Virus record (IMG/VR): IMGVR_UViG_3300021090_000017
Coordinates: 1-64,000 of that record
From: a virus
Direction: 5' to 3' (one strand)
Length of the DNA stretch: 64,000 bases
The number at the start of each line of letters is the position of its first letter. Position 1 is the stretch's first letter. Positions 1 through 64,000 of the stretch are shown here, in pieces. The position numbers were made by a program, and so were the translations under genes. A model generated the notes under the pieces. That model searched no databases. It had not been told where the DNA came from and worked only from the letters and a program-made list of their open reading frames with translations.

Positions 1-332
1 GATTCTGGTTTGTCCATTGGAGATACAGTTACTGCTTCCTTAGCAACAATCTTAGGATAGAAAACTCTCAAGATAGGAAGAGTTAATGATTCATATGGGT
101 TTATTGCAAACATAGAATTTTCCAATAGGTTAATTCTTGTGTTCTCAGCTAAAAGCTTAAATACACCTCTGTCTTTCTTGTTCTCAATTGATTCTGCTAG
201 ACCTGCAACATAAGTGTTAAATGCTGTGTCGTCTGTTAGAATTTCCTTCATGTTACCTGGCTTTGATGGATCGATACCACTAATTTTTTTAGTAGTTCGA
301 TATACTTCTGTTAGAATTTCTTTCATACTCAT
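1..332 (-). CDS. major capsid protein, N-terminal part (gp23-like)
   Basis: Partial gene: it starts at 332 and runs off the left edge. The visible 110 residues contain NPYESLTLPILRVFYP and a following KEAVTVSPMD segment, typical of HK97-fold capsid proteins of T4-like and jumbo phages. The start has an AAGGAGG site 9 bases upstream. The N-terminus (MSMKEILTEVYR) resembles the ILKE-type leader shared by putative packaged proteins in this window, and T4 gp23 also loses an N-terminal region to the prohead protease. It lies downstream of the protease gene, as in T4. Family assignment is from recalled motifs. Confidence 0.8.
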   Translation of the reverse strand, partial: MSMKEILTEVYRTTKKISGIDPSKPGNMKEILTDDTAFNTYVAGLAESIENKKDRGVFKLLAENTRINLLENSMFAINPYESLTLPILRVFYPKIVAKEAVTVSPMDKPE

Positions 333-387
333 GGTTATATTCCTCCTTATGGAATTATGTTGTTTAACATCTACAACTTAACATCTA

Positions 388-798
388 CTATTTTAATATT
401 CTCTTATTTACAATCTCCATTGTGGTTTGTAAATATTTGTTCATTCTTGTATCATCAATTGAATTTAAATTATTTAATATATCTGACATTTCCTTTTTCA
501 AATCTCCATATAACATCCCAAAGGAGTTCAATTGTTCAATACGTTCAACTAACTTCTTAATCTTTTTCTTTCTTTCTAATACTATTACTTTTTGCTCTAA
601 CTTCTTTTTACTCTCTAATAAAAAATTCTTCTTCTTATTTATATTATTTTCTAATAATCTAATCTGTCTTTCTTTATCTAAATGTAAGTCATCAATTAAT
701 GGCTTAACTTTATATATAATTTTATCAGCTAAATCTACTTTAGCTTGATCTATATTTTCAATATTAATATCATGGTAATCAGTTATTTCTATATTCAT
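388..798 (-). CDS. coiled-coil protein between protease and capsid genes (scaffold candidate)
   Basis: The 136 residues are almost entirely helical and Lys/Glu/Leu-rich, with a predicted coiled coil over about residues 25-110. A GGAGTGA site precedes the start, and the gene overlaps the preceding gene by 4 bases. T4 encodes its core scaffold gp22 at this position, between protease gp21 and capsid gp23. A core or scaffold role is inferred from position and composition only; no sequence family was recognised. Confidence 0.6.
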   Translation of the reverse strand: MNIEITDYHDINIENIDQAKVDLADKIIYKVKPLIDDLHLDKERQIRLLENNINKKKNFLLESKKKLEQKVIVLERKKKIKKLVERIEQLNSFGMLYGDLKKEMSDILNNLNSIDDTRMNKYLQTTMEIVNKRILK

Positions 799-1100
799 TT
801 TTCACTCCCTAAAGATTCTAATAGTTTCGAAGTGGTACCAATAATAAATATCTCTAAATCAACTAATTTCTTTTCAAAATCATCATCAATTGTTTTAGCA
901 TTTTCAATCATTTGATTTTGTTTAATTTCTTTATCTTTTAAATCATTAATAATTATATCTAACTTTTTAACTTGGTCATAATTAACAAATCTTGTGTCAT
1001 TTTTACATATCAAAAATATTTCGTCGATAATTGATGAAATAGTTTCTTTATTTGTGTTATGTTCTGAGGTGGATTTAAAATCGGATTTCAATAATTCCAT
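795..1100 (-). CDS. small helical head-module protein, unknown
   Basis: A 101-residue charged helical protein starting with MELLKSDFKS. It has an AAGGGG site and no recognised domain. It is translationally coupled (4-base overlap) to the coiled-coil protein downstream. Its message would start at the L-type promoter near 1180-1199 and pass a very long hairpin. A capsid-assembly accessory role is inferred from location. Confidence 0.6.
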   Translation of the reverse strand: MELLKSDFKSTSEHNTNKETISSIIDEIFLICKNDTRFVNYDQVKKLDIIINDLKDKEIKQNQMIENAKTIDDDFEKKLVDLEIFIIGTTSKLLESLGSEK

Positions 1101-1122
1101 GAGTTTACCCCTTTTCGATATG

Positions 1123-1174
1123 GAATGATTCTAACTGTAAATTTTCAAATTTTTTTTACAGTTAGAATCATTCC
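1123..1174 (-). other. long perfect hairpin in an mRNA leader
   Basis: A roughly 20-bp inverted repeat (GGAATGATTCTAACTGTAAA and its complement) flanks a T/A-rich loop. It lies between an upstream L-type promoter motif and the start at 1100. It could end transcription from the gene upstream, or act as an RNA stabiliser or RNase III site in the leader of the capsid-gene message. There is no clean U-tract after the stem on either strand. Confidence 0.6.
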
Positions 1175-1178
1175 CAAA

Positions 1179-1199
1179 ATTTTTAGATCTGTTCTTATC
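1179..1199 (-). promoter_or_regulatory. L-type promoter motif (variant)
   Basis: On the minus strand it reads AAGAACAGATCTAAAAAT, matching the AGAACA box and, less well, the TATAAAT box of the recurrent motif. It sits just upstream of the hairpin leader and the 1100 start, next to the high-demand capsid genes. Confidence 0.5.
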
Positions 1200-1205
1200 A
1201 ATAAA

Positions 1206-1658
1206 TTAGCACTTTTTAATACATGCTTCTTTAGCATTACCCTTTAGGTCTTCACATTTCTTTTTACATCTAGCCTTTTTTACTTTCCAAAGTGCATATC
1301 CAGCAGCTCCAATTCCAACGGCAGCCGCAGCTTTTATTTTTTTGTGTTGAGATCCTGCTGCTGCACCAATTATATAATGAGATTTATCTCCTGTTTGTTT
1401 TTCAACTCTTTTATTAAATTTATCCATATGTTTATTTCTAATGGTTTCAAGTTTTTTTGCCTTATCTTTAAACTCTTTTCCCTCAACACCAGTTTTAAAC
1501 ACATCTTCTGCCCAACCCTTACTATCTCTTTTTACCATTTTTTTAGCTACATCAGTTGATTTCTTTTGTTGTTTATATCCTTTTTTAAAATCATCCCAAC
1601 CTTCTTTAGTAATCTCACTAACTGCTTCTTTTAAAATTTGACTGTATGTCTTTGACAT
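1206..1658 (-). CDS. putative packaged head protein with capsid-targeting-like leader and CxxxC tail
   Basis: The ATG at 1658 is preferred over an upstream extension because AAGGAGA lies 8 bases before it. The N-terminus, MSKTYSQILKEAVSEITKEG, belongs to the ILKE leader family, which resembles the T4 internal-protein targeting sequence cut by gp21. A basic middle region precedes an Ala/Gly-rich hydrophobic stretch (about residues 105-128). The C-terminus carries two CxxxC motifs (CKKKC ... CIKKC). The gene follows the protease. A packaged, cleaved internal protein is inferred; the function of the body is unknown. Confidence 0.65.
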   Translation of the reverse strand: MSKTYSQILKEAVSEITKEGWDDFKKGYKQQKKSTDVAKKMVKRDSKGWAEDVFKTGVEGKEFKDKAKKLETIRNKHMDKFNKRVEKQTGDKSHYIIGAAAGSQHKKIKAAAAVGIGAAGYALWKVKKARCKKKCEDLKGNAKEACIKKC

Positions 1659-1689
1659 ATTAGTATTCTCCTTAATATTTTTAATTATA

Positions 1690-2361
1690 TTATACCCACT
1701 TCTTATAGAATTTAATTGCACCTTCTTGAACTAACTTGTCAAAATGATTTGCAAGATAACATTTCCCATCCATAGTGCAAATAACTCTTCCGCTTGATTT
1801 TTCTTCTAAATAATTGAAGTGCTCAAATTTAACCTGTCTTTCGTCAATAACTGCTTTTTGATGTGATGGTCTTGAAACAATATCATAAGATATAATAGTT
1901 AAAGGAGACTTAACATAATTACCATCCATTCTTCTTTCTAACTCGGCGAGTCCGCGCATAGACGTACCAATAGATGTCTTATCTCTAATCAATGCTAACA
2001 ATTCTCTTCCATGAAAATTAGATAAGGTTTCAAATTCTCCTACTAGTAAATTACCTTGCCAATCCCAATCTCTAATAATATGTGAAGTCTCTTTCAATAG
2101 AACAGTTGTTTGTCTCTGTTCATTAAATGAATTATCACTAGTAATTAAAGGATGATCCATTTCCCCATAGAAACTTCTACCTTTAATCATTCCTTCACAG
2201 TCTCTAATAGCTTGTTCAAGAACAGCCTTAGGATATACTCTTCCGTTTCTATTTTTTTCGTCAGCTGTTTGAATGGTCATCTTAAATATAGCTTTTCCTG
2301 GCGAAAAACTTTGTACATCTGCTTCTTGAATTAAAGCTTGCTCCTGTAAAAAGAATGACAT
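1690..2361 (-). CDS. prohead core protease (gp21-like, S80 family)
   Basis: A 223-residue protein similar in size to T4 gp21. Near residue 20 it begins the prohead-protease fold, and it shows NRNGRVYP, then GEMDHP (candidate catalytic His) and GTSMRG (candidate catalytic Ser), followed by a VSRPSH segment near residue 163. In the family it matures the prohead by cutting scaffold, capsid and internal proteins after (L/I)xE. Its own N-terminus contains possible self-cleavage sites (FLQE, LIQE). It lies between the portal/acidic genes and the capsid gene, in T4-like order. Confidence 0.85.
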   Translation of the reverse strand: MSFFLQEQALIQEADVQSFSPGKAIFKMTIQTADEKNRNGRVYPKAVLEQAIRDCEGMIKGRSFYGEMDHPLITSDNSFNEQRQTTVLLKETSHIIRDWDWQGNLLVGEFETLSNFHGRELLALIRDKTSIGTSMRGLAELERRMDGNYVKSPLTIISYDIVSRPSHQKAVIDERQVKFEHFNYLEEKSSGRVICTMDGKCYLANHFDKLVQEGAIKFYKKWV

Positions 2362-2394
2362 ATTATTTATCTCCCTATTAAAATTTTATAATTA

Positions 2395-4173
2395 TTATTT
2401 ATCTTCAGTAGCTTTTTCCTTCTCTTCCATATATTCTTTTAAATAATCATAGATTTCTTTTAAGAAACCATAATATCCAATAATAATTCCATCTATTCTA
2501 TCTCTGAATAAACCGAAGTTTGAAATAACTGTATTAAATAAATCTATACTCTTTGAAATATATGCTCTCATTTTTGTAAGTTTAGAATCAAGAATAGTTG
2601 ATAAATACGAATCAATAGAAACTAATCTTGAGTGTATTTTCTTTAATTCATAAACTCTAGTTACTTCATTATATGATAATGGTGGACCTGGGGGTACCAT
2701 TCCTGCTGCTCCGCCCATGCTTGGATCAGTCATACCCATAGCATTTGGGTCCATTCCTCCGCCCATACCACCCATAGAAGGATCCATCCCAGTAGCACCA
2801 CCTGGCATTCCGCCAGTCATCATACTTGGGTCCATTCCTGGCTGTCCTGTTGGTGGCATACCTACACCTTGTTGTGGTGGCATACCCATAGAAGGATCCA
2901 TACCTGGCATTCCACCTCCCATTGCATTAGGATCTTGCATTGGTTGTTGTCCCATCATACTTGGGTCCATTCCTGGCTGTCCTGCTGGTGGCATACCCAT
3001 AAAAGGATCTTGCATTTGGGGTTGCTGTCCACTCATTACATTATTTGGATCTAATCCTGGCTGCATACCACTAGCCATTGTAGATGGGTCAAAGCTTACA
3101 GGTGGTTGTTGAGCAGCAATTGCATTAGGATCTTGCATTGGTTGTTGAGGAATCATACCTGGCTGACCCATCTGGAATTGATTGGGTTGTGGCTGAGGAG
3201 ATTTTTGTTGTGGAATTCCTTGTTCAGTTACTTCATCCTCATCACTATTCTTCTTTTTTGGTATTCCAAAATCATTTCCATCATCTTCATCTGTATCATT
3301 AGTTTCATCACTAGCATCTTCTTCATTATCTTTTTTTTGACGATAATATTTTAAATCAGCTAGCATATCAGAATCATGTCTTCCTTCACTTCCTTCTTCA
3401 TCCTCTGGGTCAGACTCATCTGATGTTTCTTCATCACCAGATATATCATCTTGAGGAACTTCCTCATCAGGAAGTGTTTCATCAGGAATTTCTTCATCAC
3501 TAGGAATGTCATCTGTTTGTGGTTCATCATATGGGTTACTGTCATCTGGCATTTCTTCATCGCTAGAAATATCATCTTGAGGAACTTCCTCATCAGGAAG
3601 TGTTTCATAATCTGGTATTTCTTCTCCAGTATCCTGACTCATATCATCTTGAGGTAATTCTTCTCCTGTAATATCTTGATTAGGATCTTCAACACCATTA
3701 GGTATTTCTTCTCCAGTATCATCTGTTTGTGGTTCATCATATGGGTTACTGTCATCTGGCATTTCTTCGCCAGTATCTTGACCACTAATATCTTCTGGTT
3801 GTTCTCCAGACATATCATCTTGAGGTAATTCTTCGCCAGTATCTTGACCACTAATATCTTCTGGCTGCTCTTCTCCTGATATAGAAGGCATCTCACCTGG
3901 GACTTCTTCTCCATTATTATCCTCAGGCATATCATCTTTCTTCATTTGTTTAGGATCACCACCAGAAAACATTCCATTAAATATAGTTTTCTTTAGATTA
4001 TCAAACCCACCTTCTAATGAATCACTATCAGTGGGCATAGATATAACATCTGGTGTACTAGGTTCAATTGTTGGTTCGTCTAACATTCTTCTTCTCTCGA
4101 AGATGCTAATCATATTAGATTCTTTAATATATCTTTTTTCTAAAAGATCATGTATATTCTTATTCTTACTCAT
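2395..4173 (-). CDS. large acidic, repeat-rich prohead core protein candidate
   Basis: A 592-residue low-complexity protein between portal and protease. Residues about 70-270 are Asp/Glu/Pro-rich imperfect repeats (SGEQPEDISGQDTGEE, NPYDEPQTDD). Residues about 325-490 are Gly/Pro/Met/Gln-rich (GQPGMDPSMM repeats). The last 100 residues are helical (YELKKIHSRL onward). T4 encodes small acidic core proteins (gp67, gp68) here. The strongly acidic composition fits a scaffold degraded by the protease. The N-terminal HDLLEKRYIKES and IFE segments offer cleavage-like sites. Exact role inferred. Confidence 0.65.
   Translation of the reverse strand: MSKNKNIHDLLEKRYIKESNMISIFERRRMLDEPTIEPSTPDVISMPTDSDSLEGGFDNLKKTIFNGMFSGGDPKQMKKDDMPEDNNGEEVPGEMPSISGEEQPEDISGQDTGEELPQDDMSGEQPEDISGQDTGEEMPDDSNPYDEPQTDDTGEEIPNGVEDPNQDITGEELPQDDMSQDTGEEIPDYETLPDEEVPQDDISSDEEMPDDSNPYDEPQTDDIPSDEEIPDETLPDEEVPQDDISGDEETSDESDPEDEEGSEGRHDSDMLADLKYYRQKKDNEEDASDETNDTDEDDGNDFGIPKKKNSDEDEVTEQGIPQQKSPQPQPNQFQMGQPGMIPQQPMQDPNAIAAQQPPVSFDPSTMASGMQPGLDPNNVMSGQQPQMQDPFMGMPPAGQPGMDPSMMGQQPMQDPNAMGGGMPGMDPSMGMPPQQGVGMPPTGQPGMDPSMMTGGMPGGATGMDPSMGGMGGGMDPNAMGMTDPSMGGAAGMVPPGPPLSYNEVTRVYELKKIHSRLVSIDSYLSTILDSKLTKMRAYISKSIDLFNTVISNFGLFRDRIDGIIIGYYGFLKEIYDYLKEYMEEKEKATEDK
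3394..3900. repeat. internal tandem/dispersed coding repeats
   Basis: Direct repeats within the acidic gene. A segment of about 50 bases (3509-3559) recurs almost exactly at 3719-3769, a second (3449-3483) recurs at 3571-3606, and a third (3776-3801) at 3842-3867. They encode the acidic PEDISGQ/DDSNPYDEPQ units. Such repeats are prone to copy-number change. Confidence 0.75.
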
Positions 4174-4176
4174 ATT

Positions 4177-6153
4177 TTAAAATCCTCCGCCCCCAGGAAT
4201 GCCGCCGCCCATTCCACCCATTCCTCCATTTAAGTTTCCCATTCCTTCCATGCCGGTTTGGTCTTGTTCACCACCTGGGGTAGTATTTAAATTTTTATCT
4301 ATCTTTGAACTAATCTCATAATTTTTAAGTTCTTCCCAATCAATACCAGTTAGATACTTCTTCTTTGAATATTCTCTTGGAATACCAATTTCTTCTAATG
4401 ATCTAATTAAACTAACTAAGTCTGTTATATATTTTGATTCTCTTTCAAATTGTAATGACTTTGGAGGAGCAAATGAAATATGTACATTTGTCAATACATC
4501 TAATGACATTTCAGGATCATATAGAGTATAAACTTTCTCTATCAATGCATTTATTTGTTCGGATAAATACTTCTGATGCCCTATAATAGTTCTAGCAAAA
4601 AGAATATTCTCTTCACTTAAAGCTGACTTATTAGATAAATTTTCTTCTATGTTTAAGAAAGCTGCAGGAACTCCTAATGAAGCAACTAATGAATCTCTTA
4701 CAAATTTTAATTCTTCAACTTTAGATCTTGCATCAGAACCTGCATCTTGGAATGAACTAACATCAACAAAATTCTTTCCATCTTTTCTAGGAAGATATAT
4801 ATCTTCAAAAGTTGAAATCATTGATGGTATTGTATCTACACTACCAAATGAATCAAGACTTACTTTTCTCTTATTGAATGTTTCTTTTAATTCTTCAATA
4901 ACATTCTTAGCATCTCGTGGTAATCCTATTTCAACTTCAATCTTTCTCTTCTCAGTTGATCTATTGATTCTTTGAATTGCAATAGCTGTTTCCATTGAAA
5001 CCAATACTTTAGATAAGAATACAGTAGAGTCAAATATACTTTCTCCATAAGGAAAATATTTAGTAGAAGGAACTGTGAAGTGTTGCATTCTCTCAGGTGG
5101 AACATATCTAATTTCCATTGTAGAAATTAAATTAGCAGGGGTTGCCATTCTTTTAACTAGTTCTTTTAATTCATCAATATCAGTTATTTCACCCATCTGA
5201 GGGATTTTTGTTTGAAGATTTTTTAGAATATTCATGCATATACTATTTACAGCTTGGTCTTCTAATGATGCAACTTGAGCAACTCCAAACTTAGGAAATA
5301 CTAAGTAACCAAAACATATAGGAAACATGCTACTTTGAAGTTTAACTACTCTATCAGGCTCATGATAAACTAACATTAAATCTATTAGTTTCTTTTCATT
5401 TCTTATCGTAGTATCATCAATTTGTACATCTTCATATAAATAATTTTGACCATCTACTTCTCCTAAATATTGTCTAGTCTCTTCATATAAACTATAGTCT
5501 ATTTTTATTTTAATAGAACTAACTTCATCAATATTCTCAACTATTATATTATCATTATTTCTATTTTCTAATCCTTCTAATATTAAAGATCTTGAAAGAA
5601 GAGCTCTCTTTGAGTTAGTAACTTCACAATAAAAATCTCCATATAATAATGTATTTTTAACAATTACATTTAGATTTTTCTCTAACTTTAGTTTAGTTAT
5701 TAATTCTTTAACTGAAGTAACCTTATTATCTGTTTGGATTGAATCGTCATCTTCCATTAATTTTTTTGGTTTAATTTCTAATGCAACCTTAGTAATATCA
5801 TCTGGAGATAAAATGTTATCCACTATAACATTCAATGCTCTATGACAATAGTTTATATTAGTTACAATTGATTGGTATAATTTATATCTATTTAACTTCC
5901 CAGCTTGACCAAATGACGCTGGAGATGCCATTCCTTGATTGAATGAATTTCCTTCTCCTTGTTTAAAAGAAAAACTATTTCCAAATTGTTTACTAATTAA
6001 ATTTTTAACTAAATTTATATAACTCTTACTAGTAGTAGTTTGTCTAAATGAAGATATATCTTTAATAGCTTGATCTAAAGATTTATCTATATCTTCAGTA
6101 GAGGTATTTAATATAGTTTTTCTTAGTTTCTCAAAAGAGTCTTTTACTGACAT
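4177..6153 (-). CDS. portal vertex protein (gp20-like)
   Basis: A 658-residue protein, somewhat longer than T4 gp20 (524 residues). Central segments typical of T4-type portals are visible: RALNVIVDNILSPDD near residue 110, then the NRSTEKRKIEVEIG and IYLPRKDGKNFVDVSSFQ region, followed by PAAFLNIEENLSNKSALSEE. The C-terminus ends in a Gly/Met-rich tail. It forms the dodecameric DNA-entry ring on which the prohead core assembles. It lies 4 bases upstream of the acidic core candidate. Identification is by motif recall and gene order. Confidence 0.85.
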   Translation of the reverse strand: MSVKDSFEKLRKTILNTSTEDIDKSLDQAIKDISSFRQTTTSKSYINLVKNLISKQFGNSFSFKQGEGNSFNQGMASPASFGQAGKLNRYKLYQSIVTNINYCHRALNVIVDNILSPDDITKVALEIKPKKLMEDDDSIQTDNKVTSVKELITKLKLEKNLNVIVKNTLLYGDFYCEVTNSKRALLSRSLILEGLENRNNDNIIVENIDEVSSIKIKIDYSLYEETRQYLGEVDGQNYLYEDVQIDDTTIRNEKKLIDLMLVYHEPDRVVKLQSSMFPICFGYLVFPKFGVAQVASLEDQAVNSICMNILKNLQTKIPQMGEITDIDELKELVKRMATPANLISTMEIRYVPPERMQHFTVPSTKYFPYGESIFDSTVFLSKVLVSMETAIAIQRINRSTEKRKIEVEIGLPRDAKNVIEELKETFNKRKVSLDSFGSVDTIPSMISTFEDIYLPRKDGKNFVDVSSFQDAGSDARSKVEELKFVRDSLVASLGVPAAFLNIEENLSNKSALSEENILFARTIIGHQKYLSEQINALIEKVYTLYDPEMSLDVLTNVHISFAPPKSLQFERESKYITDLVSLIRSLEEIGIPREYSKKKYLTGIDWEELKNYEISSKIDKNLNTTPGGEQDQTGMEGMGNLNGGMGGMGGGIPGGGGF

Positions 6154-6166
6154 TTATAGCTCCTTT

Positions 6167-6631
6167 TTATCTTCTCTTATTAAGTAAATTACTTAATGTA
6201 GTTTCAGCTGAATTAAAAGTATTATTTTTATTAATCATATCATCTACTTGGTTTTGTCTAATTTCATCTCCTTCAAATCTTGTGTTGAAGTAATCTATTA
6301 AATTTAAAATCAATGTTTCTTTATCTCCATATAAATACATTAAATCTCTCTCTAATCTAGGCCCAATAAATCTAAGAACTAATTTAGAAAAATCTTTGGC
6401 AGCTGCAGTAACTTCATCTTCAGAAGGTTTTGTAGCCTCAAGAGAGAATATTAAAATTCTATCTTTATGAATCATATCATATGCTTTCTCTTCATGAAAT
6501 TGAAGGACCGCAAGATATGAATTAAATTTATCTATATATTCTAATGAAACCTTTCTATAAAAATATTTACTTATAGAAAAACAAAGTAATATAAAACCTA
6601 ATGTTGCAATTAAAGATAAAAATGTATTCAC
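6167..6631 (-). CDS. membrane-anchored helical protein upstream of portal
   Basis: A 154-residue protein with one N-terminal transmembrane helix (about residues 5-24) followed by a helical soluble domain. No family recognised. It lies 14 bases upstream of the portal. Prohead assembly in T4 starts on the inner membrane, so a membrane anchor beside the portal gene could serve initiation, but this is inference. Confidence 0.6.
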   Translation of the reverse strand: MNTFLSLIATLGFILLCFSISKYFYRKVSLEYIDKFNSYLAVLQFHEEKAYDMIHKDRILIFSLEATKPSEDEVTAAAKDFSKLVLRFIGPRLERDLMYLYGDKETLILNLIDYFNTRFEGDEIRQNQVDDMINKNNTFNSAETTLSNLLNKRR

Positions 6632-6639
6632 GTTATCTC

Positions 6640-6864
6640 CTAATCTGAAATTGTATCCACATGTTCAGTTTCTTCTTTAATAGAAACTGCTATGATCTTA
6701 TTTGGTCTAATTACATGATTACCACTTGTTGTTTTTAATATTACTATTTTATTAACATCAAATATTTCAGACATCTTTTTAGTATAAGTATCTAAATCTG
6801 TGTTATCATTATCTTGAATGATAATAGGATTCTTTCTTTCATAAAAAATAGATATATTCTTCAT
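6640..6864 (-). CDS. small head-module protein, unknown
   Basis: 74 residues if started at the ATG at 6864, which has a GAAAGGTGA site; an in-frame GTG lies 9 bases upstream. It contains a compact beta-rich segment (IVILKTTSGNHVIRPNKIIAVSI). No domain recognised. It is part of the operon leading to the portal. Confidence 0.6.
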   Translation of the reverse strand: MKNISIFYERKNPIIIQDNDNTDLDTYTKKMSEIFDVNKIVILKTTSGNHVIRPNKIIAVSIKEETEHVDTISD

Positions 6865-6869
6865 ATATT

Positions 6870-7163
6870 TCACCTTTCAAAAAATTTCTCTTCATTTAAA
6901 AAAGATTCTAATATAGTTTCATGTTTGATTTCTTTATTATTATTTTGTTCTTGATTTTGTTTAGATATAATTCTTACATTTTTATTTTCAACTTCTACAT
7001 TTTCTTCTATCAAATAATCATTTATTGATTCTGATTTAAATTTAGATTTTATTTTATTTATTTCAATTTCAGTTCCTATAAAGGTAAGTGGTGTTCTACA
7101 TAACTTATTTCTAATATATAACATTCTTCCAGGAGTTTTAACTGTAAGTTTAAAGTTCTTCAT
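6870..7163 (-). CDS. small head-module protein, unknown
   Basis: A 97-residue charged protein with a basic N-terminus (MKNFKLTVKTPGRMLYIRNKLCR) and an Asn/Glu-rich C-terminus ending ILESFLNEEKFFER, where the ESFLNE and KFFE segments resemble (L/F)xE cleavage sites. It is the first gene after the 7188-7222 terminator. No family recognised. Confidence 0.55.
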   Translation of the reverse strand: MKNFKLTVKTPGRMLYIRNKLCRTPLTFIGTEIEINKIKSKFKSESINDYLIEENVEVENKNVRIISKQNQEQNNNKEIKHETILESFLNEEKFFER

Positions 7164-7187
7164 TCTATTTTTCCTTTCAGACCATGT

Positions 7188-7222
7188 AAAAAAAGACGGG
7201 TAGCTTTAACTACCCGTCTTTT
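7188..7222 (-). terminator. Rho-independent terminator
   Basis: The stem AAGACGGGTAG/CTACCCGTCTT has a 6-base loop and, on the minus strand, a run of T residues. It ends the message of the acidic protein encoded at 7243-8223. Confidence 0.85.
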
Positions 7223-7242
7223 AAGTCTAAATTAAACTTATT

Positions 7243-8223
7243 TTATGCTCTTGTATCTTTTGAACTAATTTTATCGTCTTCCATAAAAAATGATTCTAAT
7301 TCTGATAATTTCTTTTCTGTATCATCTTCATCTTCATCATTATCTTCTGTGCTAGCATCTTTCTTATCATCAGCATCAGGCTCTTTATGGGAATCTTCCT
7401 CTTCTTCTTTTTCTTCTGCTTCTACTTGCTCTCTAAACATTTGGAACATTTCTTCGATATGTTCCTTGGTAATTTTCTTTTCTGGATCTTCTACTGTTCC
7501 ACCCTTACCATCTTTTGACTCGGCAGGATCTCCTGCTGGTTCAGTATCTGGTTCATCACTTGCTTCTTTTCCATCAATCTTTGAATCAGCTTCCATTTGC
7601 TCAATTAATTTTGAAAGAATTGCATTCTCAGCTGTCAATTCTTTTTTTTCTTCCTTTTCTTCCTTTTCCTCATATGAATCATTATCATCATTTGATGAAC
7701 CTTTACCAACTACTTTTAATGGAGTTCCGCCTTCTTTCATTTCACTCTCCATTAACATTCTAATAGCTTCTGAAACTTTTTCTACTTCTTTATCATCTTC
7801 TTTATCTTCTTTATCTTCACCTTCTTTATCTTCTTCTTTATCTTCACCTTCTTCTTTGTGCTCTTCATCATCTTCTTTCAATGTTCCAGATGTTTCGCCG
7901 GCAATATCTTTTTCAATCTGGTCCATTGATGCATCTCCACCCTTACCATCTGTTGATGCTGCGATATCACCTACTGGTTCAGTATCAGGTTCATCGTTTA
8001 CTGGGTTATCAATCTTTGTGTCTGACTCTTGTTCCTTGAAATAATATCTTTCAAGAATTGAGGCTGCATCTGATGTTTTTTTGTTTGTTTCATATCCGTC
8101 TAGTTTTCCATCATAACCTATGATGTTGTCTAGCATTGGTCCTTTAACATCTACCTTTGACGCATTAGTTGTATAATCGCCAGATGCTGCTTCTTTTAAT
8201 AACTGAATATAAGATTTCTTCAT
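7243..8223 (-). CDS. acidic protein with capsid-targeting-like leader (prohead core candidate)
   Basis: A 326-residue, very acidic protein. The N-terminus, MKKSYIQLLKEAASGDY, belongs to the ILKE leader family. A unit of about 40 residues is duplicated (NDEPDTEPVGD... and SDEPDTEPAGD..., both ending DGKGG). Glu/Lys/Asp runs fill residues 115-150 and 180-195. Several (L/I)xE and FxE sites are visible. It has its own L-type promoter (8277-8295) and terminator. A packaged or core protein processed by the prohead protease is inferred. Confidence 0.6.
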   Translation of the reverse strand: MKKSYIQLLKEAASGDYTTNASKVDVKGPMLDNIIGYDGKLDGYETNKKTSDAASILERYYFKEQESDTKIDNPVNDEPDTEPVGDIAASTDGKGGDASMDQIEKDIAGETSGTLKEDDEEHKEEGEDKEEDKEGEDKEDKEDDKEVEKVSEAIRMLMESEMKEGGTPLKVVGKGSSNDDNDSYEEKEEKEEKKELTAENAILSKLIEQMEADSKIDGKEASDEPDTEPAGDPAESKDGKGGTVEDPEKKITKEHIEEMFQMFREQVEAEEKEEEEDSHKEPDADDKKDASTEDNDEDEDDTEKKLSELESFFMEDDKISSKDTRA

Positions 8224-8276
8224 TTTGTACTTCCTCCTAGATAAGTTAAGTATTTAATAAAATACTTTTAGATCAA

Positions 8277-8295
8277 ATTTTTATTATGTTCTTCC
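8277..8295 (-). promoter_or_regulatory. L-type promoter motif
   Basis: On the minus strand it reads AGAACATAATAAAAAT, 54 bases before the start at 8223. A short AAGTATTT/AAATACTT hairpin lies in the leader. Confidence 0.6.
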
Positions 8296-8312
8296 AATTA
8301 TAAGTTTGGTTT

Positions 8313-9011
8313 TTAGATCTGATCTAGTTTTAAATTTTCTATTAAACTAGGATTAGTTAACATAGTTGAACTTATAGATATAGTTTTACATCCACAATAT
8401 TCATTTAAATAATTAATATCATCTAAAGTTACAAAGGAAGAACCATATATATTTAATCCTTCTTTATTAAACTTCTTTATATATGGCCAATTATATTTTT
8501 GAGATAACTTCCCAGACATACCACCAAACCAACATGGAACTGAATTTACTAATATTCCTTTAATTTTATTAAGGTCATATTTATATGGGTCTTGTAAATA
8601 GTTTAACTTTAGATATAATGGGTGTTTAGATTTAGGAATATTTTTATTTTTCATATCCTTTACATTCGGACAGGAAAAAGACAATTGGATTCCCTTTATA
8701 TTATCTATATTATTAAGTCTAAATACTAACTCATTTATTTGTATATCACTTCCAGCAATAGAAACTATTAAATTATCATTTTTATAATTTAATATATTTT
8801 CTAAAAACCAATTATATCCATTATTGTGATGAGAAACATGATTATAAATTGTATTACCTATTTTAACTATTGCAAAAGGATATCCTTTTGTTTCATTTAA
8901 TGTTATAGTTTTAGTCACTATTGGAAATGAAGGAAATTTATAATTAAATATTTTATGCCAAATATATCCATTTCCAAAACCCATAGATCCTGACCCATAA
9001 ATATAATTCAT
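8313..9011 (-). CDS. dihydroorotate dehydrogenase-like flavoprotein
   Basis: A 232-residue TIM-barrel protein, shorter than cellular PyrD (about 300). Class 1 DHODH features are visible in order: GSMGFGNGY near the start, IVTKTITLNETKGYP, SFSCPNV (residues about 125-131), YLKLNYL, ILVNSVP..FGGMSGK, and a C-terminal TLDDINYL and SISSTMLTNP phosphate-binding region. It would oxidise dihydroorotate to orotate using FMN. No electron-transfer subunit is visible. It abuts the helicase gene (1-base overlap). Truncation could also mean an altered substrate. Confidence 0.72.
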   Translation of the reverse strand: MNYIYGSGSMGFGNGYIWHKIFNYKFPSFPIVTKTITLNETKGYPFAIVKIGNTIYNHVSHHNNGYNWFLENILNYKNDNLIVSIAGSDIQINELVFRLNNIDNIKGIQLSFSCPNVKDMKNKNIPKSKHPLYLKLNYLQDPYKYDLNKIKGILVNSVPCWFGGMSGKLSQKYNWPYIKKFNKEGLNIYGSSFVTLDDINYLNEYCGCKTISISSTMLTNPSLIENLKLDQI

Positions 9012-10495
9012 TATATATCTCCAAAACCTCCAAACCCCATAGAATTTTCATTGGTAGCATTAGGTTTTTTACTATTAGCCATCTTAACTGCAGTTTGGAA
9101 TCTGAATACCTCAAAGTTAACATTGAAGTCTAATGATAGCCCAGACTTGCCACTTCTATTTTTACCAACCTTAAAATGGACTACCTTATCATCTACTGGA
9201 TCTTTAGATAACAATGCAACAAAGTCAGCATGTTCAACCTTCTTAATAGACTCACCAATTTGAGCCAAATTAAGTTCTTGTGAAGTTTGAATTTTATAAG
9301 TTTCTCTTCCTAATTGTGTTGCTGTAATAACAGGAATTGCATATTCAACTGCTAATGACTTTAATGCTACAGTTATCTGCCCTAACTCTAATCTATATAT
9401 ATCATACTTAATATCAGTTCTTAATAAGTCAAGGTAATCAATATATAAACCTTTAATAGAATCCTTACCATATGTTGATATTGCATCATCTAATACAGTC
9501 ATAATATCAAGAGTTGAAATTGATGAAGCTGGAAAATAATGCATAATAATAGTACTATTATTTTTATCTAACTCTCTAATTACTTCAGCTTTAATATTTA
9601 CATTAGAACTTATATCTCTTAAAACTTGAACTAATGTTTTATTAAATATTGATTGATATATTCTCAATAGAGATTCTTCAATTGTATTCTCTAATGTAAT
9701 ATAAACGTAAACATCTTTACCTTCCTTCTTTTGAACCTTATCTATTTTTGTAATAGGTATAGTTGCTGCATTAGTCATCATATTACAAAGGATAGTTGAT
9801 TTTCCTGATCCTGAGCTTCCACCAAATACATACAACCTTGAAGCATCGAATCCGCCATTTAAAACTTCATTATCTAAAATAGGAAACCCAGTAGATGTCT
9901 TATTACACTTATCATATTTTTTAACAATAGTTTCAACTACATGAGTATAATCATCTTTCATTAAATCTAATGATGAAGTTGCTTCAATCATCGCTGACCT
10001 ATTATTATCCATCATATTTGTATATAATGTTTTAACAATATTCTCATAATCTAAAACTATATCATCTATAGATTCAAATGAACCATCTTTAATAACTGTT
10101 AAAAAGTTTCCTAATTTATCATGGTTAGTTAAAAGACTTCCTAATTTCTTTCTAAGTCTTATTTGTTTTATATTATCAAGTATATCATTTTCATGTAATT
10201 GCTCTTCTCTTTTACTATGTAAAAAATCATGTAATGGTCTAAATTTTTCACTTAGAGATAAACTATCCATTATATTATCATCAGTTTTATCTTCTAGTTT
10301 TAACTCACATATTTTAAGCAAACATTCAAGCTTATTTTGAATGTTTATTGGAATCTCTTTCTTTTCTTTTTTGCTTGTTGTATACTCTGATAGAGTTTCC
10401 ATTATATCTCTAAATAGTAATTTATCTTTTCTAACTTTAGAATGTTTATTTAATATAATTGAATAACAAGAATTGACATATTGTTCTGTTATCAT
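9011..10495 (-). CDS. replicative DNA helicase (DnaB/gp41-like)
   Basis: A 494-residue RecA-fold helicase. Walker A is GGSSGSGKST near residue 223, Walker B-like GLYIDYLDLL near 358, and a C-terminal VGKNRSGKSG segment is present. The N-terminal 160 residues are helical, like the DnaB interaction domain. It unwinds the fork with the polymerase encoded about 7 kb upstream. The stop overlaps the DHODH-like start. Confidence 0.85.
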   Translation of the reverse strand: MITEQYVNSCYSIILNKHSKVRKDKLLFRDIMETLSEYTTSKKEKKEIPINIQNKLECLLKICELKLEDKTDDNIMDSLSLSEKFRPLHDFLHSKREEQLHENDILDNIKQIRLRKKLGSLLTNHDKLGNFLTVIKDGSFESIDDIVLDYENIVKTLYTNMMDNNRSAMIEATSSLDLMKDDYTHVVETIVKKYDKCNKTSTGFPILDNEVLNGGFDASRLYVFGGSSGSGKSTILCNMMTNAATIPITKIDKVQKKEGKDVYVYITLENTIEESLLRIYQSIFNKTLVQVLRDISSNVNIKAEVIRELDKNNSTIIMHYFPASSISTLDIMTVLDDAISTYGKDSIKGLYIDYLDLLRTDIKYDIYRLELGQITVALKSLAVEYAIPVITATQLGRETYKIQTSQELNLAQIGESIKKVEHADFVALLSKDPVDDKVVHFKVGKNRSGKSGLSLDFNVNFEVFRFQTAVKMANSKKPNATNENSMGFGGFGDI

Positions 10496-10806
10496 TTCCC
10501 CTCCAATATATCTATTTTATCTAAAAGATTTTTTAATAAAATCTTTCCATATTTTAATTCTTTATAACCAATTTCTATTTTAATATCTTCTAAATTCATA
10601 ATATTTAAAATAGCTTCAAATCTTTTATTTATTCCATTTAAATAATCAATAGAAAAAATATAGTCAATTGATACTTCATGTCCTGATTTTAATAAACTAA
10701 TCTCTGATTGGTTTTCTAATATATTAATAGATTTATTTATAATATCTCTATTATTATCAGAGATATCAAGTTTAATATTTATAGTAATTTTTTCTTCTCT
10801 ACTCAT
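10492..10806 (-). CDS. small protein upstream of helicase, unknown
   Basis: A 104-residue protein with alternating beta and helical segments (ITINIKLDISDNNRDIINK..., then LKYGKILLKNLLDKIDIL). It overlaps both neighbours, so it is translationally coupled to the helicase. A helicase-loader function would fit the position but is not supported by any motif. Confidence 0.6.
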   Translation of the reverse strand: MSREEKITINIKLDISDNNRDIINKSINILENQSEISLLKSGHEVSIDYIFSIDYLNGINKRFEAILNIMNLEDIKIEIGYKELKYGKILLKNLLDKIDILEGK

Positions 10807-11218
10807 TATTAACTCCTAAACTATTCAAAATTTCTTTATCTATTTCTTTAGCTAAATGATCTGACATAGATTGTATCATTTCCTGTTCTACATCAACTCC
10901 TTGAAATGCTTTCAAATCTGCGACAGCATCTAAAGACCAATTAGTTCTAAAACCTTTCCTCTTTGGTCTATTATATAACTTATCTAACCACTCAACTTTT
11001 CCAGTACCATTACAAAAACTACATTTATTATTATCTCTAACATCTTTAAAATTAGGATCTGCTCCAGTGCCATTACACTTATTACATTCTTCAAGACAGT
11101 CTTCTTCTTTTGTTATACCCTTAATATTTACAGTAGTCATATTTAAAGTTTTTTGCCCCCACAATGTAACACCTCCTGATGGAATTTTAATTGGATTAAT
11201 ACTACTATCATAAATCAT
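10799..11218 (-). CDS. zinc-finger protein of the KLDW-tail family
   Basis: A 139-residue protein. Two DnaJ-type knuckles, CNKCNGTG and CSFCNGTG (residues about 47 and 67), are followed by KVEWLDKLYNRP, the (K)(L/V)xW(x)(D/E) tail that recurs in at least six other genes here. The C-terminal 50 residues are helical. The knuckles should bind one zinc. It overlaps the transglycosylase gene by one base. The function of the family is unknown. Confidence 0.7.
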   Translation of the reverse strand: MIYDSSINPIKIPSGGVTLWGQKTLNMTTVNIKGITKEEDCLEECNKCNGTGADPNFKDVRDNNKCSFCNGTGKVEWLDKLYNRPKRKGFRTNWSLDAVADLKAFQGVDVEQEMIQSMSDHLAKEIDKEILNSLGVNNE

Positions 11219-12600
11219 TAAAACCCCAATATCCTTTCGTTTGTTAAATTCTTAAACTCATCTTTAGCTAAGAATTTATTTACTATAGACTTACAATAAT
11301 CTTCATCTAATGACTTCAATAACTCTAATGAAGTCACAACACTATTTGTCTTTGAAGTTTGTTTTTTTGTTATCTTACCACCATTCAAATTTCTAATAGT
11401 TATTTCAACATTAGTATTAAATTCATCTATATTACCAGACCTATATAATTCATAACTATTATCCACAAACTTTCTCATCTCTTCTTGAACTCTTGAATAT
11501 AAGTCTAAAGACTGAAGCATTAAATATACTTTAACATCTTCATGAAATGTTCCTGTTTCTGTACTATAAACTTCAAAAGGTTTAGGAATTGACTTCATAT
11601 TATGTCTTGAGCATATTTCGTCTAAATGAATTTCAAGTACATCATTAACCTTAAGATCATTTTTATATCTTAAATATAACTCATTTGTTCTTAAATCAAT
11701 CTTTTTAATAATACCATCATCATATATAAAAAGTCTTCTGCCAATCATTAAACCTTTAAATAGCCCAGAAGAATCATAAGTAATATTTAATTCAATTCCA
11801 TGACATTCTAAAACATGCTTTCTAAATAACTCATATACTAATACATCTCTAAAATTAGCACCACCTAAAACATGAAAGTCTAAATACCTTCTTCCATATT
11901 TTTTTGCTTGATTTAGTAAAGGTATTAATGGCAGAATATAAATTAGACACGGTATATTTGAATCTGAAGATGCATTAGCTACGATACCTCCAGTACCATG
12001 ATGTTGGAAATCATTAAACATATCATCTTTATGAAGTATGTCAGTGAAAATTCTCCATAACTCAGGAGTTCTGAAGTGATGAATATATATAATTTTATCT
12101 CTAACATTTTTAGGAAGTTGTCTAGCGGTATTATATGACCTTAAATTAAAATCATGCACATCATTAAAGTCATGGAAGATTGGGCAATTAGGACCTGGCG
12201 GAACATCTAAAATAAAAGCTCTATCATATACATCTACATGATCTACAAGAAATTTATAATACATTTCAAATAGAAGTTTGGTTTCTTCTCTTGTTAATTC
12301 TCCAATAGATATTTGGAAACCACCAGAGTCTACATGAAATAATGAATTATCAGCTAGTTTAGTATCTCTACAAATTTTAAAAAGGTTAGCTTCTTGTTCA
12401 TTATAGTTTGCATACTTTTTCTTTCCTTTAAAATTTTGTCCAAAACTATGTAATCCACCAGTTATAGTATCGCCCAAAAAATTTGAGATATCTTGTCTAG
12501 TGAATTGGTTATCAAATCTTCCTTTTTTATTCAATAAAAAACTATTAATAATTGTATATAACGTTTCCATCCCAGCAACTATATATCCAGATCTAAGCAT
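11218..12600 (-). CDS. dpdA: DpdA-like tRNA/DNA-guanine transglycosylase
   Basis: A 460-residue TGT-fold protein. Visible landmarks are VDSGGFQ (residues about 91-97, the base-recognition Asp), ILDVPPGPNC, FQHHGTGG, DFHVLGGAN and NITYDSSG (candidate nucleophile Asp). The C-terminal zinc site of bacterial TGT (CxCxxC...H) is not present. DpdA proteins insert 7-deazaguanines into DNA. QueE and a QueC-like gene elsewhere in the window support a preQ0-type substrate. Start chosen by GGAGC at 8 bases and an L-type promoter. Substrate identity is inferred. Confidence 0.75.
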   Translation of the reverse strand: MLRSGYIVAGMETLYTIINSFLLNKKGRFDNQFTRQDISNFLGDTITGGLHSFGQNFKGKKKYANYNEQEANLFKICRDTKLADNSLFHVDSGGFQISIGELTREETKLLFEMYYKFLVDHVDVYDRAFILDVPPGPNCPIFHDFNDVHDFNLRSYNTARQLPKNVRDKIIYIHHFRTPELWRIFTDILHKDDMFNDFQHHGTGGIVANASSDSNIPCLIYILPLIPLLNQAKKYGRRYLDFHVLGGANFRDVLVYELFRKHVLECHGIELNITYDSSGLFKGLMIGRRLFIYDDGIIKKIDLRTNELYLRYKNDLKVNDVLEIHLDEICSRHNMKSIPKPFEVYSTETGTFHEDVKVYLMLQSLDLYSRVQEEMRKFVDNSYELYRSGNIDEFNTNVEITIRNLNGGKITKKQTSKTNSVVTSLELLKSLDEDYCKSIVNKFLAKDEFKNLTNERILGF

Positions 12601-12632
12601 TATTTGCTCCTTCGATAGATTTCATAAATTCA

Positions 12633-12650
12633 ATTTATAATATGTTCTTA
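12633..12650 (-). promoter_or_regulatory. L-type promoter motif
   Basis: An excellent match on the minus strand, TAAGAACATATTATAAAT, 33 bases before the transglycosylase start. Confidence 0.7.
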
Positions 12651-12666
12651 TACTATTTAAATAGAT

Positions 12667-13143
12667 CTAGGTCAGTTTTATATTTAATTTAATAGTTTCT
12701 AAACTTTTATTTGGTTTTAAATTTATAATTATTTCATTTCCAGTAGGTATAACTATTACATCATAATCTAATAATCCCTTTCTATGTTTTAAATTATCTA
12801 ACATACTAATAACATTATATTCAACAATTTTCATATTCTTATTATCATTAAGTTCAAACGTTAAATCTTTAACACTATTCTCAATTTCTTTTTGAACATA
12901 GTTTACTAAATGTCTTACGTTAACATTATCTAAAGCAGAAGGATTTTTATTTTCTTTTCCTACTATATTTTCTATCCAATCTAATTTACCAGTTCCTTTA
13001 CATTTAGGACAAAAATTTGCAGTGGAGTATTCTTTTAAAATACCTACTCCACTGCAAATTTCACAATGTTTTTCACCTTCATTTAACTCTGCTTTATCTA
13101 ACTCTTTATCTACTTTCAAAAAACTTTTGAGTATGCCGCTCAT
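12667..13143 (-). CDS. zinc-finger protein of the KLDW-tail family
   Basis: A 158-residue protein. CEICSGVG and CPKCKGTG (residues about 26-53) are followed by KLDWIENIVGKE, the family tail. The remaining 90 residues resemble the helical/beta C-terminal part of the paralogue at 10799-11218 (VxxLxxFVQKEIE-like helix). It overlaps the thymidylate synthase stop by 4 bases. Role unknown; the paralogue also neighbours DNA-precursor genes. Confidence 0.7.
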   Translation of the reverse strand: MSGILKSFLKVDKELDKAELNEGEKHCEICSGVGILKEYSTANFCPKCKGTGKLDWIENIVGKENKNPSALDNVNVRHLVNYVQKEIENSVKDLTFELNDNKNMKIVEYNVISMLDNLKHRKGLLDYDVIVIPTGNEIIINLKPNKSLETIKLNIKLT

Positions 13144-13892
13144 AGTACAAGCATCTCCGGATTCTTATCTAACAGTTTATTAAACTCTTCCTTATCAAGC
13201 ATTACACCATTATCAACTGAAATTTTTAGAATGTTTAATGCGTTGGCCAATGGGAAATATTGCTCATAAATATGAATCCCATCACTATATGCAATAATAG
13301 GTCCATCTTCAACATCCATATGATCTTTAATAATTGATAATACATATTCTTTTAATAGTTGAAGGCCGCCTAGATTCTCTGGCATTCCTGCATACAAATC
13401 CCATGATCTAAAGAATACAGTCATATATAATTTTTTTTCAGCTACCTTGAATGATACAAGTCTTAAACAAGGAGGATCTTGTAAGAATGTAGTACTTACA
13501 TCTCCAATAGCAATGGTAGCTTGATTAGTGTTTCCTTTAGCTTTAATTAGAAGTTCAATTACTCTTTCTAATTGTTTAGTAATAAATTCTCCATATGTAT
13601 ATTGCTCGTTCTCAGTCTTTCTATCAGATAATATATATCTTTCAAAATATTCAATTATTTTAGTTTCATCAGTAGAACCTGAAACACCAGGAGGAAGAAT
13701 TGGGGCTAAAGGTCTATGCCAAGGTTCATTTATTTTAATATGAACATCTGTTAATTGACGTCTAATTTGTCCTTGATATGATCCACCTTTAACAACAAAA
13801 TCCCATCCATTTTTTATACATAGATTCATAACTTCTCTCCATGCATCGGCAATAGTTCTATCTTCTACATAATTACAATTTTCAATTATCAT
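13140..13892 (-). CDS. thymidylate synthase family enzyme (archaeal-type)
   Basis: A 250-residue ThyA-fold protein. DPPCLR carries the catalytic Cys (residue about 148), followed by KKLYMTVFFRSWDLYAGMPENLGGLQLL. The arrangement matches the archaeal-type branch. The Asn in MPENLGG aligns with the E. coli Asn177 that favours dUMP; dCMP hydroxymethylases have Asp there. It would therefore make dTMP or 5-hydroxymethyl-dUMP rather than modified dCMP. The distinction cannot be settled by eye. It is flanked by a kinase and zinc-finger gene in one operon. Confidence 0.7.
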   Translation of the reverse strand: MIIENCNYVEDRTIADAWREVMNLCIKNGWDFVVKGGSYQGQIRRQLTDVHIKINEPWHRPLAPILPPGVSGSTDETKIIEYFERYILSDRKTENEQYTYGEFITKQLERVIELLIKAKGNTNQATIAIGDVSTTFLQDPPCLRLVSFKVAEKKLYMTVFFRSWDLYAGMPENLGGLQLLKEYVLSIIKDHMDVEDGPIIAYSDGIHIYEQYFPLANALNILKISVDNGVMLDKEEFNKLLDKNPEMLVL

Positions 13893-13895
13893 TTT

Positions 13896-14435
13896 TTACA
13901 ACTCCCTCATTATAAATTGTGATTCAAAATGTAATGTAACAATTTTTGCTATATTAGAAATATTTTCTTTTGTTGCATCTTGTTCTATATAAGGTATTTC
14001 ATTATCATTCAAAAGATTTTTAATATCAATATCTAATTCTCTAGCTTCCATTTCAGTTTGCAATCTTCCTGTTTTTACATAAGCTTTTTTTCTATTAAGG
14101 AAAATATTAATATTATTAAATCTATTAAACTCTTGAAGAACGAGATTTTTAAAAATCTCGTTCTTCTCTTTATCATATATAATAGAAAATAAAATAGGAC
14201 TGTCAGTAAGTATAACATCTACTTGATCTTTAAGTCTCCAAATTCTATGTAGTTGTTTACCAAATACATAAATTTGATTTTCTAATTTTTTATTACTGCC
14301 TTCCCATACAACATCTTTAGCATATTCAGTAACAATTTCACAATTGATACCTTTCCATTTTAATTCAGAAAATACTGCCGCAGATGTTGTAGACTTTCCT
14401 GTACCAGGTCCAGCAAAGAAGTTAACTACTATCAT
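13896..14435 (-). CDS. P-loop kinase (AAA_28/NadR-kinase-like)
   Basis: A 179-residue protein. The P-loop GPGTGKST lies at residues 8-15, VILTDSPILFS gives a Walker B-like/DSP motif near 73-85, and a RKKAYVKTGR lid follows. The DSP motif is typical of nucleoside or nucleotide kinases of the thymidylate kinase/NadR type. It sits next to thymidylate synthase, so a deoxynucleotide kinase role, possibly for a modified nucleotide, is inferred. Confidence 0.6.
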   Translation of the reverse strand: MIVVNFFAGPGTGKSTTSAAVFSELKWKGINCEIVTEYAKDVVWEGSNKKLENQIYVFGKQLHRIWRLKDQVDVILTDSPILFSIIYDKEKNEIFKNLVLQEFNRFNNINIFLNRKKAYVKTGRLQTEMEARELDIDIKNLLNDNEIPYIEQDATKENISNIAKIVTLHFESQFIMREL

Positions 14436-14659
14436 TTATCATCCTCACTTATTTTAAAACCTAAAGTGGAGCTAGATTTAGTATCTAGCTCCACTCTATT
14501 TTCTGTAAACCAAACTGTAGGAGTGGGCATCCCATCCTTTAAATGCTCTTGTTCAACACCAATATCTGTAGCTCCATAAAGATGTTCAGTTTTGGAAATA
14601 ACTACTCCTGAGAATCCAGTCAATTTACATATAACTTTATCACCTAACTTTATAGTCAT
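14432..14659 (-). CDS. small SH3/KOW-like protein, unknown
   Basis: A 75-residue beta-rich protein: KLGDKVICKLTGFSGVV at the start, then a WFTENRVEL strand. The pattern suggests an SH3-like barrel. Strong GGAGTCATAA leader. Coupled to the kinase (4-base overlap). No function assigned. Confidence 0.55.
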   Translation of the reverse strand: MTIKLGDKVICKLTGFSGVVISKTEHLYGATDIGVEQEHLKDGMPTPTVWFTENRVELDTKSSSTLGFKISEDDK

Positions 14660-14668
14660 TTATGACTC

Positions 14669-14905
14669 CTATACTAAATGAAGTTTTGGTTTTGTTGGTT
14701 CATCATCTCTCATTGCTTCTTGTACACTTGACCCACATTTTGAACATATCATATCTGGAATGGGAATAACTCCTTCTTCCCCATTTGGGCTTACTATTTT
14801 AGATACCTTCTTTAAAATATTAGCATGTACCCAATATGGGTTTCCACAACTACATATAACACTAGGTAGATCTGCAGGATTAATATTAAGTTTAATATTT
14901 TCCAT
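14669..14905 (-). CDS. small zinc-ribbon protein, unknown
   Basis: 78 residues with CSCGNPYW (residues about 18-25) and CSKCGSS (about 53-59), a likely single zinc ribbon. It directly follows the GroES gene (adjacent codons) and ends in a Pro/Lys-rich tail. No family recognised. Confidence 0.55.
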   Translation of the reverse strand: MENIKLNINPADLPSVICSCGNPYWVHANILKKVSKIVSPNGEEGVIPIPDMICSKCGSSVQEAMRDDEPTKPKLHLV

Positions 14906-15187
14906 TTAATTAACCACCTCGTCTCTAACCACTGCAAAAATTTCAGCAAGCATATAACATTTCATAATTTTATCATTTAACATAAATGCTTGCCCGCCAT
15001 GTTTTGCACAAATAATTGTATCTCCAGGTTTAATAGTTGTAACCTTAGCACCAACTGAAATTACTAACCCATATGTTTGAGGTTCCTTCTCTGCACCATC
15101 TGGAAGAATTATTCCACCTGATGATACCGACTCTTTCTTCATTACTTCTGCAACAACCTTATCTTCAATTGCAATAGGTATTCTCAT
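14906..15187 (-). CDS. GroES-type co-chaperonin
   Basis: A 93-residue Cpn10. VVAEVMKKESVSSGGIILPDG includes the mobile loop (GGIILP), and SVGAKVTTIKPGDTIICAKHGG and YMLAEIFAVV complete the barrel. It would cap host GroEL, as T4 gp31 does for capsid folding. The ATG at 15187 is chosen because AGGAGGG, encoded in the last codons of the bS21 gene, lies just upstream; a TTG extension is less likely. The start follows the bS21 stop by one base, so the two are coupled. Confidence 0.85.
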   Translation of the reverse strand: MRIPIAIEDKVVAEVMKKESVSSGGIILPDGAEKEPQTYGLVISVGAKVTTIKPGDTIICAKHGGQAFMLNDKIMKCYMLAEIFAVVRDEVVN

Positions 15188-15188
15188 T

Positions 15189-15464
15189 TTAACGATCCCT
15201 CCTGGTATCAAACTTTTTAGATTCTTCTAGCTTTAATCTCTGAATATTCTCTCTTCGTTTCCTTGCTTTCTTTATACTAGGTTTCTCATAAAATACTCTA
15301 TTTCTTACTTCTTGAATGATACCATCTTTTGAAACTTTTCTTTTGAACCTCTTCATAAGAGTTTCAAAATTTTCTCCTTCTCTTGCTCTGACAATCAAAC
15401 CATATTCTCCTGCTTCATTGTCTCTTGTGCTATACCTCTGTTTTCTATTGTACACTTGAATCAT
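15189..15464 (-). CDS. rpsU: ribosomal protein bS21 homologue
   Basis: A 91-residue protein. ENFETLMKRFKRKVSKDGII and QEVRNRVFYEKPS, followed by KKARKRRENIQR, match the core of bS21, the small-subunit protein that sits near the mRNA 3' anti-SD region. It has an extra N-terminal stretch of about 30 residues relative to E. coli bS21 (71 residues). Huge phages are known to carry bS21, presumably to bias host ribosomes. GAGAGGG precedes the ATG at 15464. Confidence 0.88.
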   Translation of the reverse strand: MIQVYNRKQRYSTRDNEAGEYGLIVRAREGENFETLMKRFKRKVSKDGIIQEVRNRVFYEKPSIKKARKRRENIQRLKLEESKKFDTRRDR

Positions 15465-15481
15465 CACCACCCTCTCGATTT

Positions 15482-15979
15482 TTAAATTGTATTTTTTACT
15501 ACTATTCCATCTTCATCTATTACCATAGTTCTAATTCCTAAATCAGTACTTATCCTTACTCCTTGCATAGTTCCACCAGACATATTTTTTGGTAAAGCAA
15601 CTACTAAATCTGCTTTATATACTATAATATAATTTCTCGAATGTAATAATATAGCTCCTGGGCTACAAGCTTTTGGTGCTGGATGATATTTATAAACAGA
15701 TTCCGTTGCTTCTTGTTTAGTTTTTTCATCTAAAACCTTATCTGAAATTATCTCAGTGCAATAAGTTTGGGTTTGAAGATTATATTTTCTCCAAGGAACT
15801 ACTCCAATAGTTTTAAATCCTAAATCTTTTGCCTTCTTAATTGCTATCTCATCTACTCCATCACAACACCCAGAAATAATTTCTGCAGATGTAGAATCAA
15901 TAGAAATTAAAAAATTTTCTATAAATTTAATTTGCTCTAATGTCGGATTTCTAGTTCCTATAATAGCTATTCTTTTCAT
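15482..15979 (-). CDS. SLOG/DprA-like Rossmann protein
   Basis: A 165-residue protein starting at the ATG at 15979, immediately after the QueE stop; a longer in-frame extension inside queE is unlikely. MKRIAIIGTRNPTLEQ, SGCCDGVDEIAIKKAKDLGF and AADLVVALPKNMSGGT-like segments are the nucleotide-binding motifs of the SLOG superfamily (DprA/LOG type). Such proteins bind or cleave nucleotides or ssDNA. Linkage to QueE suggests nucleotide metabolism or DNA-modification handling. Specific activity unknown. Confidence 0.65.
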   Translation of the reverse strand: MKRIAIIGTRNPTLEQIKFIENFLISIDSTSAEIISGCCDGVDEIAIKKAKDLGFKTIGVVPWRKYNLQTQTYCTEIISDKVLDEKTKQEATESVYKYHPAPKACSPGAILLHSRNYIIVYKADLVVALPKNMSGGTMQGVRISTDLGIRTMVIDEDGIVVKNTI

Positions 15980-15980
15980 A

Positions 15981-16679
15981 TTATATAAATGAATATATGA
16001 TGTGTTCTCTACTAGTAAATCCAAATTTATATTCTTCACACTTATCAAATACATAACTTGAATTTTTAATTAGTTCATCATGTGTTCTTCCTTCTGGCAT
16101 TAAGAAAACTCTTTGATGAGGATACTGACCTAGATTTGAACTGAATGAAAGATATGAATCTAACCAGTGTAAATAATCATTTACTAATGCATTATCTTCA
16201 CATACTAATTTAATAAATACATTATCATGGGTTGACATTAAATCAGTAGTCATTTTTTTAACTTCATTTAATTCTTCTTGAGAGAAAAATTTAGGAGAGA
16301 ATAAAAATGTTATTTTATTTATATTAGATATTTTTTTACACTCTTCAATTAAATTAAGAAGAGCATATCCATTAGATTCAACATTAGCAATAGGATATCT
16401 TAGTTTAGTTAGTAAGTCTAAAGTTGAATTAAAGTTATCTCCAAATGTAGGTTCCCCACCTGTAATCATTAAACCAGCTGACTCTTCATCAATAGTTTTT
16501 TGAAGGTCAATTAAATTATAATCAGACTCTAAAGAGATTCTCATCTTAACCATAGTATCACAATATCTACAAACTCTGTTACAGGTTTTAAATCTTGTGA
16601 TTAACATTCTTCGACCAGTGTCAGGACCTTCTCCTTGCCAACTAGTCATACATTCAATTAGCTTAATAGTATCACTCAT
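15981..16679 (-). CDS. queE: 7-carboxy-7-deazaguanine synthase (QueE-like radical SAM)
   Basis: A 232-residue protein. SWQGEGPDTGRRMLITRF precedes the cluster motif CNRVCRYCD (residues about 33-41), then MITGGEPTFGD and VESNGYALL follow, as in QueE. It would convert 6-carboxytetrahydropterin to CDG with SAM and Mg2+. It works upstream of QueC and DpdA in 7-deazaguanine DNA modification. Strong GGAGGG site. Confidence 0.8.
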   Translation of the reverse strand: MSDTIKLIECMTSWQGEGPDTGRRMLITRFKTCNRVCRYCDTMVKMRISLESDYNLIDLQKTIDEESAGLMITGGEPTFGDNFNSTLDLLTKLRYPIANVESNGYALLNLIEECKKISNINKITFLFSPKFFSQEELNEVKKMTTDLMSTHDNVFIKLVCEDNALVNDYLHWLDSYLSFSSNLGQYPHQRVFLMPEGRTHDELIKNSSYVFDKCEEYKFGFTSREHIIYSFI

Positions 16680-16867
16680 TTTTCCCTCCGAATTTCAAAG
16701 CTTTCAATTTTAGAAATATCTGGAATTAAATTAGAAGAATAATTTAATCTCCATGTACCATCTAACATCTCTTCTATATGAATAAATTTTTTATCTACAT
16801 CTATACTTGCTACTTTTGATAATACTAATTCTTTATCAATTCCTTTCAAATATATTGACTTCTTCAT
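16676..16867 (-). CDS. small protein upstream of queE, unknown
   Basis: 63 residues from the ATG at 16867, preceded by GGAGG at 4-5 bases; an upstream TTG/ATG extension would place this site inside the gene. Beta-rich, no motif. Its stop overlaps the queE start. Confidence 0.55.
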   Translation of the reverse strand: MKKSIYLKGIDKELVLSKVASIDVDKKFIHIEEMLDGTWRLNYSSNLIPDISKIESFEIRREK

Positions 16868-16917
16868 CAATCCTCCAATATTTTTAATATGTTCCAATTC
16901 TAAATTTTAATATCTAA

Positions 16918-17250
16918 TTAATATTTTACTTTTATCTTTTCAATCCATGTATTAGTTTTTGTAAAATCCTCTCCAAATTTAGAATCTTGTTTCATATATT
17001 TATTATACTCACCAACTCTTTCTTCCATTGAAGGTTCATACATCCATACACCACAGATACTTCTACTATTAGACATTTGTATATAAACATCTGGGTGTTT
17101 CCACATATGATTATCATAACCTGCCATAATAGCATTAGCAAACCAGGCAATCATAGCTCCTTCATCTTTAGGAATATCAGGATTTTTATTTATTGTTTCC
17201 ATCCATTCCTTAACCCAAACTTTAACATCAAATTCTTGACTCAGATTCAT
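16918..17250 (-). CDS. unknown 110-residue protein
   Basis: Starts at the ATG at 17250 that overlaps (ATGA) the stop of the small gene upstream. Trp-rich and charged (DVKVWVKEWMETINKNPDI, AWFANAIMAGYDNHMW). No family recognised. Confidence 0.55.
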   Translation of the reverse strand: MNLSQEFDVKVWVKEWMETINKNPDIPKDEGAMIAWFANAIMAGYDNHMWKHPDVYIQMSNSRSICGVWMYEPSMEERVGEYNKYMKQDSKFGEDFTKTNTWIEKIKVKY

Positions 17251-17411
17251 TTTTGAATTCCATACCTTTCTTTTTCTATTTGAATGAATCCTAAATACAA
17301 TATCCAACCAGTAACTTTTCTTCCGTCATTCCCACTATATTCATATGGTACAAACCTAAAACCTACCCACATTTTCCAAAATCTTATATTCCACATTTTT
17401 GAAATTCTCAT
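17247..17411 (-). CDS. small basic aromatic protein (54 residues)
   Basis: Begins MRISKMWNIRFWKMW, rich in Trp, Arg and aromatic residues, with AGGAG seven bases before the start. It is coupled by an ATGA overlap to the next gene. It lies just downstream of the polymerase gene. No function assigned. Confidence 0.6.
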   Translation of the reverse strand: MRISKMWNIRFWKMWVGFRFVPYEYSGNDGRKVTGWILYLGFIQIEKERYGIQK

Positions 17412-17419
17412 ATAATCTC

Positions 17420-20400
17420 CTAAAAAGTAAGTACTTCATTTTTCTTTTTAACTTCCATAATAGGTTCTAATAATAAATTATATCTATCTGTCCATGAAAA
17501 TGTTAACATTGCTTTTCTATCAGGAATAAAATAATCAGGTAATTTACTTTCTTCATCAGGAACAGCAATAATTTCTAACTTCTTTCCTTTTGCAATAAAC
17601 TCTTTATTATATCTTTCTACTACATCTTTTGGAGCCTTATCTAAATCTATTGCAGCAATCTTATAAAGATATCCTCTTGATCCCTGTCTGAATATATCAT
17701 ATACTAGATTGTTCCAATTTTGCATTGCTATTACACCTGGAGGAATTCTCTTATAATCTTCTTCATCCTTAGTAAATGAAACTGGTCTTGATATAGTTTT
17801 ATTTCCAGACATAATTCTAGTTACAAATTCTTTCTCTTTTCCATTTACATATTCATTAATTCTTGATATAGATATCTTTTCAGTCTTTAAAATAATATCT
17901 AATAGTTCTCTCAAACATTCCTTAGTATATGATGGGAAGTCTGATCTCTTAATCTCAACACCCATAGCTGTCATTTCATCAGTAGGTTTCTTTTCCTGTT
18001 CTATAACATGTAATGCATATCTCTTTTTAGCTAAGAATAATCCACGTCTAATAACTAACTCATTTTTTAATGCTAATCTATTTCTTTTAATATCAACATT
18101 TTTCATAGTTACAATTGGAGGAATAATTATCTTATTTAAAAAGGTTTCAATTTCCTCATTCCATTTAGTAACATCTTTTAATATATCTTCTTTAGATTTA
18201 TTTCTATCAACAACATTATTATAAGTAGCAAATAGTGAATCAGTATCACCAGTAATAATATAAGGAGTCTTTCTTACAACATCACCATACATTTCTTGAA
18301 CCGTTAATTTTTCAACTGTTTCTTTTATTCCAGTCTTAATTTTTCCTACATAACTATTGCCTTCAAGTATAGCTGCCTTGATTGCTTCTTGACCACTTAA
18401 TGTAACCGACCTACCACAATCTCTATCGAAGAACCGGAAGGAAGCATTACCTAGGACTCCGTACATCGCGTTTGCGAGGATCTTATATACTTGTTGACGT
18501 GTGTTATACAGAAGCCTAGCTGACTCGTCCTTTGCCTGTTTTGCTTCAAACATCTTATTTTTATAAACTTTTCTTGATGATAAAAGTAGGTCAAGAATCT
18601 CAGAATAGAATGATAACTCAGAGTCATGATTTTTAAATAAACACCCACTTATAGTTAAAATAGATTTTTCATCTTCTATTCTTTTTATTAAATCTTCTTT
18701 TCTTACAACAACTTCTGTCTTAGCGAAAGTAGGATCTAAAATTAAAGGAATTACATCAGGAAGTTTATCTCTATCATAATGGAAATAATATGCATGATCT
18801 GTAATTTTCATCTTTGCTAATAATGTATTAATCCCTATATTATAAGTTAGAATTAAACTTGGATATAGAGATGCAAAGTCAAAGTCTACTATCCAATCAT
18901 TAATACCAACAATAGGAGCTTTAACAAATGCACCCTCAAATTTAGTACTAGAACCATGTTCAGAATTCTTAGCTGCAAATCCTTTTTCTTTTAAATATGA
19001 AATTGATAATGAGTCAATTCTTCCAAACGGAGATGCTGATCCTCTGAATGTAGTTTTGCAAATATTCTTCAATTCATTTTGAAGTGCTATATGTTTCTTT
19101 CCTTTTAATTCTTTCCCATTACCTTCTTCTAATTCCACACAAATATTAACGTCTCTAATGTTATATTCAATTGCTTCATTAATATCTCTTACATATTTCT
19201 TTGCAAATGGTTCTCCAGAGTCTAACTTTTCTTTATTCAACTCTATCTTTGCAATAGTTCCTAATCTATAATTTTCTCTCTTAGTCATTTCAAATTCTTT
19301 ATATAACATAAGTTGGTCAAGAATTGTTAATCCGCTAACACTTGCATAACCTGACTCACTCTCAATATATGCATCATTTAATGGAGATAAGGTCTGCTGT
19401 TGAATTCCTAATTTTTTCATTCTATTGAATAGATATGCTAAATCGAAATTTATTACATTCCATCCAGTTAAAATATCAGGTTGTAAACTTCTCATATCTC
19501 TTATAAAGTTATTAACTAATTCATTCTCATTTTTACATACTATAATTTTAGCGTTTTGGCTTTGTTTAATAACTTGAGTTGAATTTTTTATAATCTCTTT
19601 ATGATCGATTACATAAACTATATATTCTCCATGATAATAATATGATAAAATTACTATTGGATAATTTGCTTCCTCTGCTTCCGGGAACTTATCATCATGA
19701 GTATAAACCTCAATATCAAGAAACATTACATTGAAATCTATTACCTTAGCTTCTTCTTTATTTAAAATGAAATAATCCATTGCTCTCTTAACACTTAACT
19801 TAATATCACCTTCATATGTTATGGTTGGGTCTAACATTTTCTTTTGACGATATGGAAGTTTAATTCTATTTAGATCATCAAACTTAACAATCTTTCTAGC
19901 CTCAATTTCCTTTGGCGCTTGATAACAATAGTAATCATCATTTGTTTTATGATAAACTTTATTATTCTTTTCATCTCTAAACATATACACACATTCATTA
20001 GTCTTGCTAATAAAATGAACATCTACCAATCTGAATTTATCTGTATAATATTGCTCAGGTATTTTATAATGCCAAACTCCCTTTTCTTTACTATCAGTAT
20101 TAGTATTTAATAATACTTCCTTGGCTCCAAAGAACTCAGATACTTTTCTAATATCTTCATCAAACTTCTCTTCAAAAGTTCTATTCCTATTTACAAAAGA
20201 TGGATGTACTGTAAGCAACACATCAAACTCTTTCCATTTAAAAAACTGCCCACGAATATTAGTTATACCTGCTTTTCCAATTCCAAATGCTGACATCGGA
20301 CTTGTACCTAATAGAACTACTAATTTAGGCTTACAAGTTTCAATAATATTGAAACAATTAACTTTACATAATTCAATAGTATCTTCATCTGGGTTTCCTG

Positions 20401-20680
20401 TTGTCCCATCATCTAAAATAGTTTGACATAGAACCGTATTTGTAAGTAGATAGTTTAATTTATCTATTCCATGTTTTTTGAAGTACTTCCTGAAGGTTTG
20501 TCCTGCTTTGCCTATTAGAGGGGTTCCTGTTTTTACTTCTTCTTTTCCAGGATTTTCTGCTATGAAAATCACATCTACTTTAGTCAAATCATTTTCACAA
20601 TTTGTTTCTAGTATACAACTTGGTTGGTCTAATAACTTACATTTTGAACAGTCTGCAATAGAAGATTTTATACTGAACAT
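17420..20680 (-). CDS. uracil-DNA glycosylase (family 4-like) fused to family B DNA polymerase
   Basis: 1086 residues. Residues 1 to about 195 form a family 4-like UDG: CSKCKLL, IAENPGKEEVKTGTPLIGKAGQ, TCKPKLVVLLG and LTVHPSF, with four Cys that could hold a 4Fe-4S cluster. The rest is a B-family polymerase: exonuclease motifs FLDIEV, GWNVINFD and YNIRDVN, then palm motifs DFASLYPSL, KILANAMYG and ITGDTDS. The proofreading acidic residues are present. Strong AAGGAGG site and L-type promoter. The fusion puts a uracil sensor or excision domain on the replicase. Confidence 0.88.
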   Translation of the reverse strand: MFSIKSSIADCSKCKLLDQPSCILETNCENDLTKVDVIFIAENPGKEEVKTGTPLIGKAGQTFRKYFKKHGIDKLNYLLTNTVLCQTILDDGTTGNPDEDTIELCKVNCFNIIETCKPKLVVLLGTSPMSAFGIGKAGITNIRGQFFKWKEFDVLLTVHPSFVNRNRTFEEKFDEDIRKVSEFFGAKEVLLNTNTDSKEKGVWHYKIPEQYYTDKFRLVDVHFISKTNECVYMFRDEKNNKVYHKTNDDYYCYQAPKEIEARKIVKFDDLNRIKLPYRQKKMLDPTITYEGDIKLSVKRAMDYFILNKEEAKVIDFNVMFLDIEVYTHDDKFPEAEEANYPIVILSYYYHGEYIVYVIDHKEIIKNSTQVIKQSQNAKIIVCKNENELVNNFIRDMRSLQPDILTGWNVINFDLAYLFNRMKKLGIQQQTLSPLNDAYIESESGYASVSGLTILDQLMLYKEFEMTKRENYRLGTIAKIELNKEKLDSGEPFAKKYVRDINEAIEYNIRDVNICVELEEGNGKELKGKKHIALQNELKNICKTTFRGSASPFGRIDSLSISYLKEKGFAAKNSEHGSSTKFEGAFVKAPIVGINDWIVDFDFASLYPSLILTYNIGINTLLAKMKITDHAYYFHYDRDKLPDVIPLILDPTFAKTEVVVRKEDLIKRIEDEKSILTISGCLFKNHDSELSFYSEILDLLLSSRKVYKNKMFEAKQAKDESARLLYNTRQQVYKILANAMYGVLGNASFRFFDRDCGRSVTLSGQEAIKAAILEGNSYVGKIKTGIKETVEKLTVQEMYGDVVRKTPYIITGDTDSLFATYNNVVDRNKSKEDILKDVTKWNEEIETFLNKIIIPPIVTMKNVDIKRNRLALKNELVIRRGLFLAKKRYALHVIEQEKKPTDEMTAMGVEIKRSDFPSYTKECLRELLDIILKTEKISISRINEYVNGKEKEFVTRIMSGNKTISRPVSFTKDEEDYKRIPPGVIAMQNWNNLVYDIFRQGSRGYLYKIAAIDLDKAPKDVVERYNKEFIAKGKKLEIIAVPDEESKLPDYFIPDRKAMLTFSWTDRYNLLLEPIMEVKKKNEVLTF

Positions 20681-20700
20681 TGTACCTCCTTACTTATAAG

Positions 20701-20720
20701 ATTTATAATATGTTCTTATA
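20701..20720 (-). promoter_or_regulatory. L-type promoter motif
   Basis: TAAGAACATATTATAAAT on the minus strand, about 20 bases before the polymerase start. One of the best matches to the consensus. Confidence 0.7.
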
Positions 20721-20760
20721 AAAAATATGAGAATCTATAAATTATTAAGGAATTCAAAAG

Positions 20761-20783
20761 TCTATATATATTTATTACTAAGG
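20761..20783 (+). promoter_or_regulatory. E-type promoter motif
   Basis: TCTATATATATTTATTACTA, close to the motif before plus-strand cassettes. It is divergent from the polymerase promoter and lies about 85 bases before the GC-rich DnaJ-type gene. Confidence 0.5.
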
Positions 20784-20866
20784 GAATAAATTATTTTTAT
20801 ATTCCGGAAATTAATATTGCCCAATACGAGGGTATAAAATATCGTAGATAATTAAAAGGGGGAATT

Positions 20867-21607
20867 ATGGAGCAGATGATTCGTGCAGCATCTAAGCAGT
20901 TGGGCGTGGAAGATGTTAATAACTCAGTCCAGATCCAGGAATTCTTCGAACGATCCAAAAAAACAGAAGACGATAAACGTGCAAGAAACTTTCTTTTGAC
21001 AAGTATCGTCGAATCACAGCTTCAGCAGGGAGACGGACAGTTTTACTCGCTTCTGATGCCGTGGAGTACTTGCACCACCTGCCATGGTCTCGGGCAGAAA
21101 GTCGAAATCAAGATGGAGAAGGTTCCTGTTCGTTGTCACTTTTGTGAAGGAACCGGTATCAAAACTGTCATATGCAAATCGTGTCATGGTGATGGCACCA
21201 ACCCCGACGGAACCAAATGCAAGACGTGCAAAGGAACCGGCAAGTATCGATACTATGGGATCGAAGGACGTGATCAGAAACCCTGCCCCAACTGCACGCC
21301 TCGGAAACCTTGCCCTTCATGTAATGGCGAGAAGGGCAAAAAGGACTGCGACCAATGTCATGGTTCGGGCCGGATATATCTTGAAACGAAAGGATCCGGA
21401 CAAGTCATGGCCATGACTTCGGCGAGAAAGATCAACAAAACATTCTTCTGCGGTCACTGCCACGGTACCGGAAAAGCGAAGGAGCCTACCAATCCTGTGA
21501 TGTCGGCGGAAAGGGCTAAGGTTATTTCCGATGCAGTCGCTGATTCAACTGCTGTAGCAAAACTCAAGAAGTCAGCGAAGAAGGCTCTTTCACATCAGGA
21601 GAAATAA
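20867..21607 (+). CDS. DnaJ-type zinc-finger protein on a GC-rich island
   Basis: 246 residues, far more GC-rich than its neighbours. After a helical N-terminus (about 65 residues) come many CxxCxGxG-like knuckles: CTTCHGLG, CHFCEGTG, CKSCHGDG, CKTCKGTG, CPNCTPRKPCPSCNGEK, CDQCHGSG and CGHCHGTG. DnaJ itself has four and lies beside a J domain; no J domain is seen here. It probably binds several zinc ions and acts as a chaperone-like or nucleic-acid-binding scaffold. Codon use and isolation suggest recent transfer. Confidence 0.75.
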   Translation: MEQMIRAASKQLGVEDVNNSVQIQEFFERSKKTEDDKRARNFLLTSIVESQLQQGDGQFYSLLMPWSTCTTCHGLGQKVEIKMEKVPVRCHFCEGTGIKTVICKSCHGDGTNPDGTKCKTCKGTGKYRYYGIEGRDQKPCPNCTPRKPCPSCNGEKGKKDCDQCHGSGRIYLETKGSGQVMAMTSARKINKTFFCGHCHGTGKAKEPTNPVMSAERAKVISDAVADSTAVAKLKKSAKKALSHQEK

Positions 21608-21735
21608 GGATTCCGGCAAGCGAAAGCTTGGGGAGTCCCAGACCACATCGAAAGGTGCTTTAGGGCACGCCTGATGTGATCCTCCTTTTCCCATCCCATG
21701 TACTAAGGGGCTCAGCATGGGGGCCGGAATGCAGT
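21608..21735 (+). ncRNA. GC-rich structured RNA candidate
   Basis: An outer stem, ATTCCGGC (21610-21617) with GCCGGAAT (21723-21730), encloses a GAAA-loop hairpin (21618-21629), a CACATC/GATGTG arm (21644-21678) with an inner GTGC/GCAC stem, and a CCCATG/CATGGG arm (21695-21721). No long ORF is present. It sits between the DnaJ-type gene and a terminator. It does not match any RNA family I recognise. It could be an independent RNA or a 3' UTR element. Confidence 0.6.
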
Positions 21736-21744
21736 TTATAAAGT

Positions 21745-21770
21745 AACCGGGTCTTTAAGACCGGTTTTTT
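21745..21770. terminator. bidirectional terminator
   Basis: AACCGG..CCGGTT hairpin with an inner GTCTT/AAGAC-like stem and a T run on the plus strand. It separates convergent genes and ends the DnaJ-type gene/RNA unit. Confidence 0.85.
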
Positions 21771-22287
21771 ATTGTATTTTAATCATTTTAAAATGATCTG
21801 AAAGATATCTCTGTAATGATTTATCTATACCTTTCGGATCTTTTTTTGTCGATTTAATTTTTTCTTTCTTAGGATCATCAATACCAAATGAACTATATAT
21901 TTTATTTGAATCATCTGACTTCTCTATTATATCACATAATAAAGAAATATCATCATTTTTTAAAAATGAAATTCTACTTCTTAATTTATCATATAGTTTA
22001 GTCTTCCTCTTTGGGTATGATATATAATGTAAAGTATTCTTTTGAATTTTAAAGTCTAAAACACACTTTTTAATAAATTGAAATAACTCTTCTTTTTCGA
22101 TATATCTTAGACCAATATTATTCATATAAGTATCTAGATAATGATTTAATTTACCATTCTTTACAAATATACCAATAAGATATGTAGCAGTAATTGGAGA
22201 ATTATATTTTAATAAAACTTCTCTATCTGGTATTGGAGACTTTATATCTCCATCAAATAACCATTTTGAAAATGTCTTATATGGCAT
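21769..22287 (-). CDS. unknown 172-residue protein
   Basis: A helical, Lys-rich protein beginning MPYKTFSKWLFDGDIKSPIPD. Size and composition are loosely like small clamp-loader subunits (T4 gp62), but no firm motif is visible. It overlaps the glycosyltransferase stop by 11 bases. Confidence 0.55.
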   Translation of the reverse strand: MPYKTFSKWLFDGDIKSPIPDREVLLKYNSPITATYLIGIFVKNGKLNHYLDTYMNNIGLRYIEKEELFQFIKKCVLDFKIQKNTLHYISYPKRKTKLYDKLRSRISFLKNDDISLLCDIIEKSDDSNKIYSSFGIDDPKKEKIKSTKKDPKGIDKSLQRYLSDHFKMIKIQ

Positions 22288-23218
22288 TCATTTCTCCTAT
22301 TATCTTTCTATAAAAGTTATCAATAATATATTGATTTATTAAAGTAGGAACTATCATTTTATTATCTAATACATTCTTTACTTTTTCTATCGCTTCTTCA
22401 TTATTACTATACAAAAAATCATCTGGCAATAATTCTGGATATGAAAAACTTCTTGGTGCAATAGGAATACATCCATTATAAACTGCATCTAAAACTTGAT
22501 ACCCAAAGGTTTCAGCTGAACTGCTTATAAATAAGCATTTAGATTTAGATAAAAATTTATAATATTGTTCCCAACTATTAAATGAGTTTCTAACTATTTT
22601 AGTATTAAAGTGAGATTCAATTATCTCTTCTAACTCTAAATTTACTTTTTGTTTAGTTGGTCTTGATACATTAACTATATCATATTCTTTAGGTTCATTA
22701 TAATTAGAATAGGTATGTTTAGGCAAACCAGTTACTACTGTATTTCGTTCCCAGTCCCAACCTAAAAATTCTTTGTGATATTTAGTTGCTACAAATACTT
22801 TATTAAATAAAATTGAATTTCCAGTTTCTACTTTCCATTTAGATCTTTCATTTTCAGAAAAATAGTCATAAGCATTTTTTGAAGTAGCATGACAAATAGC
22901 ATAACAATGTTTAGGTTTCTTATGATATAATACATTACTAAATAAACCTGGAAAACTAATGTCATTTAAAAGGAGAATATCATCATGTCTTAACTCCATA
23001 CTATTATATTTCCATATTTGATAATTTTCAAAATTAATAGATTCTTTAATAGGTGAGAACATTTCTTCTTTAGATTTACTTATTATATTATCTGGGTAAT
23101 CATCTCCTAAAACCTCTACCTCAAATACACTTGATAGTTGAGAAATAAATTCATGATACCACCATTCTTGATATCTCATTGGAGTTGGGTATTGTGGTAC
23201 TAATATAAGTCTTCTCAT
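22277..23218 (-). CDS. glycosyltransferase (GT-B, GT4-like)
   Basis: 313 residues. The C-terminal donor-binding half shows ETFGYQVLDAVYNGCIPIAP and SYPELLPDDFLY, the E-x7-E region of GT4 enzymes. The N-terminus starts with a Rossmann strand (RRLILVPQYPTPM). It would transfer a sugar from a nucleotide donor. It neighbours a PIG-L deacetylase gene, so the two may build an N-deacetylated glycan. Acceptor unknown (virion, DNA or host surface). Confidence 0.65.
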   Translation of the reverse strand: MRRLILVPQYPTPMRYQEWWYHEFISQLSSVFEVEVLGDDYPDNIISKSKEEMFSPIKESINFENYQIWKYNSMELRHDDILLLNDISFPGLFSNVLYHKKPKHCYAICHATSKNAYDYFSENERSKWKVETGNSILFNKVFVATKYHKEFLGWDWERNTVVTGLPKHTYSNYNEPKEYDIVNVSRPTKQKVNLELEEIIESHFNTKIVRNSFNSWEQYYKFLSKSKCLFISSSAETFGYQVLDAVYNGCIPIAPRSFSYPELLPDDFLYSNNEEAIEKVKNVLDNKMIVPTLINQYIIDNFYRKIIGEMNAI

Positions 23219-23227
23219 TTTATCTCC

Positions 23228-23434
23228 TTAACACCCACATTGTCTTTCATCTTTTTCTTTTTTATCTAACCCTTTTAAGTAATATGGTTCACATACCATT
23301 ATATGATAATTAATAATACTTACAAAAAAATGTTTTTTACAATATTTACATTGAACACAACCGCATTTACAATCTTTAATTTCAGATCCATATTCATGAC
23401 ATTTACATAAACATTGAGCAGGTAGACCATACAT
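23228..23434 (-). CDS. small cysteine-rich protein
   Basis: 68 residues from the ATG at 23434 (AGGA 9 bases upstream; the longer TTG form is less likely). Eleven Cys, including CLCKCHE, CKCGCVQCKYC and a terminal CGC. It probably binds two or more metal ions. No family recognised. Confidence 0.55.
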   Translation of the reverse strand: MYGLPAQCLCKCHEYGSEIKDCKCGCVQCKYCKKHFFVSIINYHIMVCEPYYLKGLDKKEKDERQCGC

Positions 23435-23436
23435 AG

Positions 23437-23673
23437 TTAATTTCCTATTCCTTTTTTCTTCCAACTATAATTTCCATACCAATTTATTCCTATTAAAACT
23501 ACAGCTTGTAATAACAAAAAATAATGCTTTTTATCAATAGCAAAAAGTATCCAAAACAATTGAGACCATGTTGCTATTCCATAACCAATTCTTTTAGGTA
23601 TTGAAAGAAAAGCAACAGCTACAAAAGTTAAAATTGTAGCTGTTGCTTCATAACCATTTACTTGAATATCCAT
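23437..23673 (-). CDS. small multi-pass membrane protein
   Basis: 78 residues with about three hydrophobic segments (residues 10-25, 31-46, 50-65) and a C-terminal INWYGNYSWKKKG. The last segment recalls the end of PnuC-type nucleoside transporters, but the protein is much shorter. Overlaps the deacetylase stop. Confidence 0.5.
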   Translation of the reverse strand: MDIQVNGYEATATILTFVAVAFLSIPKRIGYGIATWSQLFWILFAIDKKHYFLLLQAVVLIGINWYGNYSWKKKGIGN

Positions 23674-24131
23674 TTATTGTATCCTTCAAACAATACATAT
23701 TTCTTTTCCCATTCCCAAAGTGATTTCTGGGATGGATATACTTTATCTAATAATTCATTTTTACCACCTGGGTTCATTACTTCATGAATATAAGGTGCAT
23801 TCATATTAGTTGTATAAAATATTATATTCATTCCTTTTCTTGCCATTGATTCCCCTATAGCCCCCATCGCTCTATGATCAGGATGAGATTCATATGTATG
23901 GTCAGGAAAATAAAATATAGATTCTGGGCTTAGTATATGGGAAGGAATACTTTTCAAAAAGAATTGAGCTTTAAGTTCTACATGATTCTTTAATGATAAT
24001 GCTTCCTCTTGTCTTATCCTAGGTACATCAGATGTATAAACAATAATAGGTTTTTTGGTTATCAATATTTCATAACAACCAATTATTTCATCATCTGGGT
24101 GCGGAGCAATTATTATATGTTGTTCAGACAT
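23658..24131 (-). CDS. PIG-L/LmbE-type deacetylase
   Basis: 157 residues. APHPDDEIIG near the N-terminus and ESHPDHRAMG near residue 75 are the zinc-binding and catalytic motifs of the family, which removes acetyl groups from GlcNAc-containing substrates. Shorter than typical members (about 220), ending with a compact WEWEKKYVLFEGYNKW segment. Overlaps the homing endonuclease stop by one base. Likely part of glycan synthesis with the GT gene downstream. Confidence 0.75.
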   Translation of the reverse strand: MSEQHIIIAPHPDDEIIGCYEILITKKPIIVYTSDVPRIRQEEALSLKNHVELKAQFFLKSIPSHILSPESIFYFPDHTYESHPDHRAMGAIGESMARKGMNIIFYTTNMNAPYIHEVMNPGGKNELLDKVYPSQKSLWEWEKKYVLFEGYNKWIFK

Positions 24132-24898
24132 TAGTTCTCCTTAATAAATTCAAAAATTTTATTCTTTAAAATTTCTATATTTTTTATTTCATAATCCCAA
24201 ATAACTAAACATTCATAACCATGTTTATTAAAATAATCTTTTCTTTCATATTCATGTATATATTCTTCTTTACCAGTTATTTCTTTGCTATGCCAATATT
24301 GACCAAATACTTCTACTATTTGTTTTCGATTTTTGTCAATAAAGTCAGGATTTTTACTTCCTATCCAAAAGGTATAATCACCAGTAAATTCAAATCTATC
24401 TGGAAGAATATTTCTAATAAATTTCTCTAAATTATTTATTTCCTTTTTTCTATTTGTTTCTAGAGATTTATTATGTTTCTCTATTCTACTTTCTTCTTTC
24501 CAACTTTCAATAATATTGTTTCTATGTTTTTCTTTAATATCTGGTTTTTTAAATTCTTCTATTTTTCTAATTCTATTTTTTTCTTTATTAATCGGGCATT
24601 TATTTATATGATCTGAGCACCAATATGAATTTTTAAATTTATATTTTGCTAATTGTTTACATCCATTAGAGCAAAATATATCATTATTATCTTCTAATAA
24701 AATTGGTTTAGTTTTCTTAATACCTTTCATATTAGAACTCATTTTTTCTATTGTTTCTCTACTATGTTTTCTTCCAGTATTAGAATTTTTATTTTTAGAT
24801 TTTAAAACTGGGCATTGATTTCTTGATTCTTTACAACAATATTTTCCATTTAAAAATTTAAATTTTGCTTCATTCCCACACCCATATGTACATAGCAT
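24131..24898 (-). CDS. homing endonuclease-like protein (NUMOD3 + Vsr/EDxHD-like nuclease)
   Basis: 255 residues. Two Cys-rich zinc modules (CTYGCGNEA.. and CSNGCKQLA..) flank TGRKHSRETIEKMSSNMKG, a NUMOD3-type DNA-binding helix. The C-terminal 100 residues, FTGDYTFWIGSKNPDFIDK and VEVFGQYWHSKE ... VIWDYE, resemble the Vsr-like nucleases of free-standing phage homing enzymes. It has its own L-type promoter. Probably a mobile gene inserted beside the deacetylase. Confidence 0.7.
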   Translation of the reverse strand: MLCTYGCGNEAKFKFLNGKYCCKESRNQCPVLKSKNKNSNTGRKHSRETIEKMSSNMKGIKKTKPILLEDNNDIFCSNGCKQLAKYKFKNSYWCSDHINKCPINKEKNRIRKIEEFKKPDIKEKHRNNIIESWKEESRIEKHNKSLETNRKKEINNLEKFIRNILPDRFEFTGDYTFWIGSKNPDFIDKNRKQIVEVFGQYWHSKEITGKEEYIHEYERKDYFNKHGYECLVIWDYEIKNIEILKNKIFEFIKEN

Positions 24899-24922
24899 AT
24901 TAAAATTTCCTTTATATTTAGA

Positions 24923-24940
24923 TTTTATATATGTTCTAAA
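24923..24940 (-). promoter_or_regulatory. L-type promoter motif
   Basis: TTAGAACATATATAAAAT on the minus strand, 25 bases before the homing endonuclease start. Confidence 0.6.
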
Positions 24941-24967
24941 TATAAAGGAGTATGGATACTTAATGAA

Positions 24968-25417
24968 TTAGATGTGAGGTAATGTATTTATAATATGATA
25001 TAACTCCATTTTAGCATCCGAATGATTCATGAAATCACCAAATAAACTACTAACAAACATCTTATCAACATAATACAATACAGCCACACCTTCTACAACT
25101 CCACGCTTCTTTGAATTGTAATGAGTGCAAATCCTATCAGACATAAAGCCAGTAAAGTTTCTAATCTTCTGAATATTATTAGTAATCATTCCTGCTGCTT
25201 CTGCTTCATCAATAACATCATGAACAACTATATCTAGATCTTCCAAACTCCAATCACAAATCAAACCAATATAAAGTGGAAATCCTAGTCTAGTATATTT
25301 CCTTACAATGAGTGGTGAATATGATTTATCAATAAGCTTTGTTGCAACTTCTCCATCTTCCATTCCCATTCTTCCCTCACTAATATTCTTTAGAACTTCT
25401 TTCTTATCTGCACTCAT
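24968..25417 (-). CDS. unknown 149-residue protein
   Basis: The ATG at 25417 is preferred because AAGGAGA lies 5-6 bases upstream. Mixed helix/strand protein: IGLICDWSLEDLDIVVHDVIDEAEA and EGVAVLYYVDKMFVSSLFGDF. No family recognised. It overlaps the upstream gene by 14 bases. Confidence 0.55.
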   Translation of the reverse strand: MSADKKEVLKNISEGRMGMEDGEVATKLIDKSYSPLIVRKYTRLGFPLYIGLICDWSLEDLDIVVHDVIDEAEAAGMITNNIQKIRNFTGFMSDRICTHYNSKKRGVVEGVAVLYYVDKMFVSSLFGDFMNHSDAKMELYHIINTLPHI

Positions 25418-25580
25418 TTGTTTCTCCTTTAGTGTAAAGATCAATCATCTTGTTATAAGTTACCTCAATTGTTTTTGCTAAATCATTAGAATTCCATGGT
25501 CCATTTCTAGCTTGACTTTTTGCAATATCTGCAGCAAAACTTAAAAAATTAAATTTGTATTCATTAGTTATTTCACTCAT
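25404..25580 (-). CDS. small helical protein (58 residues)
   Basis: Starts at the ATG at 25580 with an AAGGAGA site; the longer in-frame extension would cover the L-type promoter. Predicted helical, no motif. First gene of its transcript. Confidence 0.55.
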   Translation of the reverse strand: MSEITNEYKFNFLSFAADIAKSQARNGPWNSNDLAKTIEVTYNKMIDLYTKGETNECR

Positions 25581-25606
25581 TCGATTCTCCTTAAAATTAA
25601 AAATAG

Positions 25607-25626
25607 ATTTATAATATGTTCTTATA
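25607..25626 (-). promoter_or_regulatory. L-type promoter motif
   Basis: ATAAGAACATATTATAAAT on the minus strand, 27 bases before the 25580 start. It touches the stop codon of the preceding gene. Confidence 0.7.
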
Positions 25627-26475
25627 TTACTTTTTAGGTTCCAAATCATTTATTATGATACTATTTATACATTCTTCTATTGATTCAAATCCAAATGATA
25701 TATGACTAACAACCCATGGATCATTCATAACTTTATCATTATTAGATATTAAATACACAGGAATCTTATTTTCATAAGCATATATAATCTCACATATTGT
25801 GCCGGCTGTATATTGCTGAACATATGCTACTACTACATCACATTTCTTTATTAACTCTTTATCATCATGTACTAATTTAATATGTTGTGAAAAATCTTTA
25901 CAATTATCTAAATCAATATTTAAATCAACTTCTTCCATTGGATCTCTAATTATAATTCTATTATCATCTTTTACTAAATGTTTAAACTTCCTTCTATATT
26001 GAGTTGCTGATGTAGTACCGGCTAGATAGATTTGAATTTTATCTTTCTTTGTATTATCTATCTCTTTAATATTAACTCCAGGATGCTCTTTTGACATAAA
26101 TGTTTTATCTTCATGTAACATAACTGGTTTATTTTTAGCCACAAAATTTGTTCCAGTTAAAATTCTATCATCGAGTTCATTATGAGTATCACAATAATTT
26201 AGAAGTGTAAAACACCCCCAAGCAGCATGGGCTAAGTGATTCTTCCCACTCTCTGGATCATTATTTTCTCCTTCCCAAAATGAATTTAAATGCCTTTGTA
26301 AAGCTCCATAAATTCTACTCCATTTAATTCCTTTTCTCCAGTTATGATCTTCATACTTCTTAGCGCCGAATGTATAAATCTCAACTAACTGTCTTAATGA
26401 ATCTGCAGGAACTAAATCATATCTTAGCTTATCCTGGTCAAATTTAACTCCCTCTTTCAATTTTTCTTCAGCCAT
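25627..26475 (-). CDS. dNTP diphosphohydrolase-like domain fused to nucleoside deoxyribosyltransferase-like domain
   Basis: 282 residues. Residues about 8-105 (KFDQDKLRYDLVPADSL, FGAKKYEDHNWRKG, HLAHAAWGCFTLLNY) match the all-alpha dATP/dGTP diphosphohydrolase N-terminal family (PF18909/DUF5664, MazG-like). Residues about 143-270 (KIQIYLAGTTSATQYRRKF, CDVVVAYVQQYTAGTICEI) match the nucleoside 2-deoxyribosyltransferase fold, with a Glu in the expected active-site helix. The fusion suggests removal of a purine dNTP and base exchange or hydrolysis. Substrates unknown. Confidence 0.7.
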   Translation of the reverse strand: MAEEKLKEGVKFDQDKLRYDLVPADSLRQLVEIYTFGAKKYEDHNWRKGIKWSRIYGALQRHLNSFWEGENNDPESGKNHLAHAAWGCFTLLNYCDTHNELDDRILTGTNFVAKNKPVMLHEDKTFMSKEHPGVNIKEIDNTKKDKIQIYLAGTTSATQYRRKFKHLVKDDNRIIIRDPMEEVDLNIDLDNCKDFSQHIKLVHDDKELIKKCDVVVAYVQQYTAGTICEIIYAYENKIPVYLISNNDKVMNDPWVVSHISFGFESIEECINSIIINDLEPKK

Positions 26476-26789
26476 TTCACAATATCCTCCTTGTATTCAA
26501 TTACATCTTCACATGGTTTTTCAAATCCTAACATCTTTGCTATTCTCTCTACTGACTCTTTTGATATTGCTGTTGCTAAATAATTATCAGGTATTATAGT
26601 TACTGGCATATATGGAGCATATATCAATCCACTTTGCATTCTCTTGCCAGTAATTTTTTCAGTCCAAGTTAATTTACCTGTATTAAGACATCTACTACAA
26701 AACCATTTAGTTGTCTTTACTCCATTTTCAAATTCTTTTAAACCACCACATTCATCACAAAGAATTTCACCTTCTTCTAGTTCCATCAT
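26457..26789 (-). CDS. zinc-finger protein of the KLDW-tail family
   Basis: 110 residues. CDECGGLKE and CSRCLNTG are followed by KLTWTEKITGKR (residues about 9-50). The body ends with a helical EDVIEYKEDIVKWLKKN. One of three tandem paralogues here. Overlaps the diphosphohydrolase fusion start by 19 bases. Confidence 0.65.
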   Translation of the reverse strand: MMELEEGEILCDECGGLKEFENGVKTTKWFCSRCLNTGKLTWTEKITGKRMQSGLIYAPYMPVTIIPDNYLATAISKESVERIAKMLGFEKPCEDVIEYKEDIVKWLKKN

Positions 26790-26794
26790 ATCAT

Positions 26795-27031
26795 TTAAAA
26801 CATGCTAAAAGGATTATGCTTATAAGTCGTTGTAGTTCCTGCCCATTCAGCTTTAATTGGTCTCTTCCCTGTAATAGATTCAACCCAATCAAGCTTTTTA
26901 AAACCTAAACATTTAGGACAAGTAGATTCATATCCAGTACGGAAATCTACTATATAACCAAAACCTTCACACTTACTACAATTAAATAATTCTTCATTTA
27001 CTATCTTTATATCAGGAGAACCTTCAACCAT
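26795..27031 (-). CDS. zinc-finger protein of the KLDW-tail family
   Basis: 78 residues. CSKCEGFG and CPKCLGFK are followed by KLDWVESITGKRP. Second of the tandem trio. The TGKR ending is shared with the first member, which suggests duplication. Confidence 0.65.
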   Translation of the reverse strand: MVEGSPDIKIVNEELFNCSKCEGFGYIVDFRTGYESTCPKCLGFKKLDWVESITGKRPIKAEWAGTTTTYKHNPFSMF

Positions 27032-27359
27032 TTAATTCATCTTCCTTATTTTCAAATTTTGGTTTCATAAAATTAGCTACACTATATGGTTTATCCATAG
27101 GTTGAACAGATACTATTTGATTTGCAACTAAATTAGGAAACATTACTCTAGTTAATGGTAATGTAAAATTCGCAAATTTATTTTTAGATACACCACATAT
27201 AACTTCAGTCCAAGTTAATTTTTTTTCACCCATACAATGAGTGCAAAAATTCCAAATCTTCATTACCTCATTATTATCTAATAACCCAGTACCTTTACAA
27301 ACTGGGCATATTATTTCACCTTCTTGTAATACATGTTTATCTTTAATATTATAATTCAT
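27024..27359 (-). CDS. zinc-finger protein of the KLDW-tail family
   Basis: 111 residues. CPVCKGTG and CTHCMGEK are followed by KLTWTEVICGVSKNKF. Third member of the tandem trio; overlaps the dCMP deaminase stop by 11 bases and the next member by 8. Confidence 0.65.
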   Translation of the reverse strand: MNYNIKDKHVLQEGEIICPVCKGTGLLDNNEVMKIWNFCTHCMGEKKLTWTEVICGVSKNKFANFTLPLTRVMFPNLVANQIVSVQPMDKPYSVANFMKPKFENKEDELNG

Positions 27360-27870
27360 ATTTTCTTACTTTAATACCACTCTCTTTTACAAGATATTCA
27401 GTTTGACAATCATAGTATGTTAAGTCAGTACATACAACTTCAATTATTCCTGCGTTAATAATTTCAATCATACAATCTTTACAACAAACTACTGTATCCA
27501 AATATAATGTTGCTCCTTTAATTGATATCCCATGCCTTGCTGCATTTACAAGTGCATTTCGCTCTGCATGCCCAGCAATACATATATCTAATCCTTGTCC
27601 TGATTTATATCCTAATATATATCTAGGACATTTACTAAAATCTATATCTCCATGTGTAACACCTCTCATTATTTCATCCCATTTTTTCATTAAATATTTA
27701 TCTTTAGCCCATCTTTCATCACAAGGAGGAACTCCACGTGGCGGGCCATTATATCCGGTTGAAATAATAGATTTATCTAAAACAATAATTGAACCTATTT
27801 TTCTACTTAAACATTTGCTATTGGTTGATACAGTTTTACACAGATCCAAATAATATTTATCCCAGTTCAT
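27349..27870 (-). CDS. dCMP deaminase
   Basis: 173 residues. HAERNAL (zinc His, catalytic Glu) near residue 99 and CCKDCM near 127 are the zinc-binding motifs of the cytidine/dCMP deaminase family; the N-terminal WDKYYLDLCKTVSTNSKCLSRKIG is typical of ComEB/T4 Cd. It makes dUMP, the substrate of the thymidylate synthase encoded at 13140-13892. AGGAG site present. Confidence 0.85.
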   Translation of the reverse strand: MNWDKYYLDLCKTVSTNSKCLSRKIGSIIVLDKSIISTGYNGPPRGVPPCDERWAKDKYLMKKWDEIMRGVTHGDIDFSKCPRYILGYKSGQGLDICIAGHAERNALVNAARHGISIKGATLYLDTVVCCKDCMIEIINAGIIEVVCTDLTYYDCQTEYLVKESGIKVRKYEL

Positions 27871-27879
27871 TTTATTCTC

Positions 27880-28068
27880 CTAACATGTTCCAATTTGACC
27901 AGAATCATAAATGTTAATATGGTCTTCTTCATCTAGTATTAGATTGTATTCATGCCCGCCAACTTCAGTATCTATCTTAACCTTATAAACTTTATGGTGA
28001 TCCATTAATTGTATTAGCAATTCAGTAAATAAAGCATTTGCTAATGCATCTTCCATTGATTCATCCAT
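27880..28068 (-). CDS. small acidic protein, unknown
   Basis: 62 residues, helical start (MDESMEDALANALFTELLIQL) then beta strands. Overlaps the QueC-like stop by one base. No family recognised. Confidence 0.5.
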   Translation of the reverse strand: MDESMEDALANALFTELLIQLMDHHKVYKVKIDTEVGGHEYNLILDEEDHINIYDSGQIGTC

Positions 28069-28631
28069 TATTTAAATTCTCCGTATCCAGAATATATTTC
28101 ATCTTTTTTAATCTTATAATCTTTCTCTAATAATTGATATATGAGATCTTTCTGCATACCTAGTAATGGAGCATAAACTTTTATTGGTTTAACTCCAGCT
28201 ATTTCTAAAACCTTATTCATTCTACCAATATATTCTTGATAGCAATCTGGAAATAAATGTTCATAATCTTCCCAATTAGCTCCAAACCAAATCTCTTGAA
28301 TATTCATTGATTCTGCAATACCATAAGCTAGAGAAATGAATATTGAATTTCTTCCTGGTACATTATGAATGTCAACTCCTTCATACATACCTTTTTCTCC
28401 AGATCCAGTTAATGCACTATTAACACTAAAACCAGAAATTTTTATAGTCATATTTTCAATCTTATTTTCATCCAAATATTTTTTCGCAACATCTAATTCC
28501 TTTATATGTAACTGACCATAATTAATCATTAATGCTATAGGATTTCTGCCAGCTCTTTGTGCCATTTTCAATAGTATAGTAGAATCAGCTCCACCAGAAT
28601 ATAGAATTACTAGATCTTTTTTGGTATTCAT
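28068..28631 (-). CDS. QueC-like ATP pyrophosphatase lacking the zinc-binding tail
   Basis: 187 residues versus about 230 in E. coli QueC. LYSGGADSTILL (PP-loop), INYGQLHIKELDVAKKY, VPGRNSIFISLAYG and IWFGANWEDYEHLFPDC match QueC, which makes preQ0 from CDG. The protein stops at YSGYGEFK, where the CxxC-type zinc ligands should follow. Either it is a minimal variant, or another protein supplies the zinc function, or its product differs. Own L-type promoter and AAAGGAG site. Confidence 0.75.
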   Translation of the reverse strand: MNTKKDLVILYSGGADSTILLKMAQRAGRNPIALMINYGQLHIKELDVAKKYLDENKIENMTIKISGFSVNSALTGSGEKGMYEGVDIHNVPGRNSIFISLAYGIAESMNIQEIWFGANWEDYEHLFPDCYQEYIGRMNKVLEIAGVKPIKVYAPLLGMQKDLIYQLLEKDYKIKKDEIYSGYGEFK

Positions 28632-28652
28632 AAAACTCTCCTTTAGGTTTAA

Positions 28653-28670
28653 ATTTATAATATGTTCCTA
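28653..28670 (-). promoter_or_regulatory. L-type promoter motif
   Basis: TTAGGAACATATTATAAAT on the minus strand, upstream of the QueC-like gene. Head to head with the E-type motif at 28711. Confidence 0.65.
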
Positions 28671-28710
28671 AAAATAAATTTAGATTCCTACTTTTTGGGA
28701 TTAAAAAGAT

Positions 28711-28737
28711 TACTATATATATTATTTAATAAGAAGG
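28711..28737 (+). promoter_or_regulatory. E-type promoter motif
   Basis: TACTATATATATTATTTAA followed by AAGAAGG. It precedes the single small plus-strand gene at 28777. Confidence 0.6.
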
Positions 28738-28776
28738 ATAGAATTTATTTTATTTTTATAGAAAGGGAAAACCAAT

Positions 28777-28947
28777 GTGAGAAAAGGTAGTAGAAGTGAA
28801 TCAGAAGAACTTCAAGATTTTACACTTTATTGTTTAGGAATAGGACTAATATCATTATTCGTAGCATCATTTGGAATCGTATTGCCAAAGCAAAAAACTA
28901 TAATTAAAACAGTAAAAATTGTAACTGATAATATGCCAGATCTATAA
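28777..28947 (+). CDS. small membrane protein (56 residues)
   Basis: GTG start with GAAAGGG 9 bases upstream. One transmembrane helix (LYCLGIGLISLFVASFGIVL) after an acidic N-terminus. A one-gene cassette between an E-type promoter and a terminator. Confidence 0.65.
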   Translation: MRKGSRSESEELQDFTLYCLGIGLISLFVASFGIVLPKQKTIIKTVKIVTDNMPDL

Positions 28948-28955
28948 AAATGTTA

Positions 28956-28990
28956 AAACACTCAGGGATATTTTTTATCCCTGAGTGTTT
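28956..28990. terminator. bidirectional terminator
   Basis: Near-perfect 15-bp stem (AACACTCAGGGATA and its complement) around a T-rich loop, with T runs on both strands. It separates convergent genes. Confidence 0.9.
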
Positions 28991-29679
28991 TTTATTGTAA
29001 ATCTTTCCGGCCTAAATCTAAATAAATCATTAATGTTAACTTCCATACAAGGAATCCCTATAGTTGATAAACTATATAATGATATGAATCCACCATTTAT
29101 TTTATTGCTAGATAAATCTAAATTAGGTATTCCTTTTCTTCTTTTAGATTCTAAGGTATAATTTCTAAGTAGATTAGATTCAATTAGTTTGGATCTTAAT
29201 AATATTCTAATATTATCTATATCCATTTTTCTTCTTAAATTACATATAATATGAAAGCTAGTTTTTCCTGTAAATCTAATTGATGCTGATTCTATAAAAT
29301 CAATTTTACCTTTTTTAATAAAATAATAAACATCATGAGCAGCATCCTTAGCTAAATCTAAATTGTCTACATCTATATCTATAATACCAAAATCTTCAGA
29401 TCTATTCATTACCCCATGAACTGATAAAGTTCTTCCAGTCATTACTTCTTCAAAATTAGATGTATTAATAAAAAATAATCTTTTGTCTTTTCCTTTTCTT
29501 CTTATAACTGTATGATTTAAATCAGTTGCAATATCAAAGAATACAGTTCTATTATTAAGATATCTTATTAATTTATATTTAACTTTTTGATAGTAATTCC
29601 AAACATCTAATTCGTTCAACCCATCTGGATAAAATATATTTTTAACTATTATAGTATTTGGATTTTTAGGATATGACAT
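28975..29679 (-). CDS. archaeo-eukaryotic primase-like (LigD-Pol/PrimPol) protein
   Basis: 234 residues. RTVFFDIATDLNHTVIRRKG, GIIDIDVDN (catalytic DxD, residues about 99-105), SIRFTGKTSFHI (SGxGxH-like) and NGGFISLYSLSTIGIPCMEV match the LigD polymerase/AEP pattern. It could prime phage replication, as no TOPRIM primase is seen in this window, or repair breaks. No ligase or nuclease domain is attached. Confidence 0.65.
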   Translation of the reverse strand: MSYPKNPNTIIVKNIFYPDGLNELDVWNYYQKVKYKLIRYLNNRTVFFDIATDLNHTVIRRKGKDKRLFFINTSNFEEVMTGRTLSVHGVMNRSEDFGIIDIDVDNLDLAKDAAHDVYYFIKKGKIDFIESASIRFTGKTSFHIICNLRRKMDIDNIRILLRSKLIESNLLRNYTLESKRRKGIPNLDLSSNKINGGFISLYSLSTIGIPCMEVNINDLFRFRPERFTIKNTQG

Positions 29680-29681
29680 AT

Positions 29682-29897
29682 TTATTTGGATACATTTTTA
29701 TATAGATTTAACTCCCTATTTATTTTATCAACTTCTTCTTGTAATTTATTAATTTCTGAAACAAAACCATTATATAAAAATAAAATATCATTAATTGGCA
29801 TATCACCAGAATTAGCTGGGTTTCTTAATTTAAATTCATTTATTGAATATCTAATTGCATCTATTCTTTTTTTATTTACTGATAAAAATGTATTCAT
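29682..29897 (-). CDS. small coiled-coil protein
   Basis: 71 residues; a helical C-terminus (INKLQEEVDKINRELNLYKNV) predicts a coiled coil. Good GGAGG site. It ends 2 bases before the primase-like gene. Confidence 0.55.
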   Translation of the reverse strand: MNTFLSVNKKRIDAIRYSINEFKLRNPANSGDMPINDILFLYNGFVSEINKLQEEVDKINRELNLYKNVSK

Positions 29898-29910
29898 TTT
29901 ATTCCTCCGA

Positions 29911-30414
29911 TTAAGTTTTCATATCTACTATTAAAAAGCTATATCCATGTTCTATTATATTTATTGTTTTACTTTTATTTATATTTCTAAGTATTTTATT
30001 AATATAGTCTGATGACATATCTAAAATTTTATGATGCTCGTTTGACCTTTCTCCTATTTTATTACAATGGTCTCGATATCTTTTTTCATTTGGCAAATAT
30101 AATATTAAATATCCTCCTGGTTTAATAACTCTAATCCATTCTATTAATATTTCTTCAGTATTTTCAAAATCTTCTAATAAATGTGAACTATAAATAAAAT
30201 CTATAGTATTATCATTAAACCAATTTAATTTTCTAGCATCTCCATATATATGTTGAATGTTATTTCCTACATTAGTATATTTCTTATTTAGATCTATATT
30301 AATAGCCCATGGAACTATTGAATCACCACCAAAACCTAAATCTAATCCGATAGTTTCAGGTTTTAAAAATTTAACAACATTGTATCTAATTTTTGAAGTT
30401 TCACTTATTTGCAT
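29911..30414 (-). CDS. class I SAM-dependent methyltransferase
   Basis: 167 residues. GLDLGFGGDSIVPWAINIDL (SAM-binding loop), DARKLNWFNDNTIDFIYSSHLLEDF and RVIKPGGYLILYLP match the methyltransferase 11 pattern. Overlaps the GT9 gene by 14 bases, suggesting glycan or lipid methylation. Target unknown. Confidence 0.7.
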   Translation of the reverse strand: MQISETSKIRYNVVKFLKPETIGLDLGFGGDSIVPWAINIDLNKKYTNVGNNIQHIYGDARKLNWFNDNTIDFIYSSHLLEDFENTEEILIEWIRVIKPGGYLILYLPNEKRYRDHCNKIGERSNEHHKILDMSSDYINKILRNINKSKTINIIEHGYSFLIVDMKT

Positions 30415-31681
30415 TTTCTAAAACCTTTCTGAATTTAGTAATAAATTCATTAATATCTATATTCTCATAACACTGGCTGTATCCTCCCTTTGAATTTTTA
30501 CATGGTGTATTCATATGACTAAAACATGGAGAACATTCCTTCTTACAATTTACCCAGTCTGAATTTTTATATAATGATAAACGTATCTCTCCTGGGAATG
30601 GTCCATAAACACCCATACATGGAACATCTAATGAAGCAGCTATATGCATCATTGCACTATCAGTACCTACTACTATTTTAGCTAATGAACATAATGCAAC
30701 TCCATAATCTAATTCTAATGAATAAGGAGAAAAGTTAAATATATCTTTATTTATATATTTTTGGTCTACCTTTTCTAAAAATTTATTAACCATATCTGAG
30801 TTATGAGGTGCATCTGTTATAATTATTTTATTTCCATCCTTCAATAATTCATTTACTATTTTTAACCATACATCTGGGCTTGGAGTTCTTATAGGTGAAC
30901 TAGCTTTAAGTTGTAGTAATATAAAATCCTTACCTTTAAATCCTAGTTCTTCTATTTTATTTTGAACTTCATTTAACGTTTCTTTTTTTGGTTCTTGTTT
31001 TGGTTGCAATAAATCATTTGATAAATCTAAACCCATCCATTTACTAAATAAATTATATGCATTTTCAGTCTCTGATTGTTTTGTTCTTTCTATTACACCT
31101 TCAAAAATTACATGATAATCAGATTGTATTAATTTCTGAAACCCGAACGGAAGGTCTAAAACTTCATCAATGAATGCCCATGCTTTAACCATAGATTGAT
31201 ATTGAGGACCACATGCAAACTTAATTTTACATGTAGGATATTTTTGTTTTAAATATATAAGATTTGGTTGGATAAAAAGAAGATCTCCAATACCTCCGGT
31301 TCTCCAAACTAAAAGTGTTTTATTAGTAAGGTCTTGACCTTGATATTGTTTATATAATGAATTAAATTTAATGGATGCAGGCTTTAAAATTTTATCTTTT
31401 AAGTTTCTAGGGTCAAGGTGTAATTGTTCAAACATTCCTAAACCCATTACATATTTACCTTTTTTCTTTAGCCTTTGTTTTTTAGATCTATTTTGTGTAA
31501 ACTCTACATCTCTAGTAGATTCAGCTATAATTATATTATGTGGATGCTTTTTTAGTTCATCAATATTATTTACAATTCTTAAACTATTAACCTTATCTAT
31601 TCCTAATTTAGATAAATCATAGTCAGATGTTTTTTGTTGTTTAATTCCTGTCTTTCTATTAGTACTTTGTAAAAAATTCAT
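30401..31681 (-). CDS. glycosyltransferase family 9 (heptosyltransferase-like)
   Basis: Starts at the ATG at 31681; the upstream in-frame ATG contains the GGAGG site itself. VWRTGGIGDLLFIQPNLIYLK and GTDSAMMHIAASLDVPCMGVYGP are hallmark GT9 motifs. The C-terminus has a Cys cluster (CKKECSPCFSH, CKNSKGG). GT9 enzymes add heptose or related sugars to LPS cores. A phage copy could remodel the host surface or decorate virions. Confidence 0.8.
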   Translation of the reverse strand: MNFLQSTNRKTGIKQQKTSDYDLSKLGIDKVNSLRIVNNIDELKKHPHNIIIAESTRDVEFTQNRSKKQRLKKKGKYVMGLGMFEQLHLDPRNLKDKILKPASIKFNSLYKQYQGQDLTNKTLLVWRTGGIGDLLFIQPNLIYLKQKYPTCKIKFACGPQYQSMVKAWAFIDEVLDLPFGFQKLIQSDYHVIFEGVIERTKQSETENAYNLFSKWMGLDLSNDLLQPKQEPKKETLNEVQNKIEELGFKGKDFILLQLKASSPIRTPSPDVWLKIVNELLKDGNKIIITDAPHNSDMVNKFLEKVDQKYINKDIFNFSPYSLELDYGVALCSLAKIVVGTDSAMMHIAASLDVPCMGVYGPFPGEIRLSLYKNSDWVNCKKECSPCFSHMNTPCKNSKGGYSQCYENIDINEFITKFRKVLENANK

Positions 31682-31717
31682 TACAGATTCCTCCATTCGA
31701 TTTAAAAATTTATATTC

Positions 31718-32131
31718 TTAAAAACCAAGTTTACTTATTTTAGATGATATTCTTGAAATTTCCCAATCTATTAATTTTAATTTTTGTTGCTCATTAGCTA
31801 ATAATACTCCAGTATATAATGGAATCTTAGACTCCAGTTCCATCTTCTTCTGATGTAAATAATTTAAGTAACATTGATGGTTACATTTAAAAATCATTTT
31901 CTTATGTAAAATTTGATTTACAGGGTCTTTTAAATCAGCATCGCTCATTAAATTTGAACAATATTTTTCATAACATATCTTCATTGCCATATTTTTATTA
32001 GTCACTTCACCGCCAGCTACAGATGATGTTGTGTGTCTTACTGCTCCTGCTAATCCATTTCTAGTATTACGATTAATACTAGAATTCATTTGAACTTGTT
32101 CTAAATATGTATTTAAGAATGTTTTTTTCAT
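31718..32131 (-). CDS. putative packaged protein with CxxxC motifs
   Basis: 137 residues. The N-terminus MKKTFLNTYLEQVQMNSS resembles a capsid-targeting leader with a YLEQ cleavage-like site. Cys pairs CYEKYC and CNHQCYLNYL lie at about residues 53-58 and 79-87. Helical C-terminus. GGAGG about 12 bases upstream. Membership of the packaged set is tentative. Confidence 0.5.
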   Translation of the reverse strand: MKKTFLNTYLEQVQMNSSINRNTRNGLAGAVRHTTSSVAGGEVTNKNMAMKICYEKYCSNLMSDADLKDPVNQILHKKMIFKCNHQCYLNYLHQKKMELESKIPLYTGVLLANEQQKLKLIDWEISRISSKISKLGF

Positions 32132-32134
32132 AAA

Positions 32135-32398
32135 TTAAGTATGCCTCCAAATATCTTGTGCAGCTTGCTTTCTTATTTTTTCTTTTTTTCTTTCTAATAT
32201 AAAATTAGTAAAATAATTATTTATTTCATCCTTCTTGCTACCACATCTTAAACAAACTTTTTTATGAAATTCTTTTTTGTAGTTACCTTTTGGTAATTTT
32301 TCATTTAATGTTGTACTAATATTTCTTAGTATTTCTTCTTCATTTAATGTTTTAATTTTTTCCCAATCATGTCTCCATAAGAAACATATAATATTCAT
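32135..32398 (-). CDS. small protein with single CxxC, unknown
   Basis: 87 residues: MNIICFLWRHDWEKI at the start, VCLRCGSKKDE (half zinc ribbon) near residue 48, and a basic helical tail ending QAAQDIWRHT. GGGGAG site. Confidence 0.5.
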   Translation of the reverse strand: MNIICFLWRHDWEKIKTLNEEEILRNISTTLNEKLPKGNYKKEFHKKVCLRCGSKKDEINNYFTNFILERKKEKIRKQAAQDIWRHT

Positions 32399-32425
32399 TA
32401 TTCAAGTACTCCCCTATTCAAAATA

Positions 32426-32668
32426 TTAATGGATGTTTAAAGTATAATCTTTTACCTTCATTATTGTTCCATCTTTAATACTATTTTTTAAAAGATCTAA
32501 AATCTTTAAACTACCGTTAAAATTACAAACTAAATATTGTTTGTTTTCAATATCATCTTTAGAAACAACTATACCATATCCATCTTTTATTAAATATGAC
32601 AATGATGTTTTAAAACAAGAAATTGTATGATATATTAATTCTTGTTCATCATCTGAATACATTGTCAT
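32426..32668 (-). CDS. unknown 80-residue protein
   Basis: Starts at the ATG at 32668 with GAGG 9 bases upstream, downstream of an L-type promoter. Mixed helix and strand (YGIVVSKDDIENKQYLVCNF). No family recognised. Confidence 0.55.
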   Translation of the reverse strand: MTMYSDDEQELIYHTISCFKTSLSYLIKDGYGIVVSKDDIENKQYLVCNFNGSLKILDLLKNSIKDGTIMKVKDYTLNIH

Positions 32669-32682
32669 GTTTAAATACCTCA

Positions 32683-32700
32683 ATTTATATTTTGTTCTAT
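32683..32700 (-). promoter_or_regulatory. L-type promoter motif
   Basis: ATAGAACAAAATATAAAT on the minus strand, 15 bases before the 32668 start. Confidence 0.65.
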
Positions 32701-32716
32701 ATTTGTATATTCCTAA

Positions 32717-32935
32717 CTATTTATCATATTTTAATCTATTATAAATCTCAATAATAATTGGAATATAAAAAAATATTGAGATGTAAGCTAGAACTTTATA
32801 TATAAAACCTTTTTTAATATATCTAAATATAAAACCATCTGTTTGATTACTATATGTGAAAACTACTACACTTAAAAATAGAGACATTAAATAAATCCCT
32901 AATAGAGGATTTCCTTGTGATATTAATTCTTTCAT
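32717..32935 (-). CDS. small two-helix membrane protein
   Basis: 72 residues with hydrophobic segments at about 10-28 and 45-64 and a basic tail (YNRLKYDK). GGAGG 8 bases upstream of the ATG. No family recognised. Confidence 0.55.
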   Translation of the reverse strand: MKELISQGNPLLGIYLMSLFLSVVVFTYSNQTDGFIFRYIKKGFIYKVLAYISIFFYIPIIIEIYNRLKYDK

Positions 32936-32957
32936 TTATTTATCCTCCATGTAAAAA

Positions 32958-32994
32958 ATGAGGATAACAAAATTATTACCTTTGTTATCCTCAT
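32958..32994 (-). terminator. terminator after CxxxC protein genes
   Basis: 14-bp stem ATGAGGATAACAAA/TTTGTTATCCTCAT with a 9-base loop and a T-rich run on the minus strand. Confidence 0.85.
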
Positions 32995-33019
32995 AAAAAG
33001 TTAGAGTAAATCTAAAATA

Positions 33020-33529
33020 TTACTTACATCCCATTGGGATACACCTTCCTGCTGTAGCAACACATTTTCTTCTTGCAACAGGGTCAGTATTAAATTTTGA
33101 TAAACACTTTGCCATTATTTGACCAGCACCAGCAGCAGCATTAGAATTAGCAATTGTCTGTTCTTCAATAGTTTCCTCTTTAATTGCACTACATTCTTTT
33201 TTTATTTGCATACATTCTTTAAAGATACTCTTTTTAATCATTAAATCAATAGATTCCCCAATAGGTCCAATAGGACCACCTGCTGTATCCTCTTCGTCAG
33301 ATTCTTTATCATCTTTACCCCAATCAGAATTTCTTTCAGATGATTTTAATTCATCAGGATCTAAAGGATTATCTTTTGAATTTCCCATAATTCCAGATGG
33401 TTTATCCAAATCTTTTGAATCCTTATTTTTAGTAAGTTCTAAATCTACATTATCATCATCTTCTTCATCATGAAGAAATATCTTCTTCTCTAATACTTGC
33501 TCAAATAAATATATATCTTTTAAATTCAT
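33020..33529 (-). CDS. putative packaged acidic protein with Cys-rich tail
   Basis: 169 residues. The N-terminus MNLKDIYLFEQVLEKKIF contains LFEQ and VLEK cleavage-like sites. Residues 20-75 are acidic (DEEDDDNVD). An Ala-rich segment (IANSNAAAGAGQIM) precedes a C-terminus with CLSKF..DPVARRKC and RCIPMGC, related to the DP-centred CxxxC pairs of neighbouring genes. Inferred internal head protein. Confidence 0.55.
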   Translation of the reverse strand: MNLKDIYLFEQVLEKKIFLHDEEDDDNVDLELTKNKDSKDLDKPSGIMGNSKDNPLDPDELKSSERNSDWGKDDKESDEEDTAGGPIGPIGESIDLMIKKSIFKECMQIKKECSAIKEETIEEQTIANSNAAAGAGQIMAKCLSKFNTDPVARRKCVATAGRCIPMGCK

Positions 33530-33541
33530 AATTATGTCTCC

Positions 33542-33922
33542 TTAACAATTAGCAAGACAATTTTGTCTTGCAGATGGATCTGGATTTTTCAGACAATTTT
33601 GTTTGCATTTATTCTTCTTAATTTTCTTCCATAAAGCTGCTGCACCTAAAGCTGCTACGCCTACCCCAACTTTAGTTCCAGTACTTAATTTACCAATTTT
33701 ACCTTTAGAAGTATTAATCATAGCTTTAGTTTTATCAACAATACCACTGTTAGGGTCTTGACCAGGTTTTAACATTCCTGTAGATTTTAATCTTTTAATA
33801 TTATCGCGGTTAACTTTTCCTAATGAAATTTCTTTATCTGCTCTTGTTAATTCAGTAACAATTTTATAAGATTTTTTTATTATACTATCTGATGATTCCT
33901 TTAATATTTTATCATAATTCAT
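33542..33922 (-). CDS. putative packaged protein with capsid-targeting-like leader and CxxxC tail
   Basis: 126 residues. Leader MNYDKILKESSDSIIKKSYK. Basic middle, a Gly/Ala-rich hydrophobic segment (VGVGVAALGAAALW, about residues 85-98), then CKQNCLKNPDPSARQNCLANC at the very end, split as CxxxC-x11-CxxxC. Same architecture as the 1206-1658 product: leader, basic region, short hydrophobic helix, double CxxxC. Confidence 0.65.
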   Translation of the reverse strand: MNYDKILKESSDSIIKKSYKIVTELTRADKEISLGKVNRDNIKRLKSTGMLKPGQDPNSGIVDKTKAMINTSKGKIGKLSTGTKVGVGVAALGAAALWKKIKKNKCKQNCLKNPDPSARQNCLANC

Positions 33923-33956
33923 ATTTTATAATCCTCCAAATAAATGGTAATATTTT

Positions 33957-35021
33957 TTATTTGTTCTGGATATCTGCAAGTGTCTTAATTAACAAACCAT
34001 TAGCAACAGCAGTCATCGGGTTCTTTGCTCTACGAATTTCTTTAATTTCAAATGGTAGATTATTCTTAGTTAAGTTATCTCTCAACATTTCGATGAATCC
34101 GGTTGGCATCGAAGTTCCTCCTGAGACAACAATAGGAAGTTTTTCATCAACTTCAATATCTACTTTATCACTAAATTCTTTAATAAGTTTTTTAACTGTA
34201 TAATCAATTAATGATTCATAGTAGTAACATAGGGCTTCAACTACTCTTGCTTTCTTTTTATCTTTAACTCCAATTGGGCCTTCAGTAAGATTCAATTCTT
34301 TCTCTTTAGTTGAAGTTACTCTATTTTGAACTATACCTAAATTCTGTGCAACATTTTCATCAATCCAATCACCTGATCTTGCAGTTGAGAATTTTAATAC
34401 TTCAACTCCTTTATACATAACACAACAATTAACCATACCAGCTCCGAATGAAAGACCTACACCAGAAAATCCTTCATTCTTACACTCTGAATATATAATA
34501 GCAGCTGCTTCATTAATAGGAGTATGATTTACTCCCAAGCTATTTAAGATCTTTCCAAATACTCTTGTATGATATGTAATAGATCTATTTTCATCAATAG
34601 CTTCTGCTGGAATTGAATATGAACAATATACTTCCTTATCTTTCGTATCACCTATAAGGTCTTTTATAATAAGAGTAAGAACATCCATTGCTGAAATTTC
34701 ATCTGATGAAATCAATCCCTTTTTCATTGGCCTTGAAATTTGATGACCGAATATATTAGCCATCTTAAATGCATCTTCTCCGATTACAAATAGTTTTCCA
34801 TCATCTCCTTTAACATATGAAATATTAGATAATTCATTAACTGAAATTTCATCTTGGTCTAATGGAAGGAATACATTCCTAGTTAGTTTTACATCATTAG
34901 AATCTGATCTGGCGCAAACAATATTCATTGTACCACAATCAAGTCCTATAGACACAATCTTATTTTTCTTCTTTTCGATTTTCACATCTTTCACAAGTTC
35001 GTCTGATATCATGTCCGTCAT
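33957..35021 (-). CDS. actin-like ATPase (ParM/MreB/Hsp70 fold)
   Basis: 354 residues. Phosphate-1 motif SIGLDCGTMNIV (residues about 19-30), a connect region NEAAAIIYSE, phosphate-2 GLSFGAGMVNCCV, and adenosine motif PIVVSGGTSMPTGFIE near 300. It may form filaments that position or segregate phage DNA or heads, a role played by tubulin-like PhuZ in some jumbo phages. Own L-type promoter and GGAGG site. Confidence 0.8.
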   Translation of the reverse strand: MTDMISDELVKDVKIEKKKNKIVSIGLDCGTMNIVCARSDSNDVKLTRNVFLPLDQDEISVNELSNISYVKGDDGKLFVIGEDAFKMANIFGHQISRPMKKGLISSDEISAMDVLTLIIKDLIGDTKDKEVYCSYSIPAEAIDENRSITYHTRVFGKILNSLGVNHTPINEAAAIIYSECKNEGFSGVGLSFGAGMVNCCVMYKGVEVLKFSTARSGDWIDENVAQNLGIVQNRVTSTKEKELNLTEGPIGVKDKKKARVVEALCYYYESLIDYTVKKLIKEFSDKVDIEVDEKLPIVVSGGTSMPTGFIEMLRDNLTKNNLPFEIKEIRRAKNPMTAVANGLLIKTLADIQNK

Positions 35022-35047
35022 TTTTACTTACCTCCAAATAGATTATA

Positions 35048-35066
35048 TATTTATTATGTTCTATTA
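35048..35066 (-). promoter_or_regulatory. L-type promoter motif
   Basis: AATAGAACATAATAAATATA on the minus strand, about 27 bases before the actin-like gene. Confidence 0.6.
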
Positions 35067-35081
35067 ATTTTATTTAAAATC

Positions 35082-36284
35082 TTACAATTTAGCCCATTCT
35101 TTTAATTTTTCATCGTCTGGGAAAGCTTCTAGATATTGATTAATGCTTCCCTTACTTTTTGATCGCCATTGATTGTTAGTATCAAACAACTTCTTTATTT
35201 CTCTTTTATTTCCTTCTAATAATATTTTTCCATTATCACCAATAGATTCAGCAAATATTTCAAATCCATATTTACATTGTTTTCCTGACCAAGTTCTTTC
35301 TTTCTTTTCTTCTTTGATTATATCTATAAAAATATTATTCCATAAATTTATCATTTTATTTATATCATATAATTCTAATGCTCTATCTTTTAATATCTTT
35401 GTTTTATCCACTGGATTTAAAAATATATCATTTATATTGTTAATATAATCTTTTATATTATTGCTTACTCTACCATAACCTTCAACAATATATTTCTCAG
35501 ATGGGTTATTTAAAACTACAGGTTCAACCCCACAAGCCATTGTTTCGCCTAAAACTTGTTCACATGTTCCAAAATGTTTTTCGTTTAATGGATATCCAAA
35601 CACATCAAATGTAGTTATTATATCTTCTATATTATTATTAATAAAACCTTTAAATTCAAATATTTCATCTATCCCATGAATTGCTATTCTATTTTTAATT
35701 TTTTCTTCATCACCACCAGTACCACAAATAATAAATTTTACATTTGGAATTTTTTGATGTATTCCTTTACATATATCTACAAATTTTGGGTGTAATTTTG
35801 AATAATCTAAAGTACCAATATAACCAACCACAAATTTAGATTTATCTAAAACTTTTTCTTTATGTATATATTTCTCTATTCCTCCTGTAGTCCAAATAAA
35901 ATTTTCTCCGCTTACTGGAGATGAAAATAAAAATTTATCAGGATAATTAATCAAATCTTTTGTAAAATTATAAGGAGAATATAAGCCAGAAATATGTGAC
36001 CATATACATAACCTATTTGCAGGCATCTTTGAATTTATAAGAAATTCAAATAGGTATGGATGATTCCAAAAATGAATAATAACTATATCTGCTTTACTAA
36101 CTAATATATTTATATCATCATATTTATTTCTCATATTTTTATATTTAATATTATAATCATTATCATAATAATTATGATTTAATAATAATATTGTATGTTC
36201 ATTTTCAAAATCTTTTTTAATCCAATTTTTTAGTACAGTCCCAACCCCACCTCCAATATGTACAGCTATATGTAATATTTTCAT
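35082..36284 (-). CDS. glycosyltransferase (GT4-like) with C-terminal extension
   Basis: 400 residues. The GT-B fold is shown by ILHIAVHIGGGVGTVLKNW, VGYIGTLDYSKLHPKF, KFIICGTGGDEE and CEQVLGETMACGVEPVVLN. A C-terminal extension of about 80 residues (RTWSGKQCKYGFEIFAE onward) is outside the GT fold. First of six overlapping or adjacent glycan genes. Confidence 0.75.
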   Translation of the reverse strand: MKILHIAVHIGGGVGTVLKNWIKKDFENEHTILLLNHNYYDNDYNIKYKNMRNKYDDINILVSKADIVIIHFWNHPYLFEFLINSKMPANRLCIWSHISGLYSPYNFTKDLINYPDKFLFSSPVSGENFIWTTGGIEKYIHKEKVLDKSKFVVGYIGTLDYSKLHPKFVDICKGIHQKIPNVKFIICGTGGDEEKIKNRIAIHGIDEIFEFKGFINNNIEDIITTFDVFGYPLNEKHFGTCEQVLGETMACGVEPVVLNNPSEKYIVEGYGRVSNNIKDYINNINDIFLNPVDKTKILKDRALELYDINKMINLWNNIFIDIIKEEKKERTWSGKQCKYGFEIFAESIGDNGKILLEGNKREIKKLFDTNNQWRSKSKGSINQYLEAFPDDEKLKEWAKL

Positions 36285-36949
36285 TTTATTATTTCTGGTA
36301 ATTTCCAGTTATCCTTTAAAAATTTATTTTTATCTGTATGTCTTCCTGGTTGAAAGTAATTTCCAAATACAAACCAATTTGGTTTAAATAATATAGTTTT
36401 TGGATTTAATCCTTTATAAATTTTCTGAGCAAATCTTCCGTCACCAGCTCCATCTAAATTATCAAAAGTATGTTGTTTAAATATTCTTCCTTTAATAAAA
36501 AATTCTCCGAGACCTATATGACATGGTTTGACCTGTGATATATCTTTCATTATAATTGGATGTACTGGATGTGGTGCACCACCATCATTTGGTATTTTAT
36601 CCCCACGATAATTTGAGAGATATACTATATTTATTTCAGGATCTAATTTTCTTAATTCTGAAAAAATACCATCTTCCCACATATCATCATCACCACAAAA
36701 TCCATAAAAATCTTCGTCAATAATTTCATTTCCCTTAAGAAAGTGATTAAATTTTTCATAACATTGTTGCCCTTTTTGTAACGGTGGGCATAAAAAAGGT
36801 TTAACCCATTCTAACGTATTATCTTTAAACGGTTCTATATCAACTTCATCACATATAGGATGCCATATAATATGTTTTGGTGTATAATAATGAATAAGTG
36901 TTTTATAAAGATATTTTCTATAATAAGGTGTTAGTATATGTATATTCAT
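36281..36949 (-). CDS. glycosyltransferase-like protein (GT-A)
   Basis: 222 residues. MNIHILTPYYRKYLY at the start and DFYGFCGDDDMWEDG near residue 83 suggest a GT-A fold with a DxD metal site; GDGRFAQKIY follows near 170. Overlaps both neighbours by 4 bases. Donor and acceptor unknown. Confidence 0.6.
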   Translation of the reverse strand: MNIHILTPYYRKYLYKTLIHYYTPKHIIWHPICDEVDIEPFKDNTLEWVKPFLCPPLQKGQQCYEKFNHFLKGNEIIDEDFYGFCGDDDMWEDGIFSELRKLDPEINIVYLSNYRGDKIPNDGGAPHPVHPIIMKDISQVKPCHIGLGEFFIKGRIFKQHTFDNLDGAGDGRFAQKIYKGLNPKTILFKPNWFVFGNYFQPGRHTDKNKFLKDNWKLPEIIK

Positions 36950-38115
36950 AATATTTCTCCTTGGTAGTTTAATTTTTTTAATTTATCATTCATAGTTTCT
37001 ATATGAGCAAAAGAAGTTATCATAATTTTTGGAATATTACAATCTTTAATAAAATCTGAAGGTAGTACTTCCATACTATCAATTCTCATTCTCTGCTTTT
37101 GTTTTGTATCATCAAACAACTTAACATTAAATTTATTTAATGGTGTATTATTCCATAAATAATTAAACTCTCTACTTACTCCATAAATACCTAAAATACC
37201 ATTAATTTTAATATTATTTATTTCTTTTCTTCTTTTTATTAATTGTTTATAACTTTCATCTATATAGTCTAAAACACTTTTATTTTGATCTTCCATTTTA
37301 TAATATATAGTAGTTGGTTTTTTAATAAATTTCATTGTAAGATTTGGAAGCTTTCCAGATTTACTAATTAAATTTGGAAATGTAGTTTTATATTCTAACA
37401 TTGTAAACCCATTATTATATGCTATTTGTTTAAGTTGAGATGGGCCAAAATGTTGTATGTGTTCTCTCATAAGAAAAAAATAAAAATCAAAAAAACTATT
37501 TTTATAATATTTGCTAGCATCTGGAACACTAATACATAAAATACCATTATCTTTAATAACTCTTCTTGCTTCTAAAAAGAATATATTTGGATCTATTAAA
37601 TGTTCTACAACTTGATCTGCTACAACAATATCAAAAGTATTATTCTGAAATGGAATCTGTTCTGCAGTACCTTGTGTTATATTTATTAATTTGTTTTTAG
37701 CAATATCTATAAATCGTTGTGATGGATCTATTCCGTATAAATTATCACATAACCCATTCAATGACCAAAGAAATCCTCCCATAGCACAACCTACATCTAA
37801 AATTTTACTTTCCTTTTTAACATCATTTATAATAGTTTTATATAATTCGCCATATCTATTTAATGAATCTATACTATTATTTCCTGGTATATCTCCAGTC
37901 TTATTTGGGGAAGTAATATTACATTGGCTATATTCATCTAAATAATAATCATTCAATCCTTTAACTTGTTCATCAGTTAAATAATTAAATATGTGCCCAC
38001 AATTATTGCACGATACAACTGTAACTGTATCATATAAATGAGAATAATCGAAACCTCCGCAATTTAAATTTAATATTACTTTGTAATCATTTGAACCGCA
38101 TATTACACAATCCAT
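36946..38115 (-). CDS. SAM methyltransferase with N-terminal zinc site and C-terminal domain
   Basis: 389 residues. N-terminal CVICGSNDY and CNNCGHIFNYL zinc site, methyltransferase core ILDVGCAMGGFLWSL and DIVVADQVVEHLIDP, and a C-terminal GILGIYGVSREFNYLW region. This three-part layout is that of sugar C-methyltransferases acting on dTDP-ketosugars. AAGGAG site. Confidence 0.72.
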   Translation of the reverse strand: MDCVICGSNDYKVILNLNCGGFDYSHLYDTVTVVSCNNCGHIFNYLTDEQVKGLNDYYLDEYSQCNITSPNKTGDIPGNNSIDSLNRYGELYKTIINDVKKESKILDVGCAMGGFLWSLNGLCDNLYGIDPSQRFIDIAKNKLINITQGTAEQIPFQNNTFDIVVADQVVEHLIDPNIFFLEARRVIKDNGILCISVPDASKYYKNSFFDFYFFLMREHIQHFGPSQLKQIAYNNGFTMLEYKTTFPNLISKSGKLPNLTMKFIKKPTTIYYKMEDQNKSVLDYIDESYKQLIKRRKEINNIKINGILGIYGVSREFNYLWNNTPLNKFNVKLFDDTKQKQRMRIDSMEVLPSDFIKDCNIPKIMITSFAHIETMNDKLKKLNYQGEIL

Positions 38116-38129
38116 ATAATTTCTCCTTA

Positions 38130-38681
38130 CTAATTTTTAAAAAAGAAACAGATAGAATAATAAATTTTAATACTTTTCAAAATATTATTTGCCATTAAAT
38201 CATCAATAAATTTATACATTATTGTTGTTGCAGGAACACCATCATTTATAAGTTCTCCATTTTGAAAGTCTTTTCTTTGAGTTCCATAATCTTCAATTAC
38301 ATAACATTTTTTTGTTTTTTCATATAATAAATTAAATGTTTTTTTTATGTCGCTACTATAATGAGATCCATCATCTATAACAATATCAGGATAACCATAT
38401 TTTGTTATTATTGATTCTATAAATTCTTTATCACATGCATTTCCTATTTCGACAAAAATTCTTTCTTCTTCAAATTTAAATTCTGGTATAATATCTATCC
38501 CAATTATCAATGCATTTTGAAAATAATCTCTAAATCCTCTTAAGCTTCCGCCTCCAAGAACTCCTATTTCAAATACTAATTTTATGTTTTCTTTTTCTAA
38601 ACTTAAAAAAGCATCCTCGTAAACTCCATGATAATCTCTTTCTTTATTTGTTTCTAGATATTTTCCAAATATATTATTCAT
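38130..38681 (-). CDS. SAM methyltransferase, glycan-cluster type
   Basis: 183 residues. FEIGVLGGGSLRGFRDYF and DIVIDDGSHYSSDI match the sugar O-methyltransferase family frequent in capsule and glycan clusters. It abuts the radical SAM gene. Confidence 0.68.
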   Translation of the reverse strand: MNNIFGKYLETNKERDYHGVYEDAFLSLEKENIKLVFEIGVLGGGSLRGFRDYFQNALIIGIDIIPEFKFEEERIFVEIGNACDKEFIESIITKYGYPDIVIDDGSHYSSDIKKTFNLLYEKTKKCYVIEDYGTQRKDFQNGELINDGVPATTIMYKFIDDLMANNILKSIKIYYSICFFFKN

Positions 38682-39644
38682 TTATAATTTACCTAAAATA
38701 TTTTCAGCATGATCATCTAAATCAACTGGCATTCCAGCAACTAATTGATTACAATCATAACATACAGGATGATTCTTTCTCTCCTTATTTAACATTATTT
38801 TTCTTAAATTCCAAAATGTTTTATCTTCCCATAAACTCTTTAAGCTTTCATTTTTTGCATCACCTATTACTAATTTCTTATTCCAATCTAAGAAACAAGC
38901 AGAAGCATCACCATCAGCATGAATAAAGAAACTATAGAAAACATAAGGACATGTCGTTACTTCTTTTAGTTCTTGTCCATATATACCAACATTTTGATTA
39001 ACGTTTTCTACCTTAACATCTCTCCAACAATTCATAGTGTGTTCAATATCACAACCATCTGTAATCAAACTAAATATATCATTGAATGTTTTCTTCTCTT
39101 CGTCTGTTAGATAATCACCTGCAATTTTAGCAAATATAATTTGGTTTTCTTTTTTAGCTTCAAATAGATTTTTAACATTAAAACAAATCTCTTTAAATGT
39201 TATATTTTTATTATTAGTGAACTTCTGATAGTTCTCTGTATTCATTGCTTCTATAGATATATTAATTCTATCTATACCAGAATCTATAAGTTCTTTAATT
39301 AATTCTGTGGAAAGTCTTGAAGCATTAGTAGTGGTATCAACTTCTAATACTTTCTTACTTGCTTTAGCATACTTAACCATTTCACAAAAATTTGGATTAA
39401 GCAATGGTTCACCGAAACCATAAAGTCTAATAGTCTTAACTGGTGATTCAAATTCTTCTAAATCATCAATAAGTTTTTTAAATAAACTCATACTCATTAT
39501 AGAAGGACTTTTAATATTTTTATTCATACAAAATCCACATTTAAAATTACATGCACTCGACGGATCAATAAATATACAGTAAGGAGTCTTTAATGGAATT
39601 TCAGATTTTAAATCAGTTCTTTTATTTAGTTGAATTCTTTTCAT
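38682..39644 (-). CDS. radical SAM protein with SPASM-like C-terminus
   Basis: 320 residues from the ATG at 39644, which overlaps (ATGA) the upstream stop. CNFKCGFC cluster motif, GFGEPLLNPNF, TTNASRL, and C-terminal ACFLDWNKKLVIGDAKNESL with further Cys (CYDCNQL) for a possible auxiliary cluster. Related enzymes modify peptides or sugars. Its place among glycan genes suggests sugar-intermediate chemistry. Confidence 0.72.
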   Translation of the reverse strand: MKRIQLNKRTDLKSEIPLKTPYCIFIDPSSACNFKCGFCMNKNIKSPSIMSMSLFKKLIDDLEEFESPVKTIRLYGFGEPLLNPNFCEMVKYAKASKKVLEVDTTTNASRLSTELIKELIDSGIDRINISIEAMNTENYQKFTNNKNITFKEICFNVKNLFEAKKENQIIFAKIAGDYLTDEEKKTFNDIFSLITDGCDIEHTMNCWRDVKVENVNQNVGIYGQELKEVTTCPYVFYSFFIHADGDASACFLDWNKKLVIGDAKNESLKSLWEDKTFWNLRKIMLNKERKNHPVCYDCNQLVAGMPVDLDDHAENILGKL

Positions 39645-41020
39645 CTTGGACAAATCCTCTTTAATACCTCTCTATAAATTTTTCCTTCTTCATGTATAGT
39701 TCTTGGCGGGATAACTGAGTGTGATGTAGAACATTGAATATGTGAAATATGGTCTGAGTTAATTCTTGCAACTTTTCTTTTTTTATAACGCATAATTTCT
39801 AATAAAAGATCATCGCCATAAAAATATTTTAATTCTTTAGGAATATCAACCCAATCTTCTGTTCTTCCAAATTGAAACCACCCAGTCATACATGATCTTG
39901 GATTTACTGGAAATATATATGAAGTTTCTTTATTTGATTCTAATGAAATATAAACATTAAGAGGTTGATAAATAGCTGTCTCTATTTGAAGTAACCCTAT
40001 ATCTGAATCCTTTTCCATTATCTCAAAACAGCTATTTATTATGTTTGATCTACATGCAACATCATCATTTATTAATAAATAATATTTTGTCTCACATATT
40101 TTCATTCCGGAATTATATGATGCCCCTTGATTTCCAGGTTGTTTTAAAATAACAAATTTTTCAGTAGGAGAAAAAAATTTATCAAAACTCTTATCTTCAG
40201 TATTATCTATAATAACTATTTTTCTTATAAAATCATTAGAATTTAATTGTTCTAAAGTATATTTAAATACATCAAGAGGACACCTTAACATAGTTGGTAT
40301 TACCACAGTAATATAATCTTTATTATCTTGAGCTATAATTTCTTCTTCAATATTATCCTTAACTTCAATTGGGTCTTCAATAAAATCTAAAGCTTTATCC
40401 CCACCATGATGCCCCATAGTTGAGAAGCTACCTATATGTTGAATTACCGATGGTCTGGTTACTATTATTTTTTTTCTTTTAGCTCTAGTTCTTCCATTAG
40501 ATGTAGTATCCCAACTAGTTTTAGTATTAAATGATGGGACTATAATATCGTAATATGTATTTATATTATATACCATATTAATACCACCACAACTTCCTTT
40601 AACATAATAATCTTCATGAGTTTCTCTTATAGGGTGATTTGCTAATGTATTAAAACCAGTTACTATATCTTCTGGAAATCTATTATGTAAATCTAAAACT
40701 CTATTTAACCATTCTTTTCTTAAAATGCAATCAGGATCTAAATTTATTAAAGTTTTACATCCTTCACTTATTAAATAATCCATTGCAGCTTTTAAAGTAA
40801 TCCATATTTGTGAATTTAATTTAGTTTTTAATATTATAGTTTTTTCAGGATATACTGCTTTAACTCTTTCTAAAATTGGTTTAACATTTTCAGTACTACA
40901 ATCATCAACAATACAAATAATATCTACTTTGGAAAGATCTGAGTTTAAAAGAGAATCAACAAAAGTTCTTAAATAGTCTATTCTATTATATGTTGTAATT
41001 GCTAACCCAACTTTTCCCAT
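39641..41020 (-). CDS. bifunctional GT2 glycosyltransferase (two GT-A domains)
   Basis: 459 residues. Domain one: GLAITTYNRIDYLRTFVDSL, CIVDDCSTENV, NLDPDCIL. Domain two from about residue 245: ITVVIPTMLRCPLDVFKYTL, IVIIDNTED, QPGNQGASYNSGMK, LLINDDVACRS. Two different sugar transfers are likely. First gene of the downstream glycan operon after 41038-41643. GAGG site 4 bases from the ATG. Confidence 0.75.
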   Translation of the reverse strand: MGKVGLAITTYNRIDYLRTFVDSLLNSDLSKVDIICIVDDCSTENVKPILERVKAVYPEKTIILKTKLNSQIWITLKAAMDYLISEGCKTLINLDPDCILRKEWLNRVLDLHNRFPEDIVTGFNTLANHPIRETHEDYYVKGSCGGINMVYNINTYYDIIVPSFNTKTSWDTTSNGRTRAKRKKIIVTRPSVIQHIGSFSTMGHHGGDKALDFIEDPIEVKDNIEEEIIAQDNKDYITVVIPTMLRCPLDVFKYTLEQLNSNDFIRKIVIIDNTEDKSFDKFFSPTEKFVILKQPGNQGASYNSGMKICETKYYLLINDDVACRSNIINSCFEIMEKDSDIGLLQIETAIYQPLNVYISLESNKETSYIFPVNPRSCMTGWFQFGRTEDWVDIPKELKYFYGDDLLLEIMRYKKRKVARINSDHISHIQCSTSHSVIPPRTIHEEGKIYREVLKRICPR

Positions 41021-41037
41021 TCATAGTTCCTCACTTT

Positions 41038-41643
41038 TTATTTATTCTTTTTACTCAATTTACTTAATGCATCAACTGCACTAGTATCAGTCTTTTCATT
41101 TTCTAATATTTTAGAGCCAGAAACTTTTAATTTCAAATCTGATGTATTAACTGATGGGATAAAGGTATCTTCATTATCTTTACTTTTTATTATGTTCTTT
41201 CCATTTTCTGTTGAGGTAATTTGTTGAATAATTACTGGATCTTTTTCAGATATCTTTTTAATTAATTCTTCTAACCTATCTAATTTTTCTGAAATATTTG
41301 GGTCTGTTTTATATATTAAATTTGTTTTAGGTTCATTATAATATTGATTTATTTCTTCTGGTTTATTTGGTTCTTCTTTTCTTGATATTACTCGTTTAAC
41401 AGGCCTAGGTTGCTCTGTATCAGATATAAACTTATATTTAGAAATTCCTTTAGCTCTAAGATATCTTACTACATCATTTAATTTTACTAAAGGAATGTTT
41501 ACTTGACATGGACTTTTATATTCTTTTCCATTAATAATTAAAGTATAACCAAGATCATCTATTATTAGTTTTATCATTCCTTCTTTCCTTTTAAAAATTA
41601 GTTTATTTAAAAAGTTCCATATAGGTTGTAATACATTATTCAC
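41038..41643 (-). CDS. unknown 201-residue protein upstream of the glycan operon
   Basis: A GTG start at 41643 (AAAGGA 7 bases upstream) or an ATG at 41577 (AAAGGA/AAGGA site) are both plausible. N-terminal beta domain (IDDLGYTLIINGKEYKSPCQVNIP), then a disordered charged linker, a helix (EKLDRLEELIKKISEK) and a Ser/Lys-rich tail. Could be a virion protein that carries the glycan; no support beyond location. Confidence 0.55.
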   Translation of the reverse strand: MNNVLQPIWNFLNKLIFKRKEGMIKLIIDDLGYTLIINGKEYKSPCQVNIPLVKLNDVVRYLRAKGISKYKFISDTEQPRPVKRVISRKEEPNKPEEINQYYNEPKTNLIYKTDPNISEKLDRLEELIKKISEKDPVIIQQITSTENGKNIIKSKDNEDTFIPSVNTSDLKLKVSGSKILENEKTDTSAVDALSKLSKKNK

Positions 41644-41689
41644 ATTATTATCCTTTTTTTATTTTAGTTCACATTTTTAAAAGAAGGTA

Positions 41690-41712
41690 CCAAAAAAAAA
41701 GGGTTTCCCCTA
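41690..41712 (-). terminator. short terminator after the 30-residue gene
   Basis: AGGGGAAACCC hairpin with GAAA loop followed by nine T residues on the minus strand. Confidence 0.6.
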
Positions 41713-41802
41713 ATGTTTGTAATATTGACATGTTTTTAAACAAGATATTCCTTTCCAAGGAAGACCACATTTAAATCCATTACGTAAACAAATTTTACAC
41801 AT
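41710..41802 (-). CDS. 30-residue cysteine mini-protein
   Basis: MCKICLRNGFKCGLPWKGIS followed by CLKTCQYYKH; five Cys suggest a metal knuckle. AAAGGAG lies 6 bases before the ATG and an E-type motif lies just upstream, so translation is well supported despite the size. A self-contained promoter-gene-terminator unit. Confidence 0.6.
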   Translation of the reverse strand: MCKICLRNGFKCGLPWKGISCLKTCQYYKH

Positions 41803-41816
41803 AATTATCTCCTTTA

Positions 41817-41838
41817 TTACTAAATAATATATATAGTA
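41817..41838 (-). promoter_or_regulatory. E-type promoter motif on the minus strand
   Basis: TACTATATATATTATTTAG on the minus strand. The only E-type copy found in this orientation; it precedes the 30-residue gene, so the motif follows the cassette type rather than the strand. Confidence 0.6.
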
Positions 41839-41852
41839 TAAAGGAGATATAA

Positions 41853-42083
41853 TTAAACTATCCATGCTCTTGTATTATAATCTATAACTAATCTACTACC
41901 ATCATATCTATCTGCTATAATTCTTTTTGTTACTAATTCATCATAATAATCATTTTCTAAAAAACTTATAACATCACTCTTTAAAACATTTCCTTCAAAA
42001 TAATCGTCTGATACAATATAACATTTGATATCTTCAAATAATTTAAATTTATTTGAATATGGAAGTTGAACCTTAATTACCAA
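41853..42083 (-). CDS. small protein, unknown (TTG start)
   Basis: 76 residues. TTG start with GAAGGTGGTGA upstream; no nearby ATG fits. Beta/helix mix (VIKVQLPYSNKFKLFEDIKCYIV), no family recognised. Confidence 0.5.
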   Translation of the reverse strand: MVIKVQLPYSNKFKLFEDIKCYIVSDDYFEGNVLKSDVISFLENDYYDELVTKRIIADRYDGSRLVIDYNTRAWIV

Positions 42084-42113
42084 AATTAATCACCACCTTC
42101 TTTTTAAATATAG

Positions 42114-42132
42114 ATTTATATTTTGTTCTAAA
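42114..42132 (-). promoter_or_regulatory. L-type promoter motif
   Basis: TTAGAACAAAATATAAAT on the minus strand, 31 bases before the 42083 start; it is immediately back to back with an E-type motif. Confidence 0.7.
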
Positions 42133-42133
42133 T

Positions 42134-42160
42134 TACTATATATATTATTTACTAAGGAGG
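42134..42160 (+). promoter_or_regulatory. E-type promoter motif
   Basis: TACTATATATATTATTTACT then AAGGAGG, 10 bases before the 42170 start. The promoter and ribosome site are nearly fused, implying a very short leader. Confidence 0.65.
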
Positions 42161-42169
42161 ATAATAACT

Positions 42170-42352
42170 ATGTCAGATATTATGGAAGCTTTAAAAGGAT
42201 CAAATTGGTTTGAAGTAATTATTATGATTATATCAGTTACCTTTGTAGTTTACCAATGCTTCAATTTCTTTAACTGGGTTATAGACTCATTCAAGAATTA
42301 TAGACGAGATATGGAAAATGAAAAATGTAGAAGGAAGTATGGGCTTAAGTAA
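42170..42352 (+). CDS. small membrane protein (60 residues)
   Basis: One transmembrane helix (WFEVIIMIISVTFVVYQCF) followed by a basic tail (NYRRDMENEKCRRKYGLK). Single-gene cassette with promoter and terminator. No family recognised. Confidence 0.65.
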   Translation: MSDIMEALKGSNWFEVIIMIISVTFVVYQCFNFFNWVIDSFKNYRRDMENEKCRRKYGLK

Positions 42353-42364
42353 AGCCCTTTTTTA
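42341..42364 (+). terminator. cassette terminator
   Basis: GGGCTT/AAGCCC stem with short loop and six T residues; overlaps the stop of the small membrane gene. Confidence 0.75.
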
Positions 42365-42544
42365 TTTTTCATTAATTAATTTTGCTATTTTTACATTTAA
42401 TTCTCTTTTCTCTTGCTTTAATAATTTCCATTTAATCCAGAATTCTTTAGTATCTTTTAAAGCATAAAAGTTAGGTTTCATTTTAGTTATTTCTTGTTCT
42501 ACAAAAATAAGTCTCTTTTTTATTTTAATAATACTATTATTCAT
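42362..42544 (-). CDS. small coiled-coil protein (60 residues)
   Basis: Highly charged helix (IKKRLIFVEQEITKMKPNF, KLLKQEKRELNVKIAKL). L-type promoter upstream. Function unknown. Confidence 0.55.
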   Translation of the reverse strand: MNNSIIKIKKRLIFVEQEITKMKPNFYALKDTKEFWIKWKLLKQEKRELNVKIAKLINEK

Positions 42545-42555
42545 ATAATATCTCC

Positions 42556-42573
42556 TTTTTAAATTTGTTCTAT
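42556..42573 (-). promoter_or_regulatory. L-type promoter motif (weaker)
   Basis: ATAGAACAAATTTAAAAA on the minus strand; the TATAAAT box is degraded. Divergent from the E-type motif at 42588. Confidence 0.45.
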
Positions 42574-42587
42574 ATAGTATTTTTATT

Positions 42588-42614
42588 TACTATATATATT
42601 ATTTACTAAGGAGG
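42588..42614 (+). promoter_or_regulatory. E-type promoter motif
   Basis: TACTATATATATTATTTACT then AAGGAGG just before the lipoprotein gene. Confidence 0.65.
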
Positions 42615-42621
42615 ATTTAAT

Positions 42622-42906
42622 ATGAAAAAAATTATATTAATATTTATGGTATTAATAACAATATCAGCATGTGTAGGAGGACAATCAGTAAAAATTAAAA
42701 TCGTTGATATGAAAAATGTAAACGATCCTGACTGTGGATGTATAGCAGGAAATAGCTCTTGCTATTACTCTTACACAAATTTGGTTACAATCGTACAAGA
42801 CAATGAAGGAAGATCTGATAAATGGTGTGGATATTTTGGCCCAGTTGGATATGAATTTTCAGGATTCTATCGAAGAACAATAGGAAAACAATTACACATG
42901 AAATGA
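42622..42906 (+). CDS. small lipoprotein
   Basis: 94 residues. A signal peptide (MKKIILIFMVLITISAC) with the Cys at residue 17 as the lipobox Cys. The mature part has five more Cys (DCGC, SCYY, WCGYF) suggesting disulphides in the periplasm. Phage lipoproteins often block superinfection or protect the cell surface; that role is inferred. Confidence 0.65.
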   Translation: MKKIILIFMVLITISACVGGQSVKIKIVDMKNVNDPDCGCIAGNSSCYYSYTNLVTIVQDNEGRSDKWCGYFGPVGYEFSGFYRRTIGKQLHMK

Positions 42907-42919
42907 AGGGAGAAATGTA

Positions 42920-43090
42920 TTGCTTATAAGAGATGCACTGATGTTGTTGAAGGAAGCAAATACTGAGTTAAAAGCTCATGAGGCTGATTATCATCATACA
43001 ACAAGAAAAGGTTTAATTGATGAAATAGATAAGCTTCTATTTGACTTTAAAACTTGTGCTTCAGTAATAGTGAAGAAGGATCGTGGGTAG
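42920..43090 (+). CDS. small helical protein (56 residues, TTG start)
   Basis: TTG start with AAGGGAG 8-9 bases upstream. Helical (LIRDALMLLKEANTELKAH). Ends inside the following terminator. No family recognised. Confidence 0.55.
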   Translation: MLIRDALMLLKEANTELKAHEADYHHTTRKGLIDEIDKLLFDFKTCASVIVKKDRG

Positions 43091-43106
43091 ATCCTTCTTC
43101 TTTTTT
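43072..43106 (+). terminator. cassette terminator
   Basis: 11-bp stem GAAGAAGGATC/GATCCTTCTTC with a 7-base loop and T run. Confidence 0.85.
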
Positions 43107-43141
43107 ATCTTATTATTTTATTATAACGAAAGGATATTATA

Positions 43142-44155
43142 ATGGAAATAGCATCTAAATTCGGAATCGAATTAACTTATCAAACTACAAAAGCTTTATT
43201 TACAAAATTTAAAAAAGAAATATTAAAAAAATATGATATAAATTATATAGAATATAACTTATCAAGCGGAAATTTATTTAGAGAGATATGTGAATTAGAA
43301 AAAATTAAAGTATATCATGTAAGTGCTGATGGTGGGGTTGATACTGCTTTTGAATTAGCTACACCGAAGTTTAAAACATTTAATGAATTAGAGTTATGGT
43401 ATAAAAAATGGGATAAGGTAATTAAGAATTCTCCTTATAGTGCTACATGGGATCCATTTATTAAAACTAATAAGGTATGGGAAGGAAGTGGTGGTGGGCA
43501 CATACATTTTAATATTCCATATAAAAATATAAAGAAAAAAGCATTATTTATTTTAAATGTAATGAGATATGCTTCAAGATATCCATGGTTTAATTGGGTG
43601 TTCAATGAATGGTGTGATGATGATAATGCAAACTCAATGCTTGAAGTTGAGCAATTAAAATTATCAGAAGTATTGGATGTTTTAGAAATTAATGATAATG
43701 ATGATTATAATTATAATTGGTCGATAGATTATCTTTGTGCATGTAGATTATTTGTAGTAGATGGTGTTGACATTACTTCTAAAAAATTAACAAATATATT
43801 TTTAAAACATTCTAATGATATTGGGAAAGATTATGCTGTTAGATATGATGAAGATAAAAACACAATGGAATTAAGATTCTTTGATGCACCTAAAGATTTT
43901 AATCAATTAAAAGAACATCTAGCTATCGGCAATATTATTATAAAAGATTGTATTATGATGACTGATAATAATGAATATATTCAGACAATAAAATATAATA
44001 ATATGAGTGAATATTTAAAAGATAGACCTAATATATTTGCATCAGTTAAACATGAATTAGCAGATTTTTGTGCATCTAATAACTTAGAATTTAATGATTA
44101 TAAAAAATACTTAGATAATTTAAAACTAAGAATTAAATATGGGAGATTAGTTTAA
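43142..44155 (+). CDS. amidoligase-like enzyme (COOH-NH2 ligase superfamily)
   Basis: 337 residues. FGIELTYQ near the start, DGGVDTAFELATPKF, GSGGGHIHFNI (residues about 119-129) and TMELRFFDAPKD match the glutamine-synthetase-fold amidoligases (PF12224 type), which join carboxyl and amine groups using ATP. Phage members may modify cell wall or proteins. Followed 1 base later by a helical gene. AAAGGA site 8 bases from the ATG. Confidence 0.62.
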   Translation: MEIASKFGIELTYQTTKALFTKFKKEILKKYDINYIEYNLSSGNLFREICELEKIKVYHVSADGGVDTAFELATPKFKTFNELELWYKKWDKVIKNSPYSATWDPFIKTNKVWEGSGGGHIHFNIPYKNIKKKALFILNVMRYASRYPWFNWVFNEWCDDDNANSMLEVEQLKLSEVLDVLEINDNDDYNYNWSIDYLCACRLFVVDGVDITSKKLTNIFLKHSNDIGKDYAVRYDEDKNTMELRFFDAPKDFNQLKEHLAIGNIIIKDCIMMTDNNEYIQTIKYNNMSEYLKDRPNIFASVKHELADFCASNNLEFNDYKKYLDNLKLRIKYGRLV

Positions 44156-44156
44156 T

Positions 44157-44447
44157 ATGGAAAAGAATAAAATAATAAAATTCACAACTGAAGAGAAAGA
44201 ATTATTATTTAGTTTAATGAATAGAACTTGGCAAAATATAGGTTATGATACTATTAAATTAAATAATGGCAAAGATGTTTCAAGATCTATTGTTATGGAA
44301 ATGGTTATAGATGCAGATCGACTAAGAGATTATGCTAAAAGTAAAGAAGAAATAGAAGCTGTAGGAAAATTTTATTCTCTTAAAAATTATGATAGTATGA
44401 AAAAAATAGCTAGAAAAGCTTTTCCTCTTACCAAATATGGAATGTAA
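44157..44447 (+). CDS. helical protein beside the amidoligase, unknown
   Basis: 96 residues, charged helices throughout. It directly follows the amidoligase gene in one transcript, so it could be its substrate or partner. No motif. Confidence 0.55.
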   Translation: MEKNKIIKFTTEEKELLFSLMNRTWQNIGYDTIKLNNGKDVSRSIVMEMVIDADRLRDYAKSKEEIEAVGKFYSLKNYDSMKKIARKAFPLTKYGM

Positions 44448-44469
44448 TTATTATAAATAATATACGTAA

Positions 44470-44511
44470 AATTCCGGATTGTATAAATTATACAATCCGG
44501 AATTTATTTTT
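44470..44511. terminator. bidirectional terminator
   Basis: 16-bp perfect palindromic stem (AATTCCGGATTGTATA and complement) with a 2-base spacer and T run, between convergent genes. Confidence 0.85.
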
Positions 44512-44518
44512 TTGTTTC

Positions 44519-44761
44519 TTATAAACTCATTTTTGTCATATTCAATAGAATCTCTTTATTGAATAGTTTTTCTACATCTTTTACTTTTGCATTTTCACTT
44601 AATGATTTAAGTTTATTTCCTAATAGAAACATTTTTAATTCTACTTCTGTAGCTTCCATAATATATTTTTCTAATGTTGCCTTAGCATCCTTAGTAATAG
44701 TTGACTTCTCTAATCTTAAAGCTGCTGCCTTCTGTAAATCTTCTTTTTCAAACTTAATCAT
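44519..44761 (-). CDS. small helical protein, unknown
   Basis: 80 residues from the ATG at 44761; an in-frame ATG 15 bases upstream embeds the GGAGG site, so the second is preferred. Helical, Leu/Lys-rich (KEDLQKAAALRLEKSTITKDA). No family recognised. Confidence 0.55.
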   Translation of the reverse strand: MIKFEKEDLQKAAALRLEKSTITKDAKATLEKYIMEATEVELKMFLLGNKLKSLSENAKVKDVEKLFNKEILLNMTKMSL

Positions 44762-44803
44762 TTTGTTGTCCTCCATTATATTTAAAAAATTATTATATTA
44801 CTA

Positions 44804-44828
44804 TATTTATATGGTTATTTGTTCTAAA
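44804..44828 (-). promoter_or_regulatory. L-type-like promoter motif (wide spacing)
   Basis: TTAGAACA, then 8 bases, then TATAAATA on the minus strand. Spacing differs from the other copies, but the TATAAATA box is the exact T4 late consensus. Confidence 0.5.
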
Positions 44829-44832
44829 TTTT

Positions 44833-45075
44833 TTATAGATTACCACATCTTTTATTACATTCTTTTATTTGTATAGGATCTTGTAGTTTACTACATCCTT
44901 CTTTACACTTTAAATGTTTATAACTGGAATTTTTAATATTACTTTCAGGTGAAACATTTTTATTAGTAAAGTCACTTACACTATTATCAACATCTAACCC
45001 TGCACCTAAACGTCTTTCAATAGCATCTTCTAATAATGTATTTATACTTTCTTTTAATATCTCATTATATTTCAT
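44833..45075 (-). CDS. putative packaged protein with capsid-targeting-like leader and CxxxC tail
   Basis: 80 residues. Leader MKYNEILKESINTLLEDAIE, with LLED as a cleavage-like site. C-terminus: CKEGCSKLQDPIQIKECNKRC, split as CxxxC-x11-CxxxC with a central DP, plus GNL. The shortest protein with both the leader and the Cys module, so a minimal exemplar of the family. Confidence 0.68.
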   Translation of the reverse strand: MKYNEILKESINTLLEDAIERRLGAGLDVDNSVSDFTNKNVSPESNIKNSSYKHLKCKEGCSKLQDPIQIKECNKRCGNL

Positions 45076-45083
45076 AAGGCTCC

Positions 45084-46061
45084 TTATCTTTTTTTACATT
45101 TTTCTATACACTTAATTTTAAAATTTGGGTCATATATTTTATCACATCTTTTAATACATAAATTAATTTCCCATTTACTATTTTTTTTAATATAGTTTCC
45201 TGCATCACCCATGTTATTAGCATTAAATGAGTTGTTACCATCAAATGAATGTGCTGATCCAAGATCTGGGGAATCCCCTCCTATCTGCTCTTTTATCATT
45301 TTATTTTTTTTAAGTTTAATCATCTTTTCTTCAAAATCTTTAAGCTCATTCCACACTCTAACATTCCAAAGACTTGATAAGTTTCTTATAGTAGCTCTCC
45401 ATAGACTTATTAACCTAGATGTCCTTAAAAATATAATACTTGATTTAGATTTAAGCTCATCAAAATTAAACCATAATGGTTGAATTCCTTCTGCTACAGT
45501 TTTCTCTTTAATACTTAAAATATATCTAATAGTATTGGCGTGTACTACTTTCCAATAGGCACCAGATTTTTTTTCAGTTTTTAATAATTCTGGATCTTTT
45601 CTTTTTAATAATTTTTCTTCCATTATATTAGTATAATCGTCTATTTCGATAAACTTACAATTATATTTTTTAGCCATCTCTTTTCCAATAGTAGATTTAC
45701 CTGAACCAGATGGACCTATTATAAATAATTTACCATTTTTACTATTCTTCCATTCATCATACTTATATACAAGAGGTTTGTCTGAAATAAATAATGATTC
45801 TTGAATATTACTTAAATAATTATTTAAACTTGATTCATGTTTAGTTTTACCTTCTTTATATTTATCTTTCTTTTCTTGTTGGTCTATTAAATATTTCAAT
45901 TTATAGCAATCACCATTCTTACAAGGATATGCAAAAGAATTAAATACACTTTGACTACGTATTTTAGTATCTCCAGCTTTATCTTTAACACACTTCTCTA
46001 AACATTCATTATACTGCTGTTTTAGGAAGTTAATATAATTAGTATCCTCTTTTAATATCAT
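45084..46061 (-). CDS. P-loop kinase-like putative packaged protein with CxxxC tail
   Basis: 325 residues. The N-terminus MILKEDTNYINFLKQQ looks like a shortened ILKE leader. CLEKC and CKNGDC occur within the first 60 residues. A P-loop domain begins near residue 109: FIIGPSGSGKSTIGKEMAKKY, IEIDDYTN, RTSRLISLWRATIRNL, a layout like shikimate/gluconate kinases or zeta toxins. The C-terminus is CIKRCDKIYDPNFKIKCIEKC, the family DP-centred pair. A packaged kinase acting early on host or phage targets is inferred. Confidence 0.62.
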   Translation of the reverse strand: MILKEDTNYINFLKQQYNECLEKCVKDKAGDTKIRSQSVFNSFAYPCKNGDCYKLKYLIDQQEKKDKYKEGKTKHESSLNNYLSNIQESLFISDKPLVYKYDEWKNSKNGKLFIIGPSGSGKSTIGKEMAKKYNCKFIEIDDYTNIMEEKLLKRKDPELLKTEKKSGAYWKVVHANTIRYILSIKEKTVAEGIQPLWFNFDELKSKSSIIFLRTSRLISLWRATIRNLSSLWNVRVWNELKDFEEKMIKLKKNKMIKEQIGGDSPDLGSAHSFDGNNSFNANNMGDAGNYIKKNSKWEINLCIKRCDKIYDPNFKIKCIEKCKKR

Positions 46062-46080
46062 TTATTCCTCCGAAAGTAAT

Positions 46081-46100
46081 GTATATTATTTTGTTCTTAT
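46081..46100 (-). promoter_or_regulatory. L-type promoter motif
   Basis: ATAAGAACAAAATAATATAC on the minus strand before the packaged-kinase gene. Divergent from the E-type motif at 46164. Confidence 0.55.
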
Positions 46101-46163
46101 TTGTATCTAAACTCTATATATAATAAATAGGATATAAATATCCTTATTTATGGAATATTTAAT

Positions 46164-46189
46164 TACTATATATATTATTTAGTAAGAGG
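46164..46189 (+). promoter_or_regulatory. E-type promoter motif
   Basis: TACTATATATATTATTTAGT then AAGAGG, 30 bases before the 46221 start. Confidence 0.6.
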
Positions 46190-46220
46190 AAGAAATTATT
46201 TTAAAAGGAGATTAAATACA

Positions 46221-46556
46221 ATGCTTCAATGTTTAAAGATGGATTGTATTAGAAGAGATGTTTGTGGTCACTCTAAGAAACATATACCAAAAGACGGAAA
46301 TGAGTTATTATGTATTCAGAGAACAACAGATGAAGCAGGAAATCAGCATAAAGAAAAAAGTGCCTGTCCTGGTTGTACTTGGGTAGGAAAAGGTGAAAAT
46401 CCATACAGTGATAGGAAAAAATTCATTTCTAAATTACGTAGAAGAACCTTATGGACTCCAATATCAACTCCATTAGGAGTAAGTTCACTAGCCGACATGA
46501 TAGATGAAGGTCGGGATATGAATGAAATATTAAAAGAAGAAGGAATTTTGATTTAA
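46221..46556 (+). CDS. Cys-containing protein, unknown (111 residues)
   Basis: MLQCLKMDCIRRDVCGHSKK and CIQRTT, ACPGCTW suggest a zinc site in the first 55 residues; the rest is helical and basic (RKKFISKLRRRTLW). AAAGGAG site. Single-gene cassette. No family recognised. Confidence 0.6.
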   Translation: MLQCLKMDCIRRDVCGHSKKHIPKDGNELLCIQRTTDEAGNQHKEKSACPGCTWVGKGENPYSDRKKFISKLRRRTLWTPISTPLGVSSLADMIDEGRDMNEILKEEGILI

Positions 46557-46688
46557 TGAGTTAAATCTCTTATATGGCTCAACTTATTTATAAAATAACA
46601 ACCATAGCCAGGTTGGAGGAGAGAAAAATGCGAGATCCGCCGAAATAAATTAAACTAAAACTTGTTGAGTCTTACTACTAACGGCCTA
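46557..46688 (+). other. untranslated region with possible RNA structure
   Basis: Between a stop and a terminator: GGCTCAAC (46578-46585) can pair with GTTGAGTC about 90 bases later, enclosing AACC/GGTT and a purine-rich CAGGTTGGAGGAGAG segment. No ORF over 25 residues with a ribosome site. Could be a structured 3' UTR or small RNA. Confidence 0.35.
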
Positions 46689-46732
46689 GATGAGGCGATT
46701 AGAAGTTTTAATCGCCTCATCTTCATTTTTTT
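46689..46732. terminator. bidirectional terminator
   Basis: 13-bp perfect stem GATGAGGCGATTA/TAATCGCCTCATC, 7-base loop, T run. Between convergent genes. Confidence 0.9.
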
Positions 46733-46733
46733 G

Positions 46734-47561
46734 TTAATTTTTAATTTCTTTAGAAACTTTTATTTTAATATCATCAAATGATAAATTTTTATTCTCTTCA
46801 TATGACAAAATTTTATCAATTCTGTTTTTATATTTAGCATCACTAGAAAAAAATTCAAAAAATTTCATAATAAAAGAAATTGTTGGGCTTTCTTTTTCTT
46901 TTTGTTTATGGTTTTGCTCTATTTTATGAATTGCTGATAATAAATATTTCCCATACCCCATACTAGAAGAAAATTTATCTCCAATGTATTCATGATGTCT
47001 TGAATATAACGGTTTAGCGAACAAGTACAACCAAACTATAAAGGAAGCTGGTAATATCCAAATAAATTTTTTTATAGAACTATCATTTTCTTTATTTTTT
47101 GCCTTTAAATCGAGAACACGTTTAAATAAAATCGAGCCGATGGATGGTATTACCCAATCTACAACTTCTTGTTTTACTTTATGCATATCTTTTACATGCT
47201 TTGCTTCGTGTAATAGAACCGCAACTCGTTCATTCTCATTCAATGCCTCATAAAGACCGCTAGTTATATAAATTGTGTTAAAATTTAATATTGCATATGA
47301 ATTCCATTCTTTATCTTTTATAATATTAACCTTAAATTTATTTTTTTCATTTATAATATTATTAATTTTATCAGATAACTGTTTATCATACTTAGAATTT
47401 CTTATAAAATTGAAGTAAAATAATAAAACAGATGATAATGCAGTTATTATTCTAATTGATGTAATTAAACTCCTATCTTTACTACTTGATTCAATTAGAT
47501 AGGTTTCAGATGATAATAAAATATTATCTGCTGATTCTTTTAGTATATCATTATATTTCAT
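46734..47561 (-). CDS. M48-type zinc metallopeptidase with capsid-targeting-like leader
   Basis: 275 residues. Leader MKYNDILKESADNILLSSE. A transmembrane segment at about 33-50, then VAVLLHEAKHVKDMH (HExxH zinc site), a second membrane segment (FIWILPASFIVWLYLF), and HHEYIGDKFSS (third-ligand region). This is the HtpX/Ste24-like M48 layout. Packaging of an integral membrane peptidase would be unusual; delivery into the host envelope is inferred. Paralogue at 60606-61415. Confidence 0.72.
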   Translation of the reverse strand: MKYNDILKESADNILLSSETYLIESSSKDRSLITSIRIITALSSVLLFYFNFIRNSKYDKQLSDKINNIINEKNKFKVNIIKDKEWNSYAILNFNTIYITSGLYEALNENERVAVLLHEAKHVKDMHKVKQEVVDWVIPSIGSILFKRVLDLKAKNKENDSSIKKFIWILPASFIVWLYLFAKPLYSRHHEYIGDKFSSSMGYGKYLLSAIHKIEQNHKQKEKESPTISFIMKFFEFFSSDAKYKNRIDKILSYEENKNLSFDDIKIKVSKEIKN

Positions 47562-47581
47562 AGTTTATCTCCATAACTAAA

Positions 47582-47600
47582 ATTTATATTTTGTTCTAAT
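47582..47600 (-). promoter_or_regulatory. L-type promoter motif
   Basis: TTAGAACAAAATATAAAT on the minus strand, 21 bases before the M48 gene start. Divergent from the E-type motif at 47617. Confidence 0.7.
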
Positions 47601-47616
47601 TTATTACAAAATTTAT

Positions 47617-47641
47617 TACTATATATATTATTTATTAGAAG
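47617..47641 (+). promoter_or_regulatory. E-type promoter motif
   Basis: TACTATATATATTATTTATT then AGAAG, 39 bases before the 47680 start. Confidence 0.6.
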
Positions 47642-47679
47642 ATAAATTAAACTATTTTATTTAAAAGGAGGTGAGGTGA

Positions 47680-47988
47680 ATGTTGTGGAGAATATACTTA
47701 GGAGGAATAGCATCAGTAGCATCAATAATAGCTGTATTATTCTTTATTGAATTCCTTATAAAGAAATATGGATATTTGGATGTTGATGAATTAACTGTAA
47801 TTAAGAAAGGTCGTAATTTTATAATATTGATTGTTTTGTTTTCATCAGTGTTATACTTTCTTAATTCAGGAATAACCACAGTTATCCCAAAAAATAGTAT
47901 TGATCGTAGTTATATTAATTCTTCGATCGAGCAAAAGAATTCAGATGTAAAAAATAAACTACAGGAGGATTCAGATGAAAAGAAGTAA
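47680..47988 (+). CDS. small two-helix membrane protein
   Basis: 102 residues; membrane helices at about 7-27 and 45-62, then a charged tail (SSIEQKNSDVKNKLQEDSDEKK). Overlaps the SPFH-like lipoprotein start by 14 bases, so the two are probably made together as an envelope pair. Confidence 0.65.
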   Translation: MLWRIYLGGIASVASIIAVLFFIEFLIKKYGYLDVDELTVIKKGRNFIILIVLFSSVLYFLNSGITTVIPKNSIDRSYINSSIEQKNSDVKNKLQEDSDEKK

Positions 47989-48811
47989 TGTGTTTCTGGT
48001 TATTCTGGTTATGTTGTTTTCGGTTGTGATCTCGGGATGTACCCAGATCGAAAATATTCCGGCAGGATATGTAGCAAAGATGCTTACTCCTACCGGATGG
48101 GATGAAAAGATATATGAAGCCGGACAGGTTGATATCGGGCAAACAACTAATAACGGACAAGGAAACACATTGGTTCTTCTTGAAGCCAGTAGTGTCATGA
48201 TCAAAGAGAGCTTCAAAGAAGAAGGAGAAGATGGGCAAGACCATCGTGTAAAAACATTAACTGAATCTCTTGCTGTCGACGCTTATGTAAATGTTATACT
48301 TCCTGATGATCCTAAAATTCGAAATTCCATCTTTGCGCTGGTAACTCCGGCAGCGACAAAAGGAAGTGATCGTGTAAAAGTCATCACTCTCGAAATGGTT
48401 TATAGGCAATTTGCTCAAATGGATGTTCGTTCTAAAACCAGAAGTATCTTCTCTAAATATAGGGGATATAAAGATACTACTGCCCAATTTGAGCATATCA
48501 ATGCCCAGCTATACGACATGGTGAGGGATACATTCAAAAAGAATTCTGTTCCACTCATTCTTAAGAATGCAGCCATTTCCAATATCGTTCCTGATAAAAC
48601 CCTTATTACAGCCGAGAACAACAAGTCGTCGGCTAACTCGTCTGTGTCAGCGATTGATGAGGTCGGAGCTGCTATTCGTAGGAATCCAGGTTATCTCGAG
48701 TATTATAAATGGTCACAGCTTGAGAAGATCGCGGCGTCCAAGGAAGGCACCAACACCATCATCGTGACCGAGTCCGGTAAAGCACCTGGTCTGGTTGTAA
48801 ACGGAAAGTAG
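47975..48811 (+). CDS. SPFH/band 7-like lipoprotein on a GC-rich island
   Basis: 278 residues. Signal peptide with lipobox VVISGC (Cys about 22). NIPAGYVAKMLTPTGWDEKIYEAGQV resembles the start of band 7 domains; VKTLTESLAVDAYVNVILPDD and a Gln/Arg-rich helical region (TRSIFSKYRG, AQLYDMVRDTF) follow. Base composition is higher in GC than neighbours. Family members form membrane scaffolds and modulate proteases. Its proximity to the membrane M48 gene is suggestive. Transfer from another genome is inferred. Confidence 0.6.
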   Translation: MKRSNVFLVILVMLFSVVISGCTQIENIPAGYVAKMLTPTGWDEKIYEAGQVDIGQTTNNGQGNTLVLLEASSVMIKESFKEEGEDGQDHRVKTLTESLAVDAYVNVILPDDPKIRNSIFALVTPAATKGSDRVKVITLEMVYRQFAQMDVRSKTRSIFSKYRGYKDTTAQFEHINAQLYDMVRDTFKKNSVPLILKNAAISNIVPDKTLITAENNKSSANSSVSAIDEVGAAIRRNPGYLEYYKWSQLEKIAASKEGTNTIIVTESGKAPGLVVNGK

Positions 48812-48816
48812 TTAAA

Positions 48817-48863
48817 AACAGCTTGGGGTTAATTTAATATTAAACCCCCAAGCTGTTATTTTT
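48817..48863 (+). terminator. hairpin with T run (terminator)
   Basis: AACAGCTTGGGG/CCCCAAGCTGTT stem with an A/T-rich loop and T run. It ends the lipoprotein gene just before the next ribosome site, so partial readthrough may occur. Confidence 0.75.
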
Positions 48864-48879
48864 AAGGAGGATTATAAAA

Positions 48880-49113
48880 ATGAAATCATATTTAAATTTC
48901 ATAGGATTTACTGGTTGGGTAGCAATATGGTTTAGATTCTCAGGTATTTTAGTAGGGGTAACTATATTATATTCATGTACTGATTTTTTAATAGATATTA
49001 TAAAAGAACATAATGAAATTGGTATTATGTTTTTACCTACATTAGTAATATTTATTTGTTTTGCGATATTTATAATAATTGGAAGTTTACTAAAACACAA
49101 GGAGGATAGCTAA
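48880..49113 (+). CDS. small two-helix membrane protein
   Basis: 77 residues with membrane helices at about 6-30 and 43-68. AAGGAGG site. One-base overlap with the HD hydrolase gene. No family recognised. Confidence 0.6.
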   Translation: MKSYLNFIGFTGWVAIWFRFSGILVGVTILYSCTDFLIDIIKEHNEIGIMFLPTLVIFICFAIFIIIGSLLKHKEDS

Positions 49114-49622
49114 TGATTTTAAAAGCAATAAAGTTTGCAGAGAAGAAGCATAAAGGACAAACCAGAAAGGTATCTGGGGAACCATATTTAACACATCCTA
49201 TTATGGCAAGCTATGTGATTGTTAAATATAAAAAATCAAAACATATTGAGGAATTGATTGTTTCTATGATCCTCCATGATACTCTTGAAGATACTGAAAC
49301 CACTTTTGTTGAGTTGGCTAAAAACTTTACTCCATTGGTTGCATCATTAGTTCATGAATTAACTAATGATGTTAATGAAATAAAAAGAGTTGGTAAAAAG
49401 GAATATCTTCTTACAAAAATGTTAGGTATATCAAACTACGCTTTAGTTTGTAAATTGATAGATACTATGGTTAATATTGATGACCACCCAAAACCTGAAT
49501 ATGTTAATAACACTTATATTAATTTAATAGAGTTAGCTAAAAAAAGAAAATTAACTAAATCTCAAATATCAATATGGGATGACCTAATGATTAAAGTACA
49601 AAATATAAGGTCAAAATATTAA
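49113..49622 (+). CDS. HD-domain (p)ppGpp hydrolase-like (MESH1/SpoT-HD type)
   Basis: 169 residues. AIKFAEKKHKGQTRKVSGEPYLTHP, ILHDTLEDTETTF (HD..ED) and CKLIDTMVNIDDHP are the ordered motifs of the RelA/SpoT hydrolase domain, with no synthetase domain. Size fits single-domain alarmone hydrolases. It could lower ppGpp during infection. The usual KLADRLHN is KLIDTMVN, keeping the Asp and Asn. Confidence 0.75.
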   Translation: MILKAIKFAEKKHKGQTRKVSGEPYLTHPIMASYVIVKYKKSKHIEELIVSMILHDTLEDTETTFVELAKNFTPLVASLVHELTNDVNEIKRVGKKEYLLTKMLGISNYALVCKLIDTMVNIDDHPKPEYVNNTYINLIELAKKRKLTKSQISIWDDLMIKVQNIRSKY

Positions 49623-49632
49623 GGGAGGATCC

Positions 49633-49839
49633 ATGGCACCAAAGATGATATGTTATATGCCTGTTGGTATTAAATGTAAATATTATGTAATGATATCAAG
49701 GATTGTAAGACTTTCAAAAAAGATTCAATCAGGTATAACTATTATGGATGTATCTCTTATCCATCTTGACAATGGTGATTTTCTAGAATCTGAAGATAGT
49801 ATTGCCACACTCCAATCAAGAATTGAATCAAAGGATTAA
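49633..49839 (+). CDS. small protein, unknown (68 residues)
   Basis: Beta-rich (MICYMPVGIKCKYYVMISRIV). GGGAGG site 5 bases before the ATG. No family recognised. Confidence 0.5.
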   Translation: MAPKMICYMPVGIKCKYYVMISRIVRLSKKIQSGITIMDVSLIHLDNGDFLESEDSIATLQSRIESKD

Positions 49840-49840
49840 A

Positions 49841-50098
49841 ATGGAATTAAATCGAAGACCTAAAGAAGTCTTGATAGTGATTAACATTTATTTATTTCTT
49901 ATATTGATTATGCCAATTAGATTAGCTATAGCATTAGTTATTATAGATATCATATGTGGGACATGTAATGTATGGTATTCTTTAAGTAAGGATAGAGATG
50001 TGTTTGTAACTAAACATAGAGATATATTATTAATTCCAGGAGTTGATATATATTTCTTCTTCTTAGGATTATTTAAACATATATTCTATTTTGAGTAA
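49841..50098 (+). CDS. small membrane protein, unknown (85 residues)
   Basis: ATG at 49841 with AAAGGA just upstream. Hydrophobic segments at about 9-42 and 68-82 joined by a charged SLSKDRDVFVTKHRD loop. No family recognised. Confidence 0.55.
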   Translation: MELNRRPKEVLIVINIYLFLILIMPIRLAIALVIIDIICGTCNVWYSLSKDRDVFVTKHRDILLIPGVDIYFFFLGLFKHIFYFE

Positions 50099-50111
50099 AG
50101 GAGAATTATAA

Positions 50112-50291
50112 GTGAAAACAGTTTTAATAATATTATCAACTATTATAGGAATGGGATGTATAGGAATAGTATGTTGGTCAATAGCAATAGATGAAACACT
50201 TAACATAGTAAATATTGTTATGGAAGTTAATGAAGTTAAGATAAGATTTGAAAGAGATAGATTTAGAATTATTTATAAGAAGATAACATGA
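50112..50291 (+). CDS. small membrane protein (59 residues, GTG start)
   Basis: GTG with AAAGGAGA 8 bases upstream. One N-terminal membrane helix (VLIILSTIIGMGCIGIVCW) and a charged helical tail. ATGA overlap with the HNH gene. Confidence 0.6.
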   Translation: MKTVLIILSTIIGMGCIGIVCWSIAIDETLNIVNIVMEVNEVKIRFERDRFRIIYKKIT

Positions 50292-50623
50292 AACATAGAG
50301 TTAAAGTAAAATACCCACATATACAATCATATGCAGCTTTAGTTCAATTAAAACGAAAGTTGCAAACACAAAGATTAAATAGTTGGCTAAAATTCAGGGA
50401 TGATTTTCTAAACCATATGTTAACTGTACATAAAGATCTGATATGTATTTATTGTAATAGATCAAATCTTTTAAAAGCAGTCCCTGATGAATCCAAACAA
50501 TCAATAAAAATATTAGCAACAATAGATCATATCATTCCTGTATCTAAGGGAGGAGATGAATTTGATTATAATAATCTTGCTATAGCATGTAGGCCTTGTA
50601 ATGAAAGAAAATCTAATAAATAA
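50288..50623 (+). CDS. HNH endonuclease
   Basis: 111 residues. CIYCNRSN ... IDHIIPVSKGGDEFDYNNLAIACRPCNERKSNK is a complete HNH motif with two CxxC knuckles. Could be a homing enzyme or a DNA-processing nuclease; it lies within a small-gene cassette rather than a core gene. Confidence 0.8.
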   Translation: MKHRVKVKYPHIQSYAALVQLKRKLQTQRLNSWLKFRDDFLNHMLTVHKDLICIYCNRSNLLKAVPDESKQSIKILATIDHIIPVSKGGDEFDYNNLAIACRPCNERKSNK

Positions 50624-50634
50624 GGAGGACAAAA

Positions 50635-50955
50635 ATGAAGAAGATAATATGGAAGAGGATAGTATGGGTAAAATTTGATAAGTATGATATGTATAATTCC
50701 ATAAGGATTAATAAAGGATTTACATTAATTGAGTTGTTAGTGGTTATGGCAATCTTAGCCATTCTAGCAGCAATAGCGATTCCTCAATTTAAAAATAGGA
50801 AAAGTGTATATACATCTCCTGTTGCTGTAGACAAAAATTCAGATAATTCAAATATTATTAAACCACAAGATGATATTAAATGTATTGGCGGATTTAAATT
50901 TTACAATGATAAACAAATCATCGGAACCAACGGCGGTGGCGTTGTATGTAGATAA
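50635..50955 (+). CDS. type IV pilin-like protein
   Basis: 106 residues. After a basic leader of about 28 residues comes KGFTLIELLVVMAILAILAA, a textbook prepilin peptidase site (cut after Gly) and hydrophobic stalk with Glu5. The mature globular part is only about 60 residues with two Cys (CIGG, VVCR). Phage-coded pilin mimics could poison host pilus assembly to block superinfection or serve as a surface protein. An internal ATG (residue 19) is an alternative start. Confidence 0.7.
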   Translation: MKKIIWKRIVWVKFDKYDMYNSIRINKGFTLIELLVVMAILAILAAIAIPQFKNRKSVYTSPVAVDKNSDNSNIIKPQDDIKCIGGFKFYNDKQIIGTNGGGVVCR

Positions 50956-50960
50956 AAAAT

Positions 50961-50994
50961 AAAAAGGGAGAATTAATCCCTTTTTATTTTTTTT
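50961..50994. terminator. bidirectional terminator
   Basis: AAAAAGGGA/TCCCTTTTT stem with 7-base loop and flanking A/T runs, between convergent genes. Confidence 0.7.
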
Positions 50995-51697
50995 GTAACC
51001 AAATACTTCCACCAGCATTATTTAAATATAAAGGCATATCTGCCTCAAACTTTTCTCTATAAGTTTCACACATATATGTATTAAAAAATATAATTTTAAA
51101 AGAATCATCCTTTTCCAAAAGATTTTTTACATAACTAGTTTCATTATATCCTCTACTTAACCAACTTTCTGGATATATAAATGGATACATTATATCATGA
51201 AAATGAATGATTACTCCTTTATTTAAAATAGGTAATATTTTATTAAATATCATTTCAACATCACTTCCTGGTGAGTATATATGTGAAGAGTCTATAAATA
51301 ATATATCATTCTTTTCTAAAGAATTAAAAATACTCAAATTTACAGATTGTAAATTATTTGGTATAATAGTACATATTTTTTTATCATTAACTTTTAGTAA
51401 TGATTCTAATCTTCTTGTATAAGGTTCAATAAAAGTAATTTGTATACTAGAATTTAAAAAATATTCATTTGTATCTAATGTAACAGCTGATGAATATCCT
51501 GATCCTATTTCAATTATTCTTTTAGGAATAGCATATCTAATCATAGAATATAAACTTATACTGTCCCCATAACCAAACCAATCATTATCAAAATAATATC
51601 TTAATCCTTCTTTCTTTCTTTTTTCGAAAGGTAATTGTTTATAATATCCTTTAAATATATCAAATAATGAAAGTTGCTCAATATTATTAAAATCCAT
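50984..51697 (-). CDS. class I SAM methyltransferase (MT_24-like)
   Basis: 237 residues. IIEIGSGYSSAVTLD, ITFIEPY, DILFIDSSHIYSPGSDVEMI and IIHFHDIMYPFIYPESWL match glycan-cluster methyltransferases. It stands alone, 17 bases downstream of a tiny ILKE-leader gene. Target unknown. Confidence 0.7.
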   Translation of the reverse strand: MDFNNIEQLSLFDIFKGYYKQLPFEKRKKEGLRYYFDNDWFGYGDSISLYSMIRYAIPKRIIEIGSGYSSAVTLDTNEYFLNSSIQITFIEPYTRRLESLLKVNDKKICTIIPNNLQSVNLSIFNSLEKNDILFIDSSHIYSPGSDVEMIFNKILPILNKGVIIHFHDIMYPFIYPESWLSRGYNETSYVKNLLEKDDSFKIIFFNTYMCETYREKFEADMPLYLNNAGGSIWLQKK

Positions 51698-51713
51698 TTA
51701 ATCCCCCAAAAAC

Positions 51714-51896
51714 TTATTTATTTTTAGATTTCCAATTCTTATCTATATAATCAAAGAACTCTTTCTTTTTATCACCTTTTAACTCTTTAGGACTTTTAAC
51801 ACCAAACTTTACTAATACAGTTTTAAAAAATTCTTTATATGATGATTCTAATAAACTATCTGCTGATTCTTTTAATATCTCATTATATTTTTTCAT
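51714..51896 (-). CDS. 60-residue putative packaged protein with capsid-targeting-like leader
   Basis: Leader MKKYNEILKESADSLLESSY, with an LLE/S junction expected of the prohead protease. After cleavage only about 43 residues would remain (FFKTVLVKFGVKSPKEL...), with no Cys. L-type promoter and GGAGG site. The clearest match to the leader consensus. Confidence 0.6.
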   Translation of the reverse strand: MKKYNEILKESADSLLESSYKEFFKTVLVKFGVKSPKELKGDKKKEFFDYIDKNWKSKNK

Positions 51897-51916
51897 ATCA
51901 TACCCTCCAAACTTAA

Positions 51917-51934
51917 ATTTTTATTTTGTTCTAA
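51917..51934 (-). promoter_or_regulatory. L-type promoter motif
   Basis: TTAGAACAAAATAAAAAT on the minus strand, about 20 bases before the 51896 start. Confidence 0.6.
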
Positions 51935-51967
51935 ATAAAAATTTTATAGTAATTTCAATATTTAATC

Positions 51968-52255
51968 TTATTTTTTATTTCCTGAAAATACATCTTTATC
52001 TTTTCTAATAAATATAGGATAGTATAAAGAAGGAATTAATATAGTTCCTTTAGAATCACATGTTAAATTATCAAACTCTTTATAACCTTCTCTATAATTA
52101 TAACTATCTTTATCTATAATAGGACAATTAGATCTTCTTGTAGTAGAAAATATACATAATACAAATTTAGGATGCCCATCTCTTTTCTCATACTTAGTAC
52201 ATTTAACTTTAACAAATGATTCTTCTTCTGTTTCAATATATTCTAACCCATTCAT
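51968..52255 (-). CDS. unknown 95-residue protein
   Basis: Beta-rich (SFVKVKCTKYEKRDGHPKFVLCIF, TILIPSLYYPIFI). GGAGAG site downstream of an L-type promoter. No family recognised. Confidence 0.5.
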   Translation of the reverse strand: MNGLEYIETEEESFVKVKCTKYEKRDGHPKFVLCIFSTTRRSNCPIIDKDSYNYREGYKEFDNLTCDSKGTILIPSLYYPIFIRKDKDVFSGNKK

Positions 52256-52271
52256 TTGATATCTCTCCTTA

Positions 52272-52288
52272 TATAAAATATGTTCTAA
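52272..52288 (-). promoter_or_regulatory. L-type promoter motif (variant)
   Basis: TTAGAACATATTTTATA on the minus strand. Divergent from the E-type motif at 52303. Confidence 0.5.
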
Positions 52289-52302
52289 TTCAATTTTTTA
52301 TT

Positions 52303-52329
52303 ATCTATATATATTAATTACTAAGGAGG
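52303..52329 (+). promoter_or_regulatory. E-type promoter motif
   Basis: ATCTATATATATTAATTACT then AAGGAGG, just before the 52336 start. Confidence 0.65.
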
Positions 52330-52335
52330 ATTATA

Positions 52336-52581
52336 ATGAAAATATTTATATTAATAGTATTGTGTATTAGTATTGGAATAGCAATTGGGCATCCAATTGG
52401 GAAACACGAAGGGTTTGAATCGGGTGCAGAATGGGCAATGTTTCAAGCATCAATAATAGCAAAAGAAGAAGGAATAGATATTCCAGTAACATATTCAGAA
52501 AAATGTTTTAAATTAACAATAAAAAGAAAGACTGGGTCTTTTAAGAGATCCCAAATATTAGCATCATCAAATAAGATGTAA
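52336..52581 (+). CDS. small exported or membrane-anchored protein
   Basis: 81 residues; hydrophobic N-terminus (MKIFILIVLCISIGIAIG) that is a signal peptide or anchor, then HPIGKHEGFESGAEWAMF. No lipobox. No family recognised. Confidence 0.55.
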   Translation: MKIFILIVLCISIGIAIGHPIGKHEGFESGAEWAMFQASIIAKEEGIDIPVTYSEKCFKLTIKRKTGSFKRSQILASSNKM

Positions 52582-52603
52582 AGGGCTAAGTTAGCCCTTT
52601 TTT
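52581..52603 (+). terminator. cassette terminator
   Basis: AAGGGCTAAGTTAGCCCTT hairpin plus T run; the recurrent cassette form. Confidence 0.8.
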
Positions 52604-52652
52604 AAATAACAATTCAAATGATAAAAAATCTTTAGTTAAAAGGGGGAATACA

Positions 52653-52853
52653 ATGGAAGTACTACATAATGAGAAGGCTGACTTACAAGCAAAAATAGAA
52701 AAGATGTTCGCATTTTCAAAGACAAGCGAAAAAGCAAAGATCTATGTGGATGATATAAAAAGTAAGAAGGAGTTCATTGTAAGCTTCAGATGGGAAGGAA
52801 CACAAGAAGAATTCAATGAAGCAATCATTGCAGCAAGAGAAGGAAAGATTTAA
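52653..52853 (+). CDS. small protein, unknown (66 residues)
   Basis: Helix (VLHNEKADLQAKIEKMFAF), two strands and a helix (EEFNEAIIAAREGKI). AAAAGGGGG site. No family recognised. Confidence 0.55.
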   Translation: MEVLHNEKADLQAKIEKMFAFSKTSEKAKIYVDDIKSKKEFIVSFRWEGTQEEFNEAIIAAREGKI

Positions 52854-52893
52854 TAAGATAATAAAATATTCCAAAAAAGGAGGATAAAAAATA

Positions 52894-53469
52894 GTGGATA
52901 AAACAATACTAGTAGCAGATGCTTGTCATGAAGTAAAACTTTCTGATGATCTTTATGATGTGGAAAAGTTTTTAGAAGCATCAGAAACAGTAGTAAAAAA
53001 TAGAATTAAAAATGGAGTGGATGATAAATCTCTAGTTATTTTAAAAAGAGCTGAAGCTGATCTTATGTTTCTCAGAGAAAACATAATAGAAGTTATTTAT
53101 AACATAAATATTAATAAACCTCAGCCTCCAGAAAATATCTTCCCTGAGTGTAAAGAAAAACCTGTGGCAACTTGTAAAGATAAAATAATAAAAATAGATC
53201 CAACATCTTCAACTCCAAAAATTTCTCCGACTAAAAATCCTGCCCAACATGGTGTATTCAACATAAACATGAAAGGTATGGGTTATGCAATATATCATGC
53301 AGTATGGGGGACTTGTGGTCCTGACGGAAAGGATGAATTGAATTATGTCAGATTGATTGATTGTTCAACTGACCATCTCAAAAATATCCTTAAATATTCA
53401 TCAGCATCAATAACACCAGACTATCATACCATTATATATGAAATACTAAACTCAAGAAAGGTAAGGTAA
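52894..53469 (+). CDS. unknown 191-residue protein (GTG start)
   Basis: GTG with AAAGGAGG upstream. An N-terminal helical region (1-85), a Pro/Lys-rich linker with three Cys, and a C-terminal alpha/beta part (GVFNINMKGMGYAIYHAVWG, KVR end). No family recognised. Followed 1 base later by a small gene. Confidence 0.55.
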   Translation: MDKTILVADACHEVKLSDDLYDVEKFLEASETVVKNRIKNGVDDKSLVILKRAEADLMFLRENIIEVIYNININKPQPPENIFPECKEKPVATCKDKIIKIDPTSSTPKISPTKNPAQHGVFNINMKGMGYAIYHAVWGTCGPDGKDELNYVRLIDCSTDHLKNILKYSSASITPDYHTIIYEILNSRKVR

Positions 53470-53470
53470 T

Positions 53471-53641
53471 ATGCTTAAACGATTTCCAATAAATGTTGCG
53501 GTCGGTAATACCAAAGATAGAGATGGAAATAAAATACCATTACTCTATGCCATCTGCAATGATGGTACAATATGGTTATCAAATGATAATGGTCCTTGGG
53601 AAAAGTTTCCTGATATTCCTCAACCTGAGGTTAAAGGATAG
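53471..53641 (+). CDS. small protein, unknown (56 residues)
   Basis: MLKRFPINVAVGNTKDRDGN onward: short beta-rich protein with TIWLSNDNGPWEKFPDIPQP, the pattern of a small beta-blade or BNR-like unit. It starts right after the preceding stop. Confidence 0.55.
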   Translation: MLKRFPINVAVGNTKDRDGNKIPLLYAICNDGTIWLSNDNGPWEKFPDIPQPEVKG

Positions 53642-53662
53642 GGCGAAGTTAGCCCTTTTTTT
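53641..53662 (+). terminator. cassette terminator
   Basis: GGGC-GAAGTTA-GCCC hairpin and seven T residues. Confidence 0.75.
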
Positions 53663-53694
53663 AATTAAGTCTAAAAATTTTTAAGGAGGACACA

Positions 53695-53937
53695 ATGAAA
53701 AAAGGAAAAATGTTTTTATTAATATTAATAATCATATTACTTATATCATGTGTAAGTAAATCTGAGGTACAGGAATTAGACATTTGTATAACTGCATTAA
53801 CCACAGATGGAAATATCAATATAACTTTCAAACAAAATAATGTATCTCGTTTCATACATGGCGGAACAATATCATTTTATGTTAAAGGAAAGAGATATGT
53901 AACACCAATCTACAGTGAAGTAACATGCACTAATTAA
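53695..53937 (+). CDS. small lipoprotein
   Basis: 80 residues. Signal peptide KMFLLILIIILLISC with the lipobox Cys at residue 19, then a beta-rich domain (TTDGNINITFKQNNVSRFIH). The second short lipoprotein in the plus-strand small-gene region. Envelope protection is a guess. Confidence 0.6.
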   Translation: MKKGKMFLLILIIILLISCVSKSEVQELDICITALTTDGNINITFKQNNVSRFIHGGTISFYVKGKRYVTPIYSEVTCTN

Positions 53938-53968
53938 TAATCAAAAATTTTTAAGGAAAGGGGTAAAC

Positions 53969-54259
53969 GTGAAAAATAATGAAGTATCGGTATCTGCGGA
54001 AATATATGTTCAAGAAGTATTTCCTCTAATGCCTAAGAAGGACAGAGTAAGAGTAATAAAACGAATAGTAAAACAAGTTGAATCAAATCCGAAAGCATTA
54101 AATTTTGAATCATTAAAAAATATTGTGTATGCTCATATTAGACATTCTAAAACAAAATATGATCACAGTGTTGATAATGGAATGAGAAAGAAAAATGCCA
54201 GAAGAATTTTCTCTACAGAAATGCATGAAGTATTCAAAAAATGGAGAGGTCGCAGTTAG
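53969..54259 (+). CDS. DUF2293-like protein
   Basis: 96 residues, GTG start with AAGGAAAGGGG upstream. The YAHIRHSKTKYDHSVDNGMRK and ARRIFSTEMHEVFKKWRG stretch resembles DUF2293. Function unknown. Family call is tentative. Confidence 0.5.
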   Translation: MKNNEVSVSAEIYVQEVFPLMPKKDRVRVIKRIVKQVESNPKALNFESLKNIVYAHIRHSKTKYDHSVDNGMRKKNARRIFSTEMHEVFKKWRGRS

Positions 54260-54300
54260 AACTTTTTAATAAACTAAAAATTTTTAAGGAGGATATAAAT

Positions 54301-54510
54301 ATGTTATCACCAGGTCAAAGGGTAACAAATTTTGTTAAAGATTTATCCGAACTTCCATATGATAAAAAATGGAAAATTGTAAAAGATGTAATAAGCCTTG
54401 GAGTTGGTATACCTTCATGGATATGGTTTTGGTATGCAACTAATTGGCAAGCTGCAATAGCATTATTCCTAGTTCTGTTTGCCAACAATGCATCACAGGA
54501 TAATAGTTAA
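54301..54510 (+). CDS. small membrane protein (69 residues)
   Basis: ATG at 54301 with AAGGAGG 8 bases upstream; the longer form begins inside the previous gene. Two hydrophobic helices in the second half (IPSWIWFWYATNW, AIALFLVLFA). No family recognised. Confidence 0.55.
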   Translation: MLSPGQRVTNFVKDLSELPYDKKWKIVKDVISLGVGIPSWIWFWYATNWQAAIALFLVLFANNASQDNS

Positions 54511-54734
54511 TGGCTAAAATATCTATCACCCCAGAAGTACCTGATAATAATTGTTTGAGCCCATCTGGGCCCAATCCATATATATGTCCATTCTGTGATA
54601 GCACTAGAAGTAGTATTGAATATATCTTTTGTAGCGCTTTTAATAAAAGAATACCAAGATATAAAATTGGTAATATATGGCATGCCGATCCTTGTTTAGA
54701 ATGTATAAATTCGAGGATAAAAATAAATGGATGA
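54510..54734 (+). CDS. zinc-ribbon protein, unknown (74 residues)
   Basis: CPFCDSTRSS and CLECINSR suggest one zinc ribbon. Starts on the last base of the preceding stop region. No family recognised. Confidence 0.55.
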   Translation: MAKISITPEVPDNNCLSPSGPNPYICPFCDSTRSSIEYIFCSAFNKRIPRYKIGNIWHADPCLECINSRIKING

Positions 54735-55116
54735 CTTTGGGGTAATGACTAGATTACCAGATGGTTCTTGTACATGTATTAAATGCAAAGAATCTGAAAA
54801 CATAATAATTATAAAATATAAAGATAGAAGTAAAATACTTTGTTTAAATTGTATTTTAAATTTAACTAGTATATTATTTCCATCCAAAGATTATTATCAT
54901 GAATTTGCAATTAAATGGTCACTTGGAGATAAGGGACAATTAAAATGTCCTTCATGCTCTTCTTCAATATTAGATGATGATGAAAAATGTGAGTATAAAG
55001 TTATAGCAGATGATGGGCATGAAGATGTAACCCCAACTGTTTTTAAGCACTGCTATATTTGTGGTTTCTCTTTCTATCACTATAGGAAACAGGAGGATGA
55101 AGATAATGTTACATAA
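54727..55116 (+). CDS. two-zinc-ribbon protein, unknown (129 residues)
   Basis: CTCIKCKES ... CLNCILN forms one zinc site and CPSCSSS ... CYICGFSF a second. The second resembles Lar-like/phage zinc ribbons. Overlaps both neighbours. Confidence 0.6.
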   Translation: MDDFGVMTRLPDGSCTCIKCKESENIIIIKYKDRSKILCLNCILNLTSILFPSKDYYHEFAIKWSLGDKGQLKCPSCSSSILDDDEKCEYKVIADDGHEDVTPTVFKHCYICGFSFYHYRKQEDEDNVT

Positions 55117-55333
55117 TGATAGTAATATGAATAGAAAGATATATGATAGAGAAGAGAAATGGAGAGATGAGAATGGTATAATTAAGGTATCATGTAAACA
55201 ATTCATTGGATGTAAAAAGATAACTGGGTCTATTGAGTGTGGTATGAAGTTAAAATGTGTTGATACAATAACATGGTCTCAATTCCCTTTACATAGTGAA
55301 TTTTATAAGGAGTATAGGAATGGTGATGACTGA
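55106..55333 (+). CDS. C4-DW family small zinc protein
   Basis: 75 residues from the ATG at 55106 (GGAGG 9 bases upstream). IIKVSCKQFIGCKKITGSIE, then CGMKLKCVD and TITWSQFPLH. The Cys spacing and terminal aromatic/Trp motif relate it to the paralogues at 55662, 57969, 63263 and 63510. Confidence 0.55.
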   Translation: MLHNDSNMNRKIYDREEKWRDENGIIKVSCKQFIGCKKITGSIECGMKLKCVDTITWSQFPLHSEFYKEYRNGDD

Positions 55334-55445
55334 GTATTTTAATAGATGGGTATGTTTAAGTTGTGGAGAATTATTTCCATATAATATTGATGGATGCCCA
55401 AACTGTGGTTCTCAACATATTGAGGACAGAGAGAATAATATATGA
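55326..55445 (+). CDS. 39-residue zinc-ribbon mini-protein
   Basis: MTEYFNRWVCLSCGELFPYN then CPNCGSQH: a complete rubredoxin-like zinc ribbon. Overlaps both neighbours by 4-8 bases, in an overlapping chain of zinc proteins. Confidence 0.6.
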   Translation: MTEYFNRWVCLSCGELFPYNIDGCPNCGSQHIEDRENNI

Positions 55446-55678
55446 GAATCAAAAAGAATAACTTCTTTATAGATATAACTTGTCCTAAATGTAGAAGTAT
55501 ACTTGAAGTTGTTAAGAGTGATATTCAATATACTGATGTGTTTGGGCATGGTGATAGGTTTGAGGTAGTTTGTGGTGCTTGTGATCATAAATTTTTAATA
55601 TGTGATTTATTACCAAAAGAAATTAAGCAAAAAATAAGATTAGAAAATTATGATAATAGAGATGAGCCGTATGGATGA
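55442..55678 (+). CDS. zinc-ribbon protein, unknown (78 residues)
   Basis: ITCPKCRSILEVV and VVCGACDHKF form one zinc ribbon with an acidic beta insert between. Overlaps the next gene. Confidence 0.6.
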   Translation: MRIKKNNFFIDITCPKCRSILEVVKSDIQYTDVFGHGDRFEVVCGACDHKFLICDLLPKEIKQKIRLENYDNRDEPYG

Positions 55679-55883
55679 AAATGGTCAAATAAAGGTAAGA
55701 TGCAAGCACTTTAAAGAAGGTGGGTATAAATGTGAAAAAGAAACTTGCGTATTTGACTTACCTAAATCTGGTGTTTATATAAGTACATATTATGGTTGTC
55801 GTCAACTTACTATTGATTGGACTTCATATATAAAATATATTAATGAAGTAATAGTTTTAAAGGAGGATTGGATGTATGACTGA
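55662..55883 (+). CDS. C4-DW family small zinc protein
   Basis: 73 residues from 55662; the ATG at 55671 is also possible. QIKVRCKHFKEGGYKCEKET, CVFDL, then YYGCRQLTIDWTSYIKYINE. Matches the C4-DW pattern: KVxC, three more Cys, then (L)xxDWxxYI. Probably binds one zinc. Confidence 0.6.
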   Translation: MSRMDENGQIKVRCKHFKEGGYKCEKETCVFDLPKSGVYISTYYGCRQLTIDWTSYIKYINEVIVLKEDWMYD

Positions 55884-56118
55884 GGATAAACCCAGACCAG
55901 GTAAAGTAATAAAAAAATTTCCATTAAAGATCTATCGAATTCAAAGGAATCATAGATTTGGTAAATACAATGGGATTGTAGTTGTAGCAAAAAATCCAAC
56001 TGAAGCAAAGAAGATGTTTCCCATGACAAAATATACTAAGTCAGGATTGATTTGCGAGTTCATGGGATATCCAAAGAAGGGAAGAAGAGAAGGAATAGTT
56101 TTACTATCTAAAAATTAA
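55876..56118 (+). CDS. small basic protein, unknown (80 residues)
   Basis: Lys/Arg-rich (KKFPLKIYRIQRNHRFGKYN, GYPKKGRREGI) with a beta-strand core; may bind nucleic acid. GGAGG site. No family recognised. Confidence 0.5.
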   Translation: MTEDKPRPGKVIKKFPLKIYRIQRNHRFGKYNGIVVVAKNPTEAKKMFPMTKYTKSGLICEFMGYPKKGRREGIVLLSKN

Positions 56119-56133
56119 AAGGAGGATTCAAAA

Positions 56134-56358
56134 ATGAACAACAAAGGATTTACTCTCATCGAACTTGTATTTACTATGATCTGGATAATGGTAGTAGGTA
56201 TAAGTATATATGGATTGGTTCTATGCTTCAAAGCAAGTATCATCCTTGGTATCATTGCATTGGTTATTGAACCCACGCCACTTATAGTTGGGTTATGTGC
56301 AATATTTGGTAAAGATATTGCCAATGCTATTCAAAACTGGATTCACTTTCCAGTATGA
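56134..56358 (+). CDS. type IV pilin-signal protein
   Basis: 74 residues. MNNKGFTLIELVFTMIWIMV is a short-leader prepilin peptidase site with Glu5, followed by further hydrophobic segments (VLCFKASIILGIIALVIEP). Almost no globular domain, so it would be a bare stalk. The second pilin-like gene in this window, not closely similar to the first outside the signal. Confidence 0.62.
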   Translation: MNNKGFTLIELVFTMIWIMVVGISIYGLVLCFKASIILGIIALVIEPTPLIVGLCAIFGKDIANAIQNWIHFPV

Positions 56359-56519
56359 AAAAGAAAAAGTTATATTGTCAAAATTGCGGAAGTAGTGTTA
56401 AATATAAAAGAACCTTCTTTGGAGCATTTGGTAGAAAATGTAAAAAATGTAAATCTAAAGCTGCAAGATTTACAAAACCAAACATTCCATGGAATAGGGA
56501 GAATAATAATGGGAAATAA
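56355..56519 (+). CDS. 54-residue zinc-ribbon mini-protein
   Basis: MKKKKLYCQNCGSSVKYKRT and CKKCKSKAARF give a compact basic zinc ribbon. ATGA overlap with the pilin-like gene. Confidence 0.6.
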   Translation: MKKKKLYCQNCGSSVKYKRTFFGAFGRKCKKCKSKAARFTKPNIPWNRENNNGK

Positions 56520-56658
56520 AAGAGAACCCAAAAGAACCACTAAGATTCAAGAGTGGGAGAAATTACAAAAACAATCTATTTGTCATCTTTGTAAAAGACC
56601 TCAAGAAAGATATTCAAATGGACGCAAGAAACCTTGCATGTGTTTAAAAGGATATTAA
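56509..56658 (+). CDS. 49-residue zinc-knuckle protein
   Basis: ATG at 56509 with AGGGAG upstream. ICHLCKRPQERYSNGRKKPC and MC form a likely knuckle. The longer open frame upstream is a shadow of the preceding gene. Confidence 0.55.
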   Translation: MGNKREPKRTTKIQEWEKLQKQSICHLCKRPQERYSNGRKKPCMCLKGY

Positions 56659-56874
56659 GTGAAAACTAAAAAAATGTATTATGATATATTCAGTGGTCCT
56701 GAGATAATGTTCGAAGCAAGAAATATTAAAAAAGCCAGACAGATAGTAAGAGGCTTAGCAAACTCAGGAAACTATGTAATATGTGACAGGATAATAATAA
56801 CTAATAGTACTTGTCATTCAAGAAGAATGTTCAGAAATGATCCTGATTTTCCATTAAATGATTTAAGGGCGTAA
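56659..56874 (+). CDS. small protein, unknown (71 residues, GTG start)
   Basis: KMYYDIFSGPEIMFEARNIK then KKARQIVRGLANSGNYVICD: alpha/beta fold with basic helix. Starts directly after the previous stop. No family recognised. Confidence 0.5.
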   Translation: MKTKKMYYDIFSGPEIMFEARNIKKARQIVRGLANSGNYVICDRIIITNSTCHSRRMFRNDPDFPLNDLRA

Positions 56875-56889
56875 CTAGCCCTTTTTTTT
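56865..56889 (+). terminator. cassette terminator
   Basis: AAGGGC-GTAACTA-GCCCTT hairpin plus T run. Confidence 0.8.
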
Positions 56890-56911
56890 ACTAAATAACT
56901 AAAAAAATTTT

Positions 56912-56937
56912 TACTATATATATTAATTACTAATATG
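56912..56937 (+). promoter_or_regulatory. E-type promoter motif
   Basis: TACTATATATATTAATTACT, about 45 bases before the interrupted gene at 56981. Confidence 0.6.
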
Positions 56938-56980
56938 AAGTACAATATTTTTAATCTATAAATGAAAGGAGGTGAATTAA

Positions 56981-57361
56981 ATAACGTATACTCTGAAAAT
57001 CGGAGACATAGTCAAATGCATAAAAGCCTATGAAGGAAATACTGAAATCGTAGGTTGTTATGGCAGGATAATAATGATTAATAATGGAGGTTCTCCATGT
57101 GTCTGATGGAAAAGAAAAGGTGTAGGAAACTATTATGATTGGTATGTAGTCAATAATACAGAGTACATGGAGTTTGTATGTACTAAAAAAGATATGCAAA
57201 TCTTCATAAATAATAATGACTATAATGTTGATGATTATGATGAAATGGAATATTATGATGAATATGCAGAAAAGTTTTACAATAAAAGAAAAGCAGACAT
57301 ATCAGCAAACCAGTATTCAACAACCCTATCCCAAGATGGAAAAGAAAAGGAGAAACAAGGC
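56981..57361 (+). pseudogene. interrupted small gene (lost start, in-frame UGA)
   Basis: A strong AAAGGAGGTGA lies 8 bases before an ATA codon at 56981; no ATG, GTG or TTG is placed correctly. The frame encodes TYTLKIGDIVKCIKAYEGNT, stops at a TGA at 57104-57106, and continues coherently (WKRKGVGNYYDWYVVNNTEY) into an acidic region, where it joins the GC-rich gene at 57362 without a stop. The GD.V...G motif suggests an SH3-like fold across the stop. Likely decay, though UGA readthrough or sequencing error is possible. Confidence 0.55.
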
Positions 57362-57604
57362 ATGAAGACTCTTAACGTGTACGACATTGTTTTGGTTTAT
57401 GCAGGTGACAAGAAACCGATCGTGAAAAGGGAAATCGGCGTCGGTATGTCAGAAGAGCAGGGAAAGATCAATTCCGGCATCTACAAGCACATCCAGGAAG
57501 GATGGAACGAAGCCTACATCACGGTCAAGGCAACCGCAATCGCGCAGGTCAGCGCCCCCGACGATCCCATGCAGGTCATCCAGGCGCCGGCGGCCAAGTC
57601 CTAA
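57362..57604 (+). CDS. 80-residue protein on a GC-rich island
   Basis: ATG at 57362 with AAGGAG 12 bases upstream. Composition turns GC-rich at about 57345 and stays so to the stop. MKTLNVYDIVLVYAGDKKPI, then a Gln/Ala/Pro-rich end (APDDPMQVIQAPAAKS). No family recognised. The frame is continuous with the AT-rich pseudogene, a join expected of a recent insertion. Confidence 0.6.
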   Translation: MKTLNVYDIVLVYAGDKKPIVKREIGVGMSEEQGKINSGIYKHIQEGWNEAYITVKATAIAQVSAPDDPMQVIQAPAAKS

Positions 57605-57628
57605 CATCATTAACACAATAAAAATAAT

Positions 57629-57655
57629 AAGGACGCTAGTATAGGTCCTTTTTTT
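57629..57655 (+). terminator. terminator
   Basis: AAGGAC-loop-GTCCTT hairpin plus seven T residues after the GC-rich gene. Confidence 0.75.
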
Positions 57656-57693
57656 ATTCTCAAACTAAAAAATTTTTTTAAAAGGAGATAATA

Positions 57694-57972
57694 ATGGCTA
57701 GTGATAAATTTGCAGGAATAGTAGTATGCTTCACAGGATTTAGAGATATGGAAGCAGAAAAATATATAAAGGAAAATGGTGGATGTTCAACCACTATAGT
57801 TAATTGGTATACTAATTATCTAGTATGCAAAAATAAAGATCGAATGACAACTAAAATGATAGAAGCTAAAAGAAGAGGTATAAAGATATTAAATGTAGAT
57901 GAATTCAATGAAACCTTTGGTTGGTCTTTAGCTAAAGACTTAATAGTACCTAGAAGAAAAAAGGAATCATGA
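57694..57972 (+). CDS. BRCT-domain protein
   Basis: 92 residues. GIVVCFTGFRDMEAEKYIKE, NGGCSTTIVNWYTNYLVCKN, then MIEAKRRGIKILNVDEFNET match a single BRCT domain, as at the end of NAD-dependent DNA ligases. It could bind DNA ends or phosphoproteins. A stand-alone BRCT in a phage small-gene cassette is uncommon. Confidence 0.7.
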   Translation: MASDKFAGIVVCFTGFRDMEAEKYIKENGGCSTTIVNWYTNYLVCKNKDRMTTKMIEAKRRGIKILNVDEFNETFGWSLAKDLIVPRRKKES

Positions 57973-58154
57973 TAAAAGTAAAATGTAAATATCGTGAAGA
58001 CCCTAAACGTAAATGTCTAAATAATAAATGCATATTTTCTTTTAAAGAAGGAATTTATTTTGAAGACTATTATAATTGTACATTCTTTGAGTTAGATTGG
58101 GTTCAATACATTATTCATTCAAAAGATATAATAGTTATAGAAGGAAATAATTAA
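57969..58154 (+). CDS. C4-DW family small zinc protein
   Basis: 61 residues. MIKVKCKYREDPKRKCLNNK, CIFSF, then YYNCTFFELDWVQYIIHSKD. Four Cys and the LDWxxYI tail place it with the paralogues at 55662 and 63510. ATGA overlap with the BRCT gene. Confidence 0.65.
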   Translation: MIKVKCKYREDPKRKCLNNKCIFSFKEGIYFEDYYNCTFFELDWVQYIIHSKDIIVIEGNN

Positions 58155-58175
58155 GGGTGTATCTAACCCTTTTTT
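58153..58175 (+). terminator. cassette terminator
   Basis: AAGGGT-GTATCTA-ACCCTT hairpin plus T run. Confidence 0.75.
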
Positions 58176-58203
58176 ATTGCTTCCAAACTAAAAAAATTAT
58201 TTA

Positions 58204-58230
58204 TACTATATATATTAATTACTAAGGAGG
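58204..58230 (+). promoter_or_regulatory. E-type promoter motif
   Basis: TACTATATATATTAATTACT then AAGGAGG, 10 bases before the 58240 start. Confidence 0.65.
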
Positions 58231-58239
58231 AACACAATT

Positions 58240-58401
58240 ATGTTAACAATAAAATGGATGGTGGCATATACTACATCAGTACCAGGATCATATAATATAG
58301 TTACTGCAGATGAAAGGTTTATTATTGTTGTGCCTAGTATATCAATGGATCTAGCTAGACATATAACCGACTTACATAATGAATCTATAAAGGAGATCTA
58401 A
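58240..58401 (+). CDS. small protein, unknown (53 residues)
   Basis: MLTIKWMVAYTTSVPGSYNI onward; beta-rich with a C-terminal helix. Strong AAGGAGG site. No family recognised. Confidence 0.55.
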   Translation: MLTIKWMVAYTTSVPGSYNIVTADERFIIVVPSISMDLARHITDLHNESIKEI

Positions 58402-58403
58402 TC

Positions 58404-58565
58404 ATGTATGAAATAATTGGATACAATATGTTATGTGAAGATTTCATTATCAAGTTCGATTCATTTGTACAAGCGGTAAAAACATATAAAGAAATGATAA
58501 ATTTCAATATATGTTACATACATAGAACAGGCGATGTTAAAAGCTGTATGTTCGTAAATTACTAA
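58404..58565 (+). CDS. small protein, unknown (53 residues)
   Basis: MYEIIGYNMLCEDFIIKFDS onward; alpha/beta, three Cys. AAGGAGA site within the end of the preceding gene. Confidence 0.55.
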   Translation: MYEIIGYNMLCEDFIIKFDSFVQAVKTYKEMINFNICYIHRTGDVKSCMFVNY

Positions 58566-58577
58566 AAGGAGATAATT

Positions 58578-58736
58578 ATGTTAACAATAATCTATTTAAT
58601 TGGATTGGTAATAGTATCAATAAGTGTTGGTACTGTGGCAAGGGCAACCGACGGGTTTATGGTTCTCGGTTTAGGTTTCATTGTCTATAGCATGGCAGTA
58701 GGACTTTTAAATTATCTTAATGACAAGAAAGGATAA
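58578..58736 (+). CDS. small two-helix membrane protein (52 residues)
   Basis: Two hydrophobic helices (IIYLIGLVIVSISVGTV and MVLGLGFIVYSMAVGLL) with a basic end (NDKKG). AAAAGGAG site. Confidence 0.6.
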   Translation: MLTIIYLIGLVIVSISVGTVARATDGFMVLGLGFIVYSMAVGLLNYLNDKKG

Positions 58737-58737
58737 C

Positions 58738-59055
58738 ATGGAAAAAAGAAAAATGGAGTTGATAGATTTTGTTAGAGGTAAATGTGAGTTGGGTGTTTCA
58801 CTTCCTTTCATCTATGCAGAAAGTAATGGAGACCCATGTAGTGGCTGTGCTATAACAGAATGTGGTCTGAGAAAGAGAATGGCATCATCAGACGATATAA
58901 GAAAAGTTCCTTCAAACACATGTCCGAAATGTAAAAGTCTCATAAACAAAAACAAAGCCATAATGCAATACAAAAAGACCCATAAAGTAGTAGTAGATAA
59001 TATGGGCACCTGCAGGGCATGCGGAACAGATATATCTTTAAAAGAATTAAGTTAA
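58738..59055 (+). CDS. cysteine-rich zinc protein, unknown (105 residues)
   Basis: ATG at 58738 with AAAGGA upstream. CSGCAITECGLRKRM gives one Cys cluster; CPKCKSL and CRACGTD form a zinc ribbon. No family recognised. Confidence 0.6.
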   Translation: MEKRKMELIDFVRGKCELGVSLPFIYAESNGDPCSGCAITECGLRKRMASSDDIRKVPSNTCPKCKSLINKNKAIMQYKKTHKVVVDNMGTCRACGTDISLKELS

Positions 59056-59100
59056 GACCTTTTAACTAAAACCAAAAAATTTTAAAGGAGGGTAAAAGTT

Positions 59101-59352
59101 ATGGAAAAGTATAAGTATGCAATGCTAGTGTATTTTAGCGAGGAAGATCATGTATGGGTGGTCGAATACCCAGAACTTCCAGGATGTGCTGCTCATGGAA
59201 ACACCCCAGTAGAAGCTATAACAATGGGTGAAGACATCAAAGGTTCATGGCTTGAAGCAGCATCAACCAATGATTTCCATGAGCCAAAAAGAATGTTAAC
59301 AACATATGACACAGTATCCAAATTCGTTGAGAACGGTTTAAAAAGTTTATAA
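59101..59352 (+). CDS. HicB-like antitoxin domain protein
   Basis: 83 residues. YAMLVYFSEEDHVWVVEYPE, LPGCAAHGNTPVEAITMGED is the HicB partial RNase H fold motif. No HicA toxin gene is adjacent; neighbours are a zinc protein and a membrane protein. An orphan antitoxin could neutralise a host HicA. AAAGGAGGG site. Confidence 0.78.
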   Translation: MEKYKYAMLVYFSEEDHVWVVEYPELPGCAAHGNTPVEAITMGEDIKGSWLEAASTNDFHEPKRMLTTYDTVSKFVENGLKSL

Positions 59353-59377
59353 AAAGAAGTATGCTGTTCACAATTCT

Positions 59378-59402
59378 AAAGGGTGCAACTTGCCCTTTTT
59401 TA
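59378..59402 (+). terminator. cassette terminator
   Basis: AAGGG-TGCAACTTG-CCCTT hairpin plus T run. Confidence 0.75.
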
Positions 59403-59435
59403 AATAAAACCAAAAAATTTTTCAAGGAGGATACC

Positions 59436-59603
59436 ATGAAGATCTTAATGTTAACAATAATAAGCATTGCGGCATTTTATGTTTCTACAATATATGCCAA
59501 TCGTAAAAACTACTTTATTGCTGTAATTGCATTAGTAACATCAATCATGACAACAACATATTCAATAGTTATAATTGCTAATGATATAATGAGAAGACAA
59601 TAG
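59436..59603 (+). CDS. small two-helix membrane protein (55 residues)
   Basis: ATG at 59436 with AAGGAGG upstream; the longer frame covers the terminator and is rejected. Hydrophobic helices at about 2-18 and 27-48. Confidence 0.6.
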   Translation: MKILMLTIISIAAFYVSTIYANRKNYFIAVIALVTSIMTTTYSIVIIANDIMRRQ

Positions 59604-59605
59604 TC

Positions 59606-59995
59606 ATGAATTTTTATAAAGTATTATTAATTAGTGAAGATAAAAGTCTTATCTCAAGCACTGTTTCTGGGAAAGCATTGATTCATTATAAAAAAGGGGA
59701 AGAATCTAAACCTCAAGAATGGCTTTGGAAATATGGTTATGGTATATGCATTTTTAAGAATTATGAAGATGCTAAATGGTTTATAAATAGTCATGCTTGT
59801 AGACCTAATTGTAATTATCAGATTTGGATAGTTAAACCAGGATCTATAATAATACATAAAGATACATTACCAGATCAGTTAAGCATGGAAAATCTTTCAA
59901 AAGGAGAAATAGGAAAAGTTAGATTTAGCTCATGGTGGCCTGCTGGGACAATAATGACAAATTCAATTACATTAATTAGAAAGGTGAGAAATTAA
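59606..59995 (+). CDS. unknown 129-residue protein
   Basis: Alpha/beta protein: MNFYKVLLISEDKSLISSTV, YGYGICIFKNYEDAKWFINS, YQIWIVKPGSIII. The KNYEDAKWFI segment is a helix seen in small phage proteins, but no family is named. Two bases after the membrane gene. Confidence 0.55.
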   Translation: MNFYKVLLISEDKSLISSTVSGKALIHYKKGEESKPQEWLWKYGYGICIFKNYEDAKWFINSHACRPNCNYQIWIVKPGSIIIHKDTLPDQLSMENLSKGEIGKVRFSSWWPAGTIMTNSITLIRKVRN

Positions 59996-60008
59996 TAGGA
60001 GATAAATA

Positions 60009-60377
60009 ATGAAAAGGATAAAAAGATTACCAAAAGGATTTCCTATCACATACATAACCAATTCTGATAAAGAATCTATAATTAGAAGTTGGGCAGATTT
60101 TAATAAATTGACATATGCATATTCAGGAACTAAAGAAGAATTCACTGCATATATAAGTGGATTTGTTGTAGGAGATACAAAAAAGAAAGGTATCTCAGTT
60201 GTTGCTGAAGATAATACTGATTTATGTTTATGTAAAAGAGATCCAGAAAAATATACTGAAGAAGAAATAAATGACTTCAGAGAATTATTAAGAAGGGGGT
60301 GTTATACATTCGGAGAGATTCATAATAATAGCGATAATATGAATCAGGCTATTCCTCCAGAATGTCAATATAAATAA
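60009..60377 (+). CDS. unknown 122-residue protein
   Basis: MKRIKRLPKGFPITYITNSD, then an acidic helix (PEKYTEEEINDFRELLRRGC). Cys pair CLCK. AGGAG 9 bases upstream. No family recognised. Confidence 0.55.
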   Translation: MKRIKRLPKGFPITYITNSDKESIIRSWADFNKLTYAYSGTKEEFTAYISGFVVGDTKKKGISVVAEDNTDLCLCKRDPEKYTEEEINDFRELLRRGCYTFGEIHNNSDNMNQAIPPECQYK

Positions 60378-60554
60378 ATGGAAATCTTAATAACTAAAAT
60401 TGAAGTTCCTAAAGGATATAAAATAGTATTAGAAGAAAACAATATATTAATATACAAAAATGAAATGAACGATAGGGATGATGTAAGGGAGATAGTAAAT
60501 CAGTTTGATAGTGCATCTTTAGCTTTAATAAAACATCATTGGAGACTAAAATGA
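60378..60554 (+). CDS. small protein, unknown (58 residues)
   Basis: MEILITKIEVPKGYKIVLEE onward; beta then helix. Starts right after the preceding stop. No family recognised. Confidence 0.5.
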   Translation: MEILITKIEVPKGYKIVLEENNILIYKNEMNDRDDVREIVNQFDSASLALIKHHWRLK

Positions 60555-60595
60555 AATGTTATTAAAATGTTTCATGGAAGAATATCATAATTGAT

Positions 60596-60621
60596 AAGGG
60601 TGTAGTTAGCCCTTTTTTTTT
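60596..60621. terminator. cassette terminator between convergent genes
   Basis: AAGGG-TGTAGTTAG-CCCTT hairpin plus T run, overlapping the stop of the minus-strand M48 gene. Confidence 0.75.
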
Positions 60622-61415
60622 ATTTCCATTAATTCTTTTTCTACATTTTTTTTAATATCATTTATAGATAAATTCTTATTTTCTTTATATGATAATAATT
60701 TATGTATTCTTTCACCTCTAGTAGGATGACTTGAGAATAATTTATTTAAACCTAATAATATTATTTCTAACTTATCCATCTCTGTATTATTCTTTTTAGT
60801 ATTTTCTTTTCTTTTTCTATTCCTATATTCAGTAATTTTATGTAAAGCAGATATCGAGGGTTTACCATATCCATAGTTAGATGCAAATTTATCTGCTTTA
60901 TATTCATAATGTCTTTTATATATAGGGAAAGCAAATAAGTATACCCATATAATAAATGCAGCAGGTAATAACCAAACAAATCTTTTTTGTTCTTTTAATT
61001 TAATAGTATAATTAACTCCAGATAAAGATATTATATAAATAAGTTTCTCTAAAATATTTTGTTTATAAATATCCAAACTTTTAACATGACTTATTTCATG
61101 TAACAATATAGCAATTCTTTCATCTTCATTAAATAAATCATGTAATTTTTTACTTATAAATACAGTATCACCACCAACAGCAAAAGCATTCAATTCATCA
61201 ACATTCTTTAAAACTATAACCTTATATTTATTATTAGTATTTAATACACTATTTACCTTATTAGATAATTCAATATCAACAGTATTAGAATTAATCATAT
61301 GTTTATAAGAGTATATAGTATTAGCTAATGTCCATCCTAAACTAACTAAAGAATATGTAGCAAGTAAACCTAAATTATTGGATTCATTCTTAAATTTTGA
61401 CTTAGGTATATTCAT
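60606..61415 (-). CDS. M48-type zinc metallopeptidase, membrane-bound
   Basis: 269 residues. IAILLHEISHVKSLD (HExxH) near residue 104, FVWLLPAAFIIWVYLFAFPI membrane segment, YEYKADKFASNYG third-ligand region, and a C-terminal SHPTRGERIHKLLSY. Paralogue of 46734-47561, with matching ends (SYKENKNLSINDIKKNVEKE here; SYEENKNLSFDDIKIKV there). Its N-terminus (MNIPKSKFKNESNNLG) lacks a clear ILKE leader. Confidence 0.75.
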   Translation of the reverse strand: MNIPKSKFKNESNNLGLLATYSLVSLGWTLANTIYSYKHMINSNTVDIELSNKVNSVLNTNNKYKVIVLKNVDELNAFAVGGDTVFISKKLHDLFNEDERIAILLHEISHVKSLDIYKQNILEKLIYIISLSGVNYTIKLKEQKRFVWLLPAAFIIWVYLFAFPIYKRHYEYKADKFASNYGYGKPSISALHKITEYRNRKRKENTKKNNTEMDKLEIILLGLNKLFSSHPTRGERIHKLLSYKENKNLSINDIKKNVEKELMEIKKKG

Positions 61416-61440
61416 ATGATATTTAATAACTCCTATATAA

Positions 61441-61459
61441 TTTTAAATATTTGTTCATA
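61441..61459 (-). promoter_or_regulatory. L-type promoter motif (weaker)
   Basis: ATGAACAAATATTTAAAA on the minus strand, about 26 bases before the M48 gene start. Confidence 0.4.
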
Positions 61460-61846
61460 AAATTTTTAGGCAACCAGGAAAACAAGATATGTACTAATTT
61501 ATATAGGGTTTGTTATAATAGATAGTATAATAGATTAATTAAATATAATAAGATAGTTGGATAGATAATATTTAATTCTTTAATACATATATTAAGTTTT
61601 GTATATAAAATCAAATTTAGTGGTTGGTGAGTATGACACGATACTCTCAAACGACCATGGAGCTGACAATTTATAATATCTATCTAAGTATCTATCTAAC
61701 TATCTTATTAATGACCCAACACACGTACCCCGATATGGTACCACCACCTACCACTAACCTACTAACCTTTATATTATATAATTAATATTAAACTACTAAC
61801 CATTATACCAATTATTATACCATATATTATAAATAATACTATTAAT
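61460..61846. other. gene-free AT-rich region
   Basis: No ORF with a ribosome site. It contains TATCTAACTATCTTATTA-like direct repeats, a TGGTTG/CGACCA hairpin around GAGTAT/ATACTC (61622-61660), and a C/A-rich tract (ACCACCACCTACCACTAACC, near 61740). Possible replication origin, terminal or regulatory region; nothing decisive. Confidence 0.4.
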
Positions 61847-61871
61847 ACTATATATATTAATTATTGAATAA
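61847..61871 (+). promoter_or_regulatory. E-type promoter motif
   Basis: TACTATATATATTAATTATT, about 45 bases before the 34-residue gene. Confidence 0.55.
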
Positions 61872-61913
61872 AAGATATTATTAATATAATCCTATACAAA
61901 AAGGTATAATTAA

Positions 61914-62018
61914 ATGATTAAAATGTTTTTGGAAATGGTGTTAGTGATAGGTATTATATCCTTATTGGGAATGGGCTCAATATGGGTATACTTTAAAAAA
62001 TATTCTAAGGAGGTATAG
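61914..62018 (+). CDS. 34-residue membrane peptide
   Basis: MIKMFLEMVLVIGIISLLGM then a basic YFKKYSKEV tail; one transmembrane helix. AAAAGG 9 bases upstream. It is followed at 2 bases by another membrane peptide whose GGAGG site lies within its end. Confidence 0.5.
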   Translation: MIKMFLEMVLVIGIISLLGMGSIWVYFKKYSKEV

Positions 62019-62020
62019 TA

Positions 62021-62164
62021 ATGTTGTTAATAATGATTGGTGCGTGGGTTGCAACTCTTATGGGATTGATATTCTTCGTAGGAATATTTGGGTTAGCAGT
62101 AATATCAATCGTAAGAGAAATATTCAGGTATGCCTTTGGTATTATCAAAGTCGGAGAAGTGTAG
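62021..62164 (+). CDS. 47-residue membrane peptide
   Basis: One long hydrophobic helix (MIGAWVATLMGLIFFVGIFG) and a basic tail. Strong AAGGAGG. Pair with the preceding peptide; holin-like or small regulator roles are possible but unsupported. Confidence 0.55.
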   Translation: MLLIMIGAWVATLMGLIFFVGIFGLAVISIVREIFRYAFGIIKVGEV

Positions 62165-62200
62165 TAGAGATCTGTTCAAAATCATCATTAACAAATAAGA

Positions 62201-62226
62201 TCTCTATATATATTATTTAATAAGCA
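62201..62226 (+). promoter_or_regulatory. E-type promoter motif
   Basis: CTCTATATATATTATTTAAT, about 75 bases before the GC-rich gene at 62300. Confidence 0.55.
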
Positions 62227-62299
62227 GAATTAATCATTTCACCATACTATCTAAGTTATTCTTATGGGAAGTGATCTGCAATCCTTAAAGGAGGATACA

Positions 62300-62542
62300 A
62301 TGGCAATCGATACGGAAGGCAAAGTCAAAGGGGCAAAAGATCTCAAGAAGAACAACAAGGACAACAAGACCGAAACCCACAAGAAGGTTGTAATGGGGAC
62401 ATCGTGGTTCAGCTGGAAGAAGCTCGCCATCGTTGGCGGGGCAATTGCAGCTGTCGGAGCTGGCATCCTGATCGGCCGGCGCAATGCATCCCATGTTGGT
62501 GATGCGGTCGCCAAGTCCATCAACGAGATGGCAAAGTTGTAA
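62300..62542 (+). CDS. small membrane protein on a GC-rich island
   Basis: 80 residues from the ATG at 62300 (AAAGGAGG upstream). Basic N-terminal half, then WKKLAIVGGAIAAVGAGILI, a glycine-rich transmembrane helix, and a helical tail. The GC-rich composition contrasts sharply with flanking AT-rich DNA. Basic region plus Gly/Ala helix recalls the CxxxC-tail proteins at 1206 and 33542, though it has no leader or Cys. Confidence 0.6.
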   Translation: MAIDTEGKVKGAKDLKKNNKDNKTETHKKVVMGTSWFSWKKLAIVGGAIAAVGAGILIGRRNASHVGDAVAKSINEMAKL

Positions 62543-62708
62543 GTTTCCCATAGGCTGGCTGGCGCGCGCGTGGTGATACGAATCGCCCTTCTGCGGCCGG
62601 CCTGCGTGGGAATAAAAAACTTGTGGGAGGCCAGCAAGATCGCGACTTGCGAACAGGCAACTCGGGTTGACGTATGCCTGACACGCCATCGAGCCCCCGC
62701 CGCAGTTT
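62543..62708 (+). ncRNA. GC-rich structured RNA candidate
   Basis: TTCCCA (62547-62552) pairs with TGGGAA, next to an 8-bp AGGCTGGC/GCCGGCCT helix, giving a long arm. A second arm is CAGGCA/TGCCTG with a 15-base loop. It has no ribosome site and ends at a strong terminator. Composition matches the GC-rich gene just upstream. It resembles the layout at 20.9-21.8 kb: GC-rich gene, structured RNA, terminator. Confidence 0.5.
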
Positions 62709-62747
62709 CTAGCTCATCATGATCTCGCGATCGAGCTAGTTTTTTTC
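62709..62747 (+). terminator. strong terminator
   Basis: CTAGCTC/GAGCTAG stem with an inner GATC/GATC pair and seven T residues, after the GC-rich RNA candidate. Confidence 0.85.
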
Positions 62748-62775
62748 TCAATAACTATATAAAAGGAGGAAGTAA

Positions 62776-62994
62776 TTGTCTAACGAAGATAAGGCACTGA
62801 AGTTGGTAAAAGGGATAGTATATACAATGAATGCCCTCAATAAAAAGATTGAACATTTAAATGAAATTGCAGATGTAAGTATAGCTATTAAAGAAGATGG
62901 TTATACAACAAAACATATAAATGTTAACGATGAATTTAAAATTTGTCTTAGTAATGTTGATGTTAATACAAGAATCCATGAAGGTGAAATCTAA
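62776..62994 (+). CDS. small protein, unknown (72 residues, TTG start)
   Basis: TTG with AAAGGAGG 6 bases upstream; no ATG fits. Helical N-terminus, beta-rich C-terminus. One-base overlap with the next gene. Confidence 0.5.
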   Translation: MSNEDKALKLVKGIVYTMNALNKKIEHLNEIADVSIAIKEDGYTTKHINVNDEFKICLSNVDVNTRIHEGEI

Positions 62995-63245
62995 TGGGTA
63001 AAATATCATTACTCGAATTCAGTGCCTTCTGGGTTGAATATTTTAAATATAAGAAATATCCCAATCAAAGGTTTGGCCAGGCATTTTACAATACTCATGT
63101 AAACGATGGTATCCCTAATTCGGATCTGTTCTATACTGAGGATGTTGAAAAAGCTAAGAATATCATCTTAGATATGTATGTTATAATACCAGAACGGATC
63201 CACACTGAGGAATATCATCCTGGTTATACAGATAGTAATAGATAA
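62994..63245 (+). CDS. unknown 83-residue protein
   Basis: MGKISLLEFSAFWVEYFKYK, then YYTEDVEKAKN-like helix and a His/Glu/Tyr-rich end (ERIHTEEYHPGYTD). No family recognised. Confidence 0.5.
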   Translation: MGKISLLEFSAFWVEYFKYKKYPNQRFGQAFYNTHVNDGIPNSDLFYTEDVEKAKNIILDMYVIIPERIHTEEYHPGYTDSNR

Positions 63246-63250
63246 CAACA

Positions 63251-63284
63251 AAAAAAGAGAGCTTATATAATACTCTCTTTTTTT
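63251..63284. terminator. bidirectional terminator
   Basis: AAAAAAGAGAG/CTCTCTTTTTT hairpin with an 11-base loop, between convergent genes. Confidence 0.8.
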
Positions 63285-63520
63285 GAACCTAACCTTATAT
63301 TAGCCATCCTCTCTATTTTTTTTGCTCCAATTTTTAATACATCTAACCAATCAAAATTTATAACACCTGCTTTACACCAATAATTAATAGACATGGCTAG
63401 AGTATTTTTCTCAATAACTTTAAGTTTATGACATGGATATATTGAGTCACAAGTAGTTGGGCCAGCATATGTATAATGTGAGCAGTGTATAGTTATAGAT
63501 CCATCTTCATTATTTCTTAG
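63263..63520 (-). CDS. C4-DW family small zinc protein
   Basis: 85 residues from the ATG at 63520 (GGGGA upstream); an in-frame ATG 24 bases earlier carries this site inside. SITIHCSHYTYAGPTTCDSI, PCHKL, then YWCKAGVINFDWLDVLKIGA. Same Cys order and DW tail as the next gene. Confidence 0.6.
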   Translation of the reverse strand, partial: LRNNEDGSITIHCSHYTYAGPTTCDSIYPCHKLKVIEKNTLAMSINYWCKAGVINFDWLDVLKIGAKKIERMANIRLGSKKESII

Positions 63521-63695
63521 CATATTTATATCCCCACTTAACATAATCTATCCAATCAAATGTAAGATATCCATTAGTACAAAAACTATTACCTATATCA
63601 AATGTACATTCCTTTTTTTCTCTAGAACAATAATTACTATCGCCTCCATTAATATATAACTTACATTTGAATTTAAGATCGATATTACTCATCAT
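63510..63695 (-). CDS. C4-DW family small zinc protein
   Basis: 61 residues. LKFKCKLYINGGDSNYCSRE, ECTFDIGNSFCTNGYLTFDW, then IDYVKWGYKYAKK. Four Cys plus the FDWxDYxxWG tail. Overlaps both neighbours, forming a three-gene zinc operon. Confidence 0.65.
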   Translation of the reverse strand: MMSNIDLKFKCKLYINGGDSNYCSREKKECTFDIGNSFCTNGYLTFDWIDYVKWGYKYAKK

Positions 63696-63994
63696 CTCTT
63701 AACACCTACTGCTAATCTACTACACCAATCCAATTTACCTCTTCCTTTACAATTACCACACTCATCAATACCACTAACATACACATTATAATTACTAGCC
63801 ATTACAAATCCTAACCCACCACAGACAGAACAGATAGTTTCAGTTTCACTAAGAGGTATACGAGGTTTATAATCCCATGATGAGTTACTAATAGTATGGT
63901 CATAACAATATTTATCATATGTAGATTCCATATCAATTTTAATCCTATAATTAAATGCTTTATCTTTAAGTTTATTAGCCCATCTATTTATCAT
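63692..63994 (-). CDS. zinc-finger protein of the KLDW-tail family
   Basis: 100 residues. CSVCGGLG and CGNCKGRG are followed by KLDWCSRLAVGVKR. It is co-transcribed with two C4-DW proteins, which supports a link between the two families. The apparent start is 7 bases from the window edge, so its upstream signals cannot be seen and it may extend further. Confidence 0.65.
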   Translation of the reverse strand: MINRWANKLKDKAFNYRIKIDMESTYDKYCYDHTISNSSWDYKPRIPLSETETICSVCGGLGFVMASNYNVYVSGIDECGNCKGRGKLDWCSRLAVGVKR

Positions 63995-64000
63995 TTTAAC

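What the first reader, a model, noticed from the sequence alone, without database searches (positions are those of the whole stretch)
17420..20680. Uracil-DNA glycosylase domain fused to the replicative family B polymerase
Seen: family 4-like UDG motifs (ENPGKEE..TGTPLIGKAGQ, HPS) in residues 1-195, continuous with exonuclease and palm motifs. Known: vaccinia UDG D4 is a processivity subunit, and archaeal polymerases sense template uracil. A covalent replicase-UDG fusion would couple uracil recognition to synthesis, or act as a DNA grip. It fits a phage with tight control of dUMP (deaminase, thymidylate synthase).
Basis: partly seen in the sequence, partly recalled or inferred. Interest (0 to 1): 0.82.

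Follow-up and report, generated by a model that had tools for sequence, protein, structure and literature searches.

The report
Phage DNA polymerase with repair domain
A group of large uncultivated phages carries a copying enzyme permanently joined to an iron-sulfur DNA-repair domain that normally removes uracil; the join is real and fixed in this group, and two members keep the domain although its uracil-cutting site is gone, which suggests that it also helps the copying machine itself.

Summary
One open frame (17420-20680, minus strand, 1086 aa, strong ribosome-binding site) joins a family-4-type uracil-DNA glycosylase (UDG) domain to a complete T4/RB69-type family B replicase by a flexible linker. 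It is no artefact: all 38 distinct sequences with a complete N-terminus carry the domain in frame; it is the best conserved domain and evolves under the same constraint as the polymerase. 36 of 38 keep the excision motifs. The four cluster cysteines are kept wherever checked. The pocket has its own signature (Asn for Gly/Ala in motif 1, Leu for the stacking Phe). Two members (L007, L156) independently lost the catalytic His and motif 1 but kept the domain, its cysteines and an intact polymerase. I therefore favour a dual role: tethered uracil recognition and probable excision, on top of a catalysis-independent role in the replicase, as proposed for vaccinia D4. Activity and processivity are inferred, not shown. 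The kind is not wholly new: UDG domains on phage family A polymerases are published (PaBG) and one has a solved structure (phiLo, PDB 9qhs). I found no earlier UDG fusion to a family B replicase in the annotated phage records or papers searched.

The parts
17420..20680 (-). UDG-family B DNA polymerase fusion gene, 1086 aa
   Evidence: continuous ORF; Pfam/PHROG/NCBIfam domains
20685..20691 (-). Shine-Dalgarno AAGGAGG upstream of the ATG
   Evidence: read directly
20132..20659 (-). UDG domain, residues 8-183
   Evidence: Pfam UDG; family-4 UDG fold; most conserved domain, 58.6% mean pairwise identity
20639..20650 (-). CxxC, C11 and C14: first two predicted [4Fe-4S] ligands
   Evidence: 33/33 in the alignment, also kept in L156
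20426..20428 (-). C85: third predicted cluster ligand
   Evidence: 33/33, kept in L156
20366..20368 (-). C105: fourth predicted cluster ligand
   Evidence: 33/33, kept in L156
20537..20560 (-). motif 1 AENPGKEE (41-48): E42, N43, E48 = Tth E41, G42, E47
   Evidence: mapped on 1ui0; E42 33/33, N43 32/33, E48 33/33
20186..20206 (-). motif 2 HPSFVNR (159-165): H159 = catalytic Tth H155
   Evidence: H159 32/33; lost in L007 and L156
20069..20131 (-). linker, residues 184-204
   Evidence: pLDDT < 50 at 187-196; 25% mean pairwise identity
19733..20068 (-). polymerase N-terminal domain, residues 205-316
   Evidence: between linker and exonuclease; confident model; covered by phrog_262 and the RB69 fold match
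19046..19732 (-). 3'-5' exonuclease domain, residues 317-545 (D322, E324, D413, D510)
   Evidence: Pfam exo1; residues 34/34
17438..19045 (-). polymerase palm, fingers and thumb, residues 546-1081 (D601, K733, Y740, D812, D814)
   Evidence: Pfam DNA_pol_B; RB69 gp43 fold
17423..17437 (-). conserved C-terminal tail, LTF/LTI type; possible clamp-binding peptide
   Evidence: C-termini listed; function inferred from the RB69 C-terminal clamp peptide, not tested
13140..13892 (-). thymidylate synthase-like gene (context)
   Evidence: TIGR03283 4e-25; Pfam PF00303
27349..27870 (-). dCMP deaminase-like gene (context)
   Evidence: PF00383 2.8e-17
15981..16679 (-). QueE-like radical SAM gene, conserved beside the polymerase (context)
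   Evidence: phrog_2076 7.6e-30; in 20 of 22 long loci

Best explanation
This is the replicative family B polymerase of a clade of large T4-like phages, with a family-4-type iron-sulfur UDG module fixed at its N-terminus. Shown from sequence: the fusion, its conservation, the cluster cysteines, the altered pocket and two losses of the excision site. Inferred: the module is an extra DNA-binding arm of the replicase next to the polymerase's N-terminal domain, which helps hold the enzyme on DNA or assemble the replisome whether or not it can cut; in most members it also recognises and probably excises uracil (from cytosine deamination or dUMP misincorporation) close to the fork, so that repair or stalling is coupled to synthesis.
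For: All 38 distinct sequences with a complete N-terminus carry the domain in frame, including those found with the polymerase alone as query. It is the best conserved domain (58.6% mean pairwise identity against 51.7% for the polymerase core, 47.6% exonuclease, 25% linker), with dN/dS about 0.12, equal to the polymerase core. Excision residues E42, E48, N81 and H159 are each kept in at least 32 of 33. In 17 of 18 records with the fusion it is the only UDG-superfamily match. L007 lost N43, G45, G60 and H159; L156 lost E42, N43, G45, E48, N81, H159, P160 and N164; both keep C11, C14, C85 and C105 and every exonuclease and polymerase residue checked. The polymerase tree forces two independent losses. 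L156's record encodes ThyX, so a shift to uracil-DNA does not explain its loss. Precedent: vaccinia D4 has a catalysis-independent role in replication (abstract of PMC1936997).
Against: No activity, DNA binding or processivity was measured. Two degenerate members are few, and L156 has no close relative here on which to show that its eroded domain is still under selection. RB69-type polymerases normally get processivity from a sliding clamp through their C-terminus, and a conserved C-terminal tail is present here too, so a grip may be unnecessary; the clamp searches were inconclusive. In Tth UDG, substitutions at G42 and loss of the F54 ring reduce activity (PMC5387724), so excision may be weak even in 'intact' members. 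Cutting uracil in a single-stranded template would leave an abasic block.
Confidence: 0.5

Rival explanations
1. Pure repair enzyme: the domain is an ordinary active UDG tethered to the replicase only so that uracil is removed at the fork; L007 and L156 are decaying copies.
For: Catalytic His and pocket Asn kept in 32 of 33; usually the only UDG in the record; dCMP deaminase and thymidylate synthase-like genes in the window; 11 of 13 records show no dUTPase.
Against: In two independent lineages the active site is gone but domain length, cluster cysteines and reading frame remain; no member lost the domain. Motif 1 and the stacking residue differ from active cellular family-4 enzymes.
Confidence: 0.25
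2. Pure structural part: the domain no longer excises uracil in any member; its conserved pocket is only a DNA- or uracil-binding surface, i.e. a sensor or grip.
For: Departures G42N and F54L are nearly fixed in the clade, and in Tth UDG changes at G42 and loss of the F54 ring lower activity (PMC5387724). SPO1-type family A fusions such as EalM132 have lost cysteines and most pocket residues but keep the domain.
Against: Near-perfect retention of H159, N81, E42 and E48 would not be expected for a pure scaffold; the two lineages without them show that a scaffold does not need them.
Confidence: 0.15
3. The domain reads another base: the Asn in motif 1, as in family 2, and the Leu pocket fit a damaged or phage-modified base rather than uracil. 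The phages look like 7-deazaguanine users, and the solved family A relative carries a modified template.
For: N43 and L55 signature; QueE beside the polymerase in 20 of 22 long loci, QueC in the window; a Brevundimonas family A UDG fusion lies beside QueC/D/E genes; 9qhs title 'with modified template'.
Against: E48, equivalent to Tth E47 that blocks entry of thymine (PMC5387724), and N81, which pairs with uracil, are kept; such a pocket should not admit a purine. The co-occurrence was not tested statistically.
Confidence: 0.07
4. Assembly or frame artefact joining two genes.
For: The source is a metagenomic contig.
Against: The same continuous frame in 37 other distinct sequences from many samples.
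Confidence: 0.01

Closest known systems
UDG-family A polymerase fusions of phages: Thermus phage phiLo Pol I (PDB 9qhs), Pseudomonas phage PaBG gp205 and relatives (PMC7412058), SPO1-type polymerases such as Exiguobacterium phage vB_EalM-132
   Same: N-terminal family-4-like UDG domain in one chain with a phage DNA polymerase and its 3'-5' exonuclease; some intact (phiLo, ctfzr933), some degenerate (EalM132)
   Different: Different polymerase superfamily. In the UDG tree the family B fusions form one clade (100/100) apart from them, and the family A fusions fall in more than one place.
Vaccinia E9-A20-D4 holoenzyme
   Same: Family B polymerase working with a UDG that is a replication component (PMC5682278)
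   Different: D4 is a separate protein of another UDG family bridged by A20; here one chain, family-4 type with cluster cysteines; no A20 counterpart was looked for
Family-4 uracil-DNA glycosylases (Thermus 1ui0, Thermotoga 1vk2, Sulfolobus 4zbx)
   Same: Fold, four cysteines, E41, E47, N80 and H155 equivalents
   Different: Fused; motif 1 ENPG instead of E(A/G)PG; Leu for F54; motif 3 Asn not aligned
T4/RB69 gp43 polymerase
   Same: Whole polymerase fold and catalytic residues
   Different: gp43 has no UDG domain; identity about 20% in the structural alignment

Membership tests
Family-4 uracil-DNA glycosylase | UDG fold closest to family 4 | tested here: met
   1ui0/1ui1 best PDB fold matches, E about 1e-15; NCBIfam family-4 models match but below their cut-offs
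Family-4 uracil-DNA glycosylase | four [4Fe-4S] cysteines | tested here: met
   C11, C14, C85, C105 in 33/33; cluster itself not testable here
Family-4 uracil-DNA glycosylase | motif 1 GE(A/G)PG | tested here: not met
   (A/S)ENPG in 32/33; Gly/Ala replaced by Asn
Family-4 uracil-DNA glycosylase | catalytic His in motif 2 and uracil-binding Asn | tested here: met
   H159 and N81 each 32/33
Family-4 uracil-DNA glycosylase | stacking Phe (Tth F54) and motif 3 Asn (N89) | tested here: not met
   Leu in 32/33; N89 column is Gly in 31/33 but the loop alignment is unsure
Family-4 uracil-DNA glycosylase | uracil excision on ss and ds DNA | not testable with these tools
   no assay
UdgX | KRRIH loop with H109 and GEQPG motif | tested here: not met
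   ENPG motif and no KRRIH in the alignment
T4-type family B replicative polymerase | Exo I-III and polymerase motifs A-C | tested here: met
   all residues invariant; RB69 fold
T4-type family B replicative polymerase | sliding clamp partner (gp45) | tested here: inconclusive
   no match to PF09116 or PF00712; only weak PF02916 matches inside an RpoB-like ORF; the PF09116 search rang in no control
Vaccinia D4-type UDG processivity factor | UDG physically part of the polymerase holoenzyme | tested here: met
   one chain
Vaccinia D4-type UDG processivity factor | raises processivity | not testable with these tools
   needs purified protein
UDG-family A polymerase fusion | family A polymerase domain | tested here: not met
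   no family A match; PF00476 absent in the record

The most novel reading that the evidence does not exclude
In this phage clade the iron-sulfur UDG module has become an indispensable domain of a family B replicase whose fold and cluster, not its excision chemistry, are what selection keeps: a cellular repair enzyme turned into a replicase part, as in poxviruses but by direct fusion and probably independently.
Probability: 0.35. Interest if true: 0.75.

Novelty: new variant of a known kind. Interest (0 to 1): 0.58.

Why it matters
UDGs are attached to replicases in poxviruses (as a partner protein) and in several phage groups with family A polymerases; this adds a clade with a T4-type family B replicase. 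That recurrence, with repeated loss of the excision site but not of the domain, makes an open question testable: is a UDG on a replicase there to remove uracil, or to hold DNA? The natural set of intact, altered (L002, N81S) and dead (L007, L156) versions on one polymerase is ready for such a comparison. It also gives a family B replicase with a predicted N-terminal iron-sulfur cluster.

Tried and rejected
(1) Uracil-containing DNA as the reason for the dead domains: rejected for L156, whose record has ThyX; open for L007, whose 66-kb fragment shows dUTPase but no synthase. (2) A clamp hidden in a 1000-aa ORF: weak PF02916 hits lie in an RNA polymerase beta-like ORF, so taken as chance. (3) The conserved 172-aa gene in front of the polymerase as clamp-loader subunit: its profile found nothing in the PDB and the protein nothing in PHROGs. 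(4) One origin for family A and family B fusions: the tree does not group them as one, but deep branches are weak, so undecided. (5) An archaeal host, suggested by a Thermoplasmatales MAG hit and a volactin-like gene: bS21- and GroES-like genes point to a bacterial host; the MAG contig is probably mis-binned; host unknown. (6) The genome-contig scan gave only that one further fusion. (7) Literature on PDB 9qhs: none held.

Full report
Observation. The gene at 17420-20680 (minus) is one open frame of 1086 aa with a strong Shine-Dalgarno sequence. The N-terminal part matches Pfam UDG (71 bits), the rest the family B exonuclease and polymerase and the phage DNA polymerase family phrog_262. AlphaFold2 with a 34-row alignment gives mean pLDDT 86.7; the segment 187-196 between the parts is below 50. 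The polymerase part matches RB69 gp43 over nearly its length. The UDG domain modelled alone (pLDDT 87.8) matches first the family-4 UDGs of Thermus, Sulfolobus and Thermotoga, then UdgX, then the phiLo family A polymerase 9qhs.

Relatives. Searches of IMG/VR with the protein, an alignment, the UDG domain alone and the polymerase alone, plus one locus of a genome collection, give a clade of about 40-88% identity in contigs of up to 312 kb. By my count 38 distinct sequences (the window included) have a complete N-terminus and all carry the domain in frame; those without it here are cut by the contig end or are distant T4-like polymerases at 21-29% identity. Gene order around the polymerase is shared, so this is one phage lineage. 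In the annotated phage collection no record covers 80% of the protein, and the UDG hits inspected there sit on family A polymerases or stand alone; not every hit was opened.

Selection. Mean pairwise identity is 58.6% in the UDG domain, 54.5% in the polymerase N-terminal domain, 47.6% in the exonuclease, 51.7% in the polymerase core and 25% in the linker. Against L002 and L003, dN/dS of the UDG part is 0.12 in both pairs, as in the core (0.13-0.14).

Active site. Mapped on Thermus UDG (pocket residues as in PMC5387724): E41, E47, N80 and H155 are kept; G42 is Asn in 32/33, F54 is Leu in 32/33, and the N89 column is Gly in 31/33 although that loop is hard to align. PMC5387724 notes that families 1 and 2 carry a water-positioning Asp or Asn at the G42 position and that family 4 lacks it and uses N89. 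The clade may therefore have moved the water-holding Asn from motif 3 to motif 1; this is inference. The same paper reports that substitutions at G42 and F54A reduce activity, so reduced excision is equally possible. The four cluster cysteines are in 33/33.

Dead versions. L007 has F43, S45, N60 and N159 in place of N, G, G and H. L156, found only with the polymerase as query, has lost nearly all pocket residues (28% identity in this domain) yet keeps the four cysteines, while two other conserved cysteines (C22, C116) are gone. Both have every polymerase and exonuclease residue checked. They lie on separate, supported branches. L156's record carries ThyX and no other UDG, so neither uracil-DNA nor a second UDG explains the loss. 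A domain that persists with its cysteines but without its chemistry argues for a role in the replicase; near-perfect conservation of the chemistry elsewhere argues for a uracil role too. Hence the dual reading.

A free relative. L046 encodes the same kind of UDG as a separate 229-aa protein, between a 5'-3' exonuclease-like gene and a gene that by eye resembles a DnaN clamp. In the UDG tree it nests inside the fused clade (99/89 with L005), so it probably derives from a fused ancestor; its branch is long.

Context. The window has a dCMP deaminase and a thymidylate synthase-like gene. Among the first 13 records with the fusion, 11 have the ThyA-like gene and no dUTPase; the two without it have ThyX and dUTPase. 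Absences in partial records are weak evidence. QueE and QueC, and a conserved gene with a DSGGFQ motif typical of tRNA-guanine transglycosylases (not confirmed by profile), suggest 7-deazaguanine DNA modification of the kind described in PMC6884629 (abstract).

Known or new. PMC7412058 describes an N-terminal UDG domain on DNA polymerase I in all 11 members of the PaBG group; PDB 9qhs is the phiLo family A enzyme; UdgX entries are titled 'Phage SPO1 DNA polymerase-related protein', which shows that the link is old. Vaccinia D4/A20 is the functional parallel (PMC5682278; PMC1936997 abstract). A UDG fused to a family B replicase was not found in the papers I could search; subscription papers and preprints were not searched. 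So: a new variant of a known kind, with a useful natural experiment inside it.

Noticed in passing
L156:4359-7598 (IMGVR_UViG_3300033146_002242): UDG-PolB fusion whose UDG motifs are fully eroded while the four cluster cysteines and the polymerase are intact.
   Followed up: yes
L046:7986-8672: Standalone UDG of the same subfamily between a 5'-3' exonuclease-like gene and a DnaN-clamp-like gene (by eye); no family A polymerase in the 23-kb record.
   Followed up: partly
window 33957-35021: Actin homologue with a very strong match to Pfam Volactin (256 bits), a family named after a haloarchaeal actin.
   Followed up: no
window 15981-16679, 28068-28631, 11218-12600: QueE-like and QueC-like genes and a conserved DSGGFQ-motif protein (possible DpdA/TGT type, no profile match): a likely 7-deazaguanine DNA modification set, conserved with the UDG-polymerase.
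   Followed up: partly
L093:493-6403 (Brevundimonas phage StAshley): A family A UDG-polymerase lies beside QueC/QueD/QueE genes; other family A fusions sit near thymidylate synthase, dCMP deaminase or pyrimidine hydroxymethylase. Possible link of replicase UDGs with modified-DNA phages, not tested.
   Followed up: no
window 21769-22287: 172-aa protein of unknown family just upstream of the polymerase in 20 of 22 long loci; candidate replisome partner.
   Followed up: partly
window 8313-9011: Dihydroorotate dehydrogenase-like protein (4e-12), unusual for a phage.
   Followed up: no
window 15189-15470 and 14906-15211: Phage-borne ribosomal protein bS21-like and GroES-like genes, pointing to a bacterial host.
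   Followed up: no
L065 (in G007) and homologous places in G001, G004, G006, G008, G010: About 1000-aa open frames; the one read (L065) looks by eye like a multisubunit RNA polymerase beta subunit, so these relatives may encode their own RNA polymerase.
   Followed up: no
records G000-G012, G027-G031: ThyA-like synthase and ThyX exclude each other across the clade; the records with dUTPase (G003, G006, G028) lack the ThyA-like gene.
   Followed up: partly
G029:C1:88882-89292 (L176): The only record with a fusion that also has a second UDG (305-aa frame, 85 bits).
   Followed up: no
window 49113-49622: RelA/SpoT-type N-terminal (HD) domain protein (TIGR00691 4e-19).
   Followed up: no
window 28975-29679: Protein with an acidic DIDVD stretch that by eye recalls archaeo-eukaryotic primases; no Pfam, PHROG or NCBIfam match.
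   Followed up: no
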